Source: Deltaproteobacteria bacterium
GTDB taxonomy: Bacteria > Desulfobacterota > BSN033 > UBA1163
DNA length: 34,784 nucleotides
Assembly (NCBI GenBank): GCA_016874935.1
Contig: VGSS01000019.1
Coordinates: forward strand, 1-34,784
Direction: 5' to 3'
Shown here: piece by piece, positions 1 to 34,784 of the stretch
Layout: each line of letters begins with the position of its first letter
Position numbering within the stretch: the first letter of the stretch is position 1
The notes under the pieces: generated by a model
Told to the model about the DNA's origin: nothing
Database searches by the model: none
The model's input: the letters and a program-made list of their open reading frames with translations, nothing else
Translations under genes and position numbers: made by a program

Positions 1-308
1 TAGGCTAAGGAAAGTGATGGAAGAGAAGATGAATACCATTTTTAGAATCTTACGTTCTCAAAAACCTATGGTCACGATACCTCTCTCTTCTTTTCTCTCG
101 GGTAACATTTATTAATGAGGCATCAGGTTATTTTAAAATTCTGTAAAAAAGATATCTTTAAATTCTCAATCAAATCTCCATAAGTGAACACTTTTTATAC
201 AGGCAAACCATATTTCTGAACAAATTTAAGTCGTTAAAGTCATGGAGCTGGGGGGGCTTGAAATAATGGGGGGAATGGGGATTAGTCGTTCGTTATTAAA
301 ATCATTCA
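1..308. other. Left-edge stretch with no confident gene
   Basis: A plus-strand frame is open from the window edge at base 2 to tandem stops at 113-118 (TAA TGA). It could be the last 37 codons of a gene cut by the edge, but I recognise nothing in it and chance is equally likely. The rest is A/T-rich, followed by three G-runs at 250-256, 268-273 and 277-280 that lie just downstream of the murJ stop. No tRNA, terminator or known repeat was seen. Confidence 0.3.
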
Positions 309-1883
309 CTATTGTTGTCTCCTTCTCCTCACCATCTTTAAAAGAAAGAGCATCTCTTCATTTTTCATTAAGTAAGAGCACGCCAGATATATTAAGAAGC
401 CGGTAAGAATCCCTCCACCGAGGAGAAAAATTTTCACCCCTTCGTTGCCTGAAATCGTCCAGTCTCCAAAGGAGCAGATGAAATAAGCCATGAGGCCCAT
501 AGGCAGGCTGCAGAAAAGAATTCGAAAAAGGGATCGTATGTTCCCCCCTATTTCCATCCCGCCCAATTTCGGATCCAACTTCCTGCACAGAAGGATCAAA
601 TTCAGAATCGATGAGAGGCTGGTGGCAAGGGCAAGGCCGGCATGCTTCAAAGGAGTGAAGAAGATAAAAGTGGCATTGAGAACAACATTGGCTATCAGGC
701 AGATGATTGCAATCTTAAGGGGCGTCCAGCTATCCTGAAGCGAATAAAAGGCAGGGACAAGGGTCCTCACCCCGGCAATCGCCCAGAGGCCAACCGAATA
801 GCATAATAGGGCTTTTGCCGTCATCACCGTTGCCTGGTAGTCAAAGAGACCTCTCTGGAAGAGGAGGTTGATAATGGGAGTCTTTAACGCGATCAACCCC
901 ACCATAGCAGGAATGCTGATAAAAGACGTAAGGCGGAAGGTGAAAGAGAGCGTCTTCTTCAACTCCTCCATCTTCCCCTGAGAGGCGAGTCCTGAAAGAC
1001 TCGGCAGGGAAGCCATCCCGATGGCGATGGCAAATATTCCCAATGGAAATTCTAACAACCGGTCTGCAAAAAAGAGATAGGAAACGCTCCCTCCGGGAAG
1101 AAAGGAGGCGAAGATCGTATCGATGAAGACATTGAGCTGATAGACCGCTGTTCCGATCAGGCCCGGCACCATCAAAGCGCCGATCCGCTTGATGGCAGGA
1201 TGCCCGAAATTAAAATTGAACCGGAAGGTGATCCCTTTCTGCCATAAAAAAGGAATCTGGAAGAGAAGCTGAATCACCCCTCCGGCAAGGACACCGACCG
1301 CAAGCGTCATGACCGGTTTTTGAAAGGAGTGATAGAAGAGAAAGACGGAAAGGATGATGGAGATATTAAGGAAGATGGGAGCGATGGCCGGAGCGAAAAA
1401 GTGTCGATAGGAGTTGAGAATACCCATGCAGAGGGCAAAGAGACCCATAAAGAAAAGATAGGGGAAGATGATCTGGTTGAGCGTGACGGTCATCTGAAAC
1501 TTTTCTGGAATTCTCGCAAATCCAGGGGCGATGATCTGAATGATAACCGGGGAAAAGAGGATGCCTAAGAGCGTGACCAGGAGTAGCGCCAGCCCCATCA
1601 GGGTGAAAGCGGTATGGGTTACCTCTCTAATCTCCTCTTCTGAGCGTTGACGGAGGTATTCGGTATAAACCGGGATGAAGGAGATGGTCAGGGACCCTTC
1701 TCCTACCAGTCGCCTCCAGAGATTGGGAATTCGGAAGGCAACGAAGAAGGCATCGGCCGCCATCCCTGCCCCAAAGAAATGGGCGATGACCATATCTCTA
1801 AAAAATCCAAGGATACGGCTGAGGAGAGTCCCCATCCCTATGGTGGAAGCCGCTTTTGCAATTTTATGATTCTCGGTCATCAT
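309..1883 (-). CDS. murJ: Lipid II flippase MurJ (MviN)
   Basis: The product is an integral inner-membrane MOP-superfamily protein that flips undecaprenyl-linked lipid II to the periplasmic face for peptidoglycan synthesis. At 524 aa it matches the usual length of about 510, and it is hydrophobic throughout, consistent with about 14 membrane helices. The N-terminus carries the family pattern SRILGFFRD (22-30) with the two conserved arginines at 23 and 29, then GAGMAADAF and PNLWRRLVGEGSLT (53-66). Two ATG codons stand in tandem at the start and no clear Shine-Dalgarno precedes them, so the start is 1883 or 1880. It is divergent from rpsT, with a REP-like element between them. MurJ next to rpsT is a familiar arrangement in proteobacteria. 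Confidence 0.95.
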   Translation of the reverse strand: MMTENHKIAKAASTIGMGTLLSRILGFFRDMVIAHFFGAGMAADAFFVAFRIPNLWRRLVGEGSLTISFIPVYTEYLRQRSEEEIREVTHTAFTLMGLALLLVTLLGILFSPVIIQIIAPGFARIPEKFQMTVTLNQIIFPYLFFMGLFALCMGILNSYRHFFAPAIAPIFLNISIILSVFLFYHSFQKPVMTLAVGVLAGGVIQLLFQIPFLWQKGITFRFNFNFGHPAIKRIGALMVPGLIGTAVYQLNVFIDTIFASFLPGGSVSYLFFADRLLEFPLGIFAIAIGMASLPSLSGLASQGKMEELKKTLSFTFRLTSFISIPAMVGLIALKTPIINLLFQRGLFDYQATVMTAKALLCYSVGLWAIAGVRTLVPAFYSLQDSWTPLKIAIICLIANVVLNATFIFFTPLKHAGLALATSLSSILNLILLCRKLDPKLGGMEIGGNIRSLFRILFCSLPMGLMAYFICSFGDWTISGNEGVKIFLLGGGILTGFLIYLACSYLMKNEEMLFLLKMVRRRRQQ

Positions 1884-1960
1884 AATCTAAAAATCAGAGT
1901 ATTAGTTTCAGTGTCAGTGGGTAGAATCTGCCAATAAACTAATGTTTTTTAAAAAAGCCT

Positions 1961-2064
1961 GTCATTCCGGCGAAAGCCGGAATCCAGCTCTTCTTATCCC
2001 GCCAAAGGCCAAACTGGATGCCCCCGTATCAAGCACGGGGCAGGCTCCTCAAGTCCGGCATGAC
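1961..2064. repeat. REP-like palindromic element, copy 1
   Basis: This 104-bp element contains nested palindromes: outer ends GTCATTCCGG and CCGGCATGAC, a hairpin TTCCGGCGAAAGCCGGAA, and an inner hairpin of CCCCGT with ACGGGG around a short loop. It matches the copy at 2471-2574 at about 97 of 104 positions, counted by eye. In this copy the middle hairpin (CCCGCC with GGCGGG in copy 2) is spoiled by substitutions. It lies between the divergent murJ and rpsT. Elements of this shape are typical substrates of RAYT transposases, and a RAYT stub is present at 30545-30745, but the link is inferred. Confidence 0.8.
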
Positions 2065-2100
2065 AGAAAAGGCATGTTACTGCACTGCATGTTACTGCAC

Positions 2101-2129
2101 TTGACACACGCTACCCTAAAATGTTAGAA
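2101..2129 (+). promoter_or_regulatory. Possible sigma-70 promoter for rpsT
   Basis: A perfect -35 hexamer TTGACA lies at 2101-2106. With a 17-bp spacer the -10 would be TTAGAA at 2124-2129, a poor match preceded by TG. It sits about 35 bp upstream of the rpsT start, just after REP copy 1. The weak -10 keeps this tentative. Confidence 0.35.
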
Positions 2130-2162
2130 AAATCAACAAGCTAAAAGAAAGGAGAGTCCATT

Positions 2163-2435
2163 TTGGCCATTCATCCATCAGCAATTAAAAGGGCAAAACA
2201 GAATGAGAAGAGGAGGGTTCGAAACCTCCATTTTGAATCGACGGTAAAGAGTTCGGTCAAGAAAGTCCGAGAAGCAATCGAAGAAAAGGATATTGAGGGC
2301 GCCAGGAAAGCCCTATTAAAGGCAATCCCACTCATTCAGAGAGGATGTTCAAAGGGCATCTTTCACAAAAACACCTCCGCAAGAAAGATCTCCAGGTTGA
2401 CCCAAGCCGTCAATAGCCCGAAACCTGCTAAGTAG
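2163..2435 (+). CDS. rpsT: 30S ribosomal protein S20
   Basis: This 90-aa, strongly basic protein begins MAIHPSAIKRAKQNEKRR, the classical S20 N-terminus, and ends rich in Ala, Lys and Pro. S20 is a primary binder of the 5' domain of 16S rRNA during small-subunit assembly. The start codon is TTG at 2163, supported by the Shine-Dalgarno AAAGGAGAG at 2148-2156 and by the conserved N-terminus; no in-frame ATG would give the conserved beginning. A weak start codon is common for S20. The gene stands alone, divergent from murJ and convergent with holA, with nearly identical REP-like elements on both sides. Confidence 0.96.
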   Translation: MAIHPSAIKRAKQNEKRRVRNLHFESTVKSSVKKVREAIEEKDIEGARKALLKAIPLIQRGCSKGIFHKNTSARKISRLTQAVNSPKPAK

Positions 2436-2470
2436 AGTCTGTCCATAAACTAAAGGTTTCCAGAAAGATC

Positions 2471-2574
2471 GTCATTCCGGCGAAAGCCGGAATCCAGTTC
2501 TTTCAATCCCGCCAAAGGCGGGACTGGATGCCCCCGTATCAAGCACGGGGCAGGCTCCTCAAGTCCGGCATGAC
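2471..2574. repeat. REP-like palindromic element, copy 2
   Basis: This is the second 104-bp copy of the element at 1961-2064 and has the same orientation. Here all internal hairpins are intact, including CCCGCC/GGCGGG around a short AAA loop. It occupies the convergent rpsT-holA junction. Its stems could also serve to end transcription or protect 3' ends, as known for REP elements, but no U-tract follows. Confidence 0.8.
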
Positions 2575-2628
2575 GGAAAAAGACATTTATAAACAGACTC
2601 TAAGCAATAAAAGTCAATGGGCAATAGG

Positions 2629-3669
2629 TCAAGTTAAAGAAGCCCGTTTTGTTTTGGGCCGGCAGAGGTCGATGACCAGCTTCTCCATCAGAAGATTCTT
2701 CGGCCCTCGCCCCGTTTTAATGGCTAAATCTGTCTGGTGACACTTCAATATCCCTTCTCGCAAAGAGGTCTCCGAGAAGTTCCTCCCCTGCTCCATCAGC
2801 TTCTTCACATTCCAGGCCTGCATCCGGAGCGCTTTTGCCATCTCGTCAAGGTTTTTTCGGCTGGAGGTCGTCTCCTTCACCCTCCAGATATTCCAGTAGT
2901 GCTTTGACATCATGCCTAGGAGAAGAGGAACAGGATCGTCCTTCCTCTTCGGGGGCGGTTCTTCTTTCTTGAAGGGAATGGCCTTCGATTCCAATGCCTT
3001 TTCCAGGATGGTCAATGCCTTCTCCAGATTCTGCCGGCCGATCGCATCGGTTAAATCAAAAACCGTGCTGACCTTCACCTCTGAAGTGATCCCCTCCACA
3101 TCAGAAAGTTCAATCTTTTTCTTGTTTCCGACGCTTAAAAAGATCTTCTCCAATCCATTATCAAGATCCTGGAGGCGATCTCCTATAACTTCGACGAGAT
3201 AGCCGGCCGCCTCTTCAGAGATAAACTTCCCCTTCTCCTCCATTCTCTTTCTGATCCAGGAGACAAGCCCCCTGCCCTTCAGCCGGGGATATTCGTTCAC
3301 TCTCCCGATCTTCTCTATCTCTTTCTGGTATCTTTTCCATGGTCCCGGAGTCTGGCCACACATGACCAAGCAGGTGGAGGGAGAAGGGTCCCGGATATAC
3401 GGGAGGAACGCCTCTATATTCTCATCATCGAATTGATCCGCCTTTCGGACAAGAACAAACCGATATGGAGAAAACATCGGAAGAGTTTGGGCTGCTTGGA
3501 CGATCTCTTGTCCGCTGTGCTCCTCTCCGTTGAAGAGATGAAGATTGAACCCCCTCTCCTTCACAGAAAGGGTCTGGTTCATCAATCTCCGGATCTCTTC
3601 CTCGATGAGGTAATCCTCTGAACCATAAAGGAAATAGATAGGAAAGGTTTCTGCCTTTAGCCTCGTCAT
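2629..3669 (-). CDS. holA: DNA polymerase III subunit delta
   Basis: The product is the delta subunit of the clamp loader, which opens the beta sliding clamp at the replication fork. The 346-aa protein fits the usual length of about 340. The N-terminus has FLYGSEDYLIEEEI (about 14-27), the family's degenerate nucleotide-fold start without a working Walker A. The C-terminal collar domain ends in TDLAIKTGRGPKNLLMEKL, typical of HolA. The ATG start at 3669 has only a weak upstream GGT-rich signal. In many proteobacteria holA directly follows lptE; here the two are separated by the EF-P group and a methyltransferase gene. Its 3' end converges on rpsT. Confidence 0.92.
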   Translation of the reverse strand: MTRLKAETFPIYFLYGSEDYLIEEEIRRLMNQTLSVKERGFNLHLFNGEEHSGQEIVQAAQTLPMFSPYRFVLVRKADQFDDENIEAFLPYIRDPSPSTCLVMCGQTPGPWKRYQKEIEKIGRVNEYPRLKGRGLVSWIRKRMEEKGKFISEEAAGYLVEVIGDRLQDLDNGLEKIFLSVGNKKKIELSDVEGITSEVKVSTVFDLTDAIGRQNLEKALTILEKALESKAIPFKKEEPPPKRKDDPVPLLLGMMSKHYWNIWRVKETTSSRKNLDEMAKALRMQAWNVKKLMEQGRNFSETSLREGILKCHQTDLAIKTGRGPKNLLMEKLVIDLCRPKTKRASLT

Positions 3670-3710
3670 AAATTAATTTTTTACCTTATTTCCCGACCGT
3701 ATCGCAATAA

Positions 3711-3872
3711 GTTAAATTCCAATAACCAAATCTCAATTTCCAAACAATAACCAATAACCAATGAACCAATGACCAATGTTCGAAATAGAAATGCATATCA
3801 TTAGCGATGTATTTTGAATTTTGGTGATTGGAATTTGGTTATTATTTGATTATTGGTGCTTGGTGTTTGCTT
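3711..3872. repeat. A/T-rich fold-back repeat with 7-bp units
   Basis: The left part (3711-3780) is built from variants of CAATAAC, such as CAATAACCAATAACC at 3745-3759 and CAATGACCAATG further on. The right part (about 3815-3866) contains complementary forms such as GGAATTTGGTTATT and GATTATTGGT, so the whole can fold into a long imperfect hairpin. The right arm runs into the 3' end of the methyltransferase gene and encodes its last residues. Similar composition recurs in other gaps of this window. Confidence 0.65.
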
Positions 3873-5027
3873 TTTCTGGCTTCCTTCATAGAGATCATAC
3901 TCCAAGAGCCTGCATTCGATATTGGAATTGTAAAAGGAGATCCTTCTTTTTGTCCTCAATCCCACGCGTTTGGCAAGGTCGAGATTGCCGGTAAAAATAT
4001 ATCCACGGTATCCCTGGCATCGCTTCTTTAAAAAATCTCCGATCCCCTTGTAGATCTCCCTCAATGCCTCCCTCTCACCCATCCGTTCCCCATATTCGGG
4101 ATTGAGGATTACGACACCCTCTCCATTGGGGACAGGGGTCTCTCCATATTGACAGATCCCGAAGTCAATCCACCGTTCCACCCCGGCGGTCTGTGCATTC
4201 TTCTTCGCTCCCTGGACGGCCTCTCCGCTCATATCCGTGGCAATAATCTTTCCATTGATCGCATCCCTCCCTGTCGCTCTTGCCTTGCGCCGTATCTCCT
4301 TCCAGGAGGATTCATCAAACCCCTTCAGGTGCATAAAACCAAAATTACTTCTCAACAGTCCCGGCGGCCTCCCAAGGCCAATCAACGCCGCCTCGATTGC
4401 AAGCGTCCCGCTCCCGCACATGGGGTTGATAAAGTTGCCATTTCCCCTCCAGCCGGTCGCCAGGACCACCCCTGCGGCCAGTGTCTCCTGCATGGGCGCC
4501 TTCAGTGGAATTTTCCGATACCCCCTTCTCGAAAGGGGCTCGCCGGAGGTGTCGACAAACAGCGAACCCGTCTCATTCTTCCAGAATAGATGAACGACCG
4601 TTCGATCTCTTTCCGACCCCGAATCCGGTCGCCGCCCGCGCACACTTTTTATTCGGTCCACAATGGCGTCTTTGATTTTCACATTGGCAAACCGTGTATC
4701 CTTAATGGTCGGGTTATCCACAGTCGAAGTCACGCAGAGGTAACCCTCTTCCTGGATCAAATCCTCCCATTTCATCGCAGACACCTCTCTATAAAGCTCG
4801 TCAGGATCTCTTGCTTTAAACCGCTCCAGAAAGAAAAGGATGCGATGCCCTGTCCGGACAAAAAGGTTCAATCTCATGGCGTCATCCATGCTCCCCTCTG
4901 TTTCGACGCTGGCAATACCTTCGGAGAGGACCGGGAATTCGAGTAAACAGAGCTCTTCCTCCAAAAAAGGAACGATGCCCTTGGCGCAGGTGATGACGAT
5001 TCTGCTTTTTCTTCCCCAGACATCCAT
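3801..5027 (-). CDS. THUMP-domain RNA methyltransferase (RlmL/YpsC group)
   Basis: The product is a class I SAM-dependent methyltransferase that probably makes m2G in rRNA or tRNA. An N-terminal ferredoxin-like and THUMP region (about 1-160) is followed by a Rossmann methyltransferase domain with the SAM motif NPMCGSGT (201-208). The catalytic motif, normally N-P-P-Y, reads NPEYGER at 309-315, so the second proline is replaced by glutamate. The last 23 residues (386-408) are encoded by the fold-back repeat and look like an unrelated tail; family members end near YDLYEGS. The ATG at 5027 has an upstream GAGGCG. The gene is divergent from epmB, with about 100 bp between starts. The exact target base cannot be read from the sequence. 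Confidence 0.85.
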   Translation of the reverse strand: MDVWGRKSRIVITCAKGIVPFLEEELCLLEFPVLSEGIASVETEGSMDDAMRLNLFVRTGHRILFFLERFKARDPDELYREVSAMKWEDLIQEEGYLCVTSTVDNPTIKDTRFANVKIKDAIVDRIKSVRGRRPDSGSERDRTVVHLFWKNETGSLFVDTSGEPLSRRGYRKIPLKAPMQETLAAGVVLATGWRGNGNFINPMCGSGTLAIEAALIGLGRPPGLLRSNFGFMHLKGFDESSWKEIRRKARATGRDAINGKIIATDMSGEAVQGAKKNAQTAGVERWIDFGICQYGETPVPNGEGVVILNPEYGERMGEREALREIYKGIGDFLKKRCQGYRGYIFTGNLDLAKRVGLRTKRRISFYNSNIECRLLEYDLYEGSQKKQTPSTNNQIITKFQSPKFKIHR

Positions 5028-5126
5028 AATCGCCTCGTGCCTATAATATCATATTCGTCATCCAATTGCCTCCCCTTTTTGCGTTCTGTCTTGAGAAGAG
5101 GTAAAATATTCCTTGAGGGAAAAAGA

Positions 5127-6173
5127 ATGGAACGCTGGCAAAGAGCGCTCTCCGAGAGCATCGCTTCTCTAAGTGAACTGGCCCGTTATATTCCAATAGA
5201 CCCTAAATTACTCGGGCCTGTTGTGGCACGCTATCCCCTCCGGATCACCCGCTACTATTTAAGCCTCATCCGGGAGAGGGACGATCCGATCGGGCGGCAG
5301 TGCATACCTGACCGGTGTGAATTGGAACAGGATGACCTTTCCATCGATCCTCTCAATGAAGGAGGGCTCACCCCTGTGCCAGGGCTGATCCACCGTTACC
5401 CCGACCGGGCCGTCCTACTGGTCTCTTCCGTCTGTCCGACCCTGTGCCGGTTCTGCACGAGAAAAAACAGGACGGGAGAAGATGGGAGTTTAATAAATCA
5501 GAACTCATTGGAAGCTGCTCTGGAGTATATCGAAAGAAGACCTGCCATCCGGGATGTCATACTCTCAGGCGGCGATCCCCTGCTGCTGACCGACAATGAA
5601 CTGGAAAAGATCCTCATCAGGCTTCGTAAAATCCCCCATCTTGAGATTCTCAGGCTCCATACCCGCGCCCCTGTCACACTGCCTGACCGCATCACCTCCC
5701 GGCTCTGCCGGATATTGAAACGATATCACCCTCTCTACGTCAATACCCAATTCAATCATCCCCTGGAAATCACGCCTGAGTCGACAAAATCCTGTGCTAT
5801 GTTAGCGGATGCGGGCATCCCGCTCGGAAATCAGACCGTCCTGCTCAAAGGGGTCAATGATGATCCGGGAATGATGAAACAACTGATGCAGAAACTCCTG
5901 ACCATCAGGGTTCGTCCTTATTACATCCATCAGATGGACCTGGTAAAAGGAACAGGCCATTTTCGCACTCCTGTTCAGAAAGGATTAACCATTATGGCGG
6001 GATTAAGGGGGCACACCTCGGGCATGGCAACCCCTTCCTATGTCATCGACCTGCCCGGAGGCAAGGGAAAAGTCGCCCTCCTCCCCGAGGATGTAAGGAG
6101 GCAGGGGCAGACGTTCTTTCTGCGTAACTATCTGGGTGAGATCACCGAATATGCGGATAGCAAAGAGGAATAA
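5127..6173 (+). CDS. epmB: EF-P (R)-beta-lysine-forming radical SAM aminomutase EpmB
   Basis: This KamA-family radical SAM enzyme would convert L-alpha-lysine to (R)-beta-lysine, the substrate that EpmA attaches to EF-P. The 4Fe-4S motif CPTLCRFC is at 103-110 (cysteines 103, 107, 110), and the C-terminal DLPGGKGK region matches the PLP-lysine site of lysine aminomutases. At 348 aa it has EpmB size rather than that of longer catabolic lysine 2,3-aminomutases. I chose the ATG at 5127 because GAGGGA lies just upstream and MERWQRALSESI begins like EpmB; the frame is open 30 codons further up. It is on the opposite strand to epmA and efp and converges on epmA. The EF-P assignment rests on this context. 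Confidence 0.9.
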   Translation: MERWQRALSESIASLSELARYIPIDPKLLGPVVARYPLRITRYYLSLIRERDDPIGRQCIPDRCELEQDDLSIDPLNEGGLTPVPGLIHRYPDRAVLLVSSVCPTLCRFCTRKNRTGEDGSLINQNSLEAALEYIERRPAIRDVILSGGDPLLLTDNELEKILIRLRKIPHLEILRLHTRAPVTLPDRITSRLCRILKRYHPLYVNTQFNHPLEITPESTKSCAMLADAGIPLGNQTVLLKGVNDDPGMMKQLMQKLLTIRVRPYYIHQMDLVKGTGHFRTPVQKGLTIMAGLRGHTSGMATPSYVIDLPGGKGKVALLPEDVRRQGQTFFLRNYLGEITEYADSKEE

Positions 6174-6176
6174 ATT

Positions 6177-6342
6177 GCTAACCAAAAATATTTGAAATTT
6201 TACAGACTTGTCATCCTGAACTCGTTGATTCACATTCGTTCATCACTTCGTGACAGGATCTCACCCTTTGGACAAAACGAGATGCTGAACCAAGTTCAGC
6301 ATGACACCATTTGTTTTCAAGTGTTAGAGATAAATTCTCAGA
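6177..6342. repeat. Dispersed ~165-bp intergenic repeat, copy 1
   Basis: The sequence from GCTAACCAAAAATATTTG to about 6342 matches 19571-19736 over its length with scattered substitutions. It includes the complementary blocks TCATCCTGAAC and GTTCAGCATGA, so each copy is also an imperfect palindrome (TGTCATCCTGAACT to AAGTTCAGCATGACA). It starts 4 bases after the epmB stop and fills most of the convergent epmB-epmA gap. No coding capacity is apparent. Short patches downstream up to 6403 are A/T-rich without recognisable features. Confidence 0.75.
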
Positions 6343-6403
6343 CTTTAATGTGTAAGAATCTAATGGTTAAATGCTAATTTAACATTTTGCATTGATCACT
6401 TCT

Positions 6404-7348
6404 TTAAAGTTCTTCAGGGGTAAAAGCCACGACTTCATCGATCTTTGTGGCATTCAATAATACCATCGCCAGCCGGTCCACTCCCAGCGCGATTCCCGCA
6501 GAGGGTGGCATTACGTCCAGTTCGGCTAAAAACTTTTCTGGTATTGGATAAATCTCTTTTCCTAACGATCGGCGGATATCAATCTCTGACTCAAAGACTT
6601 TCCGTTGCTCCTCCGCATCAACCAATTCTGAGAACGCATTGGCGATCTCCAGGCCTCCCAGATAGAGCTCAAAACGTTCTGCTACGGTGGGGTCATCTCT
6701 CTTTAAGCGCGCCAAAGACCTGCGTTCAGGAGGATAATCATAAAGAAAGGTGGGTTTTCCGATTCCGAGCCTGGGTTCGATATCCCGAACCATGACTTCA
6801 TCGAAAAGGTCCTGCCTGAGAGCCTCCTTCGCTGAAATCTTCGCATATTGATGAAACGCCTCTTCCACAGTCATCTTCTCCCACGGAGACGCAAGAGAAA
6901 TCCTATGGCCACGAAAAGTCACACACTCTCTCTGTCCGATTCCAACCGCCAGGCTTTGAATCAATGCTTCACACTCGTCCATGAGAGCCAGATAGTCGCT
7001 CCTCACCCGATACCATTCCAGAAGGGTGAACTCAGGGATGTGCTGACTTCCTCTCTCCCCCTCTCTCCAGCAACGGCAGATCTGAAAGATCTTCTCATAG
7101 CCGGCGGCGAGCATTCGCTTCATACAGAGTTCCGGAGAGGCATGAAGAAACCATCTGCCTGAGGGGACGGCATCGACATGGGATTCAGGGGCGGGAGCTG
7201 GAATGCGATGAGGGGTCTCCACTTCGAGGTAGCCCCTATCGCTGAAGAACTGTCTTGCCTTCCGTATGATTCTTGCCCTCTGCTCAAGGGCGGCCTTTCG
7301 CCTGGCCAATGGCCAGTTCTTTGGGTAGGAGCAATTTAAATGGTCCAC
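6404..7348 (-). CDS. epmA: EF-P lysyltransferase EpmA (GenX/PoxA)
   Basis: EpmA is a stand-alone class II lysyl-tRNA synthetase catalytic domain without the anticodon-binding part. It activates (R)-beta-lysine and joins it to a lysine of EF-P. The 314-aa length fits (about 325 in E. coli). Motif 2 is visible as FQICRCWREGERG followed by HIPEFTLLEWYR, and motif 3 as GIALGVDRLAMVLL near the C-terminus. The start is GTG at 7348: an in-frame TGA lies five codons upstream and no other good start exists, though no Shine-Dalgarno is evident. It lies downstream of efp on the same strand and converges with epmB. Confidence 0.92.
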   Translation of the reverse strand: MDHLNCSYPKNWPLARRKAALEQRARIIRKARQFFSDRGYLEVETPHRIPAPAPESHVDAVPSGRWFLHASPELCMKRMLAAGYEKIFQICRCWREGERGSQHIPEFTLLEWYRVRSDYLALMDECEALIQSLAVGIGQRECVTFRGHRISLASPWEKMTVEEAFHQYAKISAKEALRQDLFDEVMVRDIEPRLGIGKPTFLYDYPPERRSLARLKRDDPTVAERFELYLGGLEIANAFSELVDAEEQRKVFESEIDIRRSLGKEIYPIPEKFLAELDVMPPSAGIALGVDRLAMVLLNATKIDEVVAFTPEEL

Positions 7349-7406
7349 AGATGAAGATAACTCTCACTGTTTTGGCAATAGAGGAATGGGTTAAGGTTAC
7401 GGTGAC

Positions 7407-7490
7407 GAAGCCCGTATCGTATTGCGGTAAAGGTTACGTTTAAACAATAAACCACGAAAGACGTAACCTGTTATGAACGAAACGGGCCTC
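7407..7490. repeat. Nested palindrome between efp and epmA
   Basis: Two nested inverted repeats are visible: an outer pair GAAGCCCGT (7407-7415) with ACGGGCCTC (7482-7490), one mismatch, and a perfect inner pair GGTTACGT (7432-7439) with ACGTAACC (7461-7468). The transcript from efp towards epmA could fold here into a two-tier hairpin. No run of T follows on either strand, so a simple intrinsic terminator is unlikely. It may be a mobile palindromic element or a structure separating efp and epmA expression. Confidence 0.5.
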
Positions 7491-7530
7491 ATGACCCTTG
7501 CCGAAAGACGTAGTTTGATTTTCTACTTTC

Positions 7531-8094
7531 CTATTCTTTCACCCGGGTTGAATATTCGCCGTTTCGGGTGTCAATGGTGATCAACTCACCCTCCTGGACA
7601 AACGGTGGAATACGCAGTTCGTATCCTGTCTCAACGGTGGCGGGTTTGTAATCGGCCTTTGAGGTATCGCCTTTGACCCACATCTCCGTCTTGATCACCC
7701 TGAGATTGACAAAGTTCGGAAGGTCCACGCCAATCGCTTTCTCCCTGAACATCAATACCTTCACGTTCAAATTGTCAATGAGATAATTTTTTGAGTCTCC
7801 CAGCGCATCCTCATTGATGATGATCTGTTCATAGGTCTGATTGTCCATGAAATAGTAATGATCCCCCTCTCTGTAGAGATACTGCATGGGCCTCTCTTCC
7901 AATGAAGCGGGCTCAAACGTATCTCCCTCACGATAGGTTCGATCGATCGTCATGCCGGTGATCATATTTTTAAGTTTGGTCCGGTAAAGGGCCTGGCCCT
8001 TGCCAGGTTTGGAGAATTCAAACGCCGTAACGATGTAGGGGTCATTATCGATTGCGACCTTCAACCCCTTTTTTAAATCCGAAGCCGTATACAT
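7531..8094 (-). CDS. efp: Elongation factor P
   Basis: EF-P binds the ribosome between the P and E sites and relieves stalling at polyproline. The 187-aa protein has the standard three-domain size. The modification loop reads SKPGKGQA at 28-35, with Lys32 at the site modified by EpmA/EpmB in gammaproteobacteria; the lysine is consistent with the beta-lysylation genes next to it. The C-terminal domain contains VNLRVIKTE and the signature-like end region TIDTRNGEYSTRV. AAGGATG precedes the ATG at 8094. It lies 48 bp downstream of lptE on the same strand and upstream of epmA. Confidence 0.97.
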   Translation of the reverse strand: MYTASDLKKGLKVAIDNDPYIVTAFEFSKPGKGQALYRTKLKNMITGMTIDRTYREGDTFEPASLEERPMQYLYREGDHYYFMDNQTYEQIIINEDALGDSKNYLIDNLNVKVLMFREKAIGVDLPNFVNLRVIKTEMWVKGDTSKADYKPATVETGYELRIPPFVQEGELITIDTRNGEYSTRVKE

Positions 8095-8142
8095 AATTCA
8101 TCCTTCCCTTTCCATAAACCACGAATAGAACGAATGACATGT

Positions 8143-8661
8143 TCAAAAATCATAAAAGAACCGATTGCGAATCCGCTCAGCCATAAACCTTGCCAGTGAT
8201 TGGATGGCCGCCGCCTTATTCGATTCGCTGACGAGAATATTGTTGGAGGTGCGATACACCCTGCTGTCGGAAAGATCCTTCTCCACCCAGAGGATCTCTC
8301 CGGTCTTCTTCCTTAAGGTCAAATCGATGACCACCGTAGTCTGGTATTCGAGGGCGATTCCGGATCGGTCATAGGAGACCGAATAGATCTGAAAGGACTT
8401 GATCACTCCCTCCAGAACCGAATCTGCCTCATTCCGTCCCGCCACCTTCACCCTCCGGTCCTGAATAAACTCTCTTAAAAAACCCTGTGTGAAAGGGACC
8501 TCAATGCCAGGCTCAAAGGTCTGGTTGACAAAGGTGGGAACGGCAAGAGAGGTAATGCCAGGAGGAAGGTGCGTCTCCTTGCCTACCATCTGGTAACCAC
8601 AACCTGTTGCCAACAAAAACACACTTTGCAACACCAATAACTTCCTAATTATACTTAACAT
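8143..8661 (-). CDS. lptE: LPS-assembly lipoprotein LptE
   Basis: LptE is the outer-membrane lipoprotein that plugs the LptD barrel and helps place LPS in the outer leaflet. The 172-aa product has a lipoprotein signal with lipobox LATGC, making Cys21 the lipidated residue, and continues GCGYQMVG, the typical LptE beginning. The body has IPTF-like family features: the segment LAVPTFVNQTFEPGIE and a C-terminal helix with IQSLARFMAERI. Its place directly downstream of leuS is the classic leuS-lptE arrangement. No strong Shine-Dalgarno is seen at the ATG. Sequence conservation in this family is low, so context contributes to the call. Confidence 0.88.
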   Translation of the reverse strand: MLSIIRKLLVLQSVFLLATGCGYQMVGKETHLPPGITSLAVPTFVNQTFEPGIEVPFTQGFLREFIQDRRVKVAGRNEADSVLEGVIKSFQIYSVSYDRSGIALEYQTTVVIDLTLRKKTGEILWVEKDLSDSRVYRTSNNILVSESNKAAAIQSLARFMAERIRNRFFYDF

Positions 8662-8676
8662 AAGTGGGTACGCTCT

Positions 8677-8815
8677 AAATTCGAAGCACGAAATCCGAAA
8701 TTCGAAACAATATCAAATGACCAAAATTTAAATGTTTTAAACAAAAAAGTTTAGAGAATTCGGATATTTTAAATTCGGATTTGTTTCGGATTTCGATATT
8801 CGTATTTCGAATTTT
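8677..8815. repeat. A/T-rich fold-back element between leuS and lptE
   Basis: The left arm (8677-8710), containing CGAAATCCGAAATTCGAAAC, pairs imperfectly with the right arm (8781-8815), containing TTGTTTCGGATTTCG. The middle is A/T-rich with self-complementary tracts of the AAATTT/AATGTTTT type. The right arm ends at the base before the leuS stop codon. A closely related element is at 13961-14090. It fills the leuS-lptE gap; lptE transcripts from leuS would carry it. Confidence 0.7.
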
Positions 8816-11413
8816 CTAACAAACAATATTGACCAGTTTCTGAGGCACGAGGATCACCCGTTTGATCGCTTTGCCCTCAACCAGTTTTTGAATCCTCTCG
8901 CTCTTCAAGGCCCAGGCCTTGATCTCTTCCTCTCCATAAAAGGCGGGCACCGTGATGCGGTCTCTCACTTTTCCATTGACCTGGACAACGATCAAAACCT
9001 CATCCTCCAGAACCGCCTCCGGATCATAATCAGGCCAGGCCCTCTTAACGACGAACTCCTTATTCCCCAAAGCCTCCCAAAGTTCCTCGGCGAAGTGAGG
9101 AACGAATGGCGAAAGCAGAATCATGGTCGTCTCAATCGCCTCCTTCATCAAGCTCCTTGAGGTTTCATCATCCAGGTCCTTGACCTCCGAGGCATAGATC
9201 TCGTTGACCAGTTCCATGATCGCGCTGATGGCCGTGTTGAAATGAAATCGCTCGATATCCTCTGTCACCTTCTTGATCGTCTTATGGGTCTTCTGACGAA
9301 GGAGCTTTGCATCACCCTCTGCCGGAGTTCCAAAAGGAGGGGAAGCCACATTCCGGAGTCTGGAATTCTGCTCAAAAAAGAGTCTCCAGACCCGGTTAAG
9401 AAAACGGAAGGAACCCTCCACCCCTTGATCGCTCCAGTCCAGATCCTTCTCGGGCGGAGCGGCAAAGAGGCAGAAGATCCTTGCAGTATCGGCGCCATAC
9501 TTTTCGACCAGATACTCAGGATCGACGACGTTCCGCTTCGACTTTGACATCTTCTCAAGCCTTCCCACTGTAATCTGAACGCCACACTTGCGACAGCGAA
9601 AACCTTCTCCCTCCCTTTCCACCTCATCGGGGAAGAGATATCCATCCCTGGGACACTCGAGAACCTCTTTGCAGACCATCCCCTGAGTGAGGAGATTGGT
9701 AAAGGGCTCTTCGACGCTCAGCCACCCCATCTCCTTCAGGACACGGGTGAAGAACCGTGAATAGAGGAGATGGAGAATCGCATGTTCAATGCCGCCGATA
9801 TATTGATCCACAGGCATCCAGTAATCGACCCTCTTCCTATCAAGCGGTCCCTCGTGATAGTCAGGGCAGGCAAACCGGTCAAAATACCATGAGGATTCGA
9901 CAAAGGTGTCCATGGTATCCGTCTCCCTGCAACCCGCTCCGCCGCATTTCGGACATCTCACCTCCACAAACTCCTTTGCGCCTACCAGAGGCGATTCCCC
10001 CATGCCGGTCACTTCCACATTGGACGGAAGGACGACAGGAAGGTCTCTTTCCGGAACAGGAACAGTTCCGCACTTTTCACAGTAGATAATGGGAATGGGC
10101 GCTCCCCAGTAGCGCTGTCTCGAAATCCCCCAGTCCCTTAACCGGTAACTGATCTTCTTGCCGCCCAATCCTTTCTCCTCGAGATGCTTCGCGATCGCCT
10201 CCCTCGCCTTCAGGCTGCCCATTCCATTAAACTTCCCTGAGTTGACTAAAAAACCTTCTCCCTCATAGGCTTCGGTCATCGTTTCTCCATTCAGGATTTG
10301 ATCTGCCGGTTGAATGACAACGATGAGGGGAAGCCCATACTGCTTGGCAAATTCGAAATCTCTCTGGTCATGTGTGGGAACAGCCATCACTGCGCCCGTC
10401 CCATATTCCATCAGGACAAAGTTGGCAACGAAGATGGGCATCCTCGCCTCTGTCATCGGGTTGAGGCAATAGCCCCCCGTGAAAACACCCTCCTTCTCCG
10501 TCGTGGGAGCCGTCCTTTTCATCCGGTCCTGCCGTTTCATTTTCTCGACAAAGTCCCTTACCGTTTTCTCCTGAGAGGTCCCCTTTGAAAGGGTGAGGGC
10601 CAGCGGATGTTCCGGAGCAAGGCTCATAAAGGTGGCGCCGAAGACTGTGTCCTGCCGGGTGGTGAAAACCTTAATCGCTTCCTTCGAATTCTCCAATGGG
10701 AAAAGGATCTCCGCGCCGATCGATTTTCCGATCCAGTTCCTCTGCATCGTGAGGACCCGCTCCGGCCATCCGGGAAGTTTCTCGCACCATTCCAGCAGGT
10801 CCTCCGCATAATCCGTGATCTTGAAGAACCACTGCTCCAGTTCCTTCTGTGTGACACCCGGGTCATCGGCATGGCCCCGCCAGCAGGTCCCATCAGCCAT
10901 CACCTGCTCATTGGCCAGAACGGTCTTGCAGATCTCACACCAGTTGACCGTGGACCGTCTCTTATAGGCCAGCCCCTTCTCATACATCTTCAGGAAGAAG
11001 AGCTGTTCCCATTGGTAATACGAGGCATCGCATGTGGCAAATTCCCGATCCCAGTCATAACTGAAGCCCATTCGCTTCAACTGCCTCTTCATATACTCGA
11101 TATTCTCATACGTCCATTTGGCGGGATGGACGCCATGTTCGATGGCCGCATTCTCCGCAGGCATGCCAAACGCATCCCAGGCCATGGGATGAAGGACATT
11201 AAACCCCTTCATCTTCTTGTAACGGGCAACCACGTCGCCGATGGAGTAATTCCGGACATGGCCCATATGGATCTTGCCCGATGGATAAGGAAACATCTCA
11301 AGAAGGTAATACTTCTTCCTGTTCTCATCCTCCGTCACCTTAAAAAGCTTCTGATCCTCCCAGACCCTCTGCCACTTCTCTTCGATCTCTTTCGGGTTAT
11401 ATTTCTGGTTCAT
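8816..11413 (-). CDS. leuS: Leucyl-tRNA synthetase
   Basis: This class I synthetase charges tRNA-Leu. The 865-aa protein has HMGH at 49-52 inside [15 protein letters not shown], and KMSKS at 621-625 followed by KRNVV. The CP1 editing domain is recognisable from [10 protein letters not shown]-like text ([16 protein letters not shown]) and lies in the bacterial position. Cysteine pairs (CPKCGGAGC and CRKCGVQI) resemble the zinc ribbons seen in many bacterial LeuRS. I chose the ATG at 11413 over a further 15 codons of open frame because GGAGAAGGG precedes it and [15 protein letters not shown] is the family start. lptE follows on the same strand. Confidence 0.98.
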
Positions 11414-11434
11414 GCCCTTCTCCACTTGATCATC

Positions 11435-11462
11435 CCTCGCCCCTCGTCTCTCGCCCATCGTA
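11435..11462. repeat. Short degenerate 7-bp tandem array
   Basis: Four consecutive 7-mers are visible between the leuS start and the argG stop: CCTCGCC, CCTCGTC, TCTCGCC, CATCGTA. They have the same consensus (NNTCGTC) as the longer array at 16969-17066. The array lies just upstream of the leuS Shine-Dalgarno. Confidence 0.65.
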
Positions 11463-11468
11463 TAGGGG

Positions 11469-12671
11469 TCATCCTCTCATCATCCTCCGGATTCTTAGCC
11501 TTAACGCGTTGAGTTTGATAAATCCCTCCGCATCCTTCTGGTTGTAAACAGCATCCTTCTCGAAGGTTGCAAACGCCCCATGATAGAGGGACTTCTCTGA
11601 CTTACGCCCGATCACCGTGCAATTCCCTTTGTAAAGCTTGAGGCGAACCGTGCCCGTCACATCTTTCTGCATCTCATCGACTGCGTTCTTCAGGACTTCC
11701 ATCTCCGGCGAAAACCAGTAGCCATAGTAGATGAGTTCAGAAATCTTCGGGATTAGACTGTCTTTGAGGTGCATCACCTCTCTGTCCATTGTGATCGATT
11801 CGATTGCCCGGTGAGCAACATGGAGAATCGACCCTCCCGGGGTTTCATAAACCCCTCTGGCTTTCATCCCGACATAGCGATTTTCGACCATATCCACCCG
11901 GCCGATCCCATTTTTGCCTCCAAGCTCATTCAGCCGAGCCAACAGGTTTGCGGGCGAGAGGGATTTGCCATCCACACGGACCGGGATCCCGTCCTCGAAG
12001 TCGATTTCAACTATGGTGGGACGGTCTGGCGCCTTTTCAGGAGAGACGGAAAGCAGGAACATATCTTCCGGCGGCTCAGACCATGGATCCTCGAGAATCC
12101 CGCCCTCGAAACTGATGTGCAAAAGGTTTCGGTCTGTTGAGTAAGGCTTCTCCTTGCTCACCGGAATGGGTATGCCATTGTCCCGGGCATAAGTCATCAA
12201 CTCCTCGCGCGATTTGAATTCCCATTGTCTCCAGGGCGAAATAACCTTGATATAGGGATTGAGGGCGTAATAGGTCAGCTCAAATCGCACCTGGTCATTC
12301 CCTTTGCCGGTTGAGCCATGAGCCACAGCATCGGCCCCCTCGATCTGTGCAATCTCAACCTGCCTCTTTGCGATCAGGGGCCTTGCAATGGAAGTCCCCA
12401 TCAGGTAGGTCCCCTCATAGACAGCATTGGCCTTTAACGCCGGAAAGACATAATCCCTTACAAACTCCTCCCGGAGATCTTCGATATAGACCTTGCTCGC
12501 ACCCGTTGAGATCGCCTTCTCCTCCAGATGGTCCAGTTCTTCTGCCTGCCCGACATCCGCAGTAAAGGCAATCACCTCGCATCCGAACTCATTCTTCAGC
12601 CACTTCAGAATGATAGAAGTATCCAGTCCCCCGGAATACGCCAGAACCACCTTTTTAACTTCACCCTTCAT
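11469..12671 (-). CDS. argG: Argininosuccinate synthase
   Basis: The enzyme joins citrulline and aspartate using ATP, the seventh step of arginine synthesis. The 400-aa product has the PP-loop ATP site AYSGGLDTS at 11-19, then [10 protein letters not shown] and [13 protein letters not shown], both diagnostic for ArgG. The ATG at 12671 is preceded by GAAGGGGG; the frame stays open 24 codons further up through a repeat-like intergenic stretch that does not belong to the protein. It is the last of three arg genes read argB-argD-argG. argF, which usually sits between argD and argG in related genomes, is not present here. Confidence 0.97.
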
Positions 12672-12743
12672 AAAACCCCCTTCTATTTCGGAATTCGGAA
12701 TTTTAATTCCGCACCTGCGGCAGGCACAATCCGCATTCCGCAA

Positions 12744-13937
12744 TTAAGTTACGCCCTCAAACACTTCTTCCAGCGCAGATATCATCCGATCCACTTCCCC
12801 TTCGGTCACGATCAATGGGGGCAAAAACCGGAGGACATTGCCCGCAGTGCAATTGATGAGGAATCCCTTTTTCATCATCTTCTTGACGATCTCCGCTCCT
12901 TCGAATTTCAGTTCCATCCCAAGGATCAACCCTCTTCCTCGAACATCCTGAACGAAAGGAAATGTCTTCTTCACCTCCTCGAGTCTGGAGAGAAAATATT
13001 CTCCTACTCTCCGGCAATGATCCAGCATCCCTTCCTCCAAGATCGCACTCAGAGCAGCCACCCCTGCTGCCGTAGCCAACGGGTTTCCTCCGAAAGTCGA
13101 GGCATGATCTCCCGGCTCAAAGCTTTTTGCAATCTCGTCCCTGATCAACAGGGCTCCGATGGGAACTCCGCCGGCTAACGACTTGGCCACAGTGAGTAAG
13201 TCCGGTTTCATATCCTCATGTTCATAGGCAAAGAGTTTTCCAGTTCTTCCCATCCCCACCTGAACCTCATCCAGGATGAGGAGAATTCCCTTCTCATCGC
13301 AGATATCCCGTAGTCCTTTTAGATAACCCCCCGAAGGGATGTTCACCCCTCCTTCGCCCTGAATCGGCTCCAGCAGAACGGCACAGGTCTTGGCATCAAT
13401 CGCCTCTCTCGCGGCCTTCAAGTCATTAAAAGGAACATAGTTAAAACCGGGCATGAGAGGCCCATAGCCTTTGTGATACTTTTTTTGAGCCGTGGCCGTC
13501 AAAGTGGCGAGTGTTCTTCCATGAAAGGAATTTTCCATGGTGATCACTTCGTATCGGTCCTCTCCGATCTTCTCCTTCGCATATTTTCTTGCGAGTTTCA
13601 GCGCTCCTTCATTGGCCTCTGCCCCGCTGTTGCAGAAAAAGACCTTGCCGGCAAAAGAGTGTTTACAGAGGAGAGAAGCCAGTTCGATCTGGGGTTCGAT
13701 GTAGTAGAGATTGGAAACATGGATCAGTTTCTCCGCCTGAGCCTGAATCGCCTTAACCACTTTCGGATGACAATGGCCCAGATTGCAAACCGCCAGCCCC
13801 GCAAAAAAATCTAAGTATTCCTTACCGTTGAGATCCCAGACCTGCGTCCCCTTTCCCCTTACCAAAAGGATGGGGTAACGGTTATAGGTATGGGCAATAT
13901 ACTGTTCCGATAACATCATCAAGGTTTGAGAATCCAT
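12744..13937 (-). CDS. argD: Acetylornithine aminotransferase
   Basis: This PLP-dependent class III aminotransferase converts N-acetylglutamate semialdehyde to N-acetylornithine; many homologues also act in lysine synthesis. The 397-aa protein shows the cofactor pocket SGAEANEGALKLAR, DEVQVGMGRTG (223-233) and the PLP lysine in TVAKSLAGG (Lys252). The phosphate-binding STFGGNPLA is also present. I place the start at the ATG at 13937, with GAGGT a few bases upstream; a GTG two codons earlier is an alternative. It is flanked by fold-back DNA upstream and by a short hairpin-rich gap before argG. Confidence 0.95.
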   Translation of the reverse strand: MDSQTLMMLSEQYIAHTYNRYPILLVRGKGTQVWDLNGKEYLDFFAGLAVCNLGHCHPKVVKAIQAQAEKLIHVSNLYYIEPQIELASLLCKHSFAGKVFFCNSGAEANEGALKLARKYAKEKIGEDRYEVITMENSFHGRTLATLTATAQKKYHKGYGPLMPGFNYVPFNDLKAAREAIDAKTCAVLLEPIQGEGGVNIPSGGYLKGLRDICDEKGILLILDEVQVGMGRTGKLFAYEHEDMKPDLLTVAKSLAGGVPIGALLIRDEIAKSFEPGDHASTFGGNPLATAAGVAALSAILEEGMLDHCRRVGEYFLSRLEEVKKTFPFVQDVRGRGLILGMELKFEGAEIVKKMMKKGFLINCTAGNVLRFLPPLIVTEGEVDRMISALEEVFEGVT

Positions 13938-13960
13938 AAGCACCTCATAACAAGAAAATA

Positions 13961-14090
13961 CGAAATCCGAATATCGAATTTCGAAACAAATTAAAAATTC
14001 AAATGTTCAAAATTTTAAACTCCCCGTTTTGGAATTGATATTTTAAAAAATTCGTGCTTGTTTCGGATTTCGTGCTTCGAATTTCGAATT
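13961..14090. repeat. A/T-rich fold-back element between argB and argD
   Basis: The left arm, containing CGAAATCCGAATATCGAATT, pairs with the right arm at about 14058-14086, which contains TTGTTTCGGATTTCGTGCTT. The inner part has complementary A/T tracts (AAAATTTTAAAC and GATATTTTAAAA). The right arm ends at the base before the argB stop codon, the same geometry as at leuS (8677-8815). Its arms share long blocks with that element. Confidence 0.7.
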
Positions 14091-14993
<903 letters not shown>

Positions 14994-15008
14994 TTAAAAT
15001 GTTGAGAA

Positions 15009-15085
15009 TTGATTGCGGAATGTCGATTGCGGATTGTGGAGGGAAAAAGTAAAATTCGAAATCCGCATTCCGAAATCCGAAATCG
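15009..15085. repeat. Fold-back repeat between hslU and argB
   Basis: Two left-hand blocks (GATTGCGGAATGTCG and GATTGCGGATTG) face right-hand complementary blocks (CGAAATCCGCATTCCG and AAATCCGAAATC). The element ends directly before the hslU stop codon. Its AAATCCG-type words are shared with the elements at 8677-8815 and 13961-14090, though here the C/G content is higher. A related short remnant with GGAATTCGGAATTTT and CCGCATTCCGCAATT lies at about 12685-12743 between argD and argG. Confidence 0.55.
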
Positions 15086-16417
15086 TCATAGGATAAACCG
15101 GCTCAGATCCTCATCCTCGACAAAATCCTTCAGTTTTTCTCTCACATACTTGGCATCGATCACCATCGTCTTCCCGCTCATCTCGGGTGCGTCGAACGAA
15201 ATCTCATCCAGCAACCTCTCCATGATGGTATAGAGGCGTCTGGCGCCGATGTTCTCCGTTCTCTCATTGATGAGGGCTGCCATCTCCGAAATCTCCTCAA
15301 TGGCATCCCTTTCGTACTTCAGCCCCACCGACTCTGTCTCCATCAGGGCGGTATACTGCTTGATCAGGGCATTCTCCGGCTCTGTAAGAATCCGGATCAA
15401 ATCCTCCTTCTTTAGCGAATCGAGTTCCACCCGGATCGGAAACCTTCCCTGAAGCTCGGGAATGAGGTCCGAGGGTTTTGAAACATGGAAGGCCCCGGCT
15501 GCGATGAAGAGGATATGGTCGGTCTTGACCACTCCATATTTCGTCGACACAGTCGTCCCCTCCACAATAGGCAGAAGATCTCTCTGAACCCCTTCTCTTG
15601 AGATATCCGGCCCATAAGTGGACTCCCTTCCGGCGATCTTGTCTATTTCGTCAAGAAAGATAATGCCGGACTGTTCCACCCGGTCAATGGCCTGCTTGAT
15701 CACCGTATCCATATCAATCAACCTCTGGGCCTCCTCCTGAGAGAGAACCTGGAGAGCCTCCGGGACCTTCACCTTTCTCTGCTTCTTCTTTTTTGGGAAG
15801 AGGCTCCCGAACATCTCTTTGATGTTGATATCCATCTCCTCCATTCCCGAAGCGGTGAAGATCTCCACCATGGGCAAATTCCGGTCCATCACCTCGACTT
15901 CCACATACTTTTCGTTTAACTTTCCCGTTCTCAGCAGCTTCCGGAGTTTTTCCCGCGTCTCTTTCGAATCCTCACCCTCTTTCGGAACACCTTTCCTTGA
16001 TGTCGGAAGAAGCAGGTCCAAGAGCCTCTCTTCGGCAATCTCCTCCGCCTTCTGCTGGACCTTTCGGGTCTCTTCAGCCTTGACCATGTTCACCGCCTGA
16101 TCGGTCAGGTCACGGACCATGGACTCCACATCCCTGCCCACATAACCCACCTCTGTAAATTTCGAGGCTTCAATCTTCAGAAAAGGAGCCTGGGCCAGCC
16201 TGGCCAACCTCCGCGCGATCTCTGTCTTTCCAACCCCTGTGGGGCCGATCATAATGATGTTTTTTGGCGCAATCTCGTCCCGGAGAGGCTCGGGGATCTG
16301 CTGCCGTCTCCAGCGGTTCCTCAGCGCAATGGCGACAGAGCGTTTGGCGTCCTTCTGTCCGATGATATACTTATCCAGCTCCAAAACGATTTCCCGTGGC
16401 GTAAAGGTTTTATTCAT
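15086..16417 (-). CDS. hslU: ATP-dependent protease ATPase subunit HslU
   Basis: HslU is the AAA+ unfoldase that feeds substrates to the HslV peptidase in the cytoplasm. The 443-aa protein has Walker A GPTGVGKT (58-65), Walker B in [12 protein letters not shown], the pore-type GYVG motif in EVGYVGRD, and the conserved C-terminal end region [12 protein letters not shown] that docks into HslV. The start overlaps the hslV stop by four bases (ATGA), implying translational coupling. The order xerC-hslV-hslU is common in proteobacteria. Confidence 0.98.
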
Positions 16418-16947
16418 AGCTCCTCAAGGATGATACGGTCATTGGTGTAGATGCAGATCGAGGCCGCAATCTTCATCGCCTCCTCGGCAATGGCTCTCGC
16501 ATCCAATTCTGAGAACTGGATCAGGGCTTTGGCCGCGGCATGGGCATAAGGGCCGCCGCTCCCGATGGCCGTCACCCCGTCGTCCGGTTCAATGACATCT
16601 CCGTTGCCGGAGATCACCAGGGAATGCTCTTTGTCCGCAATGATGAGCAGGGCTTCGAGCCTCCTCAGTATCCGGTCGGTCCTCCAATCCTTGGCCAACT
16701 CCACTGCCGCCCTGAGCAGGTTCCCGTTATACTGCTCCAACTTCTCCTCAAACTTGGCAAAGAGAGTGAAGGCATCTGCTGTGGCGCCTGCAAACCCGGC
16801 AAGGACCCTGTCCTGATAGATCCTTCGAACCTTTCTCGCTGTGTGCTTCATCACGGTATGCTCAAGGGTGACCTGCCCGTCCCCTGCCATAACCACCTTC
16901 CCTTTATGACGAACACATAGAATCGTCGTCCCTTTTATATTAACCAT
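16414..16947 (-). CDS. hslV: ATP-dependent protease proteolytic subunit HslV
   Basis: HslV is the threonine protease of the HslUV complex. The 177-aa protein begins MVNIKG followed by [13 protein letters not shown], so Thr7 would be the catalytic N-terminal threonine exposed after loss of a six-residue propeptide, unlike E. coli where only Met is removed. [20 protein letters not shown] contains the conserved active-site lysine region. I chose the ATG at 16947, with GAGGGGGATG just upstream; the open frame 15 codons further up is made of the 7-bp repeat. It overlaps hslU by four bases. Confidence 0.97.
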
Positions 16948-16968
16948 CGCATCCCCCTCTTGCCGTCT

Positions 16969-17066
16969 CATCGTCCATCGTCCATTGTTCATCGTTCATT
17001 GTTCATCGTCCCTCGTCCCTCGTCTATCGTCTCTCGTCTTTCGTCTCTCGTCTTTCGTCTCTCGTT
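16969..17066. repeat. Tandem array of fourteen degenerate 7-bp units
   Basis: Reading from CATCGTC at 16969, fourteen contiguous heptamers fit the pattern NNTCGTC or NNTTGTT. The units change gradually: CATCGTC, CATTGTT and CATCGTT first, then CCTCGTC twice, TATCGTC, and finally alternating TCTCGTC and TTTCGTC. The array fills the gap between the xerC stop and the hslV Shine-Dalgarno, ending inside the first base of the xerC stop codon. It has no spacers, so it is not CRISPR. Confidence 0.85.
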
Positions 17067-18028
17067 TACTTCTTCCTTGGCTTACTAAAACTCCTCGGGT
17101 GCGCCTTATCGTAAACCTCCATCAACTTGCCCGGGCTGAGATGGATATACCTCTGGGTTGTGGAGAGGCTGGCATGCCCCAGCATCTCCTGAATTTCCCG
17201 GATATCTGCCCCCCCATCCAGAAGATGTGTGGCAAAGCTATGGCGCAGGCTATGAGGACTCACCTTTCGGACAATGCCCGAAGCCCTCGTATACTTCTTG
17301 ATCAGTCTTCCAACGCTTCGGCTGGTCAGTCTTCCTCCCCTCAGGTTGACGAAGAGGGGGGCTTCGCCCTCCGGATCTCCTCTCTGATCCAAATAAACCC
17401 TGAGCGCCTCCACAGCCTTATTTCCAATGGGGACAATCCGTTCCTTTCTACCCTTCCCCATAACCCTTACGATCCCCAGATGGAGATCCAGATGCTTTAA
17501 ATTGAGCCCCACCAGTTCTCCCACTCTCAATCCGCTCGAATAGAGAAGCTCCAGGATGGCACGGTCCCTCAAACCGCTCTTCTTCGCCTTTGCCTCGGAG
17601 ACCTTCTTTAAAGGCCTATCAGGTGATTCCATGAGCCGGAAAGCCTCATCCACGGTAAGGGTGGCAGGCAGAGGTTTTTCCACCTTGGGCGTCGAGACCG
17701 CCTTGGCCGGATTGGAAGAAACCAGTTTTTCCCTCACCAGATATCTGAAAAACGATCGGAGAGTGGAAACCTTTCTCGCAATCGAACTCTTTTTATTCTT
17801 TCGATGAAGAACGCTGAGGTATTTCCGGATGACGATCCGGTCCACCTTCTCCCATTCCGGCCTTCCCAACGGGGAAAAAACCTCATCCTGACTCTTTAAA
17901 AAATTCTCAAATTCGTTTAGGTCTACCTGATAGCATCGGCAGGTGTGGGGAGAGGCATTCCTCTCTCCAGAAAGATAATGAATAAATTGTTGGATGAAGT
18001 CATCCTGCCCTTTTGAAATCGCCCCCAT
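17066..18028 (-). CDS. xerC: Tyrosine recombinase XerC
   Basis: XerC and XerD act at dif to resolve chromosome dimers. The 320-aa protein has the SAM-like N-terminal core-binding domain (about 10-105) and a C-terminal catalytic domain with the full set of residues: Arg168 in SSGLRVGE, Lys192 in GKGRKE, His259 and Arg262 in HSLRHSF, His285 in LGHAS, and the nucleophile Tyr294 in TQRYIHL. The position directly upstream of hslV-hslU supports XerC over other integrases. AGGTAGA lies before the ATG at 18028. A stand-alone integrase role is less likely since no mobile-element genes adjoin it. Confidence 0.93.
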   Translation of the reverse strand: MGAISKGQDDFIQQFIHYLSGERNASPHTCRCYQVDLNEFENFLKSQDEVFSPLGRPEWEKVDRIVIRKYLSVLHRKNKKSSIARKVSTLRSFFRYLVREKLVSSNPAKAVSTPKVEKPLPATLTVDEAFRLMESPDRPLKKVSEAKAKKSGLRDRAILELLYSSGLRVGELVGLNLKHLDLHLGIVRVMGKGRKERIVPIGNKAVEALRVYLDQRGDPEGEAPLFVNLRGGRLTSRSVGRLIKKYTRASGIVRKVSPHSLRHSFATHLLDGGADIREIQEMLGHASLSTTQRYIHLSPGKLMEVYDKAHPRSFSKPRKK

Positions 18029-18184
18029 TCTACCTGCCTGAAATGACGTAACTTACAAAAAGGTTGCTGAAAGCATTTTTATAACACAAATTCTTAATTT
18101 ATCAATAGGATTTTAATGCAACCCATCAATTTTCTTTCACTTTTTATGCGAGCGAAAATTAATATTCATGCGCTTATTTTCTCA

Positions 18185-18212
18185 TTGACATTTTAAACCA
18201 TTTTTGTATAAA
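18185..18212 (+). promoter_or_regulatory. Sigma-70 promoter of the dodecin gene
   Basis: A perfect -35 TTGACA (18185-18190), a 16-bp spacer and a -10 TATAAA (18207-18212) lie about 45 bp upstream of the dodecin ATG. The surrounding 18050-18240 is A/T-rich. This is the clearest promoter in the window. Confidence 0.75.
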
Positions 18213-18257
18213 CTTCATAACACAAACACTATCTTTTAAGAAAAGGAGGTGAGAGGG

Positions 18258-18470
18258 ATGGCAGAGCCAAGGGTTGCAAGGGTAACAGAAATTATTTCAG
18301 GTTCTCCGAAGGGGTTTGATGAAGCCGTTAAGATCGGGTTTGCAAGGGCAACAAAAACCTTGAGGGGAATTACAGGACTGCGAGTGGTTGACTTTCGTGT
18401 GGCTGTTGAGAATTCAAAAATTACTGAATACCGTGTAAGAATGGAGGTTATCTTCGTCCTCGAAACATAA
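18258..18470 (+). CDS. Dodecin-family protein
   Basis: Dodecins are small proteins that form hollow dodecamers and store or buffer flavins in the cytoplasm. The 70-aa product shows the family pattern: ARVTEI near the start, FDEAVKIGFARATKTLRG, and the terminal EYRVRMEVIFVLE. The region between, ITGLRVVDF, has Leu41-Arg42 where related proteins have a tryptophan that stacks on flavin, so flavin binding is doubtful. The ATG at 18258 is chosen because a strong AAGGAGGT lies at 18243-18250; a GTG three codons earlier lies inside that site. It is a single-gene unit with its own promoter and terminator. Confidence 0.9.
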   Translation: MAEPRVARVTEIISGSPKGFDEAVKIGFARATKTLRGITGLRVVDFRVAVENSKITEYRVRMEVIFVLET

Positions 18471-18484
18471 GGAGGCCATTTTTT

Positions 18485-18544
18485 AAAAAAAACCCTATCC
18501 CTTTTCGAGTCGAATCTCCTCATTAGGGATAGGGCTATTTTTTT
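18485..18544. terminator. Bidirectional intrinsic terminator
   Basis: A perfect 10-bp stem, CCCTATCCCT (18493-18502) with AGGGATAGGG (18525-18534), encloses a 22-nt loop. A run of A precedes it (18485-18492) and a run of T follows (18537-18544), so it can end both the dodecin transcript and the convergent rfaE1 transcript. Confidence 0.9.
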
Positions 18545-18556
18545 ACGAGCTTCGCC

Positions 18557-19537
18557 CTATTTCAGTCGTAACCTCTCCTTCATAACAGTTGTTAATTCCT
18601 CCTGATCAATCGTTGCGGTTCCCACCTTTCCTACCACAATTCCGGCTGCATGATTGGCCAGTTCCGCCGCCCTTCTGATGCCGGCTCCCGCTCCTAATGC
18701 AAGAGCCATCGTCCCGATTACCGTATCTCCGGCGCCGGTCACATCATAAACCTCCCTTGCCTCTGTCGGCACAAGACAAGGTTTCTGATGGGGTTCAAAA
18801 ATGGCCATCCCGTCCTCTCCCCGTGTGATCACCAGCGCTTCGCACTTCAACCTTTTCAAAAGAATCCTGCCCGCCCTATTTAAAGATGCCTCATCCGTGA
18901 TAGAAATCCTCGAAGCCGAACTTGCCTCCCCTGTATTGGGTGTCACGACGGTCGCCCCTCTGTAAAAAAAGAAATTCTTTATCTTCGGATCGACCATCAC
19001 AAACTTCCCTGTCTGCCGTGCTTCCCGAATGACGTCTTGAACCAGGCCCCTTGTCAGAAGACCTTTTCCGTAATCGGAAAGGATGACTCCATCAAAACTC
19101 TTTATATTCCGCTTCAAATATTCAGAGAGACTTCTAATCGTGGAGAGCTTCGGGTGTCGGGTCGTCTCACGATCGATGCGGACTAATTGCTGGTGGTGGG
19201 CGATGATCCGGGTCTTGACCGTCGTCTGTCTTGCTGGCTCAATCGATACTCCGCTTCGTTCAATTCCCATCTCGCTCAGTCTTTTAAGCACCTTCTGGCC
19301 CATCTCATCATCGCCTATAACACCGCAAAGGGAAGCTTTCCCCCCGAGGGAATGGATATTATTCACCACATTGGCTGCCCCTCCGAGGAGAAAGGTCTCC
19401 TTCTCCACCACCACCACCGGAACAGGAGCCTCAGGCGAGATTCGGGAGACGTCTCCCCAGATGAACCGGTCCAACATGATATCACCCAAGACCAAAATCC
19501 TGACCCCTGAAAACCTTTTGATAATCCTCTCGAACAT
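18557..19537 (-). CDS. rfaE1: D-glycero-beta-D-manno-heptose-7-phosphate kinase
   Basis: The enzyme phosphorylates heptose 7-phosphate to the 1,7-bisphosphate for ADP-heptose, a building block of LPS inner core. The 326-aa product is a PfkB/ribokinase-fold protein with LLGGAANVVNN (about 50-60) and the anion-hole motif DVTGAGDT (265-272, Asp271 as base). It corresponds to the N-terminal half of E. coli HldE; the cytidylyltransferase half (RfaE2) is not fused here and not in the window. The GGGAGAAG before the ATG is strong. It is the last gene of the glycan cluster as read, and ends at the two-way terminator. Confidence 0.92.
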   Translation of the reverse strand: MFERIIKRFSGVRILVLGDIMLDRFIWGDVSRISPEAPVPVVVVEKETFLLGGAANVVNNIHSLGGKASLCGVIGDDEMGQKVLKRLSEMGIERSGVSIEPARQTTVKTRIIAHHQQLVRIDRETTRHPKLSTIRSLSEYLKRNIKSFDGVILSDYGKGLLTRGLVQDVIREARQTGKFVMVDPKIKNFFFYRGATVVTPNTGEASSASRISITDEASLNRAGRILLKRLKCEALVITRGEDGMAIFEPHQKPCLVPTEAREVYDVTGAGDTVIGTMALALGAGAGIRRAAELANHAAGIVVGKVGTATIDQEELTTVMKERLRLK

Positions 19538-19570
19538 CGACTTCTCCCTTTTAAATTGTCAATGATAATA

Positions 19571-19736
19571 GCTAACCAAAAATATTTGAAATTTCTCAGT
19601 CTTGTCATCCTGAACTTGTTGATTCACATTCGTTCATCACTTTGTGCCAGGATCTCACCCTTTGTACAAAACGAGATGCTGAACCAAGTTCAGACAACAG
19701 TAGGGTTTAAGATGTTAGAGATGAATTCACAGCCTA
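19571..19736. repeat. Dispersed ~165-bp intergenic repeat, copy 2
   Basis: This is the counterpart of 6177-6342, in the same orientation relative to the window, starting with GCTAACCAAAAATATTTG. Relative to copy 1 it loses part of the right arm (the TTCAGCATGACA end is TTCAGACAACAG here) and carries scattered substitutions. It lies between rfaE1 and the SDR epimerase gene. Confidence 0.75.
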
Positions 19737-19762
19737 ATTGAGTATTGGTAATTGACTATTGA

Positions 19763-20704
19763 TCATTTCATGTTTTTAAAGAATTCCACCGTTCTTCTAA
19801 GCCCCTCCTCAATTCTGACCCTCGGATCATAATTCAATATCGCTTTCCCCCGTTTGGTGTCGGCAAGAGAGTGCCTCACATCTCCTTTCCTCGGTTCCTC
19901 ATAGAGAGGCAATATATGCGAACCAATAACATCCTGAAGAATTTTTAACAACTGATTTAAAGATACCCTCCTGCCACAGGCGACATTGACCACCTCCCCC
20001 TGAGTTCGCTCTGCATCCATCGCCAGAAGATTGGCGTGGACCACATTGTCGATATACGTGAAGTCCCGGGACTGTTCTCCATCGCCGAAGATGACCGGAG
20101 GACGATCCGAGATCAGGGCATCGATAAACTTCGGGATGACAGCGGAATAAATGGAATTGGGATCCTGTTTCGGACCAAAAATGTTGAAATATCTCAGCGA
20201 GATCGTCTCCAACCCGTAAAGTTGAAAAAAGAGCCGGCAATACTGCTCTCCGATAAACTTCTGCAATGCATAAGGCGAAAGGGGATTGGGAACCATCTCC
20301 TCTTTCTTGGGCAGGGTAGGAGTATCCCCATAGGCTGAAGAGGAGGCCGCATAGATCACCCGTCTCACCCCTGCGTCTCTTGCCGCAATGAGAAGATTTA
20401 AGGTCCCCCCCGTATTCACAGAATGGGAGGTCAGGGGATCCTCAACCGAACGCTGGACCGATGGAAGGGCCGCCTGATGAAAAACATATTCGATCCCCTC
20501 CACGGCCTTCTCGCAGGTGATCAGGTCACAGATGTCCCCTTCGATCATCTCAAGGAAGGGATAAGCCTCCTCAAAGACCAAATTCTCCCTCTTCCCCGTC
20601 GATAAATTATCGAGCACGCGAACCCGATGACCCGCCTTGAGCAATGCCTCCGTCAGATTCGACCCAATAAACCCCGCTCCTCCGGTCACCAATACCTTCG
20701 CCAT
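19763..20704 (-). CDS. NAD-dependent SDR nucleotide-sugar epimerase
   Basis: This extended short-chain dehydrogenase acts on a nucleotide sugar, most likely as a UDP-glucose or UDP-GlcNAc 4-epimerase (GalE/WbpP-like). The 313-aa protein has the Rossmann motif GGAGFIG (8-14), the catalytic SSSAYGD (121-127) and Tyr145-x3-Lys149 (YALQK), then RYFNIFGPKQDPNS and GDGEQSRDFTYIDN, typical of the WbpP/GalE branch. GGAACAAGGG precedes the ATG. Substrate cannot be fixed from sequence. It is probably part of the surface-glycan pathway, upstream of rfaE1, although repeats separate them. Confidence 0.85.
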   Translation of the reverse strand: MAKVLVTGGAGFIGSNLTEALLKAGHRVRVLDNLSTGKRENLVFEEAYPFLEMIEGDICDLITCEKAVEGIEYVFHQAALPSVQRSVEDPLTSHSVNTGGTLNLLIAARDAGVRRVIYAASSSAYGDTPTLPKKEEMVPNPLSPYALQKFIGEQYCRLFFQLYGLETISLRYFNIFGPKQDPNSIYSAVIPKFIDALISDRPPVIFGDGEQSRDFTYIDNVVHANLLAMDAERTQGEVVNVACGRRVSLNQLLKILQDVIGSHILPLYEEPRKGDVRHSLADTKRGKAILNYDPRVRIEEGLRRTVEFFKNMK

Positions 20705-21068
20705 CCCTTGTTCCTTTCTGGTTTATTCTTTCTCGAATCATTTCATTTTACAACATCTTATTCAAATCCTCTTCAACGAATCAAGCCTAAAAAGAAATCT
20801 CTCTTAATGCCTCACTCTTCCATGGATTCTCTCCGAGATCCGGTGGGGATTCTGGAGAAAATCTTATAGCGGATACCTCAACTTGTTGGCAAACTAAAAG
20901 GATGATCCCGTATATCAAGGGTGATTCTACAAATGGACAATGTTACCCTTACCCTTAAAAATATGAACCATCCGCTTGATAAGATTTTCGGAGGAATTCC
21001 TGCCGGATCTCGGAGCTCCCCGACGCTTCAGCGAGGCATTACGATCCTTCCCTTTGACCTTTGCTCTT
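20705..21068. repeat. Gap with a diverged inverted repeat
   Basis: Within this gene-poor stretch two blocks face each other: CTCCGAGATCCGG and on (about 20831-20878), and its imperfect complement (about 20967-21015), which reads CTCCGAGATCCGGCAGGAAT on the other strand. Both continue with AAAATCTTAT and GCGGAT. About 90 bp separate the arms. A small minus-strand open frame crosses the right arm but overlaps the next gene and has no recognisable content. No promoter or RNA gene was identified. Confidence 0.45.
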
Positions 21069-21398
21069 TTATCTACCTTTTCGGCTGTAAAGGGCAAAAT
21101 AGAAAAAATAACGCTCCATCTCCTGTAATTGAGAGTGATATTCCTCCCCGCCCAGAACCGCGTCACAAAAAACCTCATGTAACCGGGTAATTTCTTTTAG
21201 CCGATGACGCCACCTTGCATCAGACATCGTCAAATAGAAAAGCTCCAATGCCCTTTCCACGGCAGACCAGAAGAGTTTCTCATCTCTCCCCTGCCATCGA
21301 ACGGCCCTGCCGATCTCGCTTCCGATATTCGCGAATTGCTCCGCCAAGGAAAGTTTCTGCCATCTACCGTTAGATAACTCTTTGTGTTGGAAATCCAT
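21069..21398 (-). CDS. Uncharacterised small protein paired with DUF5674 gene
   Basis: I do not recognise a named family. The 109-aa protein is predicted to be largely helical, with many aromatic and charged residues (NGRWQKLSLAEQFANIGSE, then ERALELFYLTMSDARWRHRL, and YFFYFALYSRKGR at the end). There is no signal peptide or membrane segment. Its ATG follows the DUF5674 stop by a single base (TGA-A-ATG), so the two are almost certainly co-translated. I have a general impression of such W/E-rich proteins being common in environmental genomes as conserved hypotheticals. A paired regulatory or toxin-antitoxin-like function is only a guess. Confidence 0.7.
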   Translation of the reverse strand: MDFQHKELSNGRWQKLSLAEQFANIGSEIGRAVRWQGRDEKLFWSAVERALELFYLTMSDARWRHRLKEITRLHEVFCDAVLGGEEYHSQLQEMERYFFYFALYSRKGR

Positions 21399-21399
21399 T

Positions 21400-21747
21400 T
21401 CAGGTCTTGATGAACCTTTCTACAATTTCCTTGACCCTCTTTTGAATCTGAGGGATCTCTATTCCCCTCGACCGATTACCCTGTGACGGCTTTAAATTAA
21501 TGACAGAATCAAACTCAATAAATTCCTCATCTTTCTTTTGTGGATAGAGATTAATTCCCCAGAGATGTTCCTGCTTCGAACCTGAACTTAAAAGAATGGC
21601 TTCTTCATCGGCGTGCAACTCTCCCCCAACAGCCATAATTTCCTTTTCGATATCCACCACTCCCTTCACCATATCCCCAAAGCCCTCTTCTCCTATCCTT
21701 ATTAATTCTTTTATATCAATATTTTTTTCAACTATTTTTGCTTTCAT
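21400..21747 (-). CDS. DUF5674 family protein
   Basis: The 115-aa product has the DUF5674 pattern: GFGDMVKGVVDIEKEIMAVG, then GGELHADEEA, LWGINLYP and the near-C-terminal INLKPSQGNRSRGIE. The family's role is unknown. The protein looks soluble and mixed alpha/beta. AAAGG precedes the ATG at 21747, and the next gene begins one base after its stop. The pair lies inside the glycan cluster on the same strand but shows no link to sugar chemistry, and it sits directly next to two gene stubs, as if this spot accepts or loses cargo. Confidence 0.85.
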   Translation of the reverse strand: MKAKIVEKNIDIKELIRIGEEGFGDMVKGVVDIEKEIMAVGGELHADEEAILLSSGSKQEHLWGINLYPQKKDEEFIEFDSVINLKPSQGNRSRGIEIPQIQKRVKEIVERFIKT

Positions 21748-21762
21748 CCTTTATTTCCTTTT

Positions 21763-21849
21763 TTATCCATCAATTTCGCAGCCTTTTTCAAGAAGAAATT
21801 CTGCAAGATTATTTCCAGCTGGCCCCGTAACACCTATCATTTGTGGCAT
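21763..21849 (-). pseudogene. Stub resembling a Gmd/SDR N-terminus
   Basis: An open frame of 28 codons reads MPQMIGVTGPAGNNLAEFLL and continues EKGCEIDG before a TAA. It resembles the first 28 residues of the intact Gmd in this window (MKKALITGITGQDGSYLAEL, then LLEKGYEVHG), sharing the Rossmann beta-alpha-beta start. It stops abruptly and has no remaining domain. It begins immediately after the TGA of the kinase stub and is in the same frame. Best read as a decayed remnant of a sugar dehydratase or related SDR gene. Confidence 0.5.
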
Positions 21850-22047
21850 TCACCCTTCTGATAGATTTTCAAAAAAATTTGCAGTCTTTGGAAGGCAGGG
21901 AGAAATATTTCCCTTCGAGATGTAAAAGGGAGTTCTTCCTATCTTGCATATGGGGACGGAAAGACTAAGAGAATGAACGGCTTTCAGTGTTGTAGCGCTC
22001 TTGCCAAAACCATCGATACCGATGATGGAAATACGAACAGGCTCCAT
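21850..22047 (-). pseudogene. Truncated P-loop kinase-like N-terminus
   Basis: The 65-residue frame begins MEPVRISIIGIDGFGKSATT, a Walker A (GIDGFGKS, 10-17) like that of thymidylate-kinase-like proteins found in some glycan clusters, and then ends at a TGA. A functional kinase would need about 140 or more further residues, which are not there in any frame that I can follow. The ATG directly follows the TAG of the GT39 gene, so the start and coupling are preserved although the body has been lost. A short functional protein is possible but unlikely. Confidence 0.55.
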
Positions 22048-23556
22048 CTAAATAACCCTTTTATAAACAATGACCCCATCCATCCCCTTGCCTTCAAACC
22101 GATGGAGTTCAATAAAATCTCTTTTGATCATCTCAGCCACCTCAGGATCATGGATGGTTTCTCTCTCCCGAATGACTAAATAGAGAATATTACGCTCCCT
22201 CATCAAACCCATCACCTTTTCTATCCTCTCTTTATCTAAAACGATACGCTCAAAGCTTCCATCCGCATAGTAGGCCACACGAGGGATCGTTGTAAATAAT
22301 ATTTGCCCCTTCCCGATCTGATTCTTTATCCAATTCCCTGCCCATTTTTCGGGTAAACGTTCGTATCGTTGAGGCTTTAGGGTCTTTGGAAGGATTACGG
22401 AAAATATCAGGACGAATAGTATGGTCCAGACAATCATAGACTCTTTTTTCGACCACACCTTCAAAAATAAACGAGAGGAGACAATCTTGTTACAAACCCA
22501 ATGATGGATAACGACAAAACCCTCTCCGACCCAATAAATCGAAAATAGCACCAACGGCAAGACATGTCTTCCGCTAAAATAAACTGCTGGATTCGTCCCT
22601 CTCTCGCCCCATTCCGTGATATTGAGAACGAGCAGGAATAAAACCACATAATGAAGTATACAAAATAAGAGAAGAAAACCCTCGCCCCCCTTGAAAAGGG
22701 AAGACCTCCTTTTCCACAAACCGACAACCAGTAGGAAGATATACAGGGAATGGTATCTTGAGAAAATCTCAGCGTTTAATTTCTGAAGGGTGAAGAGGAC
22801 TCTATCGATCAATGAAATTTCGCCTGCCGAGCCTGACAAACCCAGAAACCAGGCAATGGTCTTCGCTCTGCTCAGCGTCCAAACGCCCGTCGTCTCCCTT
22901 AAATGGAGGAGGTAGGGAAGGAAAAAGAGGAATGATGATAAGACCAGAAGAAAAATGACTTTCCATCTATCCCCCGGTGTATTAAATCTTTTAAAGAAGA
23001 GTATGTAAAGGAAAACAACAATAAGGATTCCTACCCCATCAGGCCTCACAAGATAAGCGAGGACCGAAAGGAGTGGAATAAACAGATAGGGATACCGCCT
23101 CTCGCCTTGGATCGTCCTCCACGCAAACCAGAGACCGCCCGCAAGAAAGAAGAGGTAGGTGGCCTCTTTGAGCACATCTGCCGAAAATCTACGGATATAA
23201 GGGTGAATGGCCAAGAAAAGGGTGGACAGAAAAGCGATCTTTTGGTCAAATATTCTTTTCCCAAGGAAATAAACCGGAAAGATCAATAATATTCCGAATA
23301 AGGTGGAAATGAGTTTTCCCGCCAGCTCAAAATCACCGATCCATGTATAAACAAAGGCGATGATAAAAGAATAAAAAGGTTGCTGGTTATGGCTGAGCGC
23401 TTTCCCGTAAAGGCCCGATACAAAGTCCTTCGCAATCGGTATATATTGGAAAGCGCCGTCCAGGGAAACGACATAGGTTCGAAAAAAGAGATAGATGCTT
23501 AAGAGGAGGGACGCCAGGAGGAGTATTGCCAGATCAACTCTTTCTCTCTTGATCAT
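22048..23556 (-). CDS. GT39-type membrane glycosyltransferase
   Basis: The product resembles the ArnT/PMT group of integral membrane enzymes that take sugar from a polyprenyl-phosphate donor on the periplasmic side. The roughly 500-aa protein has an acidic loop after the first helix (VSLDGAFQYIPIAKDF), HNQQPFYSFI, then LAYLVRPDG in a later loop, about a dozen hydrophobic segments, and a soluble C-terminal part of about 120 residues. I favour the ATG at 23556 (MIKRERVDLAILL); a GTG at 23589 overlapping the previous stop would add 11 residues of repeat-like sequence. It belongs to the glycan operon; donor and acceptor are unknown. Confidence 0.8.
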   Translation of the reverse strand: MIKRERVDLAILLLASLLLSIYLFFRTYVVSLDGAFQYIPIAKDFVSGLYGKALSHNQQPFYSFIIAFVYTWIGDFELAGKLISTLFGILLIFPVYFLGKRIFDQKIAFLSTLFLAIHPYIRRFSADVLKEATYLFFLAGGLWFAWRTIQGERRYPYLFIPLLSVLAYLVRPDGVGILIVVFLYILFFKRFNTPGDRWKVIFLLVLSSFLFFLPYLLHLRETTGVWTLSRAKTIAWFLGLSGSAGEISLIDRVLFTLQKLNAEIFSRYHSLYIFLLVVGLWKRRSSLFKGGEGFLLLFCILHYVVLFLLVLNITEWGERGTNPAVYFSGRHVLPLVLFSIYWVGEGFVVIHHWVCNKIVSSRLFLKVWSKKESMIVWTILFVLIFSVILPKTLKPQRYERLPEKWAGNWIKNQIGKGQILFTTIPRVAYYADGSFERIVLDKERIEKVMGLMRERNILYLVIRERETIHDPEVAEMIKRDFIELHRFEGKGMDGVIVYKRVI

Positions 23557-23588
23557 AAAAATATTTATTTCCAATTGCCCATTCGCCA

Positions 23589-24995
23589 CTAATGAGCTGA
23601 TTTATTAAAGAACCCTTTCCAAAGGGTCATGAGCAGGATTTTGAGATCAAAACCAATAGACCAATTCTGAATATAGTAGAGGTCGTACTCGATTCGTTTC
23701 TCCAGGGAGGTATTTCCTCGCAATCCATTCACCTGGGCCCATCCGGTGATTCCGGCCTTGATCTTGTGCCGGAGCATGTAAAAAGGAACTTTGATTTTAA
23801 ATTCTTCAACAAAAAAAGGCCGTTCCGGTCTTGGCCCTACCAGGCTCATCTCTCCTTGAATCACATTGATGAGTTGGGGAAGCTCATCCAAACTGGTTTT
23901 TCTTAAAAAAGCACCCATTTTGGTTCTTCTTGGATCGTTTTCTTTTACCCAGACAGGACCTGTTTCTTTCTCCGCATCGACTCTCATCGTCCTGAATTTC
24001 AGCATTTCAAAGGTGTGGCCATCCATGCCCACGCGTTCCTGCCTGTAAAGAACAGGCCCTTTTGAGGTCAATTTGATCAATAGAGCAATGAGAGCCATTA
24101 AGGGCGATGCCATCGCCAGAATCAGGCTTCCGAACCCCAGATCAAAAGCCCTTTTAAAAACACTGTTCCATCCGTAGAGAGGTGAACTCTGAAGGCTCAC
24201 GATCGGGAGGCCGTCCAATTCGTCCACCCCCCCTCTTAATCCAAGAAACTCATAGGCTCCCGGGATGACTTTTATATCGGCCGAATGGCCACGAAGTTCA
24301 TTGATGATGTCTCCGAGATGATCGTACTCATAAATGGGAAGGGCGATAAAAAAGATGTCTGGCTTCTTTTCTTTCAGAATATGTTCGAGGTCTCTGTAGG
24401 CGCCCAGGACAGGAATATTACTAACCCTCTGCCCCACCTCCTCTTGATTTCTTGTTAAATACCCGATGACCTGAATTCCCATCTCCGGGTGAAGCTCGAC
24501 CTTTTCCAGAATCTTTTTTCCAAGAAGTCCGGTCCCTGCAATGAGGGCGTATCGCTGGTTGTATCCACGCTTTCGAAGAATCTTCAAGGTTTTTCTGTAA
24601 AGAATCCTTATGATCATAAGTCCGAAAAGCGCGATCGCCCAGAAGTACAGGAAGGCCAGGCGGGAAAACTCAAATCTTCTCAAGAGATAAATGATCCCGA
24701 TTAAAATGATCAAAGCGAAGCTTAGACTTTTCACTATATCGAACGTCTCATGTAAAAGATGGCTGATTCTTCTGGGTCGATAGAGATGAATCTTTTTCGA
24801 AACCCATCCCCATATCAGACAGAGGGGAAGAACGAACTCAAGGTAGGTGGAAAGAGGAGGGGTTCCCAATATTGGAGGCGAGATCAGGTTTGTATAAAAT
24901 CTTAAATAATAAGAAAGAACCCAGGCCAACGAAAGGGCAACCAGGTCCGAGATAAAAAAAAGAGATTTGAAAAATTGAGCATGTTTTTTTAACAT
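23589..24995 (-). CDS. Undecaprenyl-phosphate sugar phosphotransferase (WcaJ/WbaP type)
   Basis: The enzyme starts repeat-unit synthesis by moving a sugar 1-phosphate onto undecaprenyl phosphate in the inner membrane. The 468-aa protein has four to five N-terminal membrane helices, a Rossmann-like middle (ALIAGTGLLGKKILE), and the C-terminal bacterial sugar-transferase domain with KRAFDLGFGS, LYRQERVGMDG, FEMLKFRTM, TSLDELPQLINV and GEMSLVGPRPERP. The DELPQ and PRP motifs are the family's catalytic signature. Sugar specificity (glucose, galactose or other) is not readable. It overlaps the upstream GT4 gene by seven bases and abuts the GT39 gene. Confidence 0.92.
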   Translation of the reverse strand: MLKKHAQFFKSLFFISDLVALSLAWVLSYYLRFYTNLISPPILGTPPLSTYLEFVLPLCLIWGWVSKKIHLYRPRRISHLLHETFDIVKSLSFALIILIGIIYLLRRFEFSRLAFLYFWAIALFGLMIIRILYRKTLKILRKRGYNQRYALIAGTGLLGKKILEKVELHPEMGIQVIGYLTRNQEEVGQRVSNIPVLGAYRDLEHILKEKKPDIFFIALPIYEYDHLGDIINELRGHSADIKVIPGAYEFLGLRGGVDELDGLPIVSLQSSPLYGWNSVFKRAFDLGFGSLILAMASPLMALIALLIKLTSKGPVLYRQERVGMDGHTFEMLKFRTMRVDAEKETGPVWVKENDPRRTKMGAFLRKTSLDELPQLINVIQGEMSLVGPRPERPFFVEEFKIKVPFYMLRHKIKAGITGWAQVNGLRGNTSLEKRIEYDLYYIQNWSIGFDLKILLMTLWKGFFNKSAH

Positions 24996-26095
24996 GACGA
25001 CCCCATCTTTCTCAAAAGGTTCTCTTTAATCTTTTCCTTAAAAATATCCCGGTCCCATTGAAGGACATGGTTTCTGATGGTAACAGGATCGAAGTCCCTT
25101 TCGAGTCGGGTAAACCTTTCCACCCCATCGATCAGTGAATCAACAGTGGGTTCATGGAAAAATAGACCGGTTGGATCCCGTCCCTCCTCTGGGGAATGTG
25201 GAATCATTGTTTCCAACACCCCTCCCCGGCCATAAGCAATCACGGGTCTTCCGGAGGCCATTGCCTCTAAAGGAACGATCCCGAAATCCTCCTCGCCTGG
25301 GAAGATCAGGGCTCTGCATTTCGAATAACAATCCTCCACAACCGGATCGGGTTGCCATCCTAAAAATTCGATGTTCGACTTTGCGATGGACTTCAGCCTT
25401 TTTCCTTCCTGTCCCGTTCCAATGATTTTTAAAGAATACCCCAAACGATTAAACGCTTCAATGGCCAGATGGATCCCCTTATAAGGGGCAAAGGAGGAGA
25501 CGATGAGGAAAAAATCCTTTTGTCCTTCCCGGAGGCGAAACCGGTTGGTCTCCACCGGAGGGTGGATGATCTCTGCTTCCCTGCGATAATATTTTTTAAC
25601 CCGATTCTTCACATGGTTTGAGATACAGAGAAAATAGTCGACCCTCCCGCTTGAGGTCACATCCCACATTCTTAAATAATGAATGAAAAAGGGGATGATT
25701 CCGCTTCTGCTTTCCCCGAAATACTCACCGTACATATCCCACGCATATCGCATCGGAGTAAGAGTGTAAGAGATGTGGAGTCCATCCGGCGGCGGAATAA
25801 CGCCTTTGGCCACGCAATGGCTGCAGCTCAGAATGAGGTCGTATCCTTTCAGGTTGAAACGCTCCACCGCCATTGGAAAGAGGGGGAGGTATCTCCTGTA
25901 ACTCTTCTTTGTAAAAGGGAGGCGTTGGATAAAGGAGGTCTTGATGGACATCTTTCCGATAGCGGGTGAAACCGATCCGGGAATATGCAAAAGGGTATAG
26001 AGATCGGCCTCGGGAAAAAGCTCGCAGAAGATTTCAAGGCATCGCTCCCCTCCCCTCATGCCGGTGAGCCAGTCATGGATGATGGCCACTCTCAT
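24989..26095 (-). CDS. Family 4 glycosyltransferase
   Basis: The 368-aa cytoplasmic GT-B enzyme begins MRVAIIHDWLTGMRGGERCL, the usual start of a group of WbaZ/WcaC-like mannosyl- or rhamnosyl-transferases, and contains the nucleotide-sugar site EEDFGIVPLEAMASGRPV with the E-x7-E pattern, followed by AYGRGG. FLIVSSFAPYKGIHLAIEAF is the inter-domain strand. It ends inside the start of the wcaJ-type gene and starts 11 bp after the gmd stop, so it is in the same operon. A mannose-derived donor is plausible because gmd is next to it, but this is inference. Confidence 0.88.
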   Translation of the reverse strand: MRVAIIHDWLTGMRGGERCLEIFCELFPEADLYTLLHIPGSVSPAIGKMSIKTSFIQRLPFTKKSYRRYLPLFPMAVERFNLKGYDLILSCSHCVAKGVIPPPDGLHISYTLTPMRYAWDMYGEYFGESRSGIIPFFIHYLRMWDVTSSGRVDYFLCISNHVKNRVKKYYRREAEIIHPPVETNRFRLREGQKDFFLIVSSFAPYKGIHLAIEAFNRLGYSLKIIGTGQEGKRLKSIAKSNIEFLGWQPDPVVEDCYSKCRALIFPGEEDFGIVPLEAMASGRPVIAYGRGGVLETMIPHSPEEGRDPTGLFFHEPTVDSLIDGVERFTRLERDFDPVTIRNHVLQWDRDIFKEKIKENLLRKMGSSC

Positions 26096-26106
26096 AGGTC
26101 CGCAAC

Positions 26107-27075
26107 CTACCTTTTAAATAGCTTCAAATCGTTTTCGACCATCTCTTGAACAAGATCGACCAATCGGTACCGGAAATTCCATCCCAGCTTTGACATGGCT
26201 TTGGATGGATCGGCCACGAGATTATAAATTTCAGCGGGTCTGTGGAACTTCTCGTCCGTGACCACAAATTCCCTGTAATCCAATCCCAAATAATCAAAAG
26301 CGATCTCCACAACCTCCCTGACCGAATGGCTCTCACCGGTCCCGATCACGTAATCCTCGGGCGAATCGGCCTGGAGCATCATCCACATGGCTTTGACATA
26401 ATCCTTCGCATGGCCCCAGTCCCTTCGGGCATCGAGATTTCCCAATCTCAGCTCCCGGATCAAACCCAACTTGATCTTTGCCGCATGGGAAGAAATTTTT
26501 CGCGTCACAAATTCAAAGCCCCGCCGGGGAGATTCATGATTGAAGAGGATGCCGTTGACGGCAAAAAGACCGTAGGCCTCCCGGTAATTCCTCCCCAGAT
26601 GGTATCCGGTCAGCTTTGAAATGCCATATGAGGATCTCGGCCTGAAGGGGGTCGTCTCATTCTGGGGGGGAGGAGAGTTTCCAAACATCTCGCTCGAGGC
26701 GGCAAAATAGAACCGGCAGGAGGGTGCGATCTGTTTGATCGCTGAAAGGATGTGATGGCTCCCGTTGATATTCGTCATCAGCGTGGAAAACTCATCCTCA
26801 AAGGAGTAAGCCACAAAACTCTGTGCGGCGAGATGGTAACACTCATCGGGCATCACCTCCCTCGCCACATTGAAAATGCTCGGAAAACTCTCCACCGATC
26901 CTGGATGGATAACCATTCTGCCCAGGAGATGCATTATCCTCGACATCCGATGTTCCGGATCCTCAATGGCTGAGCGTCTGATGATCCCATGCACCTCGTA
27001 TCCCTTCTCAAGAAGAAGCTCCGCCAGATAACTCCCATCCTGCCCTGTAATGCCGGTAATCAACGCTTTTTTCAC
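26107..27075 (-). CDS. gmd: GDP-mannose 4,6-dehydratase
   Basis: Gmd converts GDP-mannose to GDP-4-keto-6-deoxymannose, precursor of fucose, rhamnose, perosamine and related sugars. The 322-aa protein has GITGQDG (8-14), the catalytic SSEMFG (127-132) and Tyr150-x3-Lys154, and typical Gmd text such as LFNHESPRRGFEFVTRKI, LGNLDARRDWGHAKDYV and GTGESHSVREVVE. The start is GTG at 27075. It is slightly shorter than E. coli Gmd. No reductase or aminotransferase that would finish the sugar (fcl, rmd, per) is next to it; the WbpP-like SDR at 19763-20704 lacks features I could use to assign it that job. Confidence 0.95.
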   Translation of the reverse strand: MKKALITGITGQDGSYLAELLLEKGYEVHGIIRRSAIEDPEHRMSRIMHLLGRMVIHPGSVESFPSIFNVAREVMPDECYHLAAQSFVAYSFEDEFSTLMTNINGSHHILSAIKQIAPSCRFYFAASSEMFGNSPPPQNETTPFRPRSSYGISKLTGYHLGRNYREAYGLFAVNGILFNHESPRRGFEFVTRKISSHAAKIKLGLIRELRLGNLDARRDWGHAKDYVKAMWMMLQADSPEDYVIGTGESHSVREVVEIAFDYLGLDYREFVVTDEKFHRPAEIYNLVADPSKAMSKLGWNFRYRLVDLVQEMVENDLKLFKR

Positions 27076-27120
27076 TTTGAGTTCCGATATAAAAGATGGA
27101 GTTGGATGCCGTCTCGGCCT

Positions 27121-28182
27121 TTAAGCGTCTAAGACATCACGGATGATCCGAAGATATTGCCTAGCGGATTCTTCCCAGCTAAAGGCTTTTGCTCGCTGGA
27201 AGCCCCTCTGAATTAAATCCTGTCTCAGGGTCTTCTGATCGAGCAGGGTCTTCATGGCTTCCGTAATGCTCTCGATCTGATAAGGATCGACATAACAAGC
27301 TGCATCGCCGCATACTTCAGGGAGGCTCGATGTATTCGAAACGACCACAGGGCAACCGCACGCCATCGCCTCAACAGGCGGAAGTCCGAACCCTTCATAG
27401 AAAGAAGGATAGACGAGCATCAACGCCCTTTTATAAAGCCTCAACAGTTCATCGTCGGCGACATGCCCTTTAAAAATAATGTTTGCATTATGGCTTATTT
27501 TTTCTGAAATCTCCATAGACCTGAAGGACGGGTGCCAGGAGCCGGCGATGATCAGTTTTAAGCCTTTTGCCTTCAGCCGGGTAAAGGCTTCGATCAAACT
27601 TTGAATATTCTTTCTCGGATTAAAGGAACAGACAGAGAGGATGAAATCCTCTTTTTCCAAAAGGTTCTCCCCACCCGTAAAAGACTGACTGGGAGCATTG
27701 TATACAACGGCCACCTTTTCTTCAGGAACGCCGAGGAGACGGATGATCTCCTTTTTTGAAAACTCACTGACGGTTACTATCTTCAGGGAATGTCGGGCGA
27801 TTCGAGGCGTCAAAAACCTGTAAAGATAAAAATACCTCCTTGAAAACCACTCGGGGTGTCTCAGGAAAGACAGATCATGGATGGTTACAATTTTTCTTGG
27901 ATAGAAGGAAGGGGCGGAGTTGGTGAGATTGACCAGCAGGGGGTTGTTTCTCGCTCTCAGGTATCTGGGTAACTCAGCCTGTTCCCACAAATGACCGGTT
28001 AACCTGCCGTAAACAATTGGCTCGATCTGACCGGTCTCTTTTGGACCGATCTTCTTATATCCTGGCGAAACAAACACCGCCTCCGGGATCTGTTTTTGAA
28101 TTTCTTGGGAGATTTCAATGGCGAATCGCTGGACTCCTGTTCTCGGCTGAGTCAAAAACCTCGAATTGACGACGAATTCCAT
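27121..28182 (-). CDS. Family 4 glycosyltransferase
   Basis: This 353-aa GT-B enzyme starts MEFVVNSRFLTQPRTGVQRF, resembling mannosyltransferases of O-antigen clusters. It has IVTIHDLSFLRHPEWFS, the donor-binding FYEGFGLPPVEAMACGCPVV with E-x7-E, and SNTSSLPEVCGDAA. GAGGGAGG lies upstream of the ATG at 28182. The start is inside the 3' end of the previous gene (31-bp overlap), showing tight coupling. Acceptor and linkage cannot be inferred. Confidence 0.9.
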   Translation of the reverse strand: MEFVVNSRFLTQPRTGVQRFAIEISQEIQKQIPEAVFVSPGYKKIGPKETGQIEPIVYGRLTGHLWEQAELPRYLRARNNPLLVNLTNSAPSFYPRKIVTIHDLSFLRHPEWFSRRYFYLYRFLTPRIARHSLKIVTVSEFSKKEIIRLLGVPEEKVAVVYNAPSQSFTGGENLLEKEDFILSVCSFNPRKNIQSLIEAFTRLKAKGLKLIIAGSWHPSFRSMEISEKISHNANIIFKGHVADDELLRLYKRALMLVYPSFYEGFGLPPVEAMACGCPVVVSNTSSLPEVCGDAACYVDPYQIESITEAMKTLLDQKTLRQDLIQRGFQRAKAFSWEESARQYLRIIRDVLDA

Positions 28183-29432
28183 GCCTCCCTCAGGTTTTCA
28201 TATAATACCCCGGCCTTCTTTTCCCAGCTGTAATCATATAATTTTTCAAAAGAGATGTCTACTCTCCCTTTTTCTTTTTTCCATCCCCTATAAAGCCTCT
28301 CTATGGCCTGTTTTATTTCGTCAGGATGATCCGGGGTTGCAATCCCCATCTTTAAATCCTTTATGAGATCACCGGTCTTATCTAAGGTGTTATTTGTAAT
28401 ACATAGAATAGGTCTCCTCGATCCCAGATACTCATAAATTTTCCCCGGTATCTGAACGCCGTTCCGGTTCGAAAGATGAATCAACACATCGCTTTCCCTT
28501 TCGAGATGGAGTACCTTAAAATGGTCCATATAGCCAAGGAACTCACATTTCTCTCCGATGGCCTCGAAATCCTTTAAAAATCCTTCATTTCTCCCGATCA
28601 GCAAAAACCGGTAATCAAATTCCAGTTTCGAAAGGGCTTGAATCAGGTTAGAAGGGTTTCGGAAATCCCTGTAGAAGGTCCCGGCATAAGTCATGGTAAA
28701 TATTTTGTTGCGGCTTTCCACATGCTTCCCTTCTCGTGACAACCCATAACTGAATCCCTGCGCAATGAGAACAATCTTTTTATCCCTGATAAAAGGATAC
28801 TTCCTGTCTAAATGGTGGACCACCTGTGGATGGGTAAAGATCAACATGTCCGCCTTTTCATAGATCGATTTCTCAAAGCGGTTCTCAAAAAATAGTTTAT
28901 GCCTGGGGGTATAAAGGGCGACATACGGATCTCCGAAATCGGCTATCCACTTTATTTTCGGGTGCTTCACCTTCAAATAAAGACCGAGAAGGCTGTCCAC
29001 CCAGGGCTCATGGGAAGTAAGGATATAATGATATTTTTTAAGTTCGATATATTTTGCGATATATCGTAAAACCAGGGGAAACCATTCGGTCCTTATATCT
29101 CCGGGCAAGACGTGGCCGCCCAGTTTCCTGGCCCCCCAGTATAAGGATTTCAATATCTTGAACCTTGCCGATCTCCTTATCTTCTCATTGCCGTTGGCTT
29201 CAACTCCCATATCCCACTTCGCTCTAAGGGCGATATATTCCACTGGACCTGGAAATATCCTGAAAATCCGGATATTCTTGTGAAACGGCCATGCTTGCTT
29301 TTCAGGATGCTGGACAGTGAGAACATCGATTTCCATGCCCAGCTCGGAAAGGGCATTGGATAAATAGTACCATCTCAGGGATTGGGGATCTTGCAAGGGG
29401 GGGAAAGAATAGGCAATCAAGAGAATTTTCAT
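28152..29432 (-). CDS. Glycosyltransferase, GT-B fold
   Basis: The 426-aa protein begins MKILLIAYSFPPLQDPQSLR, a pattern seen in GT4-like enzymes with a YSFPP loop, and has IADFGDPYVALYT, MTYAGTFYRDFRNPSNLIQA and GVQIPGKIYEYLGSRRPILC, the last being the donor-binding region (here K-x-YEYLGSRRP). It starts right after the wecB stop (TAA-ATG) and overlaps the next gene by 31 bp. The final residues, rich in Ser, come from the overlap. It has no membrane helix or signal. The sugar is unknown. Confidence 0.85.
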   Translation of the reverse strand: MKILLIAYSFPPLQDPQSLRWYYLSNALSELGMEIDVLTVQHPEKQAWPFHKNIRIFRIFPGPVEYIALRAKWDMGVEANGNEKIRRSARFKILKSLYWGARKLGGHVLPGDIRTEWFPLVLRYIAKYIELKKYHYILTSHEPWVDSLLGLYLKVKHPKIKWIADFGDPYVALYTPRHKLFFENRFEKSIYEKADMLIFTHPQVVHHLDRKYPFIRDKKIVLIAQGFSYGLSREGKHVESRNKIFTMTYAGTFYRDFRNPSNLIQALSKLEFDYRFLLIGRNEGFLKDFEAIGEKCEFLGYMDHFKVLHLERESDVLIHLSNRNGVQIPGKIYEYLGSRRPILCITNNTLDKTGDLIKDLKMGIATPDHPDEIKQAIERLYRGWKKEKGRVDISFEKLYDYSWEKKAGVLYENLREAWNSSSIRGF

Positions 29433-30545
29433 TTAAGAGACCTTTGAAAGGATTTGAAGAATTCTTCCGGAGGCATTCCCATCCCCGTAAGGGTTGACTG
29501 CCCGTGCCATACGATCATAGGCCTCTTGATGAGTGAGGAGCTCAAGGGCATGTTGAATAATCTCTTCCCTGGAGGTTCCAACCACTCTCGCGGTGCCCGC
29601 ATCAATTCCCTCCGTCCTTTCTGTAACGTCCCTTATAACGAGCACAGGCTTGCCGAGAGAGGGGGCTTCTTCCTGAACACCGCCTGAATCCGTCAGGATG
29701 AGGTAACTCTGATTCATCAACCACACAAAAGAGGGATAGTCCAGGGGCTCGATCAGGTGAATGTTGTAAAGTCCTCTCAAAATTTTTAGAACGGGTCTCC
29801 TAACATTCGGGTTCAGATGGACCGGATAAACAACCTCCACTTGATTCGTTTCGGCAATCGCTTTAATGGCCCGGCAGATGTTCTCAAAAGGTTTTCCGAA
29901 ACTCTCCCGCCTGTGGCCTGTAACCAGGATGATCTTTTTATTAAAATCGATGGAATGAAAGGTTTTGAAATCCTCCGCATTTTTATTTAACACTTTGGTT
30001 AAACAGAGGAAAAGGGCATCGATGCTTGTATTTCCTACAACGAAAATCTTCTCTTCCGGCACCCCTTCCCTTAAAAGATTTTCCTTCGCTTTAAGGGTGG
30101 GAGCAAAATGGAGATCGGATAAATGGGTGGTCAGCACACGGTTCATCTCTTCAGGGAAAGGGGCATCCTTGTTAAAACTCCGGAGGCCGGCTTCGATATG
30201 GGCCACCTTGACCCGTTCGTAAAAAGCAGCCAGAGCGCCTACAAACGTGGTGGTCGTGTCTCCCTGAACGAGGAGCCAGTCAGGTCTGTAATCGGAAATC
30301 ACCTTTTTAATGCCTTCTAAAGCTGTTAGGGTGATGTCGAACAGGTTCTGATCAGGTTTCATGATATTCAGATCAAAATCAGGCTTGATCTCGAAAAAAC
30401 GAAGCACCTGATCGAGCATCTCCCTGTGCTGTGCTGTTACACAGACCTTTATATCAAATTCTCCGGAGGCCGTCAGGAACTCCCTTATTAAAGGGGCCAT
30501 CTTGATCGCCTCGGGCCGTGTCCCAAAAAGAAAAAGAATTTTCAT
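29433..30545 (-). CDS. wecB: UDP-N-acetylglucosamine 2-epimerase (non-hydrolysing)
   Basis: The enzyme interconverts UDP-GlcNAc and UDP-ManNAc for surface glycans. The product of about 370 aa begins MKILFLFGTRPEAIKMAPLI, the WecB signature, and contains HIEAGLRSF, NTSIDALF, VTGHRRESFGKPFENI and the donor site TDSGGVQEEAPSLGKPVL, followed by TERTEGIDAGT. The ATG at 30545 overlaps the stop of a transposase stub as TGATG; the open frame goes 13 codons further up into that stub but the conserved start is at 30545. It is the first glycan gene of the leftward operon. Confidence 0.95.
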   Translation of the reverse strand: MKILFLFGTRPEAIKMAPLIREFLTASGEFDIKVCVTAQHREMLDQVLRFFEIKPDFDLNIMKPDQNLFDITLTALEGIKKVISDYRPDWLLVQGDTTTTFVGALAAFYERVKVAHIEAGLRSFNKDAPFPEEMNRVLTTHLSDLHFAPTLKAKENLLREGVPEEKIFVVGNTSIDALFLCLTKVLNKNAEDFKTFHSIDFNKKIILVTGHRRESFGKPFENICRAIKAIAETNQVEVVYPVHLNPNVRRPVLKILRGLYNIHLIEPLDYPSFVWLMNQSYLILTDSGGVQEEAPSLGKPVLVIRDVTERTEGIDAGTARVVGTSREEIIQHALELLTHQEAYDRMARAVNPYGDGNASGRILQILSKVS

Positions 30546-30745
30546 CAAACCAGAAGAAGATGATAGTGATTTTCCATCAGACAATAAACGTGGATGACCG
30601 CTCCATAGCGATGGTGGGCTGATTCAAGATAAGAAAGAAATTTCTCCCTATCCCTCGTGTTCCGAAAAACCACCTTTCTCTCGTTCCCGCGGGATGTCAC
30701 ATGGTAAAATGCCCCCGGAAACTCAACCCTTAGCGGCCTTGCCAA
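30545..30745 (-). pseudogene. RAYT (REP-associated Y1 transposase) N-terminal stub
   Basis: The 66-codon frame begins MARPLRVEFPGAFYHVTSRG and ends at HVYCLMENHYHLLLV, right after the HUH motif (His60-Tyr61-His62). Full RAYT proteins have more than 100 further residues, including the catalytic tyrosine, which is missing, so the stub cannot transpose. The TTG start at 30745 with GGGGAG upstream is intact. The stop TGA overlaps the wecB ATG, which places the gene front end, promoter and leader before the glycan operon. Confidence 0.85.
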
Positions 30746-31057
30746 GTCAGGCTCCCCTATACTCGTTTTTCACCGATTTATCATACAACCCAAATAATGT
30801 CAATTGTTGAGACCTGACCCTTTTTATTTCTATTCGAGCTGTTTCAGGTGATAGCATCTGTTTTCAATGCAACAACGGGGTAAAGAAAAATCTGTGGAAT
30901 CATTTTTTGTAATCCCTGCCTGCGCCTGCCTGCGGTAGACAGGGCAGGCAGGGGTGTAATCAGAGAGCGAAAAACAGTTTTTTCAGCGCTCTCCAGAACC
31001 TCTTTATGCAAGAGGAAAGAATGTTCTGAAAGAAAGGGATTCCACTTGGGTTTCTCT
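30746..31057. other. Gap upstream of the RAYT stub, with a GC-rich hairpin
   Basis: The stretch holds the putative promoter of the stub (30775-30803), the motif GAGACCTGACCC near 30809, and a GC-rich palindrome CCCTGCCT (30914-30921) to AGGCAGGG (30946-30953) that repeats CCTGCCTGCG in its left arm. A similar CCTGCGGCAGGC is found in the argD-argG gap at about 12713. The last 60 bases before the M64 stop show no gene. No RNA gene was recognised. Confidence 0.5.
30775..30803 (-). promoter_or_regulatory. Possible promoter of the RAYT stub and wecB operon
   Basis: On the minus strand TTGACA lies at 30803-30798 and, after a 17-bp spacer, TAAATC at 30780-30775. The -35 is perfect but the -10 matches only half. 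It is about 30 bp before the TTG start of the stub and is the only promoter-like site seen ahead of the glycan operon. Confidence 0.35.
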
Positions 31058-32830
31058 CTACTCCATTCCCAGAAAGGCCCTCGAAAGGAAGGCGGCCATC
31101 TGGGCTCTGGTCACTAAATCATAGGGACCATACCTCCCATCGCCATATCCAGTTGTTATCGCTAATTCATAAAGTCTTTTAATATATCTGCATGACCACA
31201 TATCAGAGGTAACGTCTGTAAATAGTGACCCAGAATCACAATAATTCAGGGGAGGTTCTCCTTCTACAGCCCTGACGATAAAGGCCGCCATCTGTTCCCG
31301 AGGCACCGGATCATTGGGCCCATAGGTCCCATCCCGATACCCCGTGGTAATCTCCAACTCCTTCAGCCTCTTGATATACCTGCAGGACCACATATCAGGG
31401 GTCACATCGGGGAATGGGTCACCCGTATCACAATAGTTCAACGGTGGCTCCCCTTCGACAGCCCTGATGATAAAGGCTGCCATCTGCTCTCTATCTACAT
31501 TGTCCTCAGGACAGTATTTCCTCTCATTCTCGGGTGTATTTGGATCATCCTGAGCGCATCCTGTGGTTATCTCGGCATTGTAAATGGCAATGATATAATC
31601 GTAAGCCCAATGACCAGTTGGAACATCTGAAAATATATCAGAAATTGTAATGGTAACATCCCATTTCCAACTTTCCTTTAACACTTCCATGGGATCGTTT
31701 CGCACCATTGAGGTTGGGTCGGTGACCAAGACCTCAACAGTATGAATTCCAATAGTCAAATTGGAAGAGTTTAAAGTAAAATTATTGCCAGACCCTACGG
31801 TTTGGCCATCGACTTTCCAAGAGATGTTTTGGTTATGGGTATTGGGTTGAGGCACATTTACCCTGAAGGTTTGGTTTTGGCCTTTAGGGAGGGTTACATT
31901 AGATGCGATTGGCTCAATTGTATCAATTGGTGCCACCCAATTATAGAATCGTTTAACGAGTTGCTCGGAGTTAATCTGCTCAAATGGAAAATTTAAACTC
32001 CGCATTTTCGAATTATAAGTAGGTCTATACAACCCACTGGGACAGTATCGAGCACCTTCATAGAGCCCAGGAACGCCTGCCGTGGTACTGGTTGTTGGAA
32101 TGGGCGTAGTAAGTTCGATCCAGCCCGTAGGCGGGCCTCCTCCTACATTCCATTTGATAAGATTACGATTTGTCTCTCTGGTTACGTTTGGTCCAGAAGG
32201 TTCAAACGCATTGTTACATGGCGGCGGGCTATAATCATATTCGTCTCCCAAAAGCCCGAGGCTGTGCCCTAATTCGTGCAATATGATTTCCACCGCATCT
32301 TGGTGAATTGATGTTACTGCAACTGCACCTCCGGATCCTCCGTATTCGGTGTCGTTCACAATTACTAAAATAACATCGCGACTGTCCGCTGGAACACTAT
32401 TAGATACTACGGTATTGACCTTAGAGGTGTTAACACAGATCAGACGCTGAATCGAATAACAGTAATAGGTGGCGTCGAGAGCAGTGTCCCTATAAACCGG
32501 AGGATTTCGTTCCGGATGGTCAGCCCCGGATTCGTTGCTGGTAACGTCCACTCGGTGGACGTTAAAGAAGCGCTGGTACTCCCTGAATGGTTCCTGTGTA
32601 AAGAGGCCTTGAACGAAAGTTTCAACATCAGTGGCGTATTTGCCGAGCTCGCTGGCAGTATATCCATCTCCCAAGATGACAAGGTCCAAACGGTTAGAAG
32701 GATCACCATTGTTCCTAATGGTAGTCACCGGTTCACCCCACACCCCTGAAGAGATGCAGGTTAAGAGAAGCGTGAGGCAAGCAATCTCTATCCATTTTCT
32801 GCTATTGTCAAGAAGAGATGCGAATCTCAT
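31058..32830 (-). CDS. Secreted M64-family metallopeptidase with SLH domains
   Basis: The 590-aa protein has a signal peptide (about 1-32), an M64 (IgA-peptidase type) domain with the zinc motif HELGHSLGLLGDEY (185-198: His185, Glu186, His189; Asp196 or Glu197 possible further ligand), an Ig-like beta domain (about 300-395), and three S-layer homology domains (about 399-455, 470-520, 536-590). Each SLH unit has a cysteine pair: 425/440, 467/483 and 531/547. VILGDGYTASE (51-61) is a typical M64 feature. SLH domains usually attach proteins to the cell wall or outer surface. TTGAGGG precedes the ATG, six bases after the preceding gene's stop. Substrate unknown. Confidence 0.9.
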   Translation of the reverse strand: MRFASLLDNSRKWIEIACLTLLLTCISSGVWGEPVTTIRNNGDPSNRLDLVILGDGYTASELGKYATDVETFVQGLFTQEPFREYQRFFNVHRVDVTSNESGADHPERNPPVYRDTALDATYYCYSIQRLICVNTSKVNTVVSNSVPADSRDVILVIVNDTEYGGSGGAVAVTSIHQDAVEIILHELGHSLGLLGDEYDYSPPPCNNAFEPSGPNVTRETNRNLIKWNVGGGPPTGWIELTTPIPTTSTTAGVPGLYEGARYCPSGLYRPTYNSKMRSLNFPFEQINSEQLVKRFYNWVAPIDTIEPIASNVTLPKGQNQTFRVNVPQPNTHNQNISWKVDGQTVGSGNNFTLNSSNLTIGIHTVEVLVTDPTSMVRNDPMEVLKESWKWDVTITISDIFSDVPTGHWAYDYIIAIYNAEITTGCAQDDPNTPENERKYCPEDNVDREQMAAFIIRAVEGEPPLNYCDTGDPFPDVTPDMWSCRYIKRLKELEITTGYRDGTYGPNDPVPREQMAAFIVRAVEGEPPLNYCDSGSLFTDVTSDMWSCRYIKRLYELAITTGYGDGRYGPYDLVTRAQMAAFLSRAFLGME

Positions 32831-32836
32831 AATCCC

Positions 32837-33373
32837 TCAAGGTAGGGGAATCGTCCCAAGCAGGTCTAAGATAAATGCAGTTCCTGTCCAATGTGGGTGG
32901 TACAGTCGAAGCTCTTTTACCGACGGATCGTTTGGAAGAGTAATCAATAATTCTGTCTCCGCGTGGTGCAACACCTCGCCTCTCAGCTCCCCTGTTGGGC
33001 CAGGGAACTCAGCACGGAGAATGCGAGGATCGGGGATAATTTGCCAATCAATCTCCTTTCCCTGTGTGTCTAAGGCTATAACGACGATTTGGTCGGAAGA
33101 AAGCTCTGGATTTCTCTGGCGAGGAAGTAACCCTGGAGCTGACCGGCGTTCGAGAAGTGTGAAGATGTTAGAAGGTTGTTCTTTCCCAATTTCCACTTGA
33201 GGCGCTGGTGCCGCGATATATGCATTCCATTTGACTCTGACCTCTTGGACCGTCTGAGCCAATACCATCGTGGCCATGGCCCCAGTGGCCAAGATCACCA
33301 AAATAATTACAATCCAATATTTCCTATAATTTTTTCCTCTGTCTCGCATCCAACGGCCTGAACTTCTTAACAT
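32837..33373 (-). CDS. Exported small protein, partner of the M64 peptidase
   Basis: I recognise no named family. The 178-aa protein has a basic N-terminus, a hydrophobic segment (about 19-38) and a likely signal-peptidase site after VLA (39), then a beta-rich domain of about 138 residues ending LRLYHPHWTGTAFILDLLG. The last part resembles the N-terminal domains that many M64 proteins carry in one chain, so this may be a separated N-terminal subunit. It overlaps nothing but is six bases from the peptidase gene. The ATG at 33373 is preferred to an upstream TTG at 33400 because AAGGG lies before it and the promoter -10 covers the TTG. Confidence 0.75.
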   Translation of the reverse strand: MLRSSGRWMRDRGKNYRKYWIVIILVILATGAMATMVLAQTVQEVRVKWNAYIAAPAPQVEIGKEQPSNIFTLLERRSAPGLLPRQRNPELSSDQIVVIALDTQGKEIDWQIIPDPRILRAEFPGPTGELRGEVLHHAETELLITLPNDPSVKELRLYHPHWTGTAFILDLLGTIPLP

Positions 33374-33399
33374 CTTTTTACCCTTATTGAAATTGATCA

Positions 33400-33428
33400 A
33401 TTATAACAGTTAGAAAATTAGTTGCTCA
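33400..33428 (-). promoter_or_regulatory. Extended -10 promoter of the M64 unit
   Basis: On the minus strand TATAAT occupies 33405-33400 and is preceded by TGT, forming an extended -10. A weak -35, TGAGCA, lies 17 bp upstream at 33428-33423. The resulting start of transcription near 33393 gives a leader of about 20 nt with the AAGGG site. The left inverted repeat of the IS begins 19 bp further upstream. Confidence 0.6.
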
Positions 33429-33446
33429 CTCATTCATTTAATATTA

Positions 33447-33465
33447 CTAAAGTCTTGCACTTTTT
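33447..33465 (+). repeat. IS left inverted repeat
   Basis: The sequence CTAAAGTCTTGCACTTTTT is the reverse complement, with one mismatch, of 34766-34784. The first base after the host sequence ATATTA is taken as the boundary. Confidence 0.85.
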
Positions 33466-33548
33466 AGTACGTGCATAAAAAAGGCTGTTATTCTAAAATA
33501 GGCTAAAGAAAGCGCGACCTTACCTTAGCCCGGAAAGGAGAACAGCCA

Positions 33549-34766
33549 ATGAGAATCCAAAATGCCAGACAAGAGATTCGGAACACATTATCCTTTTTCT
33601 CCGAAAGTTTTTCAAGACCTTCTTTTAAAATCTTCTCCTGCTTTATCATCGGTTTCATCCAGTTGGGAAAAGAAGTCCACACCTCTTCCATGGTTCAGTC
33701 CCTTGCTCATTCGTTTTTACACCGATCGCTCTCGAGCTTTACTCGATTCCTGGGGCAAAACCTTTGGGCGATGGAAGAGCTCACCCAGAGCGCCCTTGAT
33801 CAATTCTTTCAGACATTGCGGATCCGTGTCCGGGATGTCGTCTTTCTTATCGTGGATGATACGCTTGTTCAAAAGACTGGCAAGAAAATCCCTGGCTGTG
33901 GTTGGCATAAGGATCATGCCCAAAACATGGCCAATGTCTTTGGCCACCAATGGGTCCTTTCGGCCTTGCTCCACAAAGATTTTCTTTTGCCCTTGTGGGC
34001 CAAACTCTATCACCCGAAAGGAGTGCGGGGGGGCGGCCCCTTTGAGACCAAAATCGCCTTGGCTCAAAAGATCATCCGAGCCCTTGTGTTGCCGATCCCT
34101 TGTAAACTCTATGTGTTGGCCGATAGCTGGTACTGGGCCAAAACCCTGGCTAATGCCTGTCGAAGGTGTGGCTACCATATGATTTCGCAACTCAAATCCA
34201 ATTCGGTCCTCTGGATTGATGAGAAAAAGACCAGCGTCAAAAGCCTGTTGAATCTGACTTCTTCCTATCGAGAGGTTTCCCTGTTCGTGTATGGAAGGAC
34301 CAAAACGCTTCGCATCGCAAGGTTCATGGGAGACATTAAGGGCCTGGGGAAAGTGGCCGTCGTGGTGGTGAAAGAGAAACGTAAGAAGCCGACTTATCTT
34401 GTCTGTACCAATATTCATTTGGCTGCCATCGATATCATCAAATACTACGCCAAACGCTGGAAGATCGAACAGATGATCAAAGATCTCAAACAACGGTTAG
34501 GGTTCGGAGATTATCAAGTTCGTGATCTTCAAGCCATCGAGCGTCATGTGGCGTTGGTCCTGTTGAGTTATTTTGTTTTAATCCTTCTCAAGATCCTTCA
34601 ATGGTTAAAGGATAAAAAGAGGTGTCTCGATCTATCCATTCGGCGACTGGCCTTCCAGGTACGCAATAACATTTTACTTGAGAATATCAGCGTCACTCTA
34701 AACGCCATGAGAATCCGATTTAAACAAAGTATTCTCGATACTTACCTTGGACAATTATGGGCTTAA
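33549..34766 (+). CDS. IS4-family transposase
   Basis: The 405-aa DDE transposase has the first aspartate in IVDDTLVQKTGKK (Asp103 or Asp104), the second at Asp192 in VLADSWYW, and the IS4 YREK signature exactly spaced as Tyr300-x2-Arg303-x3-Glu307-x6-Lys314, with Glu307 as third catalytic residue. GGAAAGGAG lies upstream of the ATG at 33549. The TAA overlaps the first base of the right inverted repeat. All key residues are present, so the element may be active. It is transcribed away from the M64 unit. Confidence 0.92.
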   Translation: MRIQNARQEIRNTLSFFSESFSRPSFKIFSCFIIGFIQLGKEVHTSSMVQSLAHSFLHRSLSSFTRFLGQNLWAMEELTQSALDQFFQTLRIRVRDVVFLIVDDTLVQKTGKKIPGCGWHKDHAQNMANVFGHQWVLSALLHKDFLLPLWAKLYHPKGVRGGGPFETKIALAQKIIRALVLPIPCKLYVLADSWYWAKTLANACRRCGYHMISQLKSNSVLWIDEKKTSVKSLLNLTSSYREVSLFVYGRTKTLRIARFMGDIKGLGKVAVVVVKEKRKKPTYLVCTNIHLAAIDIIKYYAKRWKIEQMIKDLKQRLGFGDYQVRDLQAIERHVALVLLSYFVLILLKILQWLKDKKRCLDLSIRRLAFQVRNNILLENISVTLNAMRIRFKQSILDTYLGQLWA

Positions 34767-34784
34767 AAAAATGCAAGACTTTAG
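34766..34784 (+). repeat. IS right inverted repeat, at the window edge
   Basis: The sequence ends in ATGCAAGACTTTAG and pairs with the left repeat. It ends exactly at the last base of the window. Confidence 0.85.

Follow-up and report, generated by a model that had tools for sequence, protein, structure and literature searches.

Results

Organization of the M64-SLH locus

The window, meaning the whole stretch of DNA that was analysed, is a 34,784 bp contig of a 3.05 Mb draft genome with an estimated completeness of 90.9% and contamination of 4.81%. A reading frame running from ATG through to stop encodes the 590-residue protein referred to below as the catalytic chain, and the stop codon of a second gene, encoding the partner protein, sits 6 bases before that ATG (Table 1). 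The contig also bears leuS, argG, hslU, murJ, a polysaccharide cluster with a WcaJ-type transferase, and LptE (8143-8661), which indicates LPS transport and agrees with the LPS-type envelope assumed in a preliminary description of this locus. An IS701-family element occupies positions 33449-34784. Its second inverted repeat seems to be cut off by the contig end, and a break of the assembly at this repeated element is the probable cause. A truncated piece at about 30545-30746 on the reverse strand resembles, by eye, the 315-residue transposase of another locus (L065:8786-9733), which we take to be of the REP type.

Table 1 Features of the M64-SLH locus in the 34,784 bp window. Residue numbers refer to the encoded protein.
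Feature	Position	Strand	Basis
Catalytic chain, 590 aa	31058..32830	-	Signal peptide, M64, Ig-like domain, three SLH units
Signal peptide, residues 1-32 (boundary inferred)	32735..32830	-	Hydrophobic N-terminus; helix 2-26 in model
Peptidase_M64 domain, about residues 38-300	31931..32719	-	Pfam 38-246 plus second piece; model match to 9qdi/4df9/3p1v
HELGHSLGLLGDEY, residues 185-198; zinc/catalytic H185, E186, H189, D196	32237..32278	-	Alignment of relatives; motif role from an excerpt of PMC12402451
Cys124-Cys132, predicted disulphide, catalytic domain	32435..32461	-	Pairing across 90 M64 sequences
Cys205 ... Cys263, probable disulphide at the place of the Cys3 structural zinc site in other M64	32042..32218	-	Pairing in 90 sequences
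Ig-like beta-sandwich domain, about residues 303-395	31646..31924	-	Strands pLDDT >80; conserved in M64 relatives
SLH unit 1, residues 393-462, pair A (C425, C440), DREQ motif	31445..31633	-	Unit HMM
SLH unit 2, residues 463-526, pair B (C467, C483), PREQ motif	31253..31444	-	Unit HMM
SLH unit 3, residues 527-589, pair B (C531, C547), TRAQ motif, protein's end	31061..31252	-	Unit HMM
Partner protein, 187 aa, exported beta-sandwich	32837..33400	-	Conserved upstream homologue; fold match to BF3526/BACOVA_00663 residues 28-146
IS701-family transposase next to the cassette, genomic context only	33549..34766	+	NF049999, 208.8 bits vs cut-off 170

Computation directly shows the domain content, the zinc motif, the pattern of cysteine pairing and the conservation and fold of the partner; disulphide formation, subunit association, export route, ligand and substrate are readings built on these results. 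Profile searches placed Peptidase_M64 (PF09471) at residues 38-246 of the catalytic chain with an E value of 1e-43 (150.1 bits against a gathering threshold of 26) and SLH (PF00395) with an E value of 5.9e-30. Two SLH units exceeded the gathering cut-off (47.7 and 44 bits) and unit 1 was detected only by a unit HMM, with which all three units of the preliminary description were recovered. The SLH profile of the catalytic chain also matched Sap (E 9.3e-22).

Cysteines are found at positions 18, 25, 124, 132, 205, 263, 425, 440, 467, 483, 531 and 547 of the catalytic chain. Two fall in each SLH unit, 15, 16 and 16 residues apart in units 1, 2 and 3, as first read from the sequence, and the repeated text EPPLNYC and DMWSCRYIKRL is indeed present in units 2 and 3. 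Comparison of these two units over 64 codons gave 21 identical codons, 26 synonymous and 17 replacement differences, and their common text therefore looks held by selection and not like a fresh copy.

The M64 catalytic domain

The HExxH residues H185, E186 and H189 agree in 88 of 89 relatives by alignment column, and D196 agrees in 87 of 89. The published M64 motif is HEXXHXXXGXXD (excerpt of PMC12402451); its glycine position corresponds to L193 in the catalytic chain, and this column is glycine in 30 of the 89 relatives. The model of the catalytic chain matched BF3526 (9qdi) with a Foldseek E value of 6.7e-19 and the Thomasclavelia IgA protease with 5.5e-12. Model confidence over the M64 and Ig-like parts gave block means mostly above 90, but only 47 to 65 over residues 191-270. 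The Pfam score, the intact HExxH..D residues and the fold match confirm the M64 identity proposed in the preliminary description.

M64 enzymes bear a Cys3 structural (secondary) zinc site, according to the excerpted portion of PMC12402451. The corresponding columns read S, E and N in the catalytic chain, which lacks the site. All three cysteines are likewise missing in 36 of 90 M64 sequences, so the site does not define the family. Both C124 and C132 are present in 29 of these 90 sequences, one of the two in none and neither in 61; for C205 and C263 the counts are 17, 8 and 65, so that pairing is not strict. The branch holding the catalytic chain has C124/C132, and mostly C205/C263, in place of the Cys3 site. 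Among the 90 sequences a complete C205/C263 pair and a complete Cys3 site never co-occur, suggesting replacement of one brace by the other.

A conserved upstream gene supplies a candidate N-terminal domain

The partner protein matched no Pfam family and no PDB sequence below an E value of 0.49, and a Foldseek search with it returned no significant match (best E 0.1). When its AlphaFold model (pLDDT 84.7) was compared by VIA-align, the three best matches were all to the N-terminal domain (residues 28-146) of 9qdi, 3p1v and 4df9, with Z 9.0 over 98-105 residues; the next entry, from outside M64, had Z 5.9. Homologues of the partner were found directly upstream of M64 in 13 loci (L089-L100 and L102, E <= 2.2e-11), a count in which L101 has almost no upstream DNA to contribute. 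Weaker homologues were seen in L104, L105 and L108-L110 (E 0.0004 to 0.014), and a weak match in L129 (E 0.026). In L103 the partner domain is fused to M64 on one chain (BLASTP 30% over 92 residues). The link from partner to M64 is drawn from the VIA-align second look, the gene order and this one fusion.

In BF3526 the N-terminal domain lies alongside the active site, access to which it is proposed to limit, and the catalytic domain could not be expressed in its absence (excerpt of PMC12402451). This domain is not shared by the whole M64 family, ThomasA having a different one. A beta-sandwich of this type is absent from the catalytic chain, and the gene immediately upstream codes for a domain of such a fold. 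Given the fold match, the conserved neighbourhood, the fusion and the role of the domain in BF3526, the partner is probably the N-terminal M64 domain detached as a separate chain, and the genes at 31058-32830 and 32837-33400 probably encode one two-chain peptidase; the association of the two subunits is what we infer from these data. A split M64 enzyme would allow the role of the N-terminal domain to be asked directly.

Cysteines of the SLH units occur in two separate pairs

SLH units were taken from the window, a congener (G003) and a further member of the same bacterial family (G010), and 95 of 99 units were scored by alignment columns, the other four being dropped as incomplete or containing X. 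The cysteines occupy two pairs of sites: pair A consists of the loop positions G-C ... Y-C-P, and pair B of a position before the first conserved F-x-D and one at the start of helix 1. Both cysteines, one or none were found in 71, 0 and 24 units for pair A and in 55, 1 and 39 units for pair B. In combination, 34 units carry pair A only, 18 pair B only and 37 all four cysteines, and other cysteines amount to about 2 in 5645 residues of the scored units. Fisher p values within the pairs were 5e-23 and 6e-26 and those between A and B sites 0.03 to 0.06, weak and negative; kinship inflates all of these values, and the contrast between within-pair and cross-pair comparisons serves as an internal control.

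A second sample comprised 29 loci from the phylum of a myxococcal genome, one myxococcal locus and three viral-contig loci, from which 82 units were scored and 16 of 98 dropped. Pair A was again all or none (62/0/20). Pair B was absent, no unit among the 82 containing C4, and seven units with a cysteine before the first strand but lacking C4 were counted as not pair B. Pair A is thus a variant spread widely among SLH units; pair B was confined to this bacterial family in the units scored.

Because the SLH cysteines come and go only in pairs, disulphide bridges within the units are strongly indicated by the sequence pattern, and since A and B also occur separately, each pair appears self-contained. 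The preliminary description had proposed disulphide-stiffened SLH domains. Its pairing stood, as the cysteines are paired far beyond chance in both samples; one kind of pair throughout did not, as unit 1 carries pair A and units 2 and 3 carry pair B. Neither pair is present in the one SLH unit that was scored from a cytoplasmic ABC ATPase, in G003. The SLH region of the catalytic-chain model had pLDDT mostly below 50; the prediction used an alignment from which viral SLH rows, misaligned onto the M64 domain, had been left out, and the low confidence of this part follows from the absence of alignment depth there.

On one viral contig, three SLH units with pair A lie inside a single reading frame (L221:1281-3314), the start of which presumably resembles an FAD-dependent oxidoreductase. 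A search of titles and abstracts of the open-licence literature found no report of paired-cysteine SLH units or of an M64-SLH protein. LysBT1 has an SLH domain and cysteines, and the excerpted part of PMC12285257 does not report a disulphide.

Distribution of the SLH cassette and of M64-SLH proteins

Thirty-seven SLH reading frames were obtained in all: 35 in the fetched parts of G003, one in G010 and one in the window. Among them, 24 are free of truncation at a contig end, contain at least three units and terminate no more than 3 residues after the last unit. Their N-terminal parts vary, with cohesin, kelch and CHRD domains in G003 and Calx-beta in G010 (Pfam, ten proteins). The SLH module of the catalytic chain is closest to those of the same bacterial family, with 50 of 63 residues identical in the terminal unit of G010 and 61-62% identity to G003; matches all stayed below 60% identity when plasmids were searched with the SLH module and phages with the whole protein. 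One G003 protein (L060:9186-12329, contig G003:C134) combines two stretches of cohesin with seven matches to the SLH unit, distributed over both ends, and resembles a scaffold anchor, in this case of a diderm bacterium.

The SLH profile matched 0 of 81 M64 reading frames at 80 named loci (those kept of 299 confirmed M64 relatives), and the C-termini of these frames differ by lineage. SLH was found in 3 of the 38 M64-bearing genomes searched, which belong to these 80 loci, and never in the M64 frames. In a phylum sample of 395 genomes, M64 was found in seven, and among the frames read only that of the window bears SLH; several of the other M64 tails resemble, by eye, what we take to be carboxypeptidase-regulatory domains. 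Within the bacterial family, M64 is present in 1 of 17 genomes, the window's own, and in none of the G003 sequence. The combination described beforehand as uncommon is accordingly rare in these samples. SLH itself occurs in 48 of the 395 genomes, and many frames of about 400 residues with a C-terminal SLH (L169-L195), one of them bearing TPR repeats, look like a separate kind of protein that lacks the cysteine pairs.

In a tree of 52 M64 rows, the catalytic chain fell in a 24-row group (support 100/97) with Acidobacteriota, Pseudomonadota, Planctomycetota and one Verrucomicrobiota row, away from the other Desulfobacterota M64; the exact sister was not resolved. Lateral gain of a two-gene M64 core, followed by fusion to a local SLH cassette, would be the simplest history.

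Ligand binding and export

The groove tryptophan and glycine of SLH units bind sugar and the TRAE arginine binds the pyruvate ketal, as stated in an excerpt of PMC10628300. The TRAE-like arginine is present in 95 of 95 scored units, the catalytic chain reading DREQ, PREQ and TRAQ, and the groove positions of its three units read HW, MW and MW. No match to PF04230 or TIGR03609 (CsaB-type pyruvyl transferase) was detected in the window's 90.9% complete genome, nor was a second SLH protein, and no S-layer gene was identified. With neither another SLH protein nor CsaB detected, there are three readings: the ligand locus may be missing from the draft, a different ligand may be bound, or the anchor may be out of use. 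Across the phylum sample, any association of SLH with CsaB-like genes is confounded by the many SLH genomes that carry a different, shorter SLH protein.

In G003, an ABC-2 permease, an ABC ATPase ending in SLH (PF00395) and a 1301-residue protein in which a CsaB-like domain is fused to glycosyltransferases follow one another in a row (L055:11816-18271, contig G003:C81). The ATPase is presumably of the Wzt kind, and its SLH fold may be a glycan sensor of this exporter. No SLH-bearing Wzt was reported in the titles and abstracts of the open-licence literature searched.

Type II secretion is the favoured export route, because the window's genome contains two secretin genes, the SLH gene of G010 adjoins a GspD-type secretin, and an M64 peptidase is listed among the confirmed type II substrates of Legionella (excerpt of PMC12239567).

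Discussion

The two genes are best read as encoding a two-chain secreted M64 metallopeptidase with a carbohydrate-binding cell-envelope anchor, to which we assign a probability of about 0.62. The catalytic chain would leave the cytoplasm through Sec. Oxidation in the periplasm would then join the ten cysteines outside its signal peptide into five disulphides, one per SLH unit and the other two within the catalytic domain. The partner gene (32837-33400) would supply the domain which, in the single-chain enzyme BF3526, limits chain entry beside the active site, and the functional enzyme, formed when the two chains associate, would trim or cleave peptides. The SLH trimer would hold this enzyme on envelope polysaccharide by means of the groove tryptophan and glycine and the invariant TRAE-like arginine, most likely at the outer surface, which the enzyme would reach by type II secretion. 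Anchoring to an envelope glycan is likely, and exposure of the enzyme at the surface is rather probable.

The SLH trimer might instead be a relic or stay unattached in this species, if the gene was transferred beside an IS element into a host in which the pyruvylated ligand was lost or never made, leaving the peptidase soluble in the periplasm or the medium. This history would account for the only SLH protein in a genome without detected CsaB, for eight of nine other searched genomes of the genus being without SLH, for the IS701 element adjoining the gene at the contig end, and for an M64 domain that groups with other phyla (100/97 branch) apart from other Desulfobacterota M64. It is nevertheless unlikely: none of the three arginines or the three cysteine pairs has been lost, the 26 synonymous against 17 replacement differences between units 2 and 3 indicate constraint, and csaB can be missed in a genome that is 91% complete. 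A mis-join at the contig end, by which an M64-SLH gene of another organism was binned or assembled here, is far less credible. A repeat does bound the contig at this gene, and contamination is estimated at 4.81%, but the gene shares one 34.8 kb contig with leuS, argG, hslU and murJ, its GC content is 0.466 against 0.480 for the window, and its SLH module is nearest to those of the same bacterial family (50/63 in G010, 61-62% in G003).

Two cysteines alone seldom form a metal site, which counts against the SLH cysteine pairs holding a metal or cofactor in place of disulphides. In favour of such a site, 37 of 95 units have four cysteines, and M64 enzymes do carry a Cys3 structural zinc site (PMC12402451, in its excerpted part). 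Against it stand the 34 units with pair A alone and the 18 with pair B alone, and the SLH unit scored on the cytoplasmic ATPase, which has none of the four cysteines; metal binding is most improbable. The nature of the substrate is a separate matter; the preliminary description had suggested S-layer, host or competitor proteins as possible targets. In a reading compatible with the two-chain anchored enzyme, the peptidase may trim pre-digested peptides near the cell for nutrition and leave intact proteins alone, as does its closest solved relative BF3526, whose activity is directed at the N-termini of pre-digested proteins and spares intact IgA (excerpt of PMC12402451) and which has the same N-terminal domain that the partner gene supplies. 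Against this, ThomasA, from the same family, cleaves an intact protein (same excerpt), and the substrate class is not readable from sequence; the odds on a trimming role are even.

A broader proposal is tentative and more doubtful than the two-chain anchored enzyme itself. The SLH fold of this family could have turned into a C-terminal cassette braced by disulphides, in which either of two bridges can be used, A being widespread and B found only here; it could be placed on many secreted proteins and, in species such as the window's, read a glycan that is not the classical CsaB product; the same fold on the congener's exporter ATPase could recognise the glycan before export, and the cassette could make a laterally acquired two-chain M64 enzyme envelope-bound.

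SLH anchors are mostly familiar from the walls of Gram-positive bacteria and from deep-branching diderms. The present locus matters because it places a triple-SLH anchor in a Desulfobacterota lineage of the LPS type, and because the anchor follows a cysteine rule that is clear and testable. A known enzyme family and a known anchor family are joined here in a combination that looks unusual and coherent, and two points go beyond the first reading, namely the probable split-off N-terminal domain partner and the two-class, all-or-none cysteine rule.

The Bacteroides M64 peptidases BF3526 (4df9, 9qdi) and BACOVA_00663 (3p1v) have a catalytic domain like that of the catalytic chain (E 1e-26 by sequence, 6.7e-19 by fold) and an N-terminal beta-sandwich like the partner (Z 9.0). 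They are single chains with a Cys3 zinc site and no SLH, whereas here two genes are used, the zinc-site cysteines are replaced, and Ig-like and SLH domains are added. ThomasA, the Thomasclavelia ramosa IgA protease (9qdh, 9ekk), is likewise an M64 enzyme with beta-sandwich domains behind the catalytic domain, and is secreted and predicted to be wall-anchored (excerpt of PMC12402451), but it differs in its sortase-motif anchor, its other N-terminal domain and its IgA specificity; for the catalytic chain, IgA figures only in the name of the Pfam family, from which we draw no conclusion on specificity.

The triple SLH anchors of Sap (3pyw, 6bt4, 9g93) and SpaA share the three units and the W/G/Arg groove residues (excerpt of PMC10628300); compared with these, the paired cysteines, the diderm LPS host and the genome in which csaB was not detected are features of the window's protein and genome. 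The diderm tethers OmpM and SlpA (8bym, 8bz2, 7zgx) also place SLH in an outer-membrane bacterium, and the excerpted text of PMC10628300 states that the OmpM tether is absent from Gracilicutes. By Pfam and model, the catalytic chain contains M64, Ig-like and SLH domains only and no OmpM-type beta-barrel. OmpM and SlpA are beta-barrels with an N-terminal SLH, whereas the window encodes a soluble enzyme that carries its SLH trimer at the C-terminus.
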